Assembly: GCA_024278975.1 (NCBI GenBank)
Contig: JAJRSD010000009.1
Span: 1-48,178, forward strand
Reading direction: 5' to 3'
Source: Bacteroidota bacterium
GTDB lineage: Bacteria; Bacteroidota; Bacteroidia; Bacteroidales; Prolixibacteraceae
DNA: 48,178 nucleotides
The first letter of the stretch is position 1. The number at the start of each line of letters is the position of its first letter. Shown here piece after piece: positions 1 to 48,178 of the stretch. Made by a program: the position numbers and the translations under genes. Under the pieces are notes generated by a model. It searched no databases. It had not been told where the DNA came from and worked only from the letters and a program-made list of their open reading frames with translations.

Positions 1-364
1 TATTCAATTTTATGGAAATTATATAAAAACATATAAAGACGGCAAATATGGTTTATACTCAAAAACCGGAAATGTTATACTTAAAAATGAATTTGTAAAT
101 ATTCAATTTTATGGAAATTATATAAAAACATATAAAGACGGTAAATATGGCTTATACTCAAAAACCGGAAATGTTATACTTAAAAATGAATATGATAATA
201 TTTCACAAACGGGTTCCTATTTCAAAACAGTAAAAAATGGTAAAACAGGTTTGGCTGATTCCCGTGGAAATATTGTTATTCCAAACGAATACGACAAACT
301 GGAAGTGAATGGTAAGAAAGTTCGTTTGGTTAAAAATGGTATAAAGAAAACAATTACACTATAA
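1..364 (+). CDS. WG-repeat protein, C-terminal part (5' end outside window)
   Basis: An open frame runs from the left edge (first full codon at base 2) to a TAA at 362-364, giving about 120 residues with no start in view. The product is built of short repeats of the type YxKTYKDGKYGLYSKTGNVI followed by a divergent unit containing GKTGLADSRGNIVIPNEYD. This is the pattern of WG/KWG repeat proteins (beta-rich repeats with G-L-x-D/N-x-x-G-x-x-I-x-P cores). Such proteins are often exported in Bacteroidota, but no biochemical role can be assigned. The gene ends just before a good terminator at 399-437, so it is transcriptionally separate from the polysaccharide cluster that follows. The repeat-family call is firm; the function is unknown. 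Confidence 0.75.
   Translation, partial: IQFYGNYIKTYKDGKYGLYSKTGNVILKNEFVNIQFYGNYIKTYKDGKYGLYSKTGNVILKNEYDNISQTGSYFKTVKNGKTGLADSRGNIVIPNEYDKLEVNGKKVRLVKNGIKKTITL
2..199 (+). repeat. Two tandem 99-bp in-frame repeats
   Basis: Units 2-100 and 101-199 are nearly identical for their first ~90 bases (two synonymous third-position changes, ggc/ggt) and diverge in the last codons. Each encodes 33 residues of the WG-repeat protein. The near identity at DNA level indicates a recent in-frame duplication; more copies may lie to the left of the window. Confidence 0.85.
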
Positions 365-398
365 AATTGAGTCCACTCAAAATTAATTTTTAGCAGTA

Positions 399-437
399 AG
401 TCAGGATTTCACTTTAAGTAAAGCCCTGGCTTTTTTT
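399..437 (+). terminator. Rho-independent terminator after the WG-repeat gene
   Basis: AGTCAGG (399-405) pairs with CCTGGCT (425-431), with one G-T pair, and the stem is followed directly by a run of seven T (431-437). It closes the transcript of the WG-repeat gene. Confidence 0.7.
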
Positions 438-595
438 GTAAAAGCCGGTTTTCAGCCGGTTCATAAAATTCAATATTTGTTCCGAAAAAATCTTTTGGCA
501 ATCACTTTGTGAGAAGATTACTGCCCCTATTAAAGCAGGCGCATCGAAAATATTTTAAAAATAATTTGCAAATAAAAACATTATGTAGTAATTTT

Positions 596-611
596 ATGCA
601 ATCGATTGTAT
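596..611. promoter_or_regulatory. LacI-type palindromic operator candidate upstream of GH88
   Basis: ATGCAATCGATTGTAT is a near-perfect palindrome with a central CG and one mismatched pair, about 155 bases before the GH88 start. The form (AT-rich half-sites around a central CG) resembles LacI-family operators. No LacI gene is in the window. The rest of the 365-766 gap holds the terminator at 399-437, a direct repeat of agccggtt around 444-462, this palindrome and the hairpin at 683-721; I see no gene in it. Confidence 0.4.
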
Positions 612-682
612 ATAAAACTAACTTTATTGCTAAATCATGAATATCATTGCACATAATTTTCCATAGTTTAATTTAGTTTGAT

Positions 683-721
683 ATACAGAAGTCTTCCTGC
701 TTGCTTGGAAGATTTCTGTAT
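683..721 (+). other. Strong 15-bp hairpin in the leader of the GH88 gene
   Basis: ATACAGAAGTCTTCC (683-697) pairs over its whole length, with one G-T pair, with GGAAGATTTCTGTAT (707-721) around a 9-base loop (TGCTTGCTT). It lies 45 bases before the GH88 ATG. Only TTTA follows the stem, so it is a weak terminator at best; it may be an attenuator or an mRNA-stabilising leader for the enzyme cluster. Confidence 0.6.
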
Positions 722-766
722 TTATCAGCAAGTATTAAATATTATGAAAATTAACTAATTTAACTT

Positions 767-1948
767 ATGAAAAAACTAAGCATATTTATATTTATACTTA
801 TCTATTTTGGTTGTTCAAATCAAAAAGAGAAATCTAATAATGTACTTGTCAACCATGTTGCCCGGCAGTTGGAATATGCAACTGAAATTGCCGAACCACT
901 GCGCGATAGCATTTTAACATCTCCCCGAACCATTAAAAACGGGAAATTAAAGTTGGTTCCAAGCAGAGACTGGACAAGTGGATTTTTCCCCGGTAATTTA
1001 TGGATGTTGTACGAGTTAACAGGCGAAACAAAGTGGAAAGATTTCGCACTCGATTATACTTTACCTTTAAAAAAAGAGCAGTGGAATAAAGGTACTCACG
1101 ATTTAGGTTTTATGATGTTTTGTAGTTTTGGTAAAGCATATCAATTTACAAAAAATGAAGAGTACAAAAATATATTAATACAATCAGCCAAATCTCTGGC
1201 AACACGTTTTAATCCTAAAGTTGGCTGTATCAGATCGTGGGATCACAATAGCGACAAATGGGATTTCCCGGTGATTATAGATAATATGATGAACCTTGAA
1301 TTACTTCTTTGGGCTTTTAACGAAACCGGAGAAGACTACCTTAAAAATATTGCTATAACACACGCGCAAATAACCATTAAAAATCATTTCCGCGATGATT
1401 ATTCGTCATATCATGTAATCGACTACAATCCTGAAACCGGTGAAGTTCAGAAAAAACAAACACATCAAGGTTTTTCTGATGAGAGCGCATGGGCACGCGG
1501 TCAAGCATGGGGATTGTACGGTTTTACAATGATGTACCGCGAAACCGGAATGAAAGAATTTTTAATTCAGGCAGAAAAGATAGCCGGTTTTATTTTGAGC
1601 CAACCGGGTATTAAAGAGGGTAAAGTTCCTTACTGGGATTTTAATGCACCAAATATTCCCGATGAACCATACGATGCTTCGGCGGGCGCAATTATTACAG
1701 CAGCACTTTATGAATTAGGTGATTATTCTGAGCACGGAGAAACATACATTAAGGTAGCCAATAAATTATTTGCAACACTTTCGTCAGATAAATTTCTTGC
1801 ACCGGTGGGAGAAAACGAAGGTTTTATTTTGAAACATTCCACGGGTCATTTACCCGGCAACTCCGAAATTGATGTGCCGCTGGTTTATGCCGACTATTAC
1901 TTTCTTGAATCAATCATTAAAAAACAAAATATGGAGAAAAGTAAGTAG
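767..1948 (+). CDS. GH88 unsaturated glucuronyl hydrolase, lipoprotein
   Basis: Glycoside hydrolase family 88 removes the 4,5-unsaturated uronic acid left at the non-reducing end of oligosaccharides by polysaccharide lyases, by hydrating the double bond. The 393-residue product starts with a lipoprotein signal (MKKLSIFIFILIYFGC, Cys16). It carries the family's two catalytic aspartates in HDLGF (Asp112) and DNMMNLE (Asp172), spaced like Asp88 and Asp149 of the Bacillus enzyme, plus the block ESAWARGQAWGLYG (239-252) typical of this alpha6/alpha6 barrel. It is the first gene of an eight-enzyme cluster containing PL8, heparinase II/III-like and BNR_4 proteins, whose products would be its substrates. 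The lipid anchor suggests an outer-membrane or periplasmic location. A LacI-like palindrome and a hairpin precede it. Family call secure; the exact linkage is unknown. Confidence 0.9.
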   Translation: MKKLSIFIFILIYFGCSNQKEKSNNVLVNHVARQLEYATEIAEPLRDSILTSPRTIKNGKLKLVPSRDWTSGFFPGNLWMLYELTGETKWKDFALDYTLPLKKEQWNKGTHDLGFMMFCSFGKAYQFTKNEEYKNILIQSAKSLATRFNPKVGCIRSWDHNSDKWDFPVIIDNMMNLELLLWAFNETGEDYLKNIAITHAQITIKNHFRDDYSSYHVIDYNPETGEVQKKQTHQGFSDESAWARGQAWGLYGFTMMYRETGMKEFLIQAEKIAGFILSQPGIKEGKVPYWDFNAPNIPDEPYDASAGAIITAALYELGDYSEHGETYIKVANKLFATLSSDKFLAPVGENEGFILKHSTGHLPGNSEIDVPLVYADYYFLESIIKKQNMEKSK

Positions 1949-2103
1949 TAACAGAGCGAAAACAATATTAAAATAATGCTCGTACTGTTATACTTCTTTG
2001 TTATGTGAAATTGTAAACACAGGTGGTTCTAAAACAGCCACGACTACGGGATTATTATATAATAAAATGTTCTTTTATATAGTCCAATATATTTGTTATT
2101 TAA

Positions 2104-2132
2104 GCATTTGAGCATTATCGCATTTAAGCATT
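2104..2132. repeat. Four GCATT words at an 8-bp period
   Basis: GCATT occurs at 2104, 2112, 2120 and 2128, separated by three variable bases each, in the 272-base gap between GH88 and the first PL8 gene. It is either a degenerate microsatellite or a helically phased protein-binding cluster. No terminator or clear promoter was identified in the rest of the gap. Confidence 0.6.
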
Positions 2133-2220
2133 AGCCCCAAACTTATCCGAAATCCGAGAAGTATTATTACCCACTAAAATGGTAGTAGAACCATAAATTA
2201 CAGAAATTAAAAATAGAAAT

Positions 2221-4443
2221 ATGAAGAATCTTAATTACTTATTGATTGTAATACTTTTTCTGGCTTTCGTTGGTACAAACCATGCACAATCCGATTTTAG
2301 AATAATAAAGGAAAGAGTTGTTAAATCATTAATGAAACCTGAAGTTGACGATTCCAGCATCGAAGCGTTGTTGGAAACGTTTAACAGCGATGGAACATGG
2401 CAGGGAATTAATTACGCCGATGTTTCGAGTACTGGTTTTCAACATCGGAATCATTATGGAAATATGATTTCGCTGGCACGTGCATATAAAAATAAAGACT
2501 CGGAATATTACAAAAACAAAAAGGTAAAAAATACAATAGAATTGGCGCTGAAAAACTGGGTCGATAACGATTACATTTGCGACAACTGGTGGCACAACCA
2601 AATTGGCACAACCAATGGGCTCGTAACTTTAATGTTGATTATTGGCGATGAATTGCCGAAAAAGTTAGTGGACAAAGCGCAACCCATTATTGGCAGGGCA
2701 AACATAAATGCACCCGGCGCGCGCCCCGGTGGCGACCGTATAAAAATAACGGGAATTGAAGCAAAAAACATGCTCTTTCTCGGAAACGACAAAAAGTTCG
2801 GGGAGTTGATAAAAGTTATTGAGGGCGAAATAAAATTTGTGGAGTGGATAGGGACAAAATACGGGTACAGTTTCAGAACCGTTAAAGGTGGGTTTGAAAA
2901 CAGAACGGCTGCCGGGCGCGGTATTCAATACGACAATAGTTTTCATCACCGCACCGACGGGGTAAACAACACGCTCTCCTATGGAATGAGTTACGCCAGC
3001 GCATTTATCGAGTGGGCAGTTTATACAACCGGTACAAAATATTTTTTCTCCAGTGAGAAATCGGAACAGTTAATCGACTATTTTCTGGATGGTATTTGCA
3101 AAACCGCTGTGTATGGGAAATATCCCGATGCAGGGGCTAAAAACAGAAGTTTTAGCCGCGAAGGCACATTGCACGCTTATAGTGCCGATATGGCCGAAAA
3201 ATTATTGATGACTTCTGATTACCGAAAAGATGAAATTCAGGAGATTGCCAATATCAGAAACAACGGTATAAAACCCACACTTTCGCATGCTACTTTTTAT
3301 TGGGATTCGGAACATTTCTCCTTTCAACGTCCCGATTTTTCTACCTCGGTAAGAATGTATTCAACACGTACACACAACATGGAACAACCCTATAACAGCG
3401 AGGGGTTGTTAAACCACCACCGCGGCGATGGAACGAATCATATTTCGAGAACCGGCGATGAATATTACGACATTGCGCCGGTTTTCGATTACCAGAAAAT
3501 ACCGGGTGCAACCATTTTGCAGAAACCCGAAATGCCTTCTCCCCGCGAGATTCAAAAACTTGGCCTTACCGATTTCGTTGGTGCAGTTACCAACGGGAAA
3601 TACGGTGCAGTGGCATTCGATTTTAAAAGCCCACACGACCCGCTCGTTGCACGAAAATCGTGGTTCTTTTTCGATGAGGAGTATGTTTGTTTGGGAGCAG
3701 GAATTTCGTGCAAAAGCAGAGATTTATCTGTAGTAACAACAATTAACCAGTGCCTCCTTCGCAACGATGTTATAGTTTCGGCTAACGGTAAAAATTCTAC
3801 CATCAAAAAAGGCGCAAAAGAGTTTGAAAAGGTGGACTGGGTCTTTCAGGATGGTATTGGTTATATTTTTCCTGAACCTGCAAATGTGAATATTAAAAAC
3901 AGCGAAGCAACAGGTTCGTGGTGGCTTATCAACAAACAATCCGATTCGCCGAAAGACGAGGTTAAGTTAGATGTGTTTAAACTTTGGATAGACCATGGCA
4001 CAAGGCCAAGCGACAAAACGTATGAATATATTGTTGTTCCTGCTACTTCGGCAGAAAAACTTCAGCAAAACAGTTCGAAAGAAAATATCACTATTATTTC
4101 AAATACTCCTGAAATTCAGGCGGTAAAACACACGGATTTAAACATGTGCCAGGTGGTGTTTTATAAAGCAGGCGAAATTCAGGTAACAGATAATTTAAAA
4201 CTGGTTTGCGATAATCCTGGAATTGTAATGCTGAAAATGAAAGGAGAAAAAATAACAGAAATTTCGGTAGCCGACCCCAACCGCGAGCTAAATAAAATGT
4301 TCCTCTCAATTTCATCAAAGATTGAAAAATCGGGGGACAATTTTAAAGCCGTCTGGAATGAAAAAAACGGAGTGAGCGACATTTTAATAGATTTGCCCCA
4401 AACGGTTTATGCAGGAAAAAGTGTAACGATAAAATTTGATTAA
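2221..4443 (+). CDS. PL8-family polysaccharide lyase with diverged active-site block
   Basis: PL8 enzymes (hyaluronate, chondroitin AC and xanthan lyases) cleave uronic-acid polymers by beta-elimination. The 740-residue protein has a cleavable signal peptide (about 1-22, ending NHAQS), an alpha/alpha toroid with DNDYICDNWWHNQIG (115-129), and C-terminal beta-sandwich domains. Candidate catalytic features are Tyr254, NRSFSRE (Arg309/Arg313) and YNSEG (Glu394). The His block here is SFHHRTDG (240-247) instead of the usual QHGPQ, so the His-to-Tyr spacing is longer than in the chondroitin AC type. A second PL8 with the canonical block lies at 11462-13576; the two are paralogues sharing the NWW, Arg and Glu motifs. 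Substrate is not assignable from sequence; the missing sulfatases argue against a heavily sulfated polymer. Confidence 0.85.
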   Translation: MKNLNYLLIVILFLAFVGTNHAQSDFRIIKERVVKSLMKPEVDDSSIEALLETFNSDGTWQGINYADVSSTGFQHRNHYGNMISLARAYKNKDSEYYKNKKVKNTIELALKNWVDNDYICDNWWHNQIGTTNGLVTLMLIIGDELPKKLVDKAQPIIGRANINAPGARPGGDRIKITGIEAKNMLFLGNDKKFGELIKVIEGEIKFVEWIGTKYGYSFRTVKGGFENRTAAGRGIQYDNSFHHRTDGVNNTLSYGMSYASAFIEWAVYTTGTKYFFSSEKSEQLIDYFLDGICKTAVYGKYPDAGAKNRSFSREGTLHAYSADMAEKLLMTSDYRKDEIQEIANIRNNGIKPTLSHATFYWDSEHFSFQRPDFSTSVRMYSTRTHNMEQPYNSEGLLNHHRGDGTNHISRTGDEYYDIAPVFDYQKIPGATILQKPEMPSPREIQKLGLTDFVGAVTNGKYGAVAFDFKSPHDPLVARKSWFFFDEEYVCLGAGISCKSRDLSVVTTINQCLLRNDVIVSANGKNSTIKKGAKEFEKVDWVFQDGIGYIFPEPANVNIKNSEATGSWWLINKQSDSPKDEVKLDVFKLWIDHGTRPSDKTYEYIVVPATSAEKLQQNSSKENITIISNTPEIQAVKHTDLNMCQVVFYKAGEIQVTDNLKLVCDNPGIVMLKMKGEKITEISVADPNRELNKMFLSISSKIEKSGDNFKAVWNEKNGVSDILIDLPQTVYAGKSVTIKFD

Positions 4444-4539
4444 AATTGAATGATTATTAGGTCTTATCCGAACCAATTTTTTGAAGCAGGTTTTGTGTAC
4501 ACCATAATTAAAAATCAACAAAAAGAAGGAAAAACTATT

Positions 4540-6402
4540 ATGAAACTACTACTCATTAGCATCTTGTTGACAATTATTTCGTGCAATAAAAACGAAAATA
4601 ATACATCGGAAACGAAACTCTCGGAGGCAGGCCATCCCAGAATTCTGCTGCTAAAAGGAGAAGAGCAGCAAATAAGGGATTTAATTGATTCTGACGACAC
4701 CTGGAAGAAAATGCACTTTGCCATTTTAGAGAAAAGCACATCGATAATTGGTAAGCCGGTTTTAGAACGCAAAATGACTGGTCGCCGGTTGTTGTCTGTT
4801 TCGCGCGAAGCACTCTTGCGCATTTTAAATCTTTCGTACTCTTATAGAATGACCGGAGACGAAAAATATTTAAAGAGAGCAGAGGAGGAGTTATTGGCAA
4901 TTTCGCGTTTCGACGACTGGAACCCGTCTCATTTTCTTGATGTTGCAGAAATGACAATGGCAGCCGCAATTGGTTACGACTGGCTTTTTGAAGACCTGTC
5001 GGAACGTACGCGGATGGAGGCAAAAAGTGCAATTCTAACAAAAGGGTTAAATCAATCGAAAAACAGTAAATATACCTGGTGGTTAGATTCGGATAACAAC
5101 TGGAACCAGGTTTGCAATGCCGGCATGGTTTACGGGGCACTGGCAATTCAGGAAGATTACCCTGATTTGGCAAAGGAGATTATCGACCGGGCATTCGAAA
5201 CCATCTCTTTACCAATGGAAGCGTACCAACCCGATGGAAATTACCCCGAAGGTTATGGTTATTGGGGATATGGGACAACATTTAATGTGTTGTTTTCGAG
5301 TGCTGTGGAAAAAGCACTGGGGAGCGACAGGGGACTATCTGCAACTCCGGGTTATCTCGAAACGGCAAATTTTATGAGACAAATGGTTACACCAACCGGA
5401 GGGAATTTCACTTTCAGCGACTGCGGAACGGGAACAAATTTAAAACCTGCCATGTTTTGGTTTGCCGAAAAAACGGGAGACCCATCGGTTTTATGGTCCG
5501 AAAAGAGGTTTCTCGAGGCAAACGACTATTCAAAATTTAAAGGAATCAGGGAACTTCCGGCAATTATGATTTGGGGCAAAAACATCCCGCTTGCAAATAT
5601 TAAAGAACCAACCGAAAAATTCTGGATGGGTCAGGGAGCGAATCCTGTTGCAATGATGCGCTCGAGCTGGACCAATTCGAAAGCCGTTTACCTTGGGTTT
5701 AAAGCCGGGTCACCTTCGGTAAATCATGGCCATATGGATATCGGGTCGTTTATAATGGAGGCCGACGGCCGACGTTGGGCAACCGATTTGGGGAGCCAGA
5801 GTTACGAGTCGCTGGAATCGCTCGGAATGAAAATTTTCGGGAAAACACAGGATGCCGAGCGCTGGACAATTTTCAGGATGAACAACTTTTCGCACAATGT
5901 TTTAATTGTTGACGACCAACAACAACGAGTGGATGGATATGCAAAAATCGACCGCTACTCCGACGATGAGAATTTTATGTTTTCAATATCCGATATTTCG
6001 GGTATTTATAACGGCCAGCTAAAAAGTGCTACCCGCGGTATTGCTTTAAAAGATTTAAAATATACCATCATTCGCGACGAGATTGAAACCCTCGGTAAAA
6101 CAACAAAAATACGTTGGCAAATTGTAACGAATTCAACCGTTGAATTGGGTGAAAAAGAGGCTACTCTGACAGACAATGGTAAAGTGTTGAAACTTAAAGT
6201 ACAGGGATGCGATAATATTGAAATGAAAACATGGAGCACAGCACCACCCCACAGTTACGATGCTGAAAACCCGGGAACTATTATGGTGGGTTTCGAATGC
6301 GAAATCCCGGCAAACACAAAAGAGGCGTTCGAAGTAATCATGATTCCGGAGACAATGGGAGCTCAGGGAGATTTTTTAAATAAAACTCTCGCAGAGTGGT
6401 AA
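4540..6402 (+). CDS. Heparinase II/III-like lyase, lipoprotein
   Basis: This 620-residue protein has an N-terminal alpha/alpha toroid and a C-terminal heparinase II/III-like beta-sandwich, the fold of PL12, PL15, PL17 and PL21 lyases. Motifs are NNWNQVCNAG (186-195), PDGNYPEGYGYWGYG (231-245, likely holding the catalytic Tyr) and NHGHMDIGSF (395-404). The ATG at 4540 is chosen because it follows AGAAGGA and opens a lipoprotein signal (MKLLLISILLTIISC, Cys15); an upstream in-frame ATG at 4450 would add 30 residues that hide the signal. It sits about 100 bases after the first PL8 and is followed by the GH50-like gene, so it probably acts on the same polymer at the cell surface or in the periplasm. 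The exact PL family is not determined. Confidence 0.85.
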   Translation: MKLLLISILLTIISCNKNENNTSETKLSEAGHPRILLLKGEEQQIRDLIDSDDTWKKMHFAILEKSTSIIGKPVLERKMTGRRLLSVSREALLRILNLSYSYRMTGDEKYLKRAEEELLAISRFDDWNPSHFLDVAEMTMAAAIGYDWLFEDLSERTRMEAKSAILTKGLNQSKNSKYTWWLDSDNNWNQVCNAGMVYGALAIQEDYPDLAKEIIDRAFETISLPMEAYQPDGNYPEGYGYWGYGTTFNVLFSSAVEKALGSDRGLSATPGYLETANFMRQMVTPTGGNFTFSDCGTGTNLKPAMFWFAEKTGDPSVLWSEKRFLEANDYSKFKGIRELPAIMIWGKNIPLANIKEPTEKFWMGQGANPVAMMRSSWTNSKAVYLGFKAGSPSVNHGHMDIGSFIMEADGRRWATDLGSQSYESLESLGMKIFGKTQDAERWTIFRMNNFSHNVLIVDDQQQRVDGYAKIDRYSDDENFMFSISDISGIYNGQLKSATRGIALKDLKYTIIRDEIETLGKTTKIRWQIVTNSTVELGEKEATLTDNGKVLKLKVQGCDNIEMKTWSTAPPHSYDAENPGTIMVGFECEIPANTKEAFEVIMIPETMGAQGDFLNKTLAEW

Positions 6403-6504
6403 CCGACTACAAAAGAGTTAACATCAACAACTATCGCAACTCCTTAGGGAACAAGTATTTGTAACCCCGGGTTTTAACACGGAGATTAAAGGCAACAAAC
6501 AAAA

Positions 6505-7950
6505 ATGGAAACATCAAATATGAGAAAAATTATCATCTTTTTATTAATCGCCACACTGTTTGGATGTGTCGGAGAAAAAAAGAAAATCGGGGATAGTTCG
6601 GAACAAAAATATACAATTGTTGATGCAAAAGTTCGCAAATATCACAAAGATGGAACAAGTAGTTATTCCGATTATCAACCATTTAAAACACGCACGGTTG
6701 ATTTGCTTACCGGATATGAACCTCTACAGAACCCATTAAAACTCAGCAAATACGGTGGTTTGATGGAAAAGAAATCAGAGGCGACCGGATTTTTTCGTGT
6801 CGAGAAAATTGACGACAGATGGTGGGCAATCGATCCCGAAGGATATTACTATTTTAATGTTGCGTTGAATGCTGTAAGACCGGGAAAATCTGAGCGAAAT
6901 AACCGGATGTTAAAAGAGCGGTTTGGAACAAAGGAAAATTGGATGAAGGAGACCATTGAAATGCTTCAGAAAAATGGATTTACCTGTGCCGGTTCGTGGT
7001 CGGATGCCGATGCAATTATGACAGCAAATAAAACCCTCGAAAAGCCATTTAGCTATTGTATAAATTTGAATTTTATGAGTAGTTACGGGAGTGTGAGGGG
7101 AGGAATCTACCAGCAACCCGGACATACCGGTTATCCCAAAAGTGCAATTTTTGTATTCGACCCCGAGTTTAAAACTTTTTGCGATAAACATGCACAACAG
7201 TTGGTTGCCTATAAAACCGATGCCAATCTTTTTGGCTATTTCTCCGATAATGAAATGCCTTTCAAGTTTCATTCGTTAGATAATTTCTATGCGCTTTCCG
7301 AAACAGAACCCGGGCATAAAGCGGCAAAAAAGTGGATGGAAGAGAGGGATATTAATCCGACGCAAATTACCGATAAACAACGCGAGGAGTTTTTATCTCT
7401 CGTAGCCGAAAAGTATTTCTCAGTTGTTTCCCGCGCCATAAAAAAATATGACCCAAACCATATGTACATTGGAGCCCGGTTCTACAGCAGCGAAAAAAAT
7501 CAACCTGCTTTTATGAAAACTGCCGGGAAATACCTCGATATCGTATCAAATAATTACTACGGCAAATGGACTCCTGATAAAACCGACCTGAAAAACTGGG
7601 CAGAATGGACAGGCAGACCGTTTATAATAACCGAGTATTACGTGAAAGGAGAAGATTCGGGAATGTCGAACAAGAGCGGTGCGGGCTGGATTGTTAAAAC
7701 CCAAAAAGAGAGGGGTCTGTTTTATCAAAATTACAATCTGGCACTATTGGAATCGAAAAATTGTGTCGGGTGGCACTATTTTAAATATCAGGATAACGAC
7801 CCGACTGCAAAAGGTGTGGACCCTTCAAATATTGATTCGAATAAAGGAATTGTAAACAATGAATACGAGATATGGAAACCGATGATGGAAAAAATGAGCG
7901 AACTGAATAACCAGGTTTACACAATTATTGACTATTTTGATTCGCATTAG
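6505..7950 (+). CDS. GH50/agarase-like TIM-barrel glycosidase, lipoprotein
   Basis: The 481-residue product looks like a clan GH-A glycosidase related to GH50 beta-agarases. An entry segment, GFFRVEKIDDRWWAIDPEG (95-113), is followed by a barrel with FGYFSDNE (Glu250, likely acid/base) and FIITEYY (Glu377, likely nucleophile). The signal MRKIIIFLLIATLFGC is a lipoprotein signal. It begins at the second ATG (6520), which is the better start by signal-peptide logic; the reported ATG at 6505 only adds five residues. The gene is 29 bases upstream of the BNR_4 gene, in one apparent transcription unit with the lyases. It would hydrolyse a neutral or uronic linkage that the lyases cannot cut. Assignment to GH50 itself is tentative. 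Confidence 0.65.
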   Translation: METSNMRKIIIFLLIATLFGCVGEKKKIGDSSEQKYTIVDAKVRKYHKDGTSSYSDYQPFKTRTVDLLTGYEPLQNPLKLSKYGGLMEKKSEATGFFRVEKIDDRWWAIDPEGYYYFNVALNAVRPGKSERNNRMLKERFGTKENWMKETIEMLQKNGFTCAGSWSDADAIMTANKTLEKPFSYCINLNFMSSYGSVRGGIYQQPGHTGYPKSAIFVFDPEFKTFCDKHAQQLVAYKTDANLFGYFSDNEMPFKFHSLDNFYALSETEPGHKAAKKWMEERDINPTQITDKQREEFLSLVAEKYFSVVSRAIKKYDPNHMYIGARFYSSEKNQPAFMKTAGKYLDIVSNNYYGKWTPDKTDLKNWAEWTGRPFIITEYYVKGEDSGMSNKSGAGWIVKTQKERGLFYQNYNLALLESKNCVGWHYFKYQDNDPTAKGVDPSNIDSNKGIVNNEYEIWKPMMEKMSELNNQVYTIIDYFDSH

Positions 7951-7979
7951 CGATTAACTACTTTATAACTTATTTTGGC

Positions 7980-9386
7980 ATGCATAGTAAACATCTTTTA
8001 ATCAGCTTATTTTCCCTCTTATCACTCTTAGGGTTTTCTCAAACACAACAGACCGAAGAAATTATCATCGACGAAACCAATAAAACCGAATCCATCGAAC
8101 AGGTAATTCAGATTGATTCTGTTTGGGCAGGTCACCCGGTTGGATTCTGTTTATACACTCACGGTAACCGTCAGTACATTGCGTATTATAACGCAAACAG
8201 AAATATGGTAGTCGGTCAGCGAAATCTCGATGAGGATAACTTTCAACTGCACATTATTCCTCCAACTTCGCGCAAAACTACCGGCGGAACAAGTACCGTT
8301 TTGGGTTGGGATAGCCACAATTTTGTAACCCTCGGAATCGACAAAGAAGGTTTTATTCATCTTTCAGGGAATGTGCATGTACATCCGTTAACATATTTCC
8401 GCAGCACAAAACCCAACGATATTTCAACGTTGAAACAGGTTTTTGCAATGGTGGGTAGCGAAGAAAAACGTACCACTTATCCGCATTTTATGCTCACCAA
8501 AGAGAAAGAGTTATTATATCATTACCGCGACGGGGGCAGCGGAAACGGTAACGAGATTTACAATATCTACGATTGTAAGACAAAAAAATGGTCGCGGATG
8601 TTAGATGTCCCGCTCACCGATGGGCAGGGTTTAATGAATGCCTACCAAACGCAGCCAACGCTTATGAAAGATGGTTGGTATCATGTTTACTGGGTTTGGC
8701 GCGACACGCCCGACTGCTCGACCAACCACGACCTTTCGTACATGAAAAGCCCCGACCTGAAAAACTGGTTCAACGCTTTTGGCGAGCCGCTCGAACTACC
8801 TGCAACCCTCGACAAAAAATTGGTAGTTGTTGACCCTATTCCTGCAAAAGGCGGTATTATAAATCTTGCTGCAAAACTCTGTTTAGACAAAAACAACAGA
8901 CCCGTTTTTGCCTATCACAAATACGATTCGGATGGAAATCTGCAATTTTATATCGCCCGGACTGAAGGAGATAAATGGATTTACAATAAGATAACCAACT
9001 GGGATTACCGCTGGGAATTTTCGGGAAATGGTAGTATTAACAGTGAGGTGGTTTTGAAGAAATTCAAAAAGAGAACAGACGGTTTTTATGAACTGAGTTA
9101 TTGGCATATAAAATATGGGAATGGAACTATTTTGCTTAACGACAAATTTGAAAACTGCGGGAAAGTTTTAAAGCCGGCACCTTTTAAATCGCAACTAAAA
9201 GTGGAAGGCGAATTTCCCGGGCTTTTAATTCAAACTTCCGGCGATATTGGAAAACCTGAAAACGATGAGTTCAGGTATGTTCTGAAGTGGGAAACTATAA
9301 ACCGCAACCGCGACCGCCCCCGCGAAAAACCCTGGCCAAAACCCAGTCAATTGTATCTATATAAACTAAAAAAGGAAATCCAATGA
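7980..9386 (+). CDS. BNR_4 beta-propeller enzyme, ulvan/rhamnose-glucuronate lyase-like
   Basis: The 468-residue secreted protein (signal about 1-20) matches the BNR_4 seven-bladed propeller group. That group includes PL24/PL25 ulvan lyases, PL42 rhamnose-glucuronate lyases and GH145 rhamnosidases. Visible conserved blocks are GWDSHNFV (109-116), HLSGNVHVHPLTYFRS (127-142; His133/His135), YHYRDGGSGNG (180-190; Tyr180/Tyr182/Arg183) and WVWRDTPDCS. The combination of a His-rich strand with a Tyr/Arg block is what PL24/PL25 enzymes use for beta-elimination next to uronic acid. Its stop overlaps the start of the following lyase gene by four bases (ATGA), so translation is probably coupled. The exact family and substrate are inference; the Rha-GlcA motif of ulvan or arabinogalactan fits the neighbours. 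Confidence 0.75.
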   Translation: MHSKHLLISLFSLLSLLGFSQTQQTEEIIIDETNKTESIEQVIQIDSVWAGHPVGFCLYTHGNRQYIAYYNANRNMVVGQRNLDEDNFQLHIIPPTSRKTTGGTSTVLGWDSHNFVTLGIDKEGFIHLSGNVHVHPLTYFRSTKPNDISTLKQVFAMVGSEEKRTTYPHFMLTKEKELLYHYRDGGSGNGNEIYNIYDCKTKKWSRMLDVPLTDGQGLMNAYQTQPTLMKDGWYHVYWVWRDTPDCSTNHDLSYMKSPDLKNWFNAFGEPLELPATLDKKLVVVDPIPAKGGIINLAAKLCLDKNNRPVFAYHKYDSDGNLQFYIARTEGDKWIYNKITNWDYRWEFSGNGSINSEVVLKKFKKRTDGFYELSYWHIKYGNGTILLNDKFENCGKVLKPAPFKSQLKVEGEFPGLLIQTSGDIGKPENDEFRYVLKWETINRNRDRPREKPWPKPSQLYLYKLKKEIQ

Positions 9387-11437
9387 AATTAAAACACCTC
9401 TTTCTACTCCTGATAATTCTCTCGTTCACCGGCACAATTTCTGCCCAAAACTGGAAAAATATAAGAACCATTGAAGATGTTTACACCGCCTATCCAAAAG
9501 AGATAGAAACCATGCTCAACCAGTTTAACCTCGATACCGAAGGTATGGAAAAGGTAAAACAAGCCTTCAATTCGGGAAATACCGTGGAAGCTTGCACCCA
9601 ACTTCTCGAATACTATAAAAATGGAAATACAGCTCAATTTCTACGACAAGTTCAACCCGAAAAAACAACCAAAACAGAATCGCTTGCCGATACTATTTTA
9701 AAAAATGTTTTTGTCGTTCAGAATGTCAGGGGCGAAGTTCCTGTTGGCAAAGACGGCCACCGCAACTGGTATTACAAAGGACCGAATAACGACCGTGAGT
9801 GGGCATGGCTTTCGAACCGTCATTCTCAGTTAAACCATGTTTTTTCGGTGTATCTCGAAACCGGAAACCCGAAATATGCCGAATACATCGACCTTTTTTT
9901 ACGCGATTTCATCATCAAAAGTATGCCCTATCCGGGGGTAAAAAGCAGCACTTCGGTTTGGCGCGGTTTAGAAGTTAGTTTTCGTGCAAAAGTTTGGTCG
10001 CGCATTTTTTATGGCCTTTTAAACAGTGAGTATATGTCGCCGGCAACTCAGCTTCTGATGCTCAGTAGTCTGCCCGACCACGCTCATTACAACCGTAATT
10101 TTCATGGGGGCAATAATTGGCTCACAATGGAAATATCGGCACTGGCAACTGTCGCAACAAATTTTCCTGAGTTTAAAGACTCTCCGGAGTGGTTGGCATA
10201 TTCAATAAAAACAATGACCGAAAGTATGAAAGGGCAGGTTTACCCGGATGGTGTGCAAACTGAACTTACATCGCATTACCACAATGTTGCACTGGCGAAT
10301 TTTGTACTCTTTAAAGATATTTGTGACAATGCAAACCAGCCCCTCCCCGACTTTTTCAATCAAACCATCGAAAATATGTACAGTTACAGTACGCACATAA
10401 TCCGCCCCGATGGCAACCGTATTTTAAACAACGATGGCGACAAAGGCAGCAACGTAAAATTAATTTTAGAGGGTGTAAAAAGGTTTAACAAACCCGACTG
10501 GGAATACATTGCCACAAACGGCAAATCGGGGGTAAAACCTACCGATGGCCCCTCTTATTTTTATCCCTGGGCTGGGCAGTTAATATCGCGTAGTGGTTAC
10601 GATATGAATGCACACTGGTCATTCTTCGATATTGGTCCATGGGGAAGCGGGCACCAGCACAACGATAAACTGCACATCTCAATTTCCGCTTTTGGCCGCG
10701 ATTTGCTGGTTGATGCCGGACGTTTTGCCTACACCGGCGAGGTGGCCGAAAAATTCAGGGGATATGCAAAAGGAACGCAGGGACACAACACGGTTCTGAT
10801 TGACGGAAAGGGGCAAAAAGCAGATGTTCGGGTCACCGACAAACCACTTTCCAAAAATTATTTTATATTAACTCCTGATTTTGATTATGCCTCGAATTCT
10901 TTCGACAAATATTACGATTTGGAGAATGTAAAACATACCCGGGCACTATTTTATGTCCGTGGTAATTTTTGGGTTGTGGTTGATAAAATTGAAACCGACC
11001 GTCCCCGAAAAATTGAAACACTCTGGCACTGGCACCCCGATTGCAAAGTGCAGGAGTTGGCCAATGGAATTGTTTCAACAAAAAATGAAAAAGGAAATCT
11101 TGAAATTATTCCGGTTGATAAAACCGATTGGAATATTAAATTTATTAAAGGTCAGGAAAAACCCGAAATACAGGGCTGGTACAGCGAAGAGTACAACAAG
11201 TTCGAGCCAAATGTGGCAACAATTTATTCAACCAAAATAGATGCCAATGAAATTTTTGTTTGGTTGCTTGTTCCTTCGGAAAAAGAGAGCCCTGAGTTGT
11301 CAGCAAAAATTATTTCAAAAAATTCAAAAGAGATAAAACTGAAAGTTGAAAATAATAAAAAAGGAAGTTGGGAAATTACAATTCCGTATTCGAACAGTAA
11401 AAAGACAAAACTTAGTTTTACCCGGATTTCAAAATAA
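9383..11437 (+). CDS. Heparinase II/III-family polysaccharide lyase
   Basis: The 684-residue protein has a cleavable signal peptide (about 1-21, ending TISAQN). An N-terminal heparinase II/III helical domain contains GGNNWLTME (242-250) and YPDGVQTELTSHYH (287-300, Tyr299 as likely catalytic residue). The C-terminal PF07940-type beta-sandwich contains GSGHQHNDKL (421-430, His424/His426) and LLVDAGRFAYTGE. This pattern resembles PL12/PL33-type enzymes more than the other heparinase-like protein at 4540-6402, so the two are unlikely to be redundant. The start overlaps the preceding stop (ATGA) and follows AAGGAAAT. A PL8 gene begins 24 bases downstream. It is predicted to be a periplasmic exo- or endo-lyase on uronic-acid oligomers; the linkage is unknown. 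Confidence 0.87.
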   Translation: MKLKHLFLLLIILSFTGTISAQNWKNIRTIEDVYTAYPKEIETMLNQFNLDTEGMEKVKQAFNSGNTVEACTQLLEYYKNGNTAQFLRQVQPEKTTKTESLADTILKNVFVVQNVRGEVPVGKDGHRNWYYKGPNNDREWAWLSNRHSQLNHVFSVYLETGNPKYAEYIDLFLRDFIIKSMPYPGVKSSTSVWRGLEVSFRAKVWSRIFYGLLNSEYMSPATQLLMLSSLPDHAHYNRNFHGGNNWLTMEISALATVATNFPEFKDSPEWLAYSIKTMTESMKGQVYPDGVQTELTSHYHNVALANFVLFKDICDNANQPLPDFFNQTIENMYSYSTHIIRPDGNRILNNDGDKGSNVKLILEGVKRFNKPDWEYIATNGKSGVKPTDGPSYFYPWAGQLISRSGYDMNAHWSFFDIGPWGSGHQHNDKLHISISAFGRDLLVDAGRFAYTGEVAEKFRGYAKGTQGHNTVLIDGKGQKADVRVTDKPLSKNYFILTPDFDYASNSFDKYYDLENVKHTRALFYVRGNFWVVVDKIETDRPRKIETLWHWHPDCKVQELANGIVSTKNEKGNLEIIPVDKTDWNIKFIKGQEKPEIQGWYSEEYNKFEPNVATIYSTKIDANEIFVWLLVPSEKESPELSAKIISKNSKEIKLKVENNKKGSWEITIPYSNSKKTKLSFTRISK

Positions 11438-11461
11438 AAAATTTGGAAACATTAATTAAAG

Positions 11462-13576
11462 ATGAAATACAAAAACCTATTCCTGATAATCCTGATTATT
11501 ATCGGATTCTCGTGTGCAAAAACAAAATCTGCAAAAGTTTTCGAAAACGGAAAAGATTACCCGGAAAACCTGCGACAACTTCACCACAATGTATTATTAA
11601 ATATTCTTGAGAAACCAGCCGATTTGGAGGAAGTAGGGCAACTTTTAAATACCATGCAGGAAAATGGTTCGTGGATAAATATTGACTATTCCAGTCAGGC
11701 ACGAGGAGCCTGGGAACCCCGTAAACACCTCAATAATCTGCTCGAAATTGCAAAAGCCTATCAAACAACCGGAACCAGTTATTATCAGAAAAAAGAAGTT
11801 TCTGCAAAAATACAATTAGCCCTTAATTTCTGGCTCGATAACGATTTTATATGTCCAAACTGGTGGTACCCGGTTATTGGTGTCCCCAAAATATTAAACC
11901 CGGTTTTGATTTTAATGGAAGGGGAGCTCTCGCCAGAACAACTCGAAAAAGCGTTGGCAATTCTCAACCGCTGCAAAATTGGGAGAACGGGGCAAAACAA
12001 AGTCTGGCAGTCGGGAAATGTGCTGTTAACTTCACTTCTGATAAAAGATTCGGTGATGGTAAAAAAAGCTGCCAACTCGATACAGGAGGAGTTGAAAGTG
12101 AGTTTGGGCGAAGGGGTGCAGCCCGACTGGTCGTACCACCAGCACGGTCCGCAGTTGCAGTTCGGGAATTATGGTTTGTCGTACGTTTCCGATATGATAA
12201 AATGGATATCGATTTTACGAAAAACACCTTTTCATTTCGACGAAAATAAGATGGCAATACTTCGTAGCTACCTGTTGGAAGGACAGCAGTGGGTAACCTG
12301 GAAAAACCAAATGGATATCAGCGCCTGCGGACGGCAACTGTTTGTCGATGCCCCCGAATCGAAAGCGTCTGACCTATCGAAATCATTAAAAAAAATGGAG
12401 ACCGTTGACCCCGCTTTTGCAGCAGATTATACCAATGCAAATCAACACAAGAATTTAGCTGGAAACAGGCATTTCTGGCGGTCGGACTTTCAGGTGCAAC
12501 GAACGCCCAACTATTATTTCTCGGTAAAAATGTGTTCCAAAAGGGTAATTGGTGCCGAGTCGTGCAACTCCGAAAATTTGCAGGGATATTATATGGGCGA
12601 CGGCGCATCGTTTCTTTACCAGTCGGGCGAGGAGTACCGTAATATTTTTCCGTTCTGGGACTGGAAAAAGATACCGGGAACCACAACGCAGCAAAACAAC
12701 GAAGTTTTGCCTGTTTTAACTTCAAAAGGCTACCGCATTGAAAGTGATTTTGTGGGTGGCGTTTCCGATGGCAAAAACGGGGTGGCTGCAATGGATTACA
12801 ACCGCAACGGACTAAAAGCACGCAAATCGTGGTTTATGTTCGACGATAAAGTGGTTTGTTTGGGAGCTGGAATAACTTCGTCAACCGGGCTGCTGGTAAC
12901 CACCAGCGTAAATCAGGTTTTTAGGAACGGAGAGACAAAAATTAAAACCAATTCTACTGAAGTAGTTGCACAGGAAAGCCAAAATATTAAAAATGCAAAA
13001 TGGATTTTACACGATAACACAGGCTATTTTTTCCCTGATAAAGGAGAGCTGGCACTCGAAACAAAACCGGTGGAAGGCTCGTGGAGCCGGGTAGCAATTC
13101 GTTATCCCGAAAAAATTGAAAAGGCTGAAATTTTTAAACTCTGGTTTGTGCACGGAACAAATCCTGTGGATAAAAAGTACAACTATATTTTAGTTCCTCG
13201 CGCAACTCAAAAGGGATTAAATGAGATGGAAAAACAACTTCCATTCAAAATTGCAAATAAAAAAGAGCGACAGGAAGTGGTCTCTTCCGATGGTTCGATT
13301 GCAGGAATTGTATTCTACAAACCCGGGAAAACAACTGCTTTTGGTGGTGTTGAAGTTGACAAACCCTGTTTGGTTCTATTGAAAAAACAGGACGACGGGT
13401 TGCAGGTTTCATTGGCCGACCCAACACAAAAGCTTACCGGGATAAAACTAATTTTAAATGGAGAATATACAGAAAAAAATGCAACATTAAGGAATGGAAA
13501 AACTGAGCTGGATATTAAACTCCCGAAGGAGAGTGAAGCTGGGGAAACGGTAACTTTAAAATTGAGTGTGAGGTAA
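11462..13576 (+). CDS. PL8-family polysaccharide lyase, lipoprotein, canonical active site
   Basis: This 704-residue PL8 lyase begins with a lipoprotein signal (MKYKNLFLIILIIIGFSC, Cys18). Its active-site blocks are complete: CPNWWYPVIG (121-130), DWSYHQHGPQLQFGNYG (212-228) with catalytic His218 and Tyr227 nine residues apart as in Pedobacter chondroitin AC lyase, ISACGRQL (276-283) with Arg281, and CNSEN (358-362) with Glu361. C-terminal beta-sandwich domains follow. It is a paralogue of the lyase at 2221-4443, with matching NWW, Arg and Glu blocks and a similar C-terminal segment, but that copy lacks QHGPQ. The gene follows the heparinase-like gene by 24 bases. Expected to be an endolytic, surface- or periplasm-anchored enzyme on a hyaluronan/chondroitin/xanthan-like backbone; the specific polymer is not determined. 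Confidence 0.88.
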   Translation: MKYKNLFLIILIIIGFSCAKTKSAKVFENGKDYPENLRQLHHNVLLNILEKPADLEEVGQLLNTMQENGSWINIDYSSQARGAWEPRKHLNNLLEIAKAYQTTGTSYYQKKEVSAKIQLALNFWLDNDFICPNWWYPVIGVPKILNPVLILMEGELSPEQLEKALAILNRCKIGRTGQNKVWQSGNVLLTSLLIKDSVMVKKAANSIQEELKVSLGEGVQPDWSYHQHGPQLQFGNYGLSYVSDMIKWISILRKTPFHFDENKMAILRSYLLEGQQWVTWKNQMDISACGRQLFVDAPESKASDLSKSLKKMETVDPAFAADYTNANQHKNLAGNRHFWRSDFQVQRTPNYYFSVKMCSKRVIGAESCNSENLQGYYMGDGASFLYQSGEEYRNIFPFWDWKKIPGTTTQQNNEVLPVLTSKGYRIESDFVGGVSDGKNGVAAMDYNRNGLKARKSWFMFDDKVVCLGAGITSSTGLLVTTSVNQVFRNGETKIKTNSTEVVAQESQNIKNAKWILHDNTGYFFPDKGELALETKPVEGSWSRVAIRYPEKIEKAEIFKLWFVHGTNPVDKKYNYILVPRATQKGLNEMEKQLPFKIANKKERQEVVSSDGSIAGIVFYKPGKTTAFGGVEVDKPCLVLLKKQDDGLQVSLADPTQKLTGIKLILNGEYTEKNATLRNGKTELDIKLPKESEAGETVTLKLSVR

Positions 13577-13669
13577 AAAACAGATAGCATCGCCTGAAGC
13601 GATACCAACCTAAAGACCTGAAAGGGGAAACAAGTTTTTGGTCATAATCAGTCAATAAAAGAAAAAGGT

Positions 13670-13712
13670 GCTGAACCAAGTTCTCCATGGGAGTCGTTTG
13701 GACAGCATGACG
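13670..13712 (-). repeat. REP-like dispersed element, copy 1 (unit A with 20-bp internal insert)
   Basis: Read on the minus strand, this 43-bp block starts CGTCATGCTGTCCA and ends GAACTTGGTTCAGC. It aligns without gaps to 44445-44487 on the plus strand, differing mainly in the centre. Both look like the hairpin form CGTCATGCTG...CAGCA with a 20-base insert. It lies in the 307-base gap between the second PL8 and second BNR_4 genes. Other content of the gap is a small inverted repeat (ATCGC/GCGAT, 13589-13603) and the hairpin at 13740-13768. Confidence 0.75.
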
Positions 13713-13739
13713 GTATTTATTAACTGTAATACTAACATA

Positions 13740-13768
13740 GACGTCACCCTGAACTTGTTTCAGGGTCT
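13740..13768 (+). repeat. REP-like hairpin, unit B
   Basis: ACCCTGAA (13746-13753) and TTCAGGGT (13759-13766) form a perfect 8-bp stem with loop CTTGT, inside the frame GACGTCA...TCT. The reverse complement of 44498-44527 has the same frame with compensated stem changes (ATTCCGAA/TTCGGAAT). There is no T-run after it, so it is not a simple terminator. Confidence 0.7.
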
Positions 13769-13883
13769 TAAATTAAATATGTCATTGGTACGACGACGGA
13801 GGAAGAGAAATCTCAAACAATGAAAAAGGTTTCTTAAACGTACCTCTTTCAAATTGATAACAACATTGTAACAACAAAATAAT

Positions 13884-15272
13884 ATGAAACAAACAACATT
13901 AATTTTAATACTGATTTTCTGTATGGGTTTTGTAAACGCCCAGCCGTTAAACAATACAAAAATAGATGGCTACCTTGGAATCTGGTTCGAGCTGAACCAG
14001 AAATTTGAGTACGGCGACAAATACTCCGGAGCACTGGGAACTTACACCGCCAAGCACGTTCCGCTCGCTATTTATTCGCCCGAAGTTGATAAAACATTTT
14101 TTGTTTACGGGGGAACGACTTCAGAAGAAAAACGCCACCTGCTTTGTATGATTAGCGAATACAATCATAAAACTAAAATGGTTTCGAAACCAACAGTTGT
14201 TTACGACAAACAGGGAGTTGACGACCCACATGACAACCCATCGATACTAATTGACGACGACGGATTTATCCGAATCTTTGTGAGCGGCAGGGGCAGGTCG
14301 CGTCCGGGCATTAAACTAAAAAGTAAAAAGCCATTCGATATTAATGAATTTGAAATTCTTTCGGAGGAGGAATTTACCTATCCGCAACCATGGAATACAA
14401 ATTCTGGATATTTCCATTTTTTTACAAAATACACCGGTGTACGGCAGTTATATTTCGAAACCAGCACCGATGGGAAAAACTGGACGGACGATAAAATGCT
14501 GGCTGCCATTCCTGTAAACGAAGGCGAAAAATCGGGGCATTACCAAACAAGCAATATTTTTAACGGGAAAGTAGTTGGTACCTTTTTCAATCGGCATCCG
14601 CAGGGAAATGTGGATAAACGCACCGATTTGTATTATATTCAATCACCCGATTTTGGTAAAACCTGGGAAACAGCTTCGGGTGAAAAACTAAAAATCCCCC
14701 TTGTAAAAATCGAGACTCCTGCCCGCGCAGTCGATTACAGCTCGCAAAGAAAAAATGTGTACCTGAAAGACATGGGTTTCGATGCTGCCGGAAATCCAGT
14801 CTGTTTATATATCAGAAGTAACGGGTGCGAACCGGGACCAAAAAATGCGCCCTACGAATGGTGCATCACAAAATGGGATGGAGACAAATGGAAAACTTTT
14901 GTGGCAACAACTTCCGACCATAATTACGATATGGGAAGCCTGTTTATTTCAGAAAAGAGCTGGAAAATTGTTGCGCCAACAGTTGCTGCTCCGCAAAAAT
15001 GGGGCGTGGGTGGCGAGCTCGAAATATGGATTTCGAATGATGCAGGAAAAACATGGAAAAGAGAAAAAACAATTACGGAGAACAGCAAGTTTAACAACTC
15101 CTACGTACGGCGACCTGTGAATTACAAAGCACCGTTTTGCTTTTTCTGGGCAAGCGGCAATCCTCATAATTTTAGCAAATCGGAACTATGGTTTGGCGAT
15201 TTTGACGGGAATGTTTGGCGGTTGCCTTACGAAATGAAAAGTGAATTTGAGAAGCCTGAAAAAATAGATTAA
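13884..15272 (+). CDS. BNR_4 beta-propeller enzyme, second copy (PL42/GH145-like)
   Basis: The 462-residue secreted protein (signal about 1-19, ending VNAQ) is a second BNR_4 propeller, clearly different from the one at 7980-9386. It has the blocks GTYTAKHVPLA (52-62), GVDDPHDNPSILIDDDGF (111-128, His116) and VSGRGRSRPG (133-142), followed by Asp-box-like turns (STDGKNW, SNDAGKTW). It lacks the HLSGNVHVH and RDGGSG blocks of the first copy. Such proteins in Bacteroidota polysaccharide loci act at the L-rhamnose-alpha-1,4-D-glucuronate linkage either as lyases (PL42) or rhamnosidases (GH145); which one applies cannot be told from sequence. It is the last intact enzyme of the cluster, separated from the preceding PL8 by a repeat-containing gap, so it may have its own promoter. 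Confidence 0.7.
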   Translation: MKQTTLILILIFCMGFVNAQPLNNTKIDGYLGIWFELNQKFEYGDKYSGALGTYTAKHVPLAIYSPEVDKTFFVYGGTTSEEKRHLLCMISEYNHKTKMVSKPTVVYDKQGVDDPHDNPSILIDDDGFIRIFVSGRGRSRPGIKLKSKKPFDINEFEILSEEEFTYPQPWNTNSGYFHFFTKYTGVRQLYFETSTDGKNWTDDKMLAAIPVNEGEKSGHYQTSNIFNGKVVGTFFNRHPQGNVDKRTDLYYIQSPDFGKTWETASGEKLKIPLVKIETPARAVDYSSQRKNVYLKDMGFDAAGNPVCLYIRSNGCEPGPKNAPYEWCITKWDGDKWKTFVATTSDHNYDMGSLFISEKSWKIVAPTVAAPQKWGVGGELEIWISNDAGKTWKREKTITENSKFNNSYVRRPVNYKAPFCFFWASGNPHNFSKSELWFGDFDGNVWRLPYEMKSEFEKPEKID

Positions 15273-15290
15273 TCAGTGAAACTATAAACT

Positions 15291-15379
15291 ATGAAAAACT
15301 ATCCGTTTTAATCCTGCTGAGTTGTTTTGTGTTCAGTAGTTTTTCGAAAGAGAAAAGAGATATTCTCCAAAAACAATAG
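15291..15379 (+). pseudogene. Relic of an exported protein: frameshifted signal peptide
   Basis: ATG AAA AAC gives only six codons before a stop. Adding one A to the A-run at 15294-15298 restores MKKLSVLILLSCFVFSSFS followed by KEKRDILQKQ and a stop at 15377-15379. That is a textbook secretion signal with nothing behind it. The likely reading is a ninth exported gene of the cluster that has been almost entirely deleted. The remaining gap 15273-15576 contains no other convincing gene. Confidence 0.5.
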
Positions 15380-15540
15380 TTAAATTTGCGCAATGAGCAA
15401 AACTCAGAAATTAAATATTGAAGCTATATTTTTGGGTACAGGAATCGCGGCAGGAAGAATACATCATGAGTTCCTGAAAAATAATACTCGCCAAATTAAT
15501 AGAAATATTTATGCACACTTTAAAAAATGTGTTTTCTTAG

Positions 15541-15549
15541 TATCTTGCG
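15541..15549 (+). promoter_or_regulatory. Bacteroidota -7 element before the ECF sigma gene
   Basis: TATCTTGCG matches the TAnnTTTG class of -7 elements with one T fewer, and is identical to the element before pdxJ (31516-31524). The sigma-factor ATG is 36 bases downstream of its first base. Confidence 0.4.
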
Positions 15550-15576
15550 GGGCTATACATAAGAAATCCATAATTT

Positions 15577-16137
15577 ATGTGGCTTTTGGGTCTTTACACG
15601 AATGGCGGAGAAAATAAGATTGGGATTGATGAATTTCAGCAAATATTTGAGGAATTCTATCCTGATTTAAGTTTATATGCCCTAAAGTTTATCGATGATT
15701 TCGATACATGTAAAGATATAGTACAGGAAGTTTTAGCACGGTTTTGGGAAGAAAATCACAAGTTGCAGAACAAGAATCTTATTAGACCATATTTATATAA
15801 AGCGGTAAAAAACAGATCATTAAATTATATTAAACGGGAACGTCGGATTTCAAGATTGGACGATATTTTAATGGAGTCAAAAATAGAAGAGATGGAAACT
15901 GAAGAGCAGGATGCAATCTCTTTTCTCTCTTTTAACAGTTTGAAAGAAGACCTTGAAAATGCCATTAACAAATTACCAGAACAGCGTCAGAAAGTATTTC
16001 GATTAAGTAGGTTCGAACGGTTAAAACACAAAGAAATTGCAGCGAAATTAAATATCTCACCTAAAACAGTTGAAACTCAAATATATCGATCGCTTTCATT
16101 TCTTCGCGATAAACTCAAGCATCATTTAAAAGATTAG
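15577..16137 (+). CDS. ECF-type RNA polymerase sigma factor
   Basis: The 186-residue protein has sigma-70 region 2 (FEEFYPDLSLYALKFIDDFD..KDIVQEVLARFWEE, about 25-60) and region 4 with a helix-turn-helix (LPEQRQKVFRLSRFERLKHKEIAAKLNISPKTVETQIYRSL, about 133-173). It belongs to the ECF group expanded in Bacteroidota. Such factors usually sit next to a FecR-like anti-sigma gene and a SusC/SusD pair and switch on polysaccharide loci. Here the next gene (17 bases away) is convergent and none of those partners is present, so this is an orphan or the survivor of a rearrangement. Control of the lyase cluster is plausible but inferred only from position. Start at 15577 is the first ATG in frame after the promoter-like TATCTTGCG. 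Confidence 0.88.
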   Translation: MWLLGLYTNGGENKIGIDEFQQIFEEFYPDLSLYALKFIDDFDTCKDIVQEVLARFWEENHKLQNKNLIRPYLYKAVKNRSLNYIKRERRISRLDDILMESKIEEMETEEQDAISFLSFNSLKEDLENAINKLPEQRQKVFRLSRFERLKHKEIAAKLNISPKTVETQIYRSLSFLRDKLKHHLKD

Positions 16138-16154
16138 TTTCCAATTTAGGACAT

Positions 16155-17351
16155 CTAAACTCCTACAACATTCTCAATTCTTCGCATCATCTCTAAACAC
16201 ATTCTCCCATTATGATAAGGTGCTTTCCATGCATTTATCTTATCATTATTAATAACTTTTAAATTGGAATCGACAGCCCAAAACCACTCCCCTTTTTTCT
16301 TGACGATTATATTTTTCTGAATAAACTCCCAGCTATTAATGGTTTGCTGCAAGTATTTATCATCTTTCGAAAATTGCCACGAATTAAAAAATCCAACCAC
16401 TGATTCGGCTTGCGGCCACCAATGAAATTCCTCCATTAATCTGCCATCATCTTTCTCGTAATACAATCCACTGCACTTTGCAAATCCCTCTTTTAACGAC
16501 ACGTCAGAAAATTCCAGAGCAATCTGTTCTGCCTTATCAATAATTCCTACATCTCCTAACATTGCGGCAGCTTCACATAGTAACCAGGTAAATTCAATAT
16601 CGTGACCGTAAGAATCAATTTCAGAACGAACAGTCCAGTCTCTGTCAAAAAACAGAATTAAGTGTCCGGTTTTACGATCAACAATTTTATCAATAAAAAT
16701 ATGGATTAGTTGCTCCAACTGTTGTTTAAGGCTTTCATCTTTATAAATACGGTATAAATTTGTGTATGCTTCCAAAATATGAAGGTGCGTATTCATCGTC
16801 TTTTTAACATCTAAATCTTTGGGACTTAAACGTTGGTCATCAGTCTCTTTCCAATCAAAAGTTGTGGCTTCAAGATATCCGCCAAACTCAGTATCGAATG
16901 CATATTTTTCAATCAGCATAAACATAGAAGTTGCAATTTGCTTTGCCTTCTCATCTTGAAATGCCAGGTAATATTCTGATAAAGCATAAACAAAAAATGC
17001 CTCGGCATAAAATTGCTTTTTTCTATCCACTGGTTTTCCATTGGGCAAAACGCTCCAATAAATTCCACCATTCTCCTGATCCCAAAAATTTTCGAGCAAA
17101 ATACGGAAAGCCTCATCAGCCATTTTTTTATGTAATCCGGTAGGATAAATCCGGTAGGCTGCCGAAAAAGTCCACATAATACGAGTAATAAAAACTGCCG
17201 AAAGTGGAGCGTCAGGAAATTTATCACCATCGTTCGAAATTTTGCCAATAAACATTTTTCTTTGCGGATCGTAAACTTCATTCACCCAATAATTCAGAAT
17301 ATTGTCGGTAAGTTCGTGTTCGAATTGCCTTTTAAATTTTTTAAAATTCAA
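16155..17351 (-). CDS. Cellobiose 2-epimerase (AGE family)
   Basis: The 398-residue cytoplasmic protein is an alpha6/alpha6 barrel of the N-acylglucosamine 2-epimerase superfamily. Conserved residues match the cellobiose 2-epimerase set of Ruminococcus albus with small offsets: Arg57 (ITRIMW), His189 (MNTHLHILEAY), His250 and Glu253 (GHDIEF), His310-Trp311-Trp312 (EFHWWPQAES) and His380 (APYHNGRM). It interconverts beta-1,4-linked disaccharides at C2, here most likely mannobiose to mannosylglucose. The mannosylglucose phosphorylase (18364-19548) and sodium symporter (19572-21401) are in the same operon, as in the B. fragilis mannan pathway. It is the last gene of the operon, 15 bases after the Gfo/Idh stop. 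No signal peptide. Confidence 0.9.
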   Translation of the reverse strand: MNFKKFKRQFEHELTDNILNYWVNEVYDPQRKMFIGKISNDGDKFPDAPLSAVFITRIMWTFSAAYRIYPTGLHKKMADEAFRILLENFWDQENGGIYWSVLPNGKPVDRKKQFYAEAFFVYALSEYYLAFQDEKAKQIATSMFMLIEKYAFDTEFGGYLEATTFDWKETDDQRLSPKDLDVKKTMNTHLHILEAYTNLYRIYKDESLKQQLEQLIHIFIDKIVDRKTGHLILFFDRDWTVRSEIDSYGHDIEFTWLLCEAAAMLGDVGIIDKAEQIALEFSDVSLKEGFAKCSGLYYEKDDGRLMEEFHWWPQAESVVGFFNSWQFSKDDKYLQQTINSWEFIQKNIIVKKKGEWFWAVDSNLKVINNDKINAWKAPYHNGRMCLEMMRRIENVVGV

Positions 17352-17366
17352 AACAGAAGTTTTTAT

Positions 17367-18371
17367 TTATGAAAATAAGTTTTTATCATGTTCAGGAAAA
17401 AATATTCCGGCATCAATTCTAATCCTGTCGAGTGTTTCAATCAAATCAATACTCATCTGCCAGCTCATTTTATCGCTTTCAATTTTACCGCCATCCAAAC
17501 ATTCCATAACATGAGCAGCCTCAAATTCGTAACCCTTTCCTTTACCTTTTTTAGGATTTATTACTTGCGGCTCTTCCCCATCTTTTACAACCGTTATGTT
17601 TGTTGGCGCATGCCATTTCGGATTCAAAACCAAATATCCTTTTTCGCACCAATATTCGGTTTTTGTTGGCGAATACGACGAGAAACTGGAAACCAGATTT
17701 GCCATTTCGCCACCTTTGTATTTAAAAATCATGCTGATACTTTCCTCCGAGCCGGTTTCGCTAAAATCGACAAAAGTCTTTATTACTTCTGGCATTCCCA
17801 GCGAAGTTAAAGCTGCAAACACCGGATAAATTCCGATGTCTAACAACGAGCCGCCGCCGAGCGCAATGTTATACAAACGATTATCGGGATGAAAAGGTCC
17901 GTTAAAACCAAAGTCGGATCGAACAACTTTCAATTTACCCAGCTCTCCCGATTTTAGAATTTCCATCGCCTTTATAAAACTGGGCTGGAACATGGTCCAA
18001 AATGCCTCCATTAAGAATGTATTATTCTCTTTTGCACAGGCAACCATCTCCCCCACTTCCTTTTTATTCATGGCAAAAGCCTTTTCGCACAAAACTGCTT
18101 TTTTATTTTTCAGACAAAGCAGAGTATGTTCGTGATGATGCGAATGTGGAGTTGCCACATAAACTACATCTACTTTTGGGTCGGCAACCATCTCCTCGTA
18201 ACTTCCGTAGGCTTTTTCGAATCCCATTTCTGCCGCAAACTCTTTTGCATTATCCAGATTTCGCGAAGCTGCTGCGTATAATTTTGCATTTGGCAGAAGT
18301 TTTAAATCGTCACTAAATTTCTTTGCTATTTTCCCGCAACCTAAAATTGCCCAGTTGTATGTTTTACTCAT
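17367..18371 (-). CDS. Gfo/Idh/MocA-family NAD(P)-dependent oxidoreductase
   Basis: The protein has an N-terminal Rossmann fold ([13 protein letters not shown], about 7-19), the [11 protein letters not shown] strand, CEKAFAMN (the EKP-like catalytic-lysine segment) and [12 protein letters not shown] in the C-terminal dehydrogenase domain. The ATG at 18371 is preferred over a TTG at 18386. It overlaps the phosphorylase stop by eight bases (ATGAGTAA), which suggests coupled translation. The gene is inserted between the phosphorylase and the epimerase of a mannobiose operon, where the B. fragilis version has none. It may oxidise or reduce a sugar or glycosidic intermediate of that pathway; the substrate is unknown. 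Length (334 aa) is normal for the family. Confidence 0.85.
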
Positions 18372-19548
18372 TTTTATTTCTATCAATCAATTTATTAATA
18401 TTTTTTACTGAAGCAGCAGAACGCAGACCATCTTCCGGTGTATTTATACAGTAGTCAATTAACTGATCAACCGTTGAAGTTGCAACGTGCATGCGTGTGT
18501 CCGACGAGCCATAATAAATAAATATCTCATCCTTTTCGTTTCTAATCCAGCCGTTAGAAAAAAGTACATTCGAAACATCTCCAACACGCTCATCGCCTTC
18601 GGGAGCCATAAAATAACCACCGGGGCGGGCAATTATTTTCGAGGGGTCTTTCAAATCTGTCATAAACATAAATAGCACATAACGCAAACCGGCAGCACAA
18701 CCACGTACACCGTGCGCCAAATGCAGCCAACCTTTTTTAGTTTTTATGGGTGCCGGTCCCTGACCGTTTTTCAACTCTTTTATGGTATGATAAATTTTCT
18801 CGTCAATTATTTTCTCGTCTGGAGCTTCAGCTTTTGTGATGTCGTCAACCAGTGCCCAGCCAATTCCACCGCCTCCTCCAACTTCAATAAAACCGTCTTG
18901 TGGTCGGGTATAAAAAGCATATTTACCATCCACAAATTCAGGGTGTAAAACCAAATTACGTTGCTGACCGTGGTGCGAAATAAAATCGGGCAAACGTTCC
19001 CAGTTTGTCAAATCTTTTGTACGTGCAATTCCACCGCTTGCCGTTGCTTGCGAAGTATCGCCTTTTGGTGCAGCCGGGTCTTTTCGTTCGGCACAAAAAA
19101 CGCCGTAAATCCAACCATCTTCGTGTTGAATAAGTCGCATATCGTAAACATTTGTATCAGGCTTATCGGTTTCGGGCATTGTTACCGGACGTTCCCAAAA
19201 CCGCCAGTTATCAATGCCATTTATACTTTCGGCAACTGCAAAATAAGATTTACGATCCCAGCCCTCGGTACGGACCATCAACAGATATTTCCCATTCAAA
19301 TAAATTGCCCCGCTATTTAATGTAGCATTTACGCCAATGCGCTGCATTAAAAATGGGTTGGTTTTATAATTCAAATCGAAACGCCAATGCAAAGGCGCGT
19401 GGGCAGCCGTTAAAACAGGTCGTTTATAACGTTGGTAAATTCCATTATAATTTTTTGTTACCGGCTTGTTTTTCTTCGAGAGGAACTTTTGGTGTTCCTT
19501 TTTCAATTTAGCTAACTTCTTATCGAATTGTTCTTTTGTTGGAATCAT
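18364..19548 (-). CDS. GH130 4-O-beta-D-mannosyl-D-glucose phosphorylase
   Basis: The 394-residue cytoplasmic protein is a five-bladed propeller of GH130, subfamily 1 type. It phosphorolyses mannosyl-beta-1,4-glucose to mannose 1-phosphate and glucose. Blocks include [28 protein letters not shown] sequence near 67-90, [11 protein letters not shown] (91-101), DTNVYDMRL (131-139, Asp131 at the position of the catalytic Asp reported for the B. fragilis enzyme), the phosphate-binding Arg/His region ([17 protein letters not shown]), GGGGGIGWA and [15 protein letters not shown]. Together with the epimerase and the symporter it rebuilds the bacteroidal beta-mannobiose route. The symporter stop lies 23 bases upstream. 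Confidence 0.93.
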
Positions 19549-19571
19549 CTCAGTTTAAACCTTAAACTATT

Positions 19572-21401
19572 TTAGTTTTCTGGCAGTTTATCCCACCACG
19601 TTTTTTTCAAAATAACAGCACAAATCACAGTTATAATAATTGTTATCCAAATTGGCAGTGTATCTTTTAAAATAACATAGATTGGAAGTGCTACTAATGC
19701 AGTTTGTGCAATTGTTCCGATTGCAATATTAAACATATCTATTTTGAAATTTTTGTTGGGAACGAAATCCGGATTTTCGGCAACTACTTTTCGTTTTATT
19801 GGTCCCCAGAAACCCCATGGATTTACAGTTTTATAAAATTCTTTTAGTGTCTCTTCATCGGTTGGTTTTGTTAAGAAAGTACCTAACAGAGCACCCACGA
19901 TAGAAACCATTAATAAATATGGGAAGTAATACAAATCAAGCGTCTCGGAAAAAACATATGGAAATATTAACGCCGGAATTAGCCCGGCAACCATTCCCCA
20001 GAAATATCCATAACCGTTAAAACGCCACCAGTACCATTTTAATACATTCGACACCACAAAACTTCCGTAAAGTGCCGATACAATCCATTGCAAAACACTA
20101 TTTACATCTTCGGCAAAAATCCCAAAAATAATACTGATTATTACCACCACAATTCCGGTGATATAATTCATATTTGTAATCTGTTTATTTGACGCTTCCG
20201 GCTTTACGTAACGCAAATAAATATCGTTAACAATGTATGCCTGAGCAGCATTTAATGTTCCGGCAAAGGTTGAGTTGAACGCAGCAAGTAGCCCTGCAAG
20301 TAGCAATCCTAATAATCCAACCGGAACAAATTCTGAAATTGCCGAAGGTAAAATTTGCTCGAAATCTATTACTCCGCCTACCATCAGATTTAAACGGTCG
20401 TAATAGAGTAATCCGAGTATTGCAAAACCGGCAATCATAAAATAGCGGATTGGCATTAAAACCACGGAAACAAACCCACTCATTTTCGCTGCTTCTTTGG
20501 GCGATTTTGTTGAGAGGATTTTTTGCATATCGTAGTTTGGTGCAGGTCCGGCAAGCGAAACTAAAACACCTTTAAATACCATCATCATAAAAAATATCGT
20601 AAAGAGTGAAAAACCGTCGGAGGCAATTTTGCTATTTACTTCGGCTATAATTCCACTCCAATCCAAATCGTTTAATGTTCGTCCAAAAAACGGAGATCGC
20701 CAGCCATCCGGTACATTTAAAGTTTCAACTGCCAGAGCTTTCATTGCTAAAATACCAATTACAATTGCAGCAATTGTCATAATTACAAACTGAAGTACAT
20801 CGGCCCAGACAATACTTGTCATTCCACCAATTATGGCATAAAAAATAGCAAAAATTGTAAATGCAATTCCGTATAAATGTGGCACATATTGTTCAGCAAC
20901 ATGAAAAGGAATATGTGGAGAAATTATATCCCAGGGAATAAAAATCATCATAAATTTTCCGAGCCCGATAAATCCGTACGCCAACATTCCGAAACACATA
21001 ACAAGTGCAAAAATCACCACAATTCCGTGCGAAAGATTACTGTCGCGCCTGTGTCCGAAACGGGTGGTTATCCATTCGGCACCGGTGGTAACTTTCGAGC
21101 GACGCAACCAGATACTCAGAAAAACCATCAGAAATATTTGGTTGAACACCGGCCATAACCACGGAATCCAAATACTTTTTAAACCATAAACAAAAAGCAA
21201 GGTAACCAGCCACATTGTACCGGATATATCGAACATGCCCGATGCATTTGATAACCCGAGCATATACCAGGGCAGTTTATTACCACCCAGCATATAATTC
21301 GATTTACTTTTCTGAGCTACTTTTTTTAAAACCAGCCCAATAACTACTGTGGAAATCAGGTAAGTAAAAATTATTACAATGTCGATTACTGTTAGTCTCA
21401 T
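19572..21401 (-). CDS. Sodium:solute symporter (SSS family), probable mannobiose importer
   Basis: The 609-residue membrane protein has a first segment VIDIVIIFTYLISTVVIGLVL and about 13-15 hydrophobic helices. The SSS motif region GGNKLPWYMLGLSNASGMFDISGTMWL (about 40-66) and GLLLAGLLAAFNSTFAGTLNAAQAYIVNDIY are characteristic of sodium/sugar symporters. It is the first gene of the operon containing GH130 phosphorylase and cellobiose 2-epimerase. In B. fragilis the corresponding symporter is thought to bring beta-1,4-mannobiose into the cytoplasm, and the same role is inferred here. A TAAATTTG element on the minus strand (21528-21521) in the divergent 146-base gap is a possible -7 box. No mannanase gene is linked within the window. 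Confidence 0.9.
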   Translation of the reverse strand: MRLTVIDIVIIFTYLISTVVIGLVLKKVAQKSKSNYMLGGNKLPWYMLGLSNASGMFDISGTMWLVTLLFVYGLKSIWIPWLWPVFNQIFLMVFLSIWLRRSKVTTGAEWITTRFGHRRDSNLSHGIVVIFALVMCFGMLAYGFIGLGKFMMIFIPWDIISPHIPFHVAEQYVPHLYGIAFTIFAIFYAIIGGMTSIVWADVLQFVIMTIAAIVIGILAMKALAVETLNVPDGWRSPFFGRTLNDLDWSGIIAEVNSKIASDGFSLFTIFFMMMVFKGVLVSLAGPAPNYDMQKILSTKSPKEAAKMSGFVSVVLMPIRYFMIAGFAILGLLYYDRLNLMVGGVIDFEQILPSAISEFVPVGLLGLLLAGLLAAFNSTFAGTLNAAQAYIVNDIYLRYVKPEASNKQITNMNYITGIVVVIISIIFGIFAEDVNSVLQWIVSALYGSFVVSNVLKWYWWRFNGYGYFWGMVAGLIPALIFPYVFSETLDLYYFPYLLMVSIVGALLGTFLTKPTDEETLKEFYKTVNPWGFWGPIKRKVVAENPDFVPNKNFKIDMFNIAIGTIAQTALVALPIYVILKDTLPIWITIIITVICAVILKKTWWDKLPEN

Positions 21402-21547
21402 ATTAATTCATTGAGTTTTTGTACAATTGACAATATTAATGAAATGATGAACATAAAGCAAAAATAAAAAATCATTTTAATTACTGTGGCGAAATATTTT
21501 GATTAAAAAATAAAAACAACCAAATTTACCGCTTCAATTTGTGAAAT

Positions 21548-22483
21548 ATGAAGAAAATACTTTTCCTTTCAATGGCAGTTCTCCTCTTGTCGTGTAATGG
21601 CAAAAAACCTAAACAAGAGAATTCAGGTAATAATCACAATAAAAATATCGAATCTCAAGTAACGATAAATAAATCCAATAAAACTGAAAATAGTGTTTTA
21701 AAAAGTGAAATGATACTTTTTAAAGGTGGCACATTTTTAATGGGTTCAGAAAACGGATTACCACAAGAAAAACCCGTTCATAGTGTAACTGTAAAATCAT
21801 TCAAAATTGATAAAACACCTGTTACTGTTGCACAATTTCGTGTTTTTATAGAATCAACCAATTATAAAACCGAAGCTGAAAAATTTGGTGATTCGGGAGT
21901 TTTTAATTTAGAGATTCAGAACTGGGAATTACTGCCCGGAGCATTTTGGAAAAAACCATTTGGTCCTGCCGGAGAAGATGCCAGCGATAATTATCCGGTA
22001 ACTCATGTTACCTGGAACGACGCAGTTAAATATGCAAGTTGGGCAGGCAAGCGTTTGCCCACCGAAGCGGAGTGGGAATATGCAGCACGAAGCGGCAAAA
22101 ACTCGCAAAACAAATTCAGTTGGGGAGATAAAGTAACAGTTAATGGCAAATATTTTGCCAATACCTGGCAAGGCAAAATAAATTCTACTGATGCTAAAGA
22201 TGGATATTTATTTACTAGTCCGGTTGGAACTTTTGGCGAAAACGAGGCAGGATTAACCGACATGGGCGGAAACGTTTGGCAGTGGTGCGCCGACAATTAC
22301 AAAGCGTACCCGGGAAGTGTAGTGGCAATTCGCGAAGATTCGAATGTAAAAGTTATAAGAGGTGGTTCGTTTTTTTTCGACCAAAATGGGGAAGATAGTT
22401 TCTCGGTAAGTGCGCGCTCGATGAACTCGCACGAAACATCGTTATTTAATACAGGGTTTCGTTGTGCTGTAGATGCAGAATAA
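21548..22483 (+). CDS. Formylglycine-generating-enzyme-like (FGE-sulfatase domain) lipoprotein
   Basis: The 311-residue lipoprotein (MKKILFLSMAVLLLSC, Cys16) carries the C-type-lectin-like FGE-sulfatase domain: MILFKGGTFLMGSENG (about 55-70), VTHVTWNDAVKYASWAGKRLPTEAEWEYAARSG, GLTDMGGNVWQWC, VIRGGSFF and the terminal GFRCA. True formylglycine-generating enzymes have a reactive Cys pair between RGGS and the AAR segment; here that stretch (FFFDQNGEDSFSVSARSMN) has no Cys. It is therefore unlikely to mature sulfatases, in line with the absence of sulfatase genes. Proteins of this type often have other or structural roles (GldJ/GldK, hydroxylase-like). It is divergent from the mannobiose operon and upstream of a Tat-exported Gfo/Idh gene. 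Role unknown. Confidence 0.8.
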   Translation: MKKILFLSMAVLLLSCNGKKPKQENSGNNHNKNIESQVTINKSNKTENSVLKSEMILFKGGTFLMGSENGLPQEKPVHSVTVKSFKIDKTPVTVAQFRVFIESTNYKTEAEKFGDSGVFNLEIQNWELLPGAFWKKPFGPAGEDASDNYPVTHVTWNDAVKYASWAGKRLPTEAEWEYAARSGKNSQNKFSWGDKVTVNGKYFANTWQGKINSTDAKDGYLFTSPVGTFGENEAGLTDMGGNVWQWCADNYKAYPGSVVAIREDSNVKVIRGGSFFFDQNGEDSFSVSARSMNSHETSLFNTGFRCAVDAE

Positions 22484-22649
22484 ATAGTTTTGAGTTTCGG
22501 ATTACAGGTTGCGGGTTATGGGTGATGATTATGTTGCACGTATCAAATAGATACAGTGTTTTGTTAAGACGAATTCTCGATTTTATATTGTTATATTTAA
22601 CGTCGATATCAAAATTTAAAAGTTTATAAATCAATTAATACCTTTAAAA

Positions 22650-23960
22650 ATGAGTAAAATGAATAGAAGAAATTTTATTGAAAAAACTGCTGTTGGTGCT
22701 GCTGCAATTACTGTAGTTCCACGGCATGTTTTGGGAGGAAACGGATTTGTTGCGGCAAACGACCGAGTTAATCTTGGCTACATTGGTAACGGTAAACAAA
22801 TTTACACTCTATTAGAAAATATTGGAGCATGCAAAGAAACAGTTGCCGTTGCTGCCAGCGATGTTTTCGAAAGTAAACTGGCAACCTTTATTGAAACAGC
22901 AAATAAAAATAATGCTGACAAAGGTGTTGATGCATCGGTAAAAGGTTATCATTATTACCGCGAACTTTTGGAGAGGAGCGATATTGATGCAGTGGTAATT
23001 GCTGCACCCGACCACTGGCACGCACAAATGGTAGCCGATGCAGCCAAAGCAGGTAAAGATATTTATTGCGAAAAACCAATGGCATTAACAGTTGCCGAAG
23101 GTCGTGCAATGGTAAATGTAACACGCAAATACGATCGTGTTTTCCAAACCGGAAACATGCAACGCTCGTGGCGCGATTTCCGCCATGCAGTAGAGTTGGT
23201 ACGCAACGGATACATTGGTGATATAAAAGAGATAAATGTTAGCGTGGGCGAACCTATTAAACAATGCGACCTGCCAACAGAGGAAGTTCCCGAAGGATTA
23301 GACTGGAACGAATGGGTTGGCCCATCACTTTACCGTGGATATAATAAAATACTTTGTCCAACCGACGCGCATAAAGATCCTTGGGGATGGTGGCGCGGTT
23401 ATCGTAATTTCGGTGGTGGTTTAGTTACCGACTGGGGAGCGCACATGTTCGACATTGCACAGTGGGCACTCGATATGGATGAGTCGGGTCCTGTTCAATT
23501 CCTGCCTCCAACGGAGCCTGCACAATCGCACGGACTTACAATGATTTATGAAAACGGTGTTCGTGTAAATCATAAACTTTGGGGCGAAAAAAAGAAAGAT
23601 GACAATGCGGTGCAAATTATCGGAACTGAGGGAAAAATTGAGGTGAGCAGAAGTTTCTTACGCACATTCCCAAATAAGAAGCTGGCAAAAGCTGATTTAA
23701 AAGAGACTGATAAACGTGTTTATTTTAGCGACAACCATTATCAGGATTGGGTTGATGCAATGAAAAAACGTAGTAAACCAATTTCAGATGTTGAGACCGG
23801 GCATCGTACTGCATCGGTTTGTAATGTAACAAACATAGCTTACGAACTGCAACGTCCGTTGCTTTGGAATCCTGAAAAAGAGAAATTTACCGGAGACCGC
23901 GGTGCAGACATGATGCTCGACCGTGCATACCGTGGAAAATGGGATTATACTAATTTTTAA
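22650..23960 (+). CDS. Tat-exported Gfo/Idh/MocA-family oxidoreductase
   Basis: The 436-residue protein begins with a twin-arginine signal (NRRNFIEKTAVGAAAITVVP), then a Rossmann domain (VNLGYIGNGKQIYTL, VVIAAPDHWHAQMVADAAKAGKDIYCEKPMALT with the EKP motif) and a C-terminal domain with WWRGYRNFGGGLVTDWGAHMFDIAQWAL. The Tat signal implies export folded with bound NAD(P), a common feature of Bacteroidota Gfo/Idh paralogues near glycan loci; some members are NAD-dependent glycosidases. It lies about 165 bases after the FGE-like gene and ends before a strong bidirectional terminator. Substrate unknown. Confidence 0.87.
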   Translation: MSKMNRRNFIEKTAVGAAAITVVPRHVLGGNGFVAANDRVNLGYIGNGKQIYTLLENIGACKETVAVAASDVFESKLATFIETANKNNADKGVDASVKGYHYYRELLERSDIDAVVIAAPDHWHAQMVADAAKAGKDIYCEKPMALTVAEGRAMVNVTRKYDRVFQTGNMQRSWRDFRHAVELVRNGYIGDIKEINVSVGEPIKQCDLPTEEVPEGLDWNEWVGPSLYRGYNKILCPTDAHKDPWGWWRGYRNFGGGLVTDWGAHMFDIAQWALDMDESGPVQFLPPTEPAQSHGLTMIYENGVRVNHKLWGEKKKDDNAVQIIGTEGKIEVSRSFLRTFPNKKLAKADLKETDKRVYFSDNHYQDWVDAMKKRSKPISDVETGHRTASVCNVTNIAYELQRPLLWNPEKEKFTGDRGADMMLDRAYRGKWDYTNF

Positions 23961-23976
23961 AATCTAATTGCACACT

Positions 23977-24014
23977 AAAAAAAGCCACCTTAAAATTAAT
24001 TAAGGTGGCTTTTT
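23977..24014. terminator. Bidirectional terminator between convergent genes
   Basis: A-run plus AGCCACCTTAA (23983-23993) pairs perfectly with TTAAGGTGGCT (24000-24010), followed by T-run. It serves both the Gfo/Idh gene on the plus strand and the ompH gene on the minus strand. Confidence 0.9.
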
Positions 24015-24032
24015 GTTGGCAAAAACTATTTA

Positions 24033-24548
24033 TTATTGAATTCCTAATTTAGCTTTTACCAAAGGTAATAAATCTAAACTTTCGTTAGATTTATAAAGAA
24101 CAATTTTTTGTCCTACATCAAAAACATAAATTAAACCTTTTTCTTTTGCAACTTCAGCAATTGCAGTTTCTGCTTTTGTAAAAACAGGTTGCAACAATTC
24201 GGCTTGTTTTTGTTGAAGTTGTTGTTGCGCAGTTGCCTGGTAACTTTGAATTTTTTGTTGCATATCCTGAATGTCAGTTACTTTTGCATTTTTCTTAACT
24301 TCAGAAGCATCGGGCCCAAGTTGTTCAAACTCAGCATACTTAGCTTGCAACTCTTTATTCATTTCGCCAATAACATCTTCCAGTTCACCCTGAAATGTAT
24401 TAAACGCAGCCTCGGCAGTAGCACGTTCCGGCATAACCTGAACCAATGCCTGCAAATCAATATGTCCAAACTTTAATGTTTGAGCACTTACAGTTACTGT
24501 TGCAATAGCAAATATAAAAACAACAGCTAATTTCATTAAATTTTTCAT
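24033..24548 (-). CDS. ompH: OmpH/Skp-family periplasmic chaperone
   Basis: The 171-residue protein has a signal peptide (MKNLMKLAVVFIFAIATVTVSAQT), a short beta segment (LKFGHIDLQALVQVMPE) and a long Ala/Gln/Lys-rich coiled coil (about 45-135, including QQQLQQKQAEL). It ends with a beta-rich body (GLIYVFDVGQKIVLY). This is the trimeric jellyfish-like Skp fold that holds unfolded outer-membrane proteins for BamA. The ATG at 24548 is preferred over a TTG two codons upstream. It is the second of two tandem ompH genes downstream of bamA, a usual Bacteroidota order. The two paralogues share architecture but little identity. Confidence 0.9.
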   Translation of the reverse strand: MKNLMKLAVVFIFAIATVTVSAQTLKFGHIDLQALVQVMPERATAEAAFNTFQGELEDVIGEMNKELQAKYAEFEQLGPDASEVKKNAKVTDIQDMQQKIQSYQATAQQQLQQKQAELLQPVFTKAETAIAEVAKEKGLIYVFDVGQKIVLYKSNESLDLLPLVKAKLGIQ

Positions 24549-24591
24549 AATCAATGTTGTGTTAAAAATTTTCGTTAAATATAGTACTAAA

Positions 24592-25104
24592 TTATTTATA
24601 TCCGAGTTTTTGAAGTACCTGGTCGCTTAGGTCGTATCTGGGATTTGTAAAAAACAGAGTAGTACCCCCGGCTTTATCAAAAATAACCGCGTAACTACCA
24701 TCTTTTGCAATCTCCTGAACGGCATTAAAAATATCGTCCTGAATTGGTTTAACCAACCCCTGACGTTTCGTAAACAGGTCGCCGTTGGGACCAAAATATT
24801 TTCTTTGAAGTTGTTTATAATCCTTCTCTTTCGTAATTATCACATCTTCTCTTTTACGTTTCATATCTTCCGAGAGCAAAACACTCTCAGCTTGAAAATC
24901 TCCGTACATCTGCTCAATTTCGGAATGCATCGACTCCAACTCTTTTTGATATTGCGATGACAATTGATCCAATTGCTGCTGGGCTGCAGTAAACGCCGGG
25001 ATATTCTCCATTATATATTCCGAATCGACAAACGCGTATTTTTGCGCGTTGGTTGCTGCAAAAAGAGTAAATATTGCAGCAATGGCTAAAACTATTTTTT
25101 TCAT
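24592..25104 (-). CDS. ompH: OmpH/Skp-family periplasmic chaperone, first tandem copy
   Basis: The 170-residue protein has a signal peptide (MKKIVLAIAAIFTLFAATNAQK), the N-terminal YAFVDSEYIMENIPAF strand, a charged coiled coil (about 42-110) and the C-terminal YAVIFDKAGGTTLFFTNPRYDLSDQVLQKLGYK body of the Skp family. It delivers outer-membrane proteins to the BAM complex. It lies 43 bases upstream of the second copy and 152 bases downstream of bamA. That gap contains a TCCGT/ACGGA hairpin (25168-25183) and the 15-mer shared with the hutH leader, so the ompH pair may have its own promoter. Confidence 0.9.
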   Translation of the reverse strand: MKKIVLAIAAIFTLFAATNAQKYAFVDSEYIMENIPAFTAAQQQLDQLSSQYQKELESMHSEIEQMYGDFQAESVLLSEDMKRKREDVIITKEKDYKQLQRKYFGPNGDLFTKRQGLVKPIQDDIFNAVQEIAKDGSYAVIFDKAGGTTLFFTNPRYDLSDQVLQKLGYK

Positions 25105-25182
25105 CTCATTATAATTTTAATTATTAAATGTATTCGATGGAACTCGCTGAATAATAATTCTCCTTTGTCCGTCAGTTTACGG

Positions 25183-25197
25183 ATGCTCGTTTCATGA
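25183..25197 (-). promoter_or_regulatory. Shared 15-mer upstream of ompH (same as 44396-44410)
   Basis: On the minus strand the sequence is TCATGAAACGAGCAT, with its 3' end 79 bases from the ompH ATG. The same word stands at exactly the same distance before hutH. Both are followed by AGCGAG at a similar distance, and both are preceded by a similar AT-rich stretch containing AAAACAT. Function unknown. Confidence 0.45.
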
Positions 25198-25256
25198 CTA
25201 CTATTTTAAATTTAACTGATTATGTTTTATCATATTCCATGCCAAAACAATAATTA

Positions 25257-27974
25257 TTAAAACTGCTGACCAATAACAAAGTGGAATTGACTTCCGTTTG
25301 CTCCCGGATTACCGGGCACTTCATCGAATCCATATCCCCAGTCAATTCCCATCAAACCAAACATGGGTAAGAAAATACGAACACCCAGCCCGGCCGAACG
25401 ATGCAACTTAAACGGCACATAATTATGGAAACTTAAACCTGCATTTCCAGCTTCTAAAAAGGCGAGTGCATAAATAGTTGCACTTGGTTTTAAAGTAATC
25501 GGGAAACGCATTTCCATTGTAAACTTCGAGTACATATTAGAACCACTTTGCGGGCTCAAACTATAATCTTTATAACCACGTAATGCCACATAATCAGTTC
25601 CGTAAATATTATATCCCGACATTCCTGAACCACCAACAATAAATCCCTCGAAAGGCGATTTTCTATTCTCATCAAAATATCCTAAAAAGCCAAGTTCGAA
25701 TGCGGTACGTAAAACCAAAGTGTGCTCAGCACTCTTTGTTATGGGAGTAAATAACGCACCTTTAAATAACCATTTATGATATTCAATCCATTTGTACCTA
25801 TCTTCAGCAGTTATGTCGGGAGCACTGTAATCGGTATCGGTAAACCACGAATAAGGTGGCGTTACTTTAAGTGACACCGAAATGTTTGAACCTCTTCGCG
25901 AATACAACGGATTATCGACCGAACTACGACCAACTACCGTTTTAAAATTAAGGTTATTAAATGTACCATTTACCTGCCCGTTTTCGTCGGCCAGAAAATA
26001 GAAATAACTACCCATATTTCTCAGGTTATAATGCTCCAACGATGCTTCGTGGTATATTGTAAAATAGTCATCGGGATACGAAAGTCTGTATCCGTATCCT
26101 AACGCCAGCGCAGTAGTTTCCCAAATTTGGTCGGTGGCATCATTTGTCGTTTCCGAATCGTAATTATACTGGTACTGTGGGTAACCGCCATAGCTGCTTC
26201 CGTAACCATAAGAATCATATCCGTAACCACTACTGTAAGGAGAGTAACCACTGTAACCACTGCCACTGCCATAACCATAAGGAGAGCTTCCATAACCACC
26301 ATATCCTGATGAATTGTATGACTGATAATATTTATTGGCGCTATAATTTATACGCGAATGCGATAACGAAACCGAAAATGAATTAGGTTTTTTACCACCT
26401 AACCAAGGTTCAATAAACGACAAACTAACTGTTCTATAGTAACGTCCACTTGTTTGATAACGAAGAGCCAAAGTTTGTCCATCGCCAGTTGGCAAAGGTC
26501 GCCATGCCTCTTTATTAAAAATATTACGAACAGAGAAATTTGCAAATTTTAAACCCACCGAACCAACAAACATACCTGCTCCCCATCCTCCGGAAAGCTC
26601 AATCTGGTCGTTTGCCTTTTCTACCAATTGGTATTCAATATCAACGGTTCCATCTTCAGGGTTTGGCTGAACGTCAGGATTAATTGCTTCAGGATCGAAA
26701 TGCCCAAGTTGCGCCAATTCTCTGTACGAACGCATTAATAATGTTTTACTGAAAAGGTCTCCGGGAAATGTTTTTATCTCGCGCCGGGCAACGTGTTCGT
26801 GTGTTTTTGTATTTCCCACAATCCGAACTTCGTTAATGGTTGCCTGCTTACCTTCGTAAATCCGCATTTCGTAATCAATTGAATCTACACTGATATTAAC
26901 TTCAACCGGATCGAGATTAAAAAACAGATATCCTTTATCGAGGTACAAATTATTCAGACCTTCGTCGTTATCAAAAAGTCGTTTATCTAAAATTTTCTGG
27001 TTAAATACATCGCCTTTTTTTATACCCAAATAACTATTTAAATAATCAGATGGATAAATTGTGTTACCAACCCAACGTATATTGCCAAAATAGTATTTAT
27101 TTCCCTCATCAAGTTCAATGTCGATATTTACTCTTGTTTTCTTTTTCGAACCAACCTCGACCTGATAAATAGAATCACTGGCAATTATTGCATCACGATA
27201 ACCCACTTCGTTGTATTTATCAATCAGCGCAATTTTATCATTTTTATACTCTTCCTGGAGGAATTTTTTTGTTTTGAAAATATTACGAAGCCCCTTTGCA
27301 TTGGTTTTTTTCATTGCACGTTCAAGCGTTATTTGTTTAATCTCCTCATTCCCCGAAATATAAATCTTGTTTACTTTTACTTTCTCTTTCTTGTCAATAT
27401 AAATATCGAGAATAATACTATTGTTTTGGGTACTATCATCGCGCTGAACAATGTTTACCGTTGTATTTAAAAATCCTTTTTCGTGAAAAATACCTTTAAT
27501 TACCCTCTCCGCATTGTTTACCTGATGATCAGTAATCTGACTTCCTTTTAACAACAGAACTTTTTCAGTAATATCATCTTTTTCCGATTTCGATACGCCC
27601 ATAAAATTTACATCTGCCAGTCGGGGTCGTTCCTGCAAATAAATATCTAACCATATTTTATTATCAACAACTTTGGTTGCAGCAATTTTTACGTCAGAAA
27701 ATAATCCCTGATTCCACAATTTTTTAATTGCGGTTGTAACAACTTCACCGGGCACATCAATTTCGTCTCCAACTTTTAACCCCGAGAGTTGTATTAATAC
27801 CGACTTGTCGAGATACTTAATACCAGAAACCTGAACATCGGCAATTTCATATTTTTTAGAACTCGAATAATATATTGAAAAATTGGTACTATCTGTTTCC
27901 TGAGAAAAAGCTCCCGGTACAATAGCAACAATTATAAATAATAAAATTGTTATATATTTTAGCATTCTATACAT
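25257..27974 (-). CDS. bamA: BamA outer-membrane assembly factor with Gly/Tyr/Ser-rich insertion
   Basis: The 905-residue Omp85 protein inserts beta-barrels into the outer membrane. It has a signal peptide (ending about GAFSQ, 25), five POTRA repeats (about 41-453, e.g. NEVRIVGNTKTHEHVARREI in the last) and a C-terminal 16-strand barrel (456-905) with the conserved lid-loop RGY in ALRGYKDYSL and the terminal FVIGQQF with aromatic end. Residues about 549-605 form a long low-complexity loop made almost only of Gly, Tyr and Ser with some Pro, inside the first half of the barrel; this is not part of the core family. The ATG at 27974 is three bases after the uppS stop; a second ATG at 27965 is also possible. 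It is in the usual uppS-bamA-ompH order. Confidence 0.95.
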   Translation of the reverse strand: MYRMLKYITILLFIIVAIVPGAFSQETDSTNFSIYYSSSKKYEIADVQVSGIKYLDKSVLIQLSGLKVGDEIDVPGEVVTTAIKKLWNQGLFSDVKIAATKVVDNKIWLDIYLQERPRLADVNFMGVSKSEKDDITEKVLLLKGSQITDHQVNNAERVIKGIFHEKGFLNTTVNIVQRDDSTQNNSIILDIYIDKKEKVKVNKIYISGNEEIKQITLERAMKKTNAKGLRNIFKTKKFLQEEYKNDKIALIDKYNEVGYRDAIIASDSIYQVEVGSKKKTRVNIDIELDEGNKYYFGNIRWVGNTIYPSDYLNSYLGIKKGDVFNQKILDKRLFDNDEGLNNLYLDKGYLFFNLDPVEVNISVDSIDYEMRIYEGKQATINEVRIVGNTKTHEHVARREIKTFPGDLFSKTLLMRSYRELAQLGHFDPEAINPDVQPNPEDGTVDIEYQLVEKANDQIELSGGWGAGMFVGSVGLKFANFSVRNIFNKEAWRPLPTGDGQTLALRYQTSGRYYRTVSLSFIEPWLGGKKPNSFSVSLSHSRINYSANKYYQSYNSSGYGGYGSSPYGYGSGSGYSGYSPYSSGYGYDSYGYGSSYGGYPQYQYNYDSETTNDATDQIWETTALALGYGYRLSYPDDYFTIYHEASLEHYNLRNMGSYFYFLADENGQVNGTFNNLNFKTVVGRSSVDNPLYSRRGSNISVSLKVTPPYSWFTDTDYSAPDITAEDRYKWIEYHKWLFKGALFTPITKSAEHTLVLRTAFELGFLGYFDENRKSPFEGFIVGGSGMSGYNIYGTDYVALRGYKDYSLSPQSGSNMYSKFTMEMRFPITLKPSATIYALAFLEAGNAGLSFHNYVPFKLHRSAGLGVRIFLPMFGLMGIDWGYGFDEVPGNPGANGSQFHFVIGQQF

Positions 27975-27977
27975 TTA

Positions 27978-28724
27978 TTAGCTGATTAACTGTTCGCTGG
28001 TTTTTCCAAATCGTCTCTCCCTGTTTTGATAATCGAAAACGGCTTCAAACAAGTCGTCCTTTCTAAAATCGGGCCAAAGTTTTTCTGTAAAATATAATTC
28101 GGAATAAGCTATTTGCCAAAGCAAAAAATTACTGATACGGTACTCGCCGCTTGTCCTGATTAACAATTCAGGATCCGGAATTTCTGCTGTATTTAAATAG
28201 TTCTCAAACAGTTCATTGTTTATTATTTCTGGTTTTAATTTATTATTCATCACATCCTGAACTAATTCCTTCACTGCGTTAACTATCTCCCATTTAGAAC
28301 TATAACTAAGTGCTAATATGAGGTTTAACCCTGTATTTGAATTCAGGAAATCAATGCATCTTTCTAATTTCTCTTTTACTTTTGTGGGCATCGAATCAAT
28401 ATCGCCAATGGTTGATAACCGAACATTGTTTTTCATTAACGATTCGGTTTCTATCTCAATGGCGTGCACCAACAGTTCCATTAATGCATCTACTTCCTCT
28501 TTCGGGCGATCCCAGTTTTCGGTAGAAAATGCATAAAGAGTGAGGTATTTTATTCCTATTTCGCCTGCTCCTTCCACAACAGAACGAACCGACTCCACGC
28601 CACTCTCATGTCCAAAAACTCTGGCTTTCCCATGTTTTGCAGCCCACCTGCCGTTGCCATCCATAATAATTGCAACGTGTTCTGGAATTGTATTTTTATT
28701 TAGCCTGTTTCTGAACGATTCCAT
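27978..28724 (-). CDS. uppS: Isoprenyl transferase (undecaprenyl diphosphate synthase)
   Basis: This cis-prenyltransferase condenses isopentenyl diphosphate onto farnesyl diphosphate to make the C55 lipid carrier for peptidoglycan and surface glycans. The 248-residue protein has PEHVAIIMDGNGRWA (14-28, Asp22 binding magnesium), YLTLYAFSTENWDRP and LLIRTSGEYRISNFLLWQ, with ELYFTEKLWPDF near the end, all hallmarks of UppS. It overlaps the DUF6089 stop by one base (TAATG), and bamA follows three bases after its own stop, so the three genes form one tight operon. Confidence 0.96.
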   Translation of the reverse strand: MESFRNRLNKNTIPEHVAIIMDGNGRWAAKHGKARVFGHESGVESVRSVVEGAGEIGIKYLTLYAFSTENWDRPKEEVDALMELLVHAIEIETESLMKNNVRLSTIGDIDSMPTKVKEKLERCIDFLNSNTGLNLILALSYSSKWEIVNAVKELVQDVMNNKLKPEIINNELFENYLNTAEIPDPELLIRTSGEYRISNFLLWQIAYSELYFTEKLWPDFRKDDLFEAVFDYQNRERRFGKTSEQLIS

Positions 28725-29461
28725 TACTTCTTTTTCTTATCGTAAACCGGACATACACTTTTGCCCATATAAATCATGTATGTTATGTGTAATCCTAAAT
28801 AACCCGACCAATCGTTATTATGCACGCCGGAAGTATATGTAATTTCTTCTCCTGCCGGGTTTAAATGTGCCAGCGGATCATCAAGATCATCTAACTTGTC
28901 ACTAAATATCTTTCGCGCCTGGTACTCCACTCCTACTCCCAAACGTCTTCCTATATTATATTTAAATCCAATTCCAAAAGGTATTGTCGGAGCAATAACA
29001 GGTTCGTCTTCAATTATATCAGTCCCTTTATTATGCTCCGGATTAAACAATGCAATTAATGCTGGATCCATGTTATATTTAAAATAATCTACCCCAAGTC
29101 CTAAAGTTAAATACGATGAGAATGGAGTTCTCTTTTCGCCTAAAATATATCTTAAATAGTTTATTTCTATTTGAACCGAAAGATCCTGAACGCTTTTGTC
29201 AAACGTCCACGGCATACCTTCAATTTTACCATCCTGTGCAACAGTACCTGTTAAAAACATAGCACGTAACCCAACCCGGGCATTAAAATTATACCTAAAA
29301 TATGCCCCAAAATTTAAATTGAACGTTTGAAATTGGGGCGCATCACTCATATCTCCAAAGTATGTCGAAGTTCCTCCCCAAATCCCAATATCAGCAGTTT
29401 TTTGAGCAAACCCCGAAACAGTTATCCAAACTGTGGCAAACACCAACAAAATTTTCTTCAT
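28724..29461 (-). CDS. DUF6089-type outer-membrane beta-barrel protein
   Basis: The 245-residue protein has a signal peptide (MKKILLVFATVWITVSGFAQ) and alternating hydrophobic strands with Gly and aromatic residues (GIWGGTSTYFGDM, LGLGVDYFKYN, FGIGFKYNIGRRLGVGVEYQ, YLGLHITYMIYMG). This is the DUF6089 small-barrel family found beside bamA in Bacteroidota. The ATG at 29461 is preferred over a TTG four codons upstream. It heads the uppS-bamA unit, with a TACTTTTG -7 element about 230 bases upstream. Its function is unknown; a role in envelope biogenesis is inferred only from the conserved neighbourhood. Confidence 0.8.
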   Translation of the reverse strand: MKKILLVFATVWITVSGFAQKTADIGIWGGTSTYFGDMSDAPQFQTFNLNFGAYFRYNFNARVGLRAMFLTGTVAQDGKIEGMPWTFDKSVQDLSVQIEINYLRYILGEKRTPFSSYLTLGLGVDYFKYNMDPALIALFNPEHNKGTDIIEDEPVIAPTIPFGIGFKYNIGRRLGVGVEYQARKIFSDKLDDLDDPLAHLNPAGEEITYTSGVHNNDWSGYLGLHITYMIYMGKSVCPVYDKKKK

Positions 29462-29688
29462 TTTGGTATTCAAAATCGTTTAATTAACAATGGCTTCAAA
29501 CATGTTCAAATTTTTATAATATCCATTAAAATAGTGATGATTTTAAAAGAGTGAAATAACACCTCAATTTCCATCCAAATTTCTGGTGTTTTTAAATTAT
29601 ATTCTCCTCTAAAAAATCTTTTATAACTCACTGTGTATCAACGAACTTAACTCACTTTTCTCTTAAATACTTTCGCTTTAGAGAGGTA

Positions 29689-29696
29689 CAAAAGTA
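29689..29696 (-). promoter_or_regulatory. -7 element for the DUF6089-uppS-bamA operon
   Basis: TACTTTTG on the minus strand fits TAnnTTTG exactly, and would place the transcript start near 29682, leaving a leader of about 220 bases. The rest of the 29462-29926 gap is AT-rich. I see no gene and no stable hairpin in it. Confidence 0.5.
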
Positions 29697-29926
29697 ACAT
29701 AATTCGTAAAATAACATACCCGAATGTTATTATAAAACCCAAAAGAAGATTAAAAATTGTTAAGGTTATAATAATTGTAGTGGTTTCGGAGGATTTAAGG
29801 TAAAATTAAGAACTGTTTCGGGGGTACTTTGCAATCAGTTATTTTTGCTGAATTTCATTGCAGTTTCTTGCAAAAGAAATCAAACTGATAAAGTTTATTG
29901 CCATTGGCACACTTTGCACGTTATCT

Positions 29927-30810
29927 TTACTTATTTCTTTTGTCAATCCCCCACATTAGTTTATTCCTTAAAGTATTAAAAAATGGTTGCTCCGGCAATT
30001 GCAACGTTTTCAATTTAAAAGCCGCCTTTTTAACTTTTATAACGGTTTCCATTTCAACTGTTACCGACCTAAAGTCGAGCGATGTCAGAAACTGAGTTCC
30101 TCGACCGGCTACTTTTAATGTAATCTCCGAGTTATCGGGTACTACAATTGGTCGGTTTGTGAGATTGTGTGGTGCCAGCGGTGCAATAATAAAATTTTCG
30201 GAATTGGGTGTTAAAATCGGACCGCCAACACTTAACGAATAAGCTGTTGAACCTGTTGGAGTAGAGATAATTAAACCATCAGCCCAGTAATTATTAATAA
30301 GTTCGTCGCCAATATAAGCCGAAACTATTATCATCGACGAAGTGTCGGTTTTTAAAACTGTCATCTCGTTTAGCGCAAAATTAAAATCGGGGTTTTCGCA
30401 CCCCACAAAATCAACTTGCAACATCGAACGCTCAATAACAGAATAATTTTGGTTGAAAATATTTGTAAGTGCATCGTTTATCTGTTCTGCCGAAATATCT
30501 GCCAAAACCCTAAACGACCGCTATTTACCCCAATTACAGGAATATCAAAATTTCGGATATTTAATACTGAATGTAGAAATGTTCCATCGCCTCCAACACT
30601 AAAAATAAAATTATTCGTTTCATCAAAATCTTTGAAGGAGTGAAAAAGTGAAGTGTAATAAGGTGTTGTTTTTAAATCGTCAACTAAAAAAGTGTAAAAA
30701 GGTTCGTATAGTTGAACCTCAATTTTCTCATTATTCAGAAACTGAAAAAATTCATTTAAAACAGGAACAAAATTATCGGAAACAGAAGTTCCAAACACAG
30801 CTACCTTCAT
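29927..30810 (-). pseudogene. nadK: NAD kinase, interrupted by a single-base frameshift
   Basis: NAD kinase phosphorylates NAD to NADP. The first frame (30810 to 30478) encodes MKVAVFGTSVSDNF, FSVGGDGTFLHSV with the GGDG motif, and GVNSGRLGF, then reads into nonsense. The next frame (30505 down to 29927) continues with LADISAEQINDAL, ALNEMTVLK, DGLIISTPTGSTAYSLSVGGPI and the C-terminal body. The break is in the T-run on the minus strand (A-run 30504-30507 on the plus strand); one extra T restores GFLADISAEQ and a full-length protein of about 294 residues. All key motifs are intact on both sides. Because the enzyme is normally essential, an assembly or sequencing indel is the first explanation; slippage-dependent expression or a real lesion backed up by a second gene are others. 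Ten bases separate it from the CBS gene upstream. Confidence 0.9.
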
Positions 30811-30820
30811 TATAAAAAAA

Positions 30821-31486
30821 TTAAATATTCATATATTTCATAAACTGATCGTATCGGTCGTTATACAAATCGTCGAGCACCGAATTGTCGAGATAAACAG
30901 CTTTTATATTATAACCAAACCGTGTAAATGACTGTGTTATAGACGACAATTCCTCGGTATCTAATTTCAGAATTACATTCAAATTGCTGGTTCCAGGTTT
31001 CCGGTCTAAGAAAGAACTTAATACTTTACCTCCGTTATTCTCAACAATCTTACTTATTTGCACCAAAGAATAATCATTTACATTCATCTCTAAAACCAGT
31101 ACTCCGCCGATTTCCTGTAACGAAAACAAACTTGCAAACCGGCGGGCTAAATCGTAAAGCGTAATTGCACCAATATAAAAATGGTTGTCATCTAAAACGG
31201 GCAATACACTAATTTTTAGTTTATACATTACCATCGCGACCTCAAAAATATGTTGATCTTTGTGTGCGTGCGAAGCATCTAACTTATCAAGCTCTTGTCC
31301 GACAGGCTCTTCCAGCAAATTCAAATCGTAAATTAATTTATCAGAAACCAGCCCCAAATATTCCGAATCGTCAACAACAGGAATATGCGACACCCGATAC
31401 AAATCCATCAAATCCAGTGCAACTTGCCCGTTTTCAGAACTTTTTACTGAAGGAATAACATCGGATATGAGATTTTGTGCTAGCAA
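30821..31486 (-). CDS. CBS-domain protein
   Basis: The 221-residue cytoplasmic protein has two CBS motifs (about 1-57 with VSHIPVVDDSEYLGLVSDKLIYDL, and about 70-122 with ISVLPVLDDNHFYIGAITLYDLARRF). An ACT-like C-terminal segment (about 125-200, VLVLEMNVNDYSLVQISKIVENNGGKVLSSFL) follows. CBS pairs bind adenosine nucleotides and ACT domains small ligands, so a sensor role is likely. It is found next to nadK and divergent from pdxJ, which is a common Bacteroidota arrangement. The ligand and partner are unknown. The stop is ten bases before the nadK start, so co-transcription is expected. Confidence 0.85.
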   Translation of the reverse strand: MLAQNLISDVIPSVKSSENGQVALDLMDLYRVSHIPVVDDSEYLGLVSDKLIYDLNLLEEPVGQELDKLDASHAHKDQHIFEVAMVMYKLKISVLPVLDDNHFYIGAITLYDLARRFASLFSLQEIGGVLVLEMNVNDYSLVQISKIVENNGGKVLSSFLDRKPGTSNLNVILKLDTEELSSITQSFTRFGYNIKAVYLDNSVLDDLYNDRYDQFMKYMNI

Positions 31487-31515
31487 TTATCTACTTTTTT
31501 AAGGTTTAAAAATTG

Positions 31516-31524
31516 TATCTTGCG
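31516..31524 (+). promoter_or_regulatory. -7 element that sets the pdxJ start
   Basis: TATCTTGCG, identical to the element before the ECF sigma gene, would start transcription near 31528-31531. That is downstream of the TTG at 31520, so the GTG at 31541 is the real start, leaving a leader of about ten bases. Confidence 0.5.
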
Positions 31525-31540
31525 CACTAAAATTTCTAAA

Positions 31541-32254
31541 GTGACAAGACTAAGTGTAAATATAAATAAAATTGCAACACTGCGAAATTCACGCGGTGGC
31601 AAAGTGCCGAGTGTAAAAGAGGCGGTCATCAATTGTCAAAGATTTGGGGCACAAGGAATTACAATTCATCCACGCCCCGACGAACGACATATTACCCGCC
31701 ACGATGTTTACGAAATTAAACCATTAATAAATACTGAATTTAATATTGAAGGGTATCCCAGCGAAGACTTTCTGGAAATGGTTATCGAAGTGCAGGCCGA
31801 TCAGGTAACTTTGGTTCCCGACACAAACGACCAACTTACAAGCGACCACGGTTGGGACACATGGAAGAATCTGAGCTTTTTAAAAGAGGTAATTTCAAGG
31901 TTGCAGGAAAATGGTATCAGAACTTCAATTTTTGTTGACCCCGACATTACTGACATTGAAGGAGCGGCAGAAATTAATACAAACCGCATTGAACTTTATA
32001 CGGAATCGTTTGCAAGTTTCTACTCAATAGAACATAGCAAAGCCATAGAACCATTTGTGGAAGCAGCTAAATTTGCTGATAATTTGGGAATCGATATTAA
32101 CGCGGGGCACGATCTTAATCTCGAAAATCTAAATTATTTTTATCATCGAATCCCAAATTTAAAGGAAGTTTCTATCGGACACGCTTTAATTGCTGATGCA
32201 CTATATTTAGGACTGGAAACAACAATTCAGAAATATCTTGATTGTTTGAAATAG
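31541..32254 (+). CDS. pdxJ: Pyridoxine 5'-phosphate synthase
   Basis: PdxJ closes the pyridine ring of vitamin B6 from 3-amino-2-oxopropyl phosphate and deoxyxylulose 5-phosphate. The product starting at the GTG has the family N-terminus TRLSVNINKIATLRNSRGG, then GAQGITIHPRPDERHI, EFNIEGYPS, QVTLVPDTNDQLTSDHGWD, RTSIFVDPD and GIDINAGHDLNLENL, followed by VSIGHALIADALYLG, covering all active-site blocks of the TIM barrel. Length is 237 residues, normal for the family. An in-frame TTG at 31520 would overlap the promoter element and is rejected. It is divergent from the CBS/nadK operon. Confidence 0.96.
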   Translation: MTRLSVNINKIATLRNSRGGKVPSVKEAVINCQRFGAQGITIHPRPDERHITRHDVYEIKPLINTEFNIEGYPSEDFLEMVIEVQADQVTLVPDTNDQLTSDHGWDTWKNLSFLKEVISRLQENGIRTSIFVDPDITDIEGAAEINTNRIELYTESFASFYSIEHSKAIEPFVEAAKFADNLGIDINAGHDLNLENLNYFYHRIPNLKEVSIGHALIADALYLGLETTIQKYLDCLK

Positions 32255-32282
32255 ACAAGAAGTGAATAGTAGTAAGATTGAT

Positions 32283-32325
32283 ACTGCAAACTGAGACTGA
32301 GACTGAGGCTGAAACTGTAAACTTA
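32283..32325. repeat. Degenerate ACTGAG hexamer repeat
   Basis: ACTGCAA, three exact ACTGAG units (32290-32307), GCTGAA and ACTGTAA follow each other in the 75-base gap between pdxJ and the alpha/beta hydrolase gene. It looks like a microsatellite. Confidence 0.7.
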
Positions 32326-32329
32326 ACTC

Positions 32330-33133
32330 ATGAAACTTTTTTATAGAAAAACAGGAAATGGTTCGCCATTAATAATTGTACACGGATTGTACGGATCTTC
32401 TGACAACTGGGTAAATATTGGAAAACAACTTGCAGAAAATTACACTGTTTATATGATTGACCAACGAAACCACGGTCGGTCGCCATTTGCCAATTCGAAT
32501 ACTTACAATGATTTACGGAACGATTTAGAGGAGTTTTTCGAACAACACAAAATTGAAAAAGCCACGCTTCTCGGGCATAGTATGGGCGGGAAAGTTGCTA
32601 TGTGGTTTGCAGCCGATTTTCCTGAGAAAGTTGAGAAATTGGTTATTGCCGACATTTCACCAAAAAACTATTTGCAATTAAATGACGACAGCCAGTTTTA
32701 CCTGCACCAAAATATTTTACTTGCCATGCAGGAGATCGATTTCTCTATAATAAAATCGCGAAATGATGTTGATGATTTTATGGCTGAAAAAATAGACAAT
32801 AAACAAATACGCGGGTTTTTACTGAAAAATGTGGTGATGGATAAAGTTACCAAACGCTACAAATGGCGTTTAAATGCTGAAGTTTTGTACGATTATCTTG
32901 AAGAAATTGTTAGTGGCGTAAATAGAAACTGGCTCGACGACAGGATTCCAATTACCAGCTACCCGGTAATTTTTATTCGTGGAATGAAATCGAAATATAT
33001 TTTACCCGAAGACGAAAAATTAATAAAAGATATTTATCCCGACTCACGGATTATTGATATTCCTGATGCCGGACACTGGTTGCACGCCGAGCAACCCGAG
33101 AAGTTTATGAATGCGGTTTTGTTGTGTTGTTAG
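32330..33133 (+). CDS. Alpha/beta hydrolase (YbfF-like esterase group)
   Basis: The 267-residue cytoplasmic protein has the oxyanion loop VHGLYGSSDNW (18-28), the strand MIDQRNHGRS, the nucleophile elbow LLGHSMGGKVA, an acid residue in the region after FIRGMKSKYI, and the catalytic His in DAGHWLHAEQPEKF. Its compact lid and RNHGRS motif match the YbfF/ABHD11-like esterases, which hydrolyse short acyl esters; the natural substrate is unknown. It follows pdxJ on the same strand behind a 75-base gap with a hexamer repeat, so it may be co-transcribed. No signal peptide. Confidence 0.87.
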   Translation: MKLFYRKTGNGSPLIIVHGLYGSSDNWVNIGKQLAENYTVYMIDQRNHGRSPFANSNTYNDLRNDLEEFFEQHKIEKATLLGHSMGGKVAMWFAADFPEKVEKLVIADISPKNYLQLNDDSQFYLHQNILLAMQEIDFSIIKSRNDVDDFMAEKIDNKQIRGFLLKNVVMDKVTKRYKWRLNAEVLYDYLEEIVSGVNRNWLDDRIPITSYPVIFIRGMKSKYILPEDEKLIKDIYPDSRIIDIPDAGHWLHAEQPEKFMNAVLLCC

Positions 33134-33141
33134 AGAAATAC

Positions 33142-33175
33142 AGAAGTTGGAAGTTAGGAGACCGAAGTTGGAAGT
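33142..33175. repeat. Direct repeat GAAGTTGGAAGTT, 21-bp period
   Basis: Exact 13-base copies at 33142-33154 and 33163-33175 lie between the hydrolase and the convergent toxin gene. No function is evident. Confidence 0.65.
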
Positions 33176-33229
33176 TTTGCGAATCTGAAAGATTCAAATA
33201 TTTGACAAAAATAGTACGATAAATAAAAA

Positions 33230-33625
33230 TTATTTAGACCAATTCTCCATACTAATACCTTGCAATCTTTGAAAATGTTTTTCATTATTTGTTACCAGAA
33301 CCATTTTATTGCGAATTGCTGTTGCACCAATTAACAAATCAAAATCATCAACAATATTACCTTGCCTTTGAAGCCTTGCTTTTTCTTCGGCAAAAATATC
33401 CAACGAATTATAAATTGGAATCTTCTTAAATTTATTAATCAACTCTGCGATTACTATTTTATTTTTGGCAGGATAATTACTTTTTGCTGCTCCAAACTTT
33501 AATTCGGCTACAGTTATTTCTGAAATATAAAGATTGTCAACTCCAACTTTCTCAAATTTTTCAGCCAAATCAAATAATCCTTTAAGAAAGTAAATACAAA
33601 TATTAGTATCGATTAAAAAACTCAT
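33230..33625 (-). CDS. vapC: PIN-domain toxin (VapC-like)
   Basis: The 131-residue protein is a PIN-domain ribonuclease. Acidic active-site residues are visible in FLIDTNICIYFL (Asp6), ISEITVAELKFG (Glu42) and VDDFDLLIGATA (Asp93/Asp96 region), followed by the LVTNNEKHF segment typical of VapC. VapC toxins cut specific RNAs, often initiator tRNA or the 23S sarcin-ricin loop; the target here is unknown. The start overlaps the upstream small gene by four bases (ATGA), the usual arrangement of a toxin-antitoxin pair. The first acidic residue is six codons from the ATG, as in other VapC proteins. Confidence 0.88.
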   Translation of the reverse strand: MSFLIDTNICIYFLKGLFDLAEKFEKVGVDNLYISEITVAELKFGAAKSNYPAKNKIVIAELINKFKKIPIYNSLDIFAEEKARLQRQGNIVDDFDLLIGATAIRNKMVLVTNNEKHFQRLQGISMENWSK

Positions 33626-33864
33626 AACAATTCAATTTCCCTATTCGAATAACGTGACTTTCTAATATCTTCTATTATCTCATCAGCCGATTGCTCAGAT
33701 TCAAATGCACCAAATAACGATTCCCAGGAATCTGATTTATCAATTACTTTCTCTGACTTTAACGAGTTTGAAAGTCGGGAAATTAATTCTAAACGAACAT
33801 CTACACTCAGCCCTTTAATCATTCCCCAAAAATTATCTGCAATATTTATGTTTCCTGTTTTCAT
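33622..33864 (-). CDS. Putative antitoxin paired with the PIN toxin
   Basis: The 80-residue protein has an N-terminal helical part (NIADNFWGMIKGLSVDVRLELISRLSNSL) and an acidic C-terminal tail (ESEQSADEIIEDIRKSRYSNREIELL) likely to wrap the toxin. It shows no clear ribbon-helix-helix or AbrB match by eye, so its fold is unassigned. The LSVDVRLELISRLSNSL segment resembles DUF2281/RelB-like antitoxins. It is co-translated with vapC (four-base overlap) behind a well-formed promoter at 33884-33912, so self-repression is expected. Confidence 0.75.
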   Translation of the reverse strand: MKTGNINIADNFWGMIKGLSVDVRLELISRLSNSLKSEKVIDKSDSWESLFGAFESEQSADEIIEDIRKSRYSNREIELL

Positions 33865-33883
33865 AATAAATGCTATTAAATTT

Positions 33884-33912
33884 CAAAGGTAGTGAATTTT
33901 AATAAAACCAAA
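33884..33912 (-). promoter_or_regulatory. Promoter of the toxin-antitoxin module
   Basis: On the minus strand TACCTTTG (33891-33884) fits TAnnTTTG and is preceded, 17 bases upstream, by TTTG (33912-33909) as -33 element. Start near 33877, leader of about 13 bases. The 33865-34086 gap has nothing else recognisable. Confidence 0.55.
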
Positions 33913-34086
33913 TTTGAGATAAATATTAAAAGTTGAATGAAAGAGAAGAAAGTTGCAGTTGTATGTCTCTGCAAACAGTTTCAGCCTTTAGAAAAAACAT
34001 GTTTACAATCAGGAAAAACTTCATCTAACAAACGTACAATACGATAAGAGATATTTTGGTCAAACAATAATGTCATGAATTGTCAT

Positions 34087-35571
34087 TTACCGATTATATT
34101 TCTCCGTCAACTCCTTCAAAAACCTTTTTTGCCGTCTTTTAATTTGTCGCCAATAAAACCTCCATCCCCAATTCCCCGTCGAAGTTCCCGGAATATTCAT
34201 TCTCGATTTTGAACCTAATTCTAAAATATCCTGCATCGGTATAATTGCTGTTTTTGTAACCGACGACAAAGCGAGTTCAATTGCTTTTCGGAGTGCTTTT
34301 TTATTTCTTCCACCCAAATATTTTATTACCAACTTTCGCTCGTCTCCTTTAACAGTTTTTAGCCAACCAAGAGTTGTATCGTTATCGTGGGTGCCGGAAT
34401 AAACTGCAAAATTTTCGGAGTAATTATGTGGTAAATCTTTATGTGCTGAATCGGTTGAAAAAGCAAATTGCAAAACTTTCATTCCGGGCAAATTAAAATC
34501 GTCGCGCAGTTTATCAACTTCAGGTGTAATTAATCCTAAATCTTCAGCAATAAAATAGAGTTCGCCTGTTTGCTCCTTCATTTTTGCCAACAATTCGTAC
34601 CCAAATGCCGGAACCCATTTTCCGTTAATTGCAGTTTTTTCGTTTGCCGGAATCGACCAAAACGATTCCAATCCACGAAAATGGTCGATGCGAACCTGAT
34701 TAAACATTTTCAGATTAAAATGTAACCGTGCCGTCCACCAATCGTAATTGCGCTCTTTTAAACGCTGCCAGTTAAAAACCGGATTTCCCCACAACTGCCC
34801 CGTTTCAGAAAAATAATCGGGTGGAACGCCACCAACTTCTGTGGGTTTCAGGTTTTCGTCCAATAAAAAAATATCGGTATTTGTCCAAATATCGGCACTG
34901 TCGGTAGAAACATATAACGGAACATCTCCAATAATTTCAACCCCATTTTTGTTTGCATACTCTTTTAATGCAAACCACTGCCTAAAAAATATAAACTGTA
35001 AAAACTTTTGAAAATCTATCTCTTCGGTTAGCTCCTCTCCCAACTTTTGTAAAGCCGAATTATTTCTGAATTTAATTTCGTCATCCCACTCATTCCAAAC
35101 AATTTCTCCGAAATGATTTTTGGCAGCCATAAAAAAAGCATAGTCGTTTAACCACCAACTGTGTTCGCTTAAAAACGAATTGTATTCAGCATGAAAATTT
35201 TCGTAAACTATTTTTTTGAAAGTGTTAAAAGCTTTTCTTAAAAGTGGATATTTCCACCTTGCTATTTTTTCAAATTCTACTTTACTTTTTGAAAAAGATG
35301 GAATTTTACTGAGTTCTGAATCGTCCAAAAACTTGTCTTTTACAAGTAGCTTCAAATCAATTAAAAGTGGATTTCCGGCAAAAGCAGAATAACTTTGATA
35401 TGGTGAATTTCCGAAACCAACCGACCCGAGTGGCAAAATCTGCCATATTTTCAGACCTGTTTCAACCAAAAAATCGACAACCCGGGAAGCATTTTCGCCC
35501 AGCGTTCCCATTCCTTCATTTCCGGGCAACGAAGTAATATGCAAAAGGATTCCACTCTTTCTGTCAGTCAT
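34087..35571 (-). CDS. malQ: 4-alpha-glucanotransferase (GH77)
   Basis: This amylomaltase transfers maltodextrin segments between glucans. The 494-residue form starting at the ATG at 35571 has RKSGILLHITSLPG (4-17), WQILPLGSVGFGNSPYQS, DVPLYVSTDSADIWTN, VRIDHFRG with the nucleophile Asp296, IAEDLGLITPEV with acid/base Glu343, and YSGTHDNDTT with Asp396, i.e. the full GH77 set. The upstream TTG-initiated extension is rejected because it lies inside the previous gene. The start overlaps the Gfo/Idh stop by eight bases (ATGACTGA), indicating translational coupling. It is cytoplasmic, for glycogen or maltodextrin metabolism; no other glycogen genes are in the window. Confidence 0.95.
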   Translation of the reverse strand: MTDRKSGILLHITSLPGNEGMGTLGENASRVVDFLVETGLKIWQILPLGSVGFGNSPYQSYSAFAGNPLLIDLKLLVKDKFLDDSELSKIPSFSKSKVEFEKIARWKYPLLRKAFNTFKKIVYENFHAEYNSFLSEHSWWLNDYAFFMAAKNHFGEIVWNEWDDEIKFRNNSALQKLGEELTEEIDFQKFLQFIFFRQWFALKEYANKNGVEIIGDVPLYVSTDSADIWTNTDIFLLDENLKPTEVGGVPPDYFSETGQLWGNPVFNWQRLKERNYDWWTARLHFNLKMFNQVRIDHFRGLESFWSIPANEKTAINGKWVPAFGYELLAKMKEQTGELYFIAEDLGLITPEVDKLRDDFNLPGMKVLQFAFSTDSAHKDLPHNYSENFAVYSGTHDNDTTLGWLKTVKGDERKLVIKYLGGRNKKALRKAIELALSSVTKTAIIPMQDILELGSKSRMNIPGTSTGNWGWRFYWRQIKRRQKRFLKELTEKYNR

Positions 35572-36661
35572 TTTTAAATCTTTTTCTGAAAGTAGATAAA
35601 TGGCCGGCTGTTTCGCGAACAATTCGCTGCACTGCCAGTCCGTGATTCAGATCGGCTTTTGTAGCAGCCGAATCGTCACCGGTAAAAAACTGGTAGTGTG
35701 CGTGTACCATCGAACGCAGCCAGCCGGGCGGAACATGCCCTGATGGGAAACTGGTAATTGGTTTATAGTTACTGCCAACCATCTGTTTTATCCAGTTGTT
35801 ACTCCCCTCTAAATAGTATTCGAAATAATCAACATTTTTCGATGAAAAACGGAACGCACCGTTCTCTGCATAAATTTCGAGATGTACCAAATCGCCGGTG
35901 CCCGAACTTATGCGGCTTGCCGACATATTTCCCACTGCACCGGTTTCCGGTTCGAAAAGCGAGAGAGAGCTAAACAGATCAGATCCAGTAGGAACACCTT
36001 CGAAACCACCGCCTTGCAGGGCACTTGTAATTTGCAACTCTTCGCCCATAAAAGCCATCAGCAGACTAATTCCGTGTGAACCCAAATCTGCCATTGCACC
36101 GCCGTCGGGAGCCGGAGTTAAACGAGTTACACGCTTTTCGCGATAAGCAGTTTGCAAATAATCGCCGTGGTAATATTTCAGATCGAAATGAATGGGTTTT
36201 CCCAATTTCCCCGATTTCCAGAATTTTAATCCCTCGCGCACCGACGATGTTTGCAAATACTGAAAACCAACCTGAATTTTTATTGATGGGTCTGAATTTT
36301 TTAGCAGCTCTTTCATCGCCTCCTCCTCTTTTTGCGAGGAACAGACCGGTTTTTCCAAATAGATATATTTTACATTTGGCATTTGCAGTGCCAGCTTAAA
36401 ATGTTTGAAATGAACTTTATTGGGTCCCAAAATAAATACTGCCTCAATTTTATTATTCACCGAAAACTCGTCAACTGTCTGCGCCGTTGCAAATCCAAAC
36501 TTCCGGGCAAAATTTTGGCGACTCTCTTTTCGTGCCGAAGCCACCGACTCTAAAATAATCTCGGGAACTTCGTTATAATAAAACTTTAACGACTGAATTG
36601 AATATGCATGAGCTTGTGCAATTCCGCCTGCACCTAAAAAACCAACGTGTATTTTTTGCAT
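35564..36661 (-). CDS. Gfo/Idh/MocA-family oxidoreductase
   Basis: The 365-residue protein has KIHVGFLGAGGIAQAHA (Rossmann, 3-19), FILGPNKVHFKHF, YLEKPVCS (EKP motif) and GGAMADLGSHGISLLMAF in the C-terminal domain, so it is an NAD(P)-dependent sugar dehydrogenase-like enzyme. The ATG at 36661 is preferred over a TTG five codons upstream. It is coupled to malQ by an eight-base overlap, so its substrate may come from the glucan pathway, although this is only positional evidence. A -7 element (TATTTTTG on the minus strand, 36692-36685) lies 24 bases upstream. It is not closely similar to the Gfo/Idh proteins at 17367 and 22650. Confidence 0.86.
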   Translation of the reverse strand: MQKIHVGFLGAGGIAQAHAYSIQSLKFYYNEVPEIILESVASARKESRQNFARKFGFATAQTVDEFSVNNKIEAVFILGPNKVHFKHFKLALQMPNVKYIYLEKPVCSSQKEEEAMKELLKNSDPSIKIQVGFQYLQTSSVREGLKFWKSGKLGKPIHFDLKYYHGDYLQTAYREKRVTRLTPAPDGGAMADLGSHGISLLMAFMGEELQITSALQGGGFEGVPTGSDLFSSLSLFEPETGAVGNMSASRISSGTGDLVHLEIYAENGAFRFSSKNVDYFEYYLEGSNNWIKQMVGSNYKPITSFPSGHVPPGWLRSMVHAHYQFFTGDDSAATKADLNHGLAVQRIVRETAGHLSTFRKRFKND

Positions 36662-36684
36662 GAGATGTAGTTTCAAATTTTATT

Positions 36685-36692
36685 CAAAAATA
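36685..36692 (-). promoter_or_regulatory. -7 element of the Gfo/Idh-malQ operon
   Basis: TATTTTTG on the minus strand fits TAnnTTTG and places the transcript start near 36678, 17 bases before the ATG. No good -33 element is visible. Confidence 0.4.
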
Positions 36693-36830
36693 GTATTTTG
36701 ATGGTAATTGTTTTAAAATGTGTGAAACTCTTTTAAAATTGAGTTCTTTTTATAATAGTGTCAAATCTAAAACTACACAAACTCATTCACCGCTGCCAAA
36801 CTTTATACTAAAAGAGATGACACTTTTGAT

Positions 36831-37955
36831 TTATAGAATAAACCCCTCATAATTTTCAGGATTAATTACCTGATATTCATTTTCAGGATATGCTTTTAAG
36901 AAAGTTTTTGAAATTTTGGGCTTTTTCTTCATACTCCATTTTATTTCAAAAGCATACAAAATACCCTCTCTCTCTTCAATATAATCTATTTCCTGTTGTG
37001 CGTGTGTACGCCAGAAATAACAATTTGCCCATATATTATTATAACTCAAATACTTTCTTCTTTCACTAATAATATAGTTTTCCCATAGAGCTCCGGTATC
37101 CTGACGCAATGCCAGCGAATTAAAATTGGCAATCAGCGAGTTACGGATTCCATTGTCATAAAAATATATTTTTCGTGACTTTTTAAGTTCTGTTCTAATA
37201 TTTCGATTAAACGACTGAAGCCTAAAAATTATATATGCCTTCTCCAGCAGGTCAACATATCTTTCAACAGTTTGATTATCAATACCAATTATCTGCCCTA
37301 TTTCGTTATACGAAACCTCGTTGCCCAGTTGAAGTGCAAGTGCCTGTAACAATTTTACAATAACAGAAGATTTTTTCAGTTTTTCGAAATTTAACAAATC
37401 CTTGTAAAGATACGCATCAGACAGACGTTTAAGCACACTCTTTTCGTCACCCGGATTAGTTATAACTTCAGGATATGAACCGTATATCATTCGATATTCC
37501 AGAAGACGTTTCTCCTCTATAAGATTGGTATGATTTACCATCTCGGCAAACGATAAAGGGAATAGAAATATTTCTATTTTGCGTCCGGTTAAAGGCTCAT
37601 TAATTTTATCTGAAAGCTCGAAAGCCGATGAACCGGTAACCAGAACTTTAAGGTTAGGAATATTATCAATAATTATTTTTAATGTTAATCCTATGTTTGT
37701 AATACGTTGTGCTTCATCTATTATAAGCAACTCGTAGTTTCCAAACAATAGGCGAAGTCTGGTTGATGTTGCATTTTCAAAAATAGCCGCTGTATCTGCA
37801 TCATCACCATTAAGCCAAAAAGTTTTAAGACCAGACTCATTCCCTATTTTTTGAGCCAGCACTGTTTTCCCAACCTGACGCGGTCCGGGAATATGAACTA
37901 TCTTTTTTTTATTGAGGCTTTGGATTATTTCCTTTTCACATGCTCTTAAAATCAT
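36831..37955 (-). CDS. AAA_14/DUF4143 ATPase with PD-(D/E)XK-like C-terminus (copy 1)
   Basis: The 374-residue protein has an N-terminal P-loop ATPase domain: Walker A GPRQVGKT (24-31), Walker B LLIIDEAQ (Asp80-Glu81) and a VTGSSAFEL sensor segment (106-114). A winged-helix segment follows (about 214-245). The C-terminal DUF4143 domain contains WENYIISE (291-298), QQEIDYIEE (Asp324) and FEIKW (Glu337-x-Lys339), which fits a PD-(D/E)XK nuclease fold. The biological role of this very abundant family is not established. It is a single-gene unit with a tandem palindrome array starting four bases before its ATG and covering both promoter elements, so autoregulation is likely. A paralogue with a different array is at 46121-47269. 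No toxin or antitoxin partner is adjacent. Confidence 0.88.
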   Translation of the reverse strand: MILRACEKEIIQSLNKKKIVHIPGPRQVGKTVLAQKIGNESGLKTFWLNGDDADTAAIFENATSTRLRLLFGNYELLIIDEAQRITNIGLTLKIIIDNIPNLKVLVTGSSAFELSDKINEPLTGRKIEIFLFPLSFAEMVNHTNLIEEKRLLEYRMIYGSYPEVITNPGDEKSVLKRLSDAYLYKDLLNFEKLKKSSVIVKLLQALALQLGNEVSYNEIGQIIGIDNQTVERYVDLLEKAYIIFRLQSFNRNIRTELKKSRKIYFYDNGIRNSLIANFNSLALRQDTGALWENYIISERRKYLSYNNIWANCYFWRTHAQQEIDYIEEREGILYAFEIKWSMKKKPKISKTFLKAYPENEYQVINPENYEGFIL

Positions 37956-37959
37956 AACA

Positions 37960-38023
37960 TTTACGTTTACAAACGCAAATATAATACTAATTTTGCGTTT
38001 ACAAACGCAAATATTATAAAAAT
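37960..38023 (-). promoter_or_regulatory. Tandem palindrome array 1 (2 x 32 bp) over the ATPase promoter
   Basis: Two 32-bp units (37960-37991, 37992-38023) match at 28 of 32 positions. Each carries a 20-bp palindrome; on the minus strand the distal copy is TTTGCGTTTGTAAACGCAAA (9-bp arms, perfect) and the proximal copy has one change. The -7 element TATATTTG (37983-37976) overlaps the proximal palindrome and a -33 TTTG (38005-38002) lies inside the distal one. The proximal palindrome ends four bases from the ATG. Confidence 0.8.
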
Positions 38024-38058
38024 TCTAACATTGTACCTTGCAAATAATTTCTTTATCT

Positions 38059-40149
38059 CTACTTCAAATACCTATCTAACCAATCGAAGAAAACCCGTTG
38101 CCAAAGAATTCCGTTTTGAGGTTGTAAAACCCAATGATTTTCTTCGGGAAAATATAACATTTGAGCCGGTACACCACGTAAAACAGCCGCATTAAAAGCT
38201 GCCATCCCCTGCTCTTCCGGAACACGAAAATCTTTTCCACCCTGAATAATTAAAATTGGTGTATCCCAATTCTGTATAAACTTATGAGGCGAAAATGTGT
38301 ACGAACGCTGTGCTGCAGCATTTGTTTTATCCCAGTATGCACCGCCATAATCGAAATTTACAAACCACATTTCCTCGGTAGCGGAGTACATATCTTCGAA
38401 ATTAAAAATACCGTCGTGTGCAATAAAAGCCTTGAAACGTTTCTCGTGATTTCCTGCAAGATACATAACCGAAAAACCGCCATAACTTGCTCCAACCGCA
38501 CCCAGTTTTGTTTCATCAACAAAAGGTTCTTTTGCCATTTCGTCGATGGCGGTGAGTAAATCTTTTATGTTCTGCCCGCCATAATCTTTCGATATTTGCT
38601 CGTTCCATTTTTGACCAAAACCGGGTAGTCCACGACGATTTGGTGCAACAATAATATAACCGTTTGCAGCCATCATTTGAAAATTCCAGCGATACGACCA
38701 AAACTGGCTAACAGTTCCCTGCGGGCCACCCTGATTGTAAAGTAGTGTTGGATACTTTTTGTTGGGGTCGAAATGTGGTGGATAAATTACCCAGACTGCC
38801 ATCTGTTTTCCGTCGGTTGTTTCTATCCATCGTTTTTCAACTTTTCCCATTGAAAGCTGATCGAGAATACCTTTATTAACGGCTGTCAGCGGAGTTTCAT
38901 TTCCGGTAATCTGGTCAACTAAATATAGCTCGGCAGGTTGCGACATAGAAACTCTTTGTGCCAATAACTTATCTCCAACTGGCACCGCACTTTGATAATT
39001 ATGAACTCCGTCGGTTAATCTCACAATTGAAGCATCTGCTAGATCAACCCTGTAAATTTCGTCGGTAGCATGAATATCGCTGATAAAATAGATTGATTTT
39101 CCATCGGCACTCCAATTTAAACCTTGTACATTTTGGTCGAATTTTGCCGAATAATCTCTCTTTTCTCCGGTTTCCAAATCAGCTACAAACAATCGGTTTT
39201 TATCAGCTTCGTAACCGTCGCGTTCCATACTTTCCCACGCGAGATATTTCCCATCGGGCGAGAAAACAGGGTTCTGGTCGTAACCCATCATCCCCGATGT
39301 AAAATTAATGGTTTTACCGGTTTCGATATTATACAGATAAATCTCAGAATTTGTTGAGACAGAATACTCTCTGCCAACTTTCTTTTTACAAGTGTAGGCA
39401 ATTGTTTTTCCATCGGGACTCCATACAATTTGTTCTGTTCCGCCAAAAGGTTTCATTGGCGAATCAAACTTTTCACCTTCCATAATATCTTTTCCCTCTC
39501 CCACTTTTCCTTTAGAATAATCGGCTATAAAAATATGATTGTAAGTATAATCGTGCCACGCATCCCAATGTCGATACATCAAATCGGTCTCTAAACGTGC
39601 ATTTGTTTTTGGTAAATCGGGAAACAAATCATGAACATCATCATCTAATTTTACACTTTTCAGATAAAATATTTTTGATTGGTCGGGCGAATACTTAAAT
39701 CCTGAAATTCCACCTTTAATTTCCGAAACCTGTTTTGTTTTACTTCCGTCAGGATTCATTTCCCAAAGTTGTACACTACCGGATACTCCTGATAAATAAC
39801 CAATCTTTTTTCCGTCGGGACGCCAGATTGCGCCAAACTCTTTTGTGGCAGAATTGGTAATATTTGTTGCTTCGCCACCCGAAACAGGAATAGTATAAAT
39901 ATCGCGATACGATTTATTCTCCTCAATATTATAGTAGGTAACTCCGTATAAAACAGTCTCTCCATTGGGCGAAACCTCTGCTCCACCCAGTCTGCCAAAC
40001 GACCAAAGAACTTCGGGTGTCATAATGTCGGAACTTAATTCGGGTATTTCGGGAACGTAATTTTTTGTTGAGGTTGAAGTGGCAGTCTCTTTTTGTGTAC
40101 AACTAAATACAACAAATAGTGTAATAAAACTCAATGCTAATTTTTTCAT
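38059..40149 (-). CDS. S9-family prolyl oligopeptidase-like peptidase, lipoprotein
   Basis: The 696-residue lipoprotein (MKKLALSFITLFVVFSC, Cys17) has an N-terminal WD40-like/TolB-like propeller (about 45-420, repeated SPDGK and WRPDGK turns). The C-terminal peptidase S9 domain has nucleophile Ser555 in GASYGG, Asp640 in IQGGKD and His672 in ENHWVLQ. It is of the acylaminoacyl-peptidase/dipeptidyl-peptidase type and should trim peptides in the periplasm. A -33/-7 pair (TTTG, 20 bases, TATTTTG) lies 28-58 bases upstream. It is a single-gene unit between the ATPase array and a repeat-bearing gap. Confidence 0.93.
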   Translation of the reverse strand: MKKLALSFITLFVVFSCTQKETATSTSTKNYVPEIPELSSDIMTPEVLWSFGRLGGAEVSPNGETVLYGVTYYNIEENKSYRDIYTIPVSGGEATNITNSATKEFGAIWRPDGKKIGYLSGVSGSVQLWEMNPDGSKTKQVSEIKGGISGFKYSPDQSKIFYLKSVKLDDDVHDLFPDLPKTNARLETDLMYRHWDAWHDYTYNHIFIADYSKGKVGEGKDIMEGEKFDSPMKPFGGTEQIVWSPDGKTIAYTCKKKVGREYSVSTNSEIYLYNIETGKTINFTSGMMGYDQNPVFSPDGKYLAWESMERDGYEADKNRLFVADLETGEKRDYSAKFDQNVQGLNWSADGKSIYFISDIHATDEIYRVDLADASIVRLTDGVHNYQSAVPVGDKLLAQRVSMSQPAELYLVDQITGNETPLTAVNKGILDQLSMGKVEKRWIETTDGKQMAVWVIYPPHFDPNKKYPTLLYNQGGPQGTVSQFWSYRWNFQMMAANGYIIVAPNRRGLPGFGQKWNEQISKDYGGQNIKDLLTAIDEMAKEPFVDETKLGAVGASYGGFSVMYLAGNHEKRFKAFIAHDGIFNFEDMYSATEEMWFVNFDYGGAYWDKTNAAAQRSYTFSPHKFIQNWDTPILIIQGGKDFRVPEEQGMAAFNAAVLRGVPAQMLYFPEENHWVLQPQNGILWQRVFFDWLDRYLK

Positions 40150-40176
40150 CTTGATTTCGGTTTAATGAATATTCCT

Positions 40177-40207
40177 CAAAATAAATAAAATACCGGGAGA
40201 CGGCAAA
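40177..40207 (-). promoter_or_regulatory. Promoter of the S9 peptidase gene
   Basis: On the minus strand TTTG (40207-40204) and TATTTTG (40183-40177) are 20 bases apart, close to the Bacteroidota -33/-7 pattern; the predicted start is about 20 bases before the ATG. Confidence 0.45.
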
Positions 40208-40273
40208 TGATAATTACTTGGGTTTTAACAAATAGTTGTAAGAGAAAAAAGTAAATAGTCATACCCTGACGGG

Positions 40274-40315
40274 AAGTCAGAGCATGACTTTGTGAGAGGT
40301 AAGTCAGAGCATGAC
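40274..40315. repeat. Direct repeat AAGTCAGAGCATGAC, 27-bp period
   Basis: Exact 15-base copies at 40274-40288 and 40301-40315. Each contains the short inverted repeat GTCA/TGAC. They lie between the S9 promoter and the nigD-like terminator. Confidence 0.7.
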
Positions 40316-40330
40316 CAAAAAAATCATAAT

Positions 40331-40360
40331 AAAAAAAGGCATCCTTTCGGACACCTTTTT
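40331..40360 (-). terminator. Terminator of the NigD-like gene
   Basis: The arms AAAAAGG..TCC (40333-40344) and GGA..CCTTTTT (40349-40360) pair with a two-base internal mismatch. On the minus strand the stem runs into a T-run, 24 bases after the nigD-like stop. Confidence 0.7.
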
Positions 40361-40383
40361 AAAATTTACCAAAACACTAACAA

Positions 40384-41112
40384 TTAATTGTTTTCTGACG
40401 GTCTTATAACATCCGGCAAATCACTATAATTAAAAACTCCCTCTTCCGAAAATTCAACTCCATCGTAATCGGTTGCCGTTACAACAAAGCTAACTGAATC
40501 TACACCTTCAATTCGCAAACTGTTTAAACTAAATGATACGTATGCAGTGTAATAAACTGCATCGTCGTCGTCGTTTGCATTATGCCGTAATTCCAACTCA
40601 AATGGTTGAATTCCGGGTGCCATTAACATCGAAGGTTTTTTTACAAGATTCAAAAAATGGATACCATTGTAACCCCAGTATTTTAATTTAAAACTCAGCA
40701 AACTGTCAGTCATCCAATAATCTTCAACAACAATCGGGTCATTTCCAATGCTGTCTTCATTTTCCGGAGTTATCTCCATAATACCCTTCATTAAAATATC
40801 TTCTATTGAATTTACTTTTACTGAATAACTTTCAATATTACCATCATCATCCAAATTATCACCTAAAATTGTGTAGTTTACCAATACACGTTCTCCATTA
40901 TCATATCTTTCGCCCCACCCCGGAGGATAATTTGATGCAATAAGAATCAATACATCTTTATTATCCATTACAATTTTATAATTGTCTGCCTCATCAGATT
41001 GAAAGATTCCAAAGCCAATCCACATATCACTTAACGAGTAACCGTCATCGTCGTTACATCCACTCAACACGAACATAATTCCCACTAAAAGTCCAAAAAT
41101 AATTTTCTTCAT
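40384..41112 (-). CDS. NigD-like lipoprotein
   Basis: The 242-residue lipoprotein (MKKIIFGLLVGIMFVLSGC) shows the NigD-like pattern. An acidic start after the lipidated Cys (NDDDGYSLSDMWIGFGIFQS) is followed by an OB-fold-like domain with VLVNYTILGD and VKVNSIEDIL, and a C-terminal beta-sandwich (PFELELRHNANDDDDAVYYTAYVSFSLNSLR). NigD was first noted in a Bacteroides bacteriocin operon, but most homologues are surface lipoproteins of unknown function, and no bacteriocin gene is present. The ATG at 41112 is used rather than the TTG one codon upstream. It is divergent from the glutaredoxin operon and followed by a terminator. Confidence 0.8.
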   Translation of the reverse strand: MKKIIFGLLVGIMFVLSGCNDDDGYSLSDMWIGFGIFQSDEADNYKIVMDNKDVLILIASNYPPGWGERYDNGERVLVNYTILGDNLDDDGNIESYSVKVNSIEDILMKGIMEITPENEDSIGNDPIVVEDYWMTDSLLSFKLKYWGYNGIHFLNLVKKPSMLMAPGIQPFELELRHNANDDDDAVYYTAYVSFSLNSLRIEGVDSVSFVVTATDYDGVEFSEEGVFNYSDLPDVIRPSENN

Positions 41113-41205
41113 CAATATATTTTTTAATGTTTATATAAGTCAGATGCATTAAGTTTCGAAATGGTTGCGTCCGTATTAAAAAAAACTGACATTTATTCAA
41201 AACTG

Positions 41206-41238
41206 CATGACAAATTCTGTCATGGCATAACAATTGCT
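41206..41238 (+). promoter_or_regulatory. Sigma-54-type promoter with adjacent palindrome
   Basis: TGGCAT (41223-41228), five bases, then TTGCT (41234-41238) reproduces the -24/-12 consensus spacing of RpoN promoters. Immediately upstream, and overlapping by two bases, is a perfect palindrome CATGACA-AATTC-TGTCATG (41206-41224). The predicted start is near 41249, 30 bases before the ATG at 41279. Confidence 0.6.
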
Positions 41239-41278
41239 ATGCACATTCACATATTTAATTATTTACATATTTAATAGA

Positions 41279-41857
41279 ATGAAAGGAATTTCGAATATAA
41301 ACGACTTACAAATAGAATTTGAAGCAAACGAAAAAGTTTGGTTGCTGTTATACAAAAAAGGTTCGGAACAGAGCGATTGTGCTTATAAAAATTTTGTTGA
41401 AGCAGAGGACAAAACGAAAAACCAAATTCTTTTAAATGCTGATGTAAATATTGTTCGGGACATTCATACAAAGTATAAAATTACAAGTGTTCCGACATTG
41501 CTTAGTTTTGAAAAAAGTGAACTTAAGAATATTGTAAAGGGGTGCTACCAACCGGAACAATTTAATGCTATTTTTGAGAAATCAGGTTTTGTTGCCACAA
41601 ATTTGGGTGAAAAGAAAACACAAAAAAGTGTTACGGTTTATTCAACTCCAACATGTTCGTGGTGTACTGTTATAAAAAGACATTTACAGGAAAATGGTAT
41701 TCGTTATCGCGAAGTTGATGTTTCGGCAGACCAAAAAGCAGCCGAAGAGATGGTTCGGAAAAGTGGACAACAAGGTGTTCCGCAAACCGATATAAACGGG
41801 CAAATTGTGGTAGGTTTCGACAAAATAAGAATAAACTCATTACTGGGAATTAATTAA
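41279..41857 (+). CDS. Degenerate thioredoxin domain fused to glutaredoxin
   Basis: The 192-residue cytoplasmic protein has an N-terminal thioredoxin-like domain (about 1-95). In it the CxxC site is replaced by SEQSDCA (only Cys34 remains), while the cis-Pro loop SVPT (70-73) is kept. The C-terminal glutaredoxin domain (about 117-192) has TPTCSWC (Cys126/Cys129) and GVPQTDINGQIVVGFD. The glutaredoxin half should catalyse dithiol exchange; the first half may bind a partner. The ATG at 41279 is chosen because the upstream TTG (41234) falls inside the promoter's -12 element. It is first of a three-gene plus-strand unit with an exported thioredoxin and a GroES-like protein, under a sigma-54-type promoter. 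Confidence 0.85.
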   Translation: MKGISNINDLQIEFEANEKVWLLLYKKGSEQSDCAYKNFVEAEDKTKNQILLNADVNIVRDIHTKYKITSVPTLLSFEKSELKNIVKGCYQPEQFNAIFEKSGFVATNLGEKKTQKSVTVYSTPTCSWCTVIKRHLQENGIRYREVDVSADQKAAEEMVRKSGQQGVPQTDINGQIVVGFDKIRINSLLGIN

Positions 41858-41869
41858 AATAAAAATAAA

Positions 41870-42373
41870 ATGAAAAAATTAGTATTTATCCTGATTGCAG
41901 TTTTTACGTTGCAAGCAAGCATTACAAGTCAGGCAAAAAATAATGACAATAAAAACAGAACAACTCTGGCAGAAACTAAATTTGCTAATGGAGACGGAGA
42001 AACGGTAAAACTCAATAAAGAGAAGTTTCTAAATGAAGTATGGGATTACGAAGCATCGCCAAAAGAGTGGAAATACAAAGGCGACAAACCGGCAATGATT
42101 GATTTTTATGCCGACTGGTGTGGCCCTTGCAAAACAGCAGCTCCAATTTTAGAGGAGTTATCGGTTGAATATTCAGGAAAAATAGTGATTTATAAAATTG
42201 ACACACAAGTTGAACGTGAATTGGCAAGTGTATTTGGAGTTAGTGGAATTCCTGCTTTCCTTTATATTCCTATGGAAGGAAAACCTTCGATGACATCGGG
42301 AATTGCCCGCTCAAAAGCCGATACTAAAAAAATGTTTAAAGAGAGAATTGACAAATTATTGACAAATAATTAA
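41870..42373 (+). CDS. Exported thioredoxin-family protein
   Basis: The 167-residue protein has a signal peptide (MKKLVFILIAVFTLQASITSQA) and a thioredoxin domain with FYADWCGPCKTAAPILEEL and the cis-Pro loop GVSGIPAFLYIP. The active-site sequence is the classical WCGPC, so it is a periplasmic thiol-disulfide oxidoreductase, likely reducing or shuffling disulfides. It follows the glutaredoxin fusion by 12 bases and precedes the GroES-like gene by 27 bases, in one operon. The extra N-terminal segment (about 23-62) before the thioredoxin fold is a common feature of exported Bacteroidota thioredoxins. Confidence 0.92.
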   Translation: MKKLVFILIAVFTLQASITSQAKNNDNKNRTTLAETKFANGDGETVKLNKEKFLNEVWDYEASPKEWKYKGDKPAMIDFYADWCGPCKTAAPILEELSVEYSGKIVIYKIDTQVERELASVFGVSGIPAFLYIPMEGKPSMTSGIARSKADTKKMFKERIDKLLTNN

Positions 42374-42400
42374 TTACAAATTTTAAATAAAATATTAAAA

Positions 42401-42688
42401 ATGAAGGAATTACAGCCTATTAATCAGAATGTACTGTTGGAGATTTCGGAAGATAAATCGGAACAAACTACTGCTTCAGGAATTATTATACCTGAGTCGG
42501 CAAAAGAGAAACAAGAAGTTGCAAAAGTAATTGCGGTAAGTAATATCGAAGATGCAGAGATTGTACCCGGAGACGAGGTTCTCTACAAACAATACGCAGG
42601 AACTGAGATTGACTTTAATGACAAAAAATATTTGTTATTACCTTATGCAGAGATTTTATCGAAAATCGTGGTAACAGAGTCAATCTAA
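42401..42688 (+). CDS. groES: GroES-like co-chaperonin without a GroEL neighbour
   Basis: The 95-residue protein is a Cpn10. It has PINQNVLLEISEDKSEQTTASGIIIPESAKEKQ with the mobile-loop segment SGIII, VAKVIAVSNIEDAEIVPGDEVLYKQYAGTEI, and YLLLPYAEILSKI. It would cap GroEL or a related chaperonin. It has no adjacent groEL and lies behind two thiol-redox genes, so it is likely a paralogue of the housekeeping groES induced with them. The sequence is somewhat diverged from the usual Bacteroidota form (VLYKQYAGTEI in place of the common V-L-x-x-K-Y-x-G-T-E). A strong terminator follows. Confidence 0.85.
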   Translation: MKELQPINQNVLLEISEDKSEQTTASGIIIPESAKEKQEVAKVIAVSNIEDAEIVPGDEVLYKQYAGTEIDFNDKKYLLLPYAEILSKIVVTESI

Positions 42689-42706
42689 AAAGAGATTTTT
42701 TCTGAG

Positions 42707-42745
42707 AAAAAAGGCTGGAAGTTTTATTACTTCCAGCCTTTTTTT
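42707..42745 (+). terminator. Terminator of the Grx-Trx-GroES operon
   Basis: AAGGCTGGAAG (42711-42721) pairs perfectly with CTTCCAGCCTT (42730-42740) and continues as A-run/T-run on both sides; it can also serve the opposite strand. Confidence 0.92.
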
Positions 42746-42814
42746 AGAACGAAATATCGTATTGTAACCTAAACCATACTTTATTCACAAAAATAAAAAA
42801 GAAGAAGATTAAAG

Positions 42815-44317
42815 TCAGAGCTTTCGAAATTTAGTTTCGTTTAAAAATTCAATTGTTTTATTAATGCCTTCGTACATTAAAACATCGCGCTCAACAAAAG
42901 CAACTTTTTCGCGATACTCTTTTAAAAAGTTTTCTAAAAAAGGTGAGGTTTTTACAGGTCTTCTAAAATCCATTGCCTGCGCAGCATTGTATAATTCAAT
43001 TGCTAAAATTTTCTCGGTATTCAGCACAACTTTCAGTGCTTTAGTTGCACCGTTTCCGCCCATGCTAACGTGGTCTTCCTGCTCGTTCGACGATGGAATT
43101 GAATCGACAGACGATGGAGTTGCAAGCTGTTTATTCTGACTAACAATAGAAGCTGCCGCATATTGAGGAATCATAAATCCGGAATTTAAACCAGGTTTGG
43201 CAACCAAAAACTCGGGCAATTTTCGTTCGCCCGCAATTAACCGATAAGTGCGGCGCTCTGAAATACTTCCCAACTCACTCATTGCAATTGCCAAAAAATC
43301 GAGCGAAAGAGCCAGCGGTTCGCCATGGAAATTACCTCCCGAAATAATCTGATCGTCATCAGGAAAAACAGTTGGATTGTCGGTAACAGAATTTATCTCT
43401 ATTTCAATTACACCGGCAACATAATTTACAGCATCCTTAACTGCACCATGCACCTGCGGAATACAACGGAAAGAATATGGATCCTGAATATGCTCTTTTT
43501 GTCGTATAATAAGTTCGCTTCCATTCAGAATGTTCCTGAAATTGGAAGCCGTTGTTCCTTGTCCGGTATGTGGTCTTATGCGTTGTATGTTTTCAGAGAA
43601 AGGTTCAATCAGTCCATCAAAAGCATCAAGAGAAAGTGCACCAATAATATCTCCCTGATCGATAAGACGGAAGGTTTTGAGCAATGTATAAACTCCGTGT
43701 GCACTCATAAACTGAGTACCGTTCAACAAAGCGAGTCCCTCTTTAGCTTCGAGTTTAACACGCTCCCACCCCAGTTTTTCCAGAACTATTTTCGACTCTG
43801 TTTTTACTCCTTCAAAATAGACTTCTCCCAAACCGATTAGAGGCAGAAAAAGCATGGCAAGCGGAGCTAAATCGCCACTGGCACCCAACGAACCTTGTTC
43901 GTAAACAAGAGGTAAAATATCATAATTAAAGAGGTCGATAATTCGCTGAACAGTTGCTATTTGCACTGCTGAATTTCCTTTTGAAAGTGCATGTGCTTTT
44001 AACAGCAACATCAGTTTAACAACATCAGAAGGAATTTCGGAACCAATATTACATGCATGAGAAATAACCAAATTCTCCTGTAATTTGCTAAGTTCGTCTT
44101 TCGAAATCTCGATATCGCAAAGTGCTCCAAAACCGGTGTTTATTCCATAAATTGGCTTTTCCGATTCGCGTAATTTTTTATCGAGATAGTCTTTACTTTT
44201 TTGAATGAGTTGTTTTGATTTTTCTGAAAGTTCGAGTTTAACATCATTTTCCAGAATATCCTGAATAATTTCAAATGTCAGGTTGTCGGGGGTTATTTGG
44301 TGAATCCTTGTTTTCAT
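42815..44317 (-). CDS. hutH: Histidine ammonia-lyase
   Basis: HutH removes ammonia from L-histidine to give urocanate, using the self-formed MIO cofactor. The 500-residue protein has the MIO triad Ala146-Ser147-Gly148 in GSLGASGDLAPLA, the YGINTGFGAL tyrosine loop (57-66), SHACN (86-90; His87 in the position that selects histidine or tyrosine rather than phenylalanine), QEDHVSMGGNGATK and NSVTDNPTVF. Length matches HAL. The rest of the histidine-utilisation pathway (hutU, hutI, hutG/ftcD) is not next to it. Its leader contains the 15-mer shared with ompH. A tyrosine lyase activity is less likely but not excluded. Confidence 0.9.
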   Translation of the reverse strand: MKTRIHQITPDNLTFEIIQDILENDVKLELSEKSKQLIQKSKDYLDKKLRESEKPIYGINTGFGALCDIEISKDELSKLQENLVISHACNIGSEIPSDVVKLMLLLKAHALSKGNSAVQIATVQRIIDLFNYDILPLVYEQGSLGASGDLAPLAMLFLPLIGLGEVYFEGVKTESKIVLEKLGWERVKLEAKEGLALLNGTQFMSAHGVYTLLKTFRLIDQGDIIGALSLDAFDGLIEPFSENIQRIRPHTGQGTTASNFRNILNGSELIIRQKEHIQDPYSFRCIPQVHGAVKDAVNYVAGVIEIEINSVTDNPTVFPDDDQIISGGNFHGEPLALSLDFLAIAMSELGSISERRTYRLIAGERKLPEFLVAKPGLNSGFMIPQYAAASIVSQNKQLATPSSVDSIPSSNEQEDHVSMGGNGATKALKVVLNTEKILAIELYNAAQAMDFRRPVKTSPFLENFLKEYREKVAFVERDVLMYEGINKTIEFLNETKFRKL

Positions 44318-44395
44318 ATGTTTATAATTATTTATTTTTTAACGGCAACATATGTATCTCGCTTATAATCAGCCACCTGTATGCCAAATCTTGCC

Positions 44396-44410
44396 ATGCT
44401 CGTTTCATGA
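44396..44410 (-). promoter_or_regulatory. Shared 15-mer upstream of hutH (same as 25183-25197)
   Basis: The minus-strand word TCATGAAACGAGCAT is 79 bases from the hutH ATG, the same distance as its twin before ompH. Here it is followed by GGCAAG rather than by the TCCGT/ACGGA hairpin. Confidence 0.45.
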
Positions 44411-44444
44411 TTTAAAAAAAATTAAATTGATAAAATGTTTTGAA

Positions 44445-44487
44445 CGTCATGCTGTCCATGGGACTCCTATGGAGAATTCATCTCAGC
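44445..44487 (+). repeat. REP-like dispersed element, copy 2 (unit A)
   Basis: This 43-bp block starts CGTCATGCTGTCCATG and ends TCATCTCAGC. It is a gapless match to the minus strand of 13670-13712. Removing the central 20 bases leaves the simple hairpin CGTCATGCTGAA...TCAGCA. Confidence 0.75.
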
Positions 44488-44497
44488 ATCTCAATAA

Positions 44498-44527
44498 ACA
44501 GATTCCGAAATGAATTCGGAATGACGT
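44498..44527 (-). repeat. REP-like hairpin, unit B
   Basis: ATTCCGAA (44502-44509) and TTCGGAAT (44515-44522) form a perfect 8-bp stem, flanked by GACG. It is the same family as 13740-13768, with both sides of the stem changed together. Confidence 0.7.
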
Positions 44528-44649
44528 AGTAAATAATTTACCAGGCAATCACGGAAACCGAACGTCGCCGCCAAGGGATTTTAAAGGACGATTTGAAATT
44601 GATAAAAACATTATCTCAATTTTTTGGCAATTTCGGATAAGTAAAATGT

Positions 44650-46011
44650 TTAAGAAAGGATTTTTATCAGTTCTTTAGAAGTAACCAATTGTTGTTCGCC
44701 GCTATCCATATTTTTTAATGTGAATTTATTGGCTTCAATCTCTGAATCGCCGGCTAAAATCACAAACGGAATTTCTTTACGGTTGGCATAATTCATCTGC
44801 TTTTTCATTTTCGAGCTCCCGGGAAATATCTCTGCATTTACACCATTTTTTCGCAATTCGGCCAAAACAGGCAAACAGTAAACTTCTTCTTTTTCGCCAA
44901 AATTAACAAACATTACTTTTGTAATTTCCAACGACTCTTTTGGAAACGAATCTTGCTGAACAAGTACATCGTAAATACGTTCGGCACCAAACGAAACTCC
45001 AACTCCCGACACATTTGGCATTCCGAAAATCCCGGTTAAATCATCGTATCGTCCACCACCACAAATACTTCCAATCTGTATGTCTTTCGATTTTACTTCG
45101 AAAATTGCACCGGTGTAATAATTCAGTCCGCGTGCCAGTGTTAAGTCAAGTTCAACTTCGGTTTCTAATTCGAAATTATCGAGATATTCGAACAAGGTTT
45201 TCATTTCTGAAATACCTTTTGCGCCAACTTCTGTTGCGCCAATAACTTTTTCTATCTGGGTTAATTTTTCAGAAGTTGTTCCCTGTAACTCTAAAATAGG
45301 CTGTAGCTTTTCAACGGCAGTTGCCGAAATACCTTTTGCAATCATTTCAGCATTTACCTTTTCCAAACCAATTTTATCCAGTTTATCGATGGCAACAGTA
45401 ATATCAATTATCCGGTCGGCTTCGCCAATAGTTTCTGCTATTCCGGCTAAAATTTTACGGTTGTTAATTTTAACCAATGTATTAATTTGCAGCCGTTTAA
45501 ATACATCGTCGATAATCTGCACTAACTCCGCTTCGTTCAATAAACTGTTGCTTCCAATTACATCAACATCGCACTGATAAAATTCGCGGTAACGTCCTTT
45601 CTGAGGTCGGTCGGCACGCCAAACAGGTTGAATTTGGTAACGTTTAAAAGGGAAAGTAATATCGTTTCTGTTTTGTACAACGTAACGTGCAAACGGTACA
45701 GTCAAGTCGTATCGTAATCCTTTTTCCGAAATTTTTGTGGTGAGTTTATTTGAGTTTTTTTCGTTATACAAATCCTCCGAAACTTTAGAAACAAAATCAC
45801 CTGAATTCAGAATTTTGAATAATAATTTATCACCTTCCTCTCCATATTTCCCCATCAGAGTCGAAAGGTTTTCCATTGCCGGTGTTTCAATGGGTTGAAA
45901 TCCATATAATCGGAATACATCTTTAATAGTATCGAAAATATAGTTTCTCCTCACCATTTGAGATGGTGAAAAATCGCGGGTTCCTTTCGGTATGGATGGT
46001 TTTTGTGCCAT
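44650..46011 (-). CDS. hisS: Histidyl-tRNA synthetase
   Basis: This class II aminoacyl-tRNA synthetase charges tRNA-His. The 453-residue protein has [10 protein letters not shown] (7-16), motif 2 in [15 protein letters not shown], the His-specific [15 protein letters not shown] and [12 protein letters not shown], motif 3 in [11 protein letters not shown], and a C-terminal anticodon-binding domain (about 360-453). All expected blocks are present and the length is normal. It is a single-gene unit with a TATTTTTG -7 element 23-30 bases before the ATG. It lies next to hutH, but the two genes have different jobs (charging versus breakdown) and a repeat-filled gap between them. Confidence 0.97.
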
Positions 46012-46033
46012 TACTTAATTTTTTATCAGGCTG

Positions 46034-46041
46034 CAAAAATA
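46034..46041 (-). promoter_or_regulatory. -7 element of hisS
   Basis: TATTTTTG on the minus strand fits TAnnTTTG; transcription should start about 16 bases before the hisS ATG. No clear -33 element. Confidence 0.4.
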
Positions 46042-46120
46042 TAAATTATAAATGAGTTCGCAGCATATAAAATCATAGCAAAACAAAGCAGTTACTGTTT
46101 TATATTTTCAATTCATTTTG

Positions 46121-47269
46121 TTAAGTAATAAAATCAAGATAGTTATCAGTATTAACAACATTAAATTCAGCATCAGGATAACTGTTCTTCCATCCTCCCG
46201 GCACTCGTCCTTTTTTTCTGGAATTCCATTTGAATTCGTATCCACGTAGGATGCCTGCCTCTTCTTCTACCAGATCTAACTCCTGTTGATCGTAGGTGCG
46301 CCAAAAGTAGTAGTTAACCCTTTTATTATTGTAGGCATTGTATTTTATCCGTTCTGCCATGAGATAGTTTTCCCACAGTTCCCCTTTATCCATTCTAAAG
46401 TTTAGGTGATTGAAATTTCTGATAACTGCATTCCGAATTCCATTATCGTAAAAGTACCACCGGTTCATTTTAGTTACCTCTTTACGTAGGTTTCGGTTGA
46501 AGCCACTAACTTTGTATATGATAAAAACTTTCGACAGTAAATCCAGGTAATTTTCAATTGTATTCCTCGAAATTCCTTTCAGACTGCTTGCCAATTCGTC
46601 AACATTGACTTCTTTACCCACCTGAAATGCAATAAGCCTTAACAAATCCATAATTTTGTCGGCCTTTTTAATCCCTCCATATTCAAGTATATCCCGAAGC
46701 AAATAAGAGTTTACTATTCCTTCTAAATAACTGGCTTTTTCATTCCAGTCAATGAATTGCTCTAATTCGGGGTAGCTACCAAATATTAAACGTTCTTCCA
46801 ATTTTCCAACAGTATCAAAATAATTCTCATGCGGAGAAAACTCAAGCTGAGCCAATGGAAATAATCGTATAGTATTTTCTCTCCCTACAAGCGGCTCCCC
46901 CAATTTATTGGTTAAATCGAATACGGATGAACCAGTTACAATTACACGAATCCCCTCAATCCCGTCCACTATCAATTTTAATTTCTGTCCAATATCCGGT
47001 ATCTTTTGTGCTTCATCGATTACCAATAATTTTTGATTGCCCAGAATCTTCCTGTAATTATCTGATGAGCGGTTATGAAGGGCATCTAACGTTTTTTGAT
47101 CTTCTCCATTCAATAACAGGTACTCATTTGAAGAATAATTTTCCAAATACTTTTTTATAAATTCAGTTTTCCCAACCCTTCTTGCACCTAACAGAATAAG
47201 TACTTTTTGAGGTCGCACCTTTTGCCTAAATTCATCTAAAATTGCTCTTTTAAAAAATCTAACTTTCAT
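46121..47269 (-). CDS. AAA_14/DUF4143 ATPase with PD-(D/E)XK-like C-terminus (copy 2)
   Basis: The 382-residue protein is a paralogue of the ATPase at 36831-37955. It has Walker A GARRVGKT (28-35), Walker B LLVIDEAQ (Asp85-Glu86), VTGSSVFDL (111-119), a winged-helix segment (about 224-252), and a DUF4143 domain with LWENYLMAE (298-306), QQELDLVEE (Asp332) and YEFKW (Glu345-x-Lys347). The ATG at 47269 replaces a TTG-initiated extension at 47293, since the family normally begins close to this point. It is a single-gene unit. Three tandem 32-bp units with the palindrome CAATTAACGTTAATTG begin about 55 bases upstream, a different sequence from the array of copy 1 but with the same period. Function unknown; the palindromes are likely its own or a dedicated regulator's binding sites. 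Confidence 0.87.
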   Translation of the reverse strand: MKVRFFKRAILDEFRQKVRPQKVLILLGARRVGKTEFIKKYLENYSSNEYLLLNGEDQKTLDALHNRSSDNYRKILGNQKLLVIDEAQKIPDIGQKLKLIVDGIEGIRVIVTGSSVFDLTNKLGEPLVGRENTIRLFPLAQLEFSPHENYFDTVGKLEERLIFGSYPELEQFIDWNEKASYLEGIVNSYLLRDILEYGGIKKADKIMDLLRLIAFQVGKEVNVDELASSLKGISRNTIENYLDLLSKVFIIYKVSGFNRNLRKEVTKMNRWYFYDNGIRNAVIRNFNHLNFRMDKGELWENYLMAERIKYNAYNNKRVNYYFWRTYDQQELDLVEEEAGILRGYEFKWNSRKKGRVPGGWKNSYPDAEFNVVNTDNYLDFIT

Positions 47270-47322
47270 TCTTTTGTATTGTTTCAACTGCAATTTATAT
47301 AAAATATTTCAATTACAATAAC

Positions 47323-47418
47323 TATTTTACGTTAATTGCTTCAGTACAATCATTCAATTAACGTTAATTGCTTCAGTTTGTTCAAACAATTAACGTTAAT
47401 TGCTTCAGTTAGATATAT
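47323..47418 (-). promoter_or_regulatory. Tandem palindrome array 2 (3 x 32 bp) upstream of ATPase copy 2
   Basis: Units 47323-47354, 47355-47386 and 47387-47418 share ACGTTAATTGCTTCAGT exactly. The two distal units contain the perfect 16-bp palindrome CAATTAACGTTAATTG and are identical for 24 bases. The unit nearest the gene keeps only one half of the palindrome. Period exactly 32 bp, as in array 1. Confidence 0.85.
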
Positions 47419-47458
47419 GAAAAGGGTTAAAAGAGAAGGAATCTGTTTCTACACAAAA

Positions 47459-47501
47459 AAAATGGATTTCCACTACTCTTTATATAGCAAAAATCCATTT
47501 T
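47459..47501 (-). terminator. Terminator of the DUF4870 gene
   Basis: AAAATGGATTT (47459-47469) pairs perfectly with AAATCCATTTT (47491-47501) around a 21-base loop. On the minus strand the stem continues into a run of T, 18 bases after the DUF4870 stop. Confidence 0.75.
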
Positions 47502-47518
47502 AAAAGATGTATAAAATA

Positions 47519-47875
47519 CTACTTAATAAATGTATAAGTAAGTGGGTATTTATACGATTCGCCTTTGTTTGCAGCAATCGTTCCCATAATTACAAAAACC
47601 AACCATGCAATTCCAAAACCGATTAATAGAAAAATACCAACTACAGCAATAATTAGAATTGCCGAGATGATAAAAATAATCGACCATGAAATTTGAAAAT
47701 TGAGTACATTTTTCCCTTGCTCCGCAACAAATTCATACTCATCTTTTTTAATCATATAAATAATAAGCGGACCAATAACATTGCCAAACGCAGGTATAAC
47801 AAACATTGCTAAAGCGGCCAAATGTGTAAACATTCCCCACTGTTTCTCGTCCTGATCGGTTACAATTTTTTCCAT
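47519..47875 (-). CDS. DUF4870-domain membrane protein
   Basis: The 118-residue protein has WGMFTHLAALAMFVIPAFGNVIGPLIIYMIKKDEYEFV (about 13-50), a helix pair, then EQGKNVLNFQISWSIIFIISAILIIAVVGIFLLIGFGIAWLVFVIMGTIAANKGESYKYP. That order of LAAL, GPLI, QGKNVLNFQIS and AANKGE segments is the DUF4870 signature (about three to four transmembrane helices). Its function is unknown; members are small inner-membrane proteins in many bacteria. It is a single-gene unit with its own terminator. Confidence 0.87.
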   Translation of the reverse strand: MEKIVTDQDEKQWGMFTHLAALAMFVIPAFGNVIGPLIIYMIKKDEYEFVAEQGKNVLNFQISWSIIFIISAILIIAVVGIFLLIGFGIAWLVFVIMGTIAANKGESYKYPLTYTFIK

Positions 47876-47957
47876 AATATTTGATTTTTATTAATTTATG
47901 AGCCGAAAAATAATCATTTTTTGTTTATTCGTGTTCAAAAAATAAATTTTATTTCTG

Positions 47958-48178
47958 ATGGAAGATTATAAAAAAGATGGAAGGTACAGCAGAATTTATA
48001 AACAACTGAGTGATTTGGTTATAAAGAGCAATAGTTCATCTGCGAGAATGGCAACAATTATTGCAGTACTTCACCATAAAATGGATTATTTTTTCTGGAC
48101 AGGTTTTTACCTTGTTGAAAATGGTGAGATGACAGTAAATACGTATCAGGGACCAGTTGCCTGTCAGATTTTAGAAAA
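47958..48178 (+). CDS. msrC: GAF-domain free methionine-(R)-sulfoxide reductase, 5' part
   Basis: The first 73 codons are in the window, from ATG at 47958; the 3' end is cut. The sequence has the fRMsr/YebR N-terminus: RYSRIYKQLSDLV, then ARMATIIAVLHHKMDYFFWTGFYLVENGEM and YQGPVACQIL. The last segment holds the first conserved Cys region of this GAF-fold enzyme, which reduces free methionine-R-sulfoxide with thioredoxin electrons. The other catalytic Cys residues lie beyond the window. Divergent from the DUF4870 gene with an 82-base gap. Confidence 0.85.
   Translation, partial: MEDYKKDGRYSRIYKQLSDLVIKSNSSSARMATIIAVLHHKMDYFFWTGFYLVENGEMTVNTYQGPVACQILE

Follow-up and report, generated by a model that had tools for sequence, protein, structure and literature searches.

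Many PDC-S01 genes probably form a minimal self-controlling unit, which consists of one ATPase-nuclease and a cis array of cognate promoter sites. What seems new is the private, helically phased arrays and a code in the recognition helix that appears to specify them; the family itself was already known as a candidate. A first-pass annotation of the window (the whole stretch of DNA analysed, 48,178 nt) had proposed an undescribed system. The protein part of that proposal did not stand, as the family is the known PDC-S01, but no description of the arrays or the code was found in the open-licence literature, including the accessible parts of PMC12988326 and PMC13356809 (preprints fell outside this scope). 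The main text of PMC12988326 contains no mention of tandem repeats, palindromes, autoregulation, promoter or winged helix, and its single use of "upstream" is unrelated. Features of the two loci are listed in Table 1.

Table 1. Positions of the ATPase genes, arrays, protein segments and inserted units within the window.
Feature	Position	Strand	Evidence
ATPase-1, AAA_14 + DUF4143 (PDC-S01), 374 aa	36831..37955	-	PDLC04789 profile match, E 1.4e-162
ATPase-1 recognition-helix tetrapeptide DNQT, residues 226-229	37269..37280	-	alignments
Array 1, two 32-nt units (37960-37991 and 37992-38023)	37960..38023	-	shuffle-tested
TATATTTG, TAnnTTTG box within array 1	37976..37983	-	position read from sequence
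Inserted unit 1, gene and array, edges approximate	36701..38057	.	congener comparison
ATPase-2, AAA_14 + DUF4143 (PDC-S01), 382 aa from ATG 47269	46121..47269	-	PDLC04789 profile match, E 4.4e-152; modelled structure
ATPase-2 winged helix-turn-helix, residues 203-256	46502..46663	-	secondary structure of model
ATPase-2 recognition-helix tetrapeptide SRNT, residues 234-237	46559..46570	-	model helix 235-247; best of 288 windows
PD-(D/E)XK-like active-site segment, E330, D332 ... E345-x-K347	46229..46282	-	conservation and model
Array 2, three 32-nt units (47326-47357, 47358-47389, 47390-47421)	47326..47421	-	shuffle-tested
Inserted unit 2, ATPase-2 gene and array, 1,404 nt	46049..47452	.	congener comparison

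The tandem 32-bp palindromes first reported upstream of both ATPases are real, with each array scoring above all 200 of its dinucleotide shuffles (array 1, S 23.0 compared to a shuffle mean of 8.1; array 2, S 35.5 compared to 8.2). The array 1 unit is TTTGCGTTTacAAACGCAAA, with one change in the gene-proximal copy, and dyads TTTACGTTTACAAACGCAAA and TTTGCGTTTACAAACGCAAA lie within the units. Array 2 carries the full CAATTAACGTTAATTG in two units and a partial copy in the third, together with CTTCAG/CTGAA. The palindromes of the two arrays are unrelated in sequence and both sites are private in the host genome. At up to two mismatches, TTTGCGTTTNNAAACGCAAA was found nowhere in the 4.65-Mb genome but in array 1, and CAATTAACGTTAATTG nowhere but in array 2 and at one 2-mismatch place on another contig. 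The two proteins are 44% identical and the conservation of their Walker A/B and D...ExK motifs was borne out, with Walker A, DEAQ and D...ExK kept in both. The first TTG of ATPase-2 in the ORF list is at 47293; the ATG start was judged better.

Both proteins contain AAA_14 and DUF4143 Pfam domains above cut-off and match the PADLOC candidate PDC-S01 almost over its full length (profile positions 1-373 of 375 for ATPase-1 and 2-373 for ATPase-2). According to PMC12988326, the PDC-S01 family joins an ATPase domain to the PD-(D/E)XK superfamily. The family is very common in bacteria and archaea and uncharacterised, and the one basis for a defence role is its PADLOC candidate label. Over 70 sequences D332 was invariant and E345 and K347 were conserved in at least 90%, and in the ATPase-2 model these D ... 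ExK residues are borne by core strands 330-337 and 340-346; the domain thus has the D...ExK residues of PD-(D/E)XK enzymes and is a predicted nuclease. The protein is an AAA+ ATPase, similar in fold to Orc/Cdc6 and STAND proteins, that also carries a winged helix and the PD-(D/E)XK-like domain. The best structural match of ATPase-2 was the archaeal AAA+ ATPase SSO1545 (PDB 2fna; E 5.1e-10, TMq 0.50), the closest in fold yet only 18% identical. By sequence, no PDB match was better than E 0.68, and the likeness to Orc1/Cdc6 is one of fold and not of sequence membership. STAND/NLR ATPases (Avs3, Sr35 and RPP1 among the fold matches) have a like nucleotide-binding and winged-helix layout, but in PDC-S01 the reading of DNA appears to fall to the winged helix. 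Other fold neighbours included Orc1/Cdc6 on origin DNA (2qby) and the MuB and TnsC filaments.

The survey set consisted of 342 distinct PDC-S01 genes from many taxa (217 + 47 + 78), after removal of fragments, duplicates and genes whose upstream sequence was too short. A strong upstream tandem repeat (S at least 13) was present in 168 genes and absent at this threshold from 174, the loci being best matches to a few queries and unevenly sampled. Among the 168 arrays the period was 32 in 111, 33 in 23, 22 in 6 and 23 in 4, with others scattered; the check for scattered periods therefore found them concentrated, with 134 at 32 or 33 and 10 at 22 or 23. The common 32-bp geometry proposed from the window recurs family-wide, but periods of 33 and 22/23 also occur, by clade. 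In overlapping subclade sets, PDLC04786 had arrays in 13 of 31 genes (eight at period 32/33), PDLC04790 in 4 of 30 (three at 22/23) and PDLC04787 in 12 of 29 with mixed periods, and the array was absent in five of six plasmid homologues tested. Most arrays contained two (88 arrays) or three (33) units, up to six, and words were common to proteins only 43-55% identical. As a control, 211 neighbour genes at 80 loci gave 14 with S at least 13 and two at period 32/33, compared to 43 of the 73 family genes at these loci with S at least 13 (best period 32/33 in 50 of the 73, at any score). A contig titled Helarchaeota (L188) has an array with S 48, although titles of metagenome bins can be wrong.

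Array units come in two modes, symmetric at period 32 and head-to-tail at period 33. The unit was significantly palindromic (P <= 0.05) in 39 of 59 cases at period 32, in line with the palindromic units first described, but in only 4 of 20 at period 33. Eight period-33 arrays (L020, L023, L025, L036, L038, L196, L198, L203) accompany long-clade proteins of about 430-460 aa and are direct repeats that lack significant dyads; ATTGCC or CCTTG occurs in several of them. Such direct repeats perhaps reflect a head-to-tail binding mode. Two genes that are 70% identical (L010 and L061) carry the same words at periods 32 and 33, respectively, so that members of one clade can differ by a base in their spacing.

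The sequence of the array co-varies with the protein across PDC-S01 genes. Together with the private sites in the host genome, this upholds the view that every protein possesses a site of its own. When 288 four-residue windows were scanned over 131 arrays (training and hold-outs; 7,437 pairs at 36-60% identity), residues 234-237 at the start of the winged-helix recognition helix ranked first by both mean difference and effect; the scanned set contains the genes that first suggested the code, and neither pairs nor related genes are independent of one another. The winged helix was singled out by this tetrapeptide scan only, and not by whole-domain identity or single-residue tests. Loop 324-327 of ATPase-2 (46289-46300), just before E330/D332, ranked second by effect, which may reflect a nuclease domain that also touches the array, or clade structure.

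Helix-to-word rules were then compared to two hold-outs. The first consisted of 47 new genes with 30 arrays, 18 of them rule-bearing, and 16 of the 18 matched compared to 0.7 expected from other classes; half of the words (those for DKET, DNQT, DNET, DSKT and GKGT) had been set after this hold-out was viewed. In its clean part, the rules matched for SKNT (2/2), NKIT (1/1) and DKNT (5/6). For the second hold-out (78 further genes, 37 arrays) the rules were fixed before the set was read, and 11 of 11 arrays matched compared to 0.9 expected. Where the nearest earlier protein was below 60% identity, matches were obtained in 5/6 and 4/4 arrays of the first and second hold-out, respectively. Rule-bearing arrays made up 29 of the 67 across the hold-outs, and the other 38 belong to tetrapeptides without a rule. 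The rules missed at L135, L320 and L349, and TTCA/TGAA words, which the code assigns to SRNT (SKNT being paired with GTCA/TGAC), were also found in 4 of 19 SKNT arrays, which counts against the code. Arrays of the DNQT/DNET class, to which ATPase-1 (DNQT) belongs, carry GCG words. For several protein types, the site sequence thus appears predictable from four residues of the recognition helix, and the covariation first suggested as a check points to the start of that helix. This covariation and the hold-outs imply that a site would be read by the product of its own gene.

The extent of the system in the host genome had been understated. There are 47 DUF4143 matches in the 4.65 Mb, some of them fragments, and the set is a large lineage-specific expansion. 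With ATPase-2 as query, 44 matches were obtained in its own genome compared to 1-12 in 12 same-genus genomes. Among 39 intact DUF4143 genes (350 aa or longer, 150 nt or more of upstream sequence), 21 had arrays with S at least 14, differing in sequence, and 15 of the 21 were at period 32 (10) or 33 (5). Two others had period 22, and periods of 21, 59, 62 and 64 occurred once each. Control ORFs at DUF4143 loci reached S at least 14 in 7 of 66 cases; from their positions, five of the seven were taken for family genes or for a family array viewed from the divergent side, and two are unexplained. Upstream repeats were also observed in this genome at L034 ORF +351 (448 aa; period 22, S 28), at L042 ORF -3907 (698 aa; period 34, S 14) and at a PDC-S27 ATPase-nuclease (L303; period 53, S 20.5). 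Another repeat, at L288, had period 52 (S 12.5); periods of 52-53 approximate five helical turns.

Arrays overlap or abut the promoters of their own genes, as judged by the consensus TAnnTTTG, the -7-type promoter box of Bacteroidota. The box was found in or just after the array in 88 of 128 cases, compared to 14 for the reversed pattern and 21 for the opposite strand. No exact TAnnTTTG was found on inspection of the sequence between array 2 and the ATPase-2 gene. The PDC-S01 ATPase-nuclease very probably binds its own array, and autoregulation is the likely outcome of the winged helix reading it. Periods of 32/33 approximate three helical turns (and 22/23 two), so that sites face one side. 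One dimer would occupy each palindromic 32-bp unit, and protomers would lie head-to-tail on 33-bp direct repeats, in a side-by-side assembly that is probably modulated by ATP. The assembled protein would control, and most likely repress, transcription of its own gene, and so could hold down the level of a PD-(D/E)XK nuclease that may be harmful. With helix and site diverging together, dozens of paralogues in one cell would be insulated from each other, and the nuclease target is perhaps anti-phage. The orthogonal regulator of the first-pass annotation is, as a self-regulator, the favoured inference.

We lean towards repression of the gene rather than activation. Positive autoregulation, in which the array would serve as an upstream activating sequence, recruiting polymerase after the ATPase has switched on and thereby inducing the gene, is unlikely. 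STAND regulators such as MalT do activate transcription, and 56 of 115 boxes start no earlier than the array's downstream end, with a peak of starts 0-8 nt past it, which fits an activator too. The other 59 start before that end, as in array 1 of the window, and this favours occlusion. MalT is named in the accessible text of PMC5760070.

A bolder extension of self-repression, which we consider doubtful, is that the array acts as a DNA leash. The ATPase-nuclease would sit on its private array as a helically phased multimer, inactive and repressing its own gene, and loss, occupation or degradation of the array, e.g., during phage takeover or breakdown of host DNA, would release active multimers together with a burst of synthesis. 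Each gene would then amount to a guard system or "DNA antitoxin" made of a single gene, and the helix code would keep the dozens of copies orthogonal.

Comparison with congeners, several of which have empty sites, indicates that each window gene was inserted together with its array as one unit of 1.3-1.4 kb. The genes flanking ATPase-1, about 1,365 nt apart here, are 79-121 nt apart in 5 of 11 congener loci (L443-L447), and in the remaining six the neighbours on that side differ or are absent. Those flanking ATPase-2 are 26-254 nt apart in 7 of 11 (L458-L460, L462-L464, L466), with 530-769 nt between flanks in three and the right flank absent in one. In two of these (L459 and L460), collinearity stops at 46048 and resumes at 47453, and 26 nt separate the two stretches. 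The 22 flank loci, taken to 1.5 kb on each side or to the contig end, yielded no PDC-S01 gene.

This arrangement bears on the proposal that the array is the target of the nuclease or a memory of invaders, which is now very unlikely. The PADLOC listing as a candidate and the conserved D...ExK site are compatible with it, but the arrays adjoin the gene at its promoter within the same inserted unit and carry words that track the helix of the protein encoded there, and the claim is not supported. Matches in viral contigs were scarce: a viral collection, from which the host's phages may be absent, gave one match to site 1, on a stretch without a family gene, and no match to the longer form of site 2.

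Also very unlikely is a self-mobilising unit with the array as transposition end and the ATPase acting like TnsC or MuB. The similarity in fold to MuB and TnsC filaments, the patchy distribution of the family, the empty sites and identical copies in four genera would suit such a unit. In both window units, however, the array flanks the gene on just one side, the edges of unit 2 (about 45-50 nt each) have no direct or inverted repeat of at least 7 nt in common, and the transfer among four genera involves a block of more than 4 kb with a period-33 relative, identical in loci titled Phocaeicola, Prevotella, Leyella and Parabacteroides. Homologues were present in 541 of 72,556 plasmid records and 19 of 50,697 phage records. 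In Phocaeicola coprocola (L148, ~1153-2748), about 1.6 kb just upstream of the PDC-S01 gene, with a 5-nt overlap at its edges, is missing from otherwise identical DNA of other genera and is possibly an insertion sequence. A metagenome contig titled Sporosarcina (L153) is probably mis-binned, as its match values to L148 equal those of Bacteroides xylanisolvens (L190).

Archaeal Orc1/Cdc6 proteins combine an AAA+ ATPase with a winged helix and, like PDC-S01, occur as sets of paralogues in which every member is linked to sequences next to the gene that encodes it. They differ in having few paralogues and no known nuclease domain, and their sites are replication origins, whereas the PDC-S01 arrays would be promoter operators. 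In the accessible text of PMC3936714, individual origins of Haloarcula hispanica depend on co-located cdc6 genes. With the fold similarity to Orc1/Cdc6 on origin DNA, this speaks for an initiator whose origin recognition boxes would be the arrays, but the idea is most improbable given 47 DUF4143 matches in one genome and short arrays at promoters, both of those in the window inside inserted units. Finally, an AT-rich promoter artefact or functionless inherited non-coding DNA, which AT-rich upstream regions and the half of genes without a strong array might suggest, can be set aside as already contradicted by the dinucleotide shuffles, the neighbour-gene control, the words shared at 43-55% protein identity and the predictive code.

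The predicted self-control by private promoter sites is closest to that of autoregulated HTH repressors with tandem operators, which also have private, helically phased sites at their own promoters. The PDC-S01 regulator would, however, be an ATPase-nuclease, and the geometry of its sites persists from taxon to taxon as their sequence changes along with the helix. Provided that the code holds, four residues would suffice to read off the DNA target of many family proteins, and binding, autoregulation and the search for inducers would become directly testable. This suggests how one genome may hold about forty paralogues without cross-talk, and would offer a natural set of orthogonal operator-regulator pairs.
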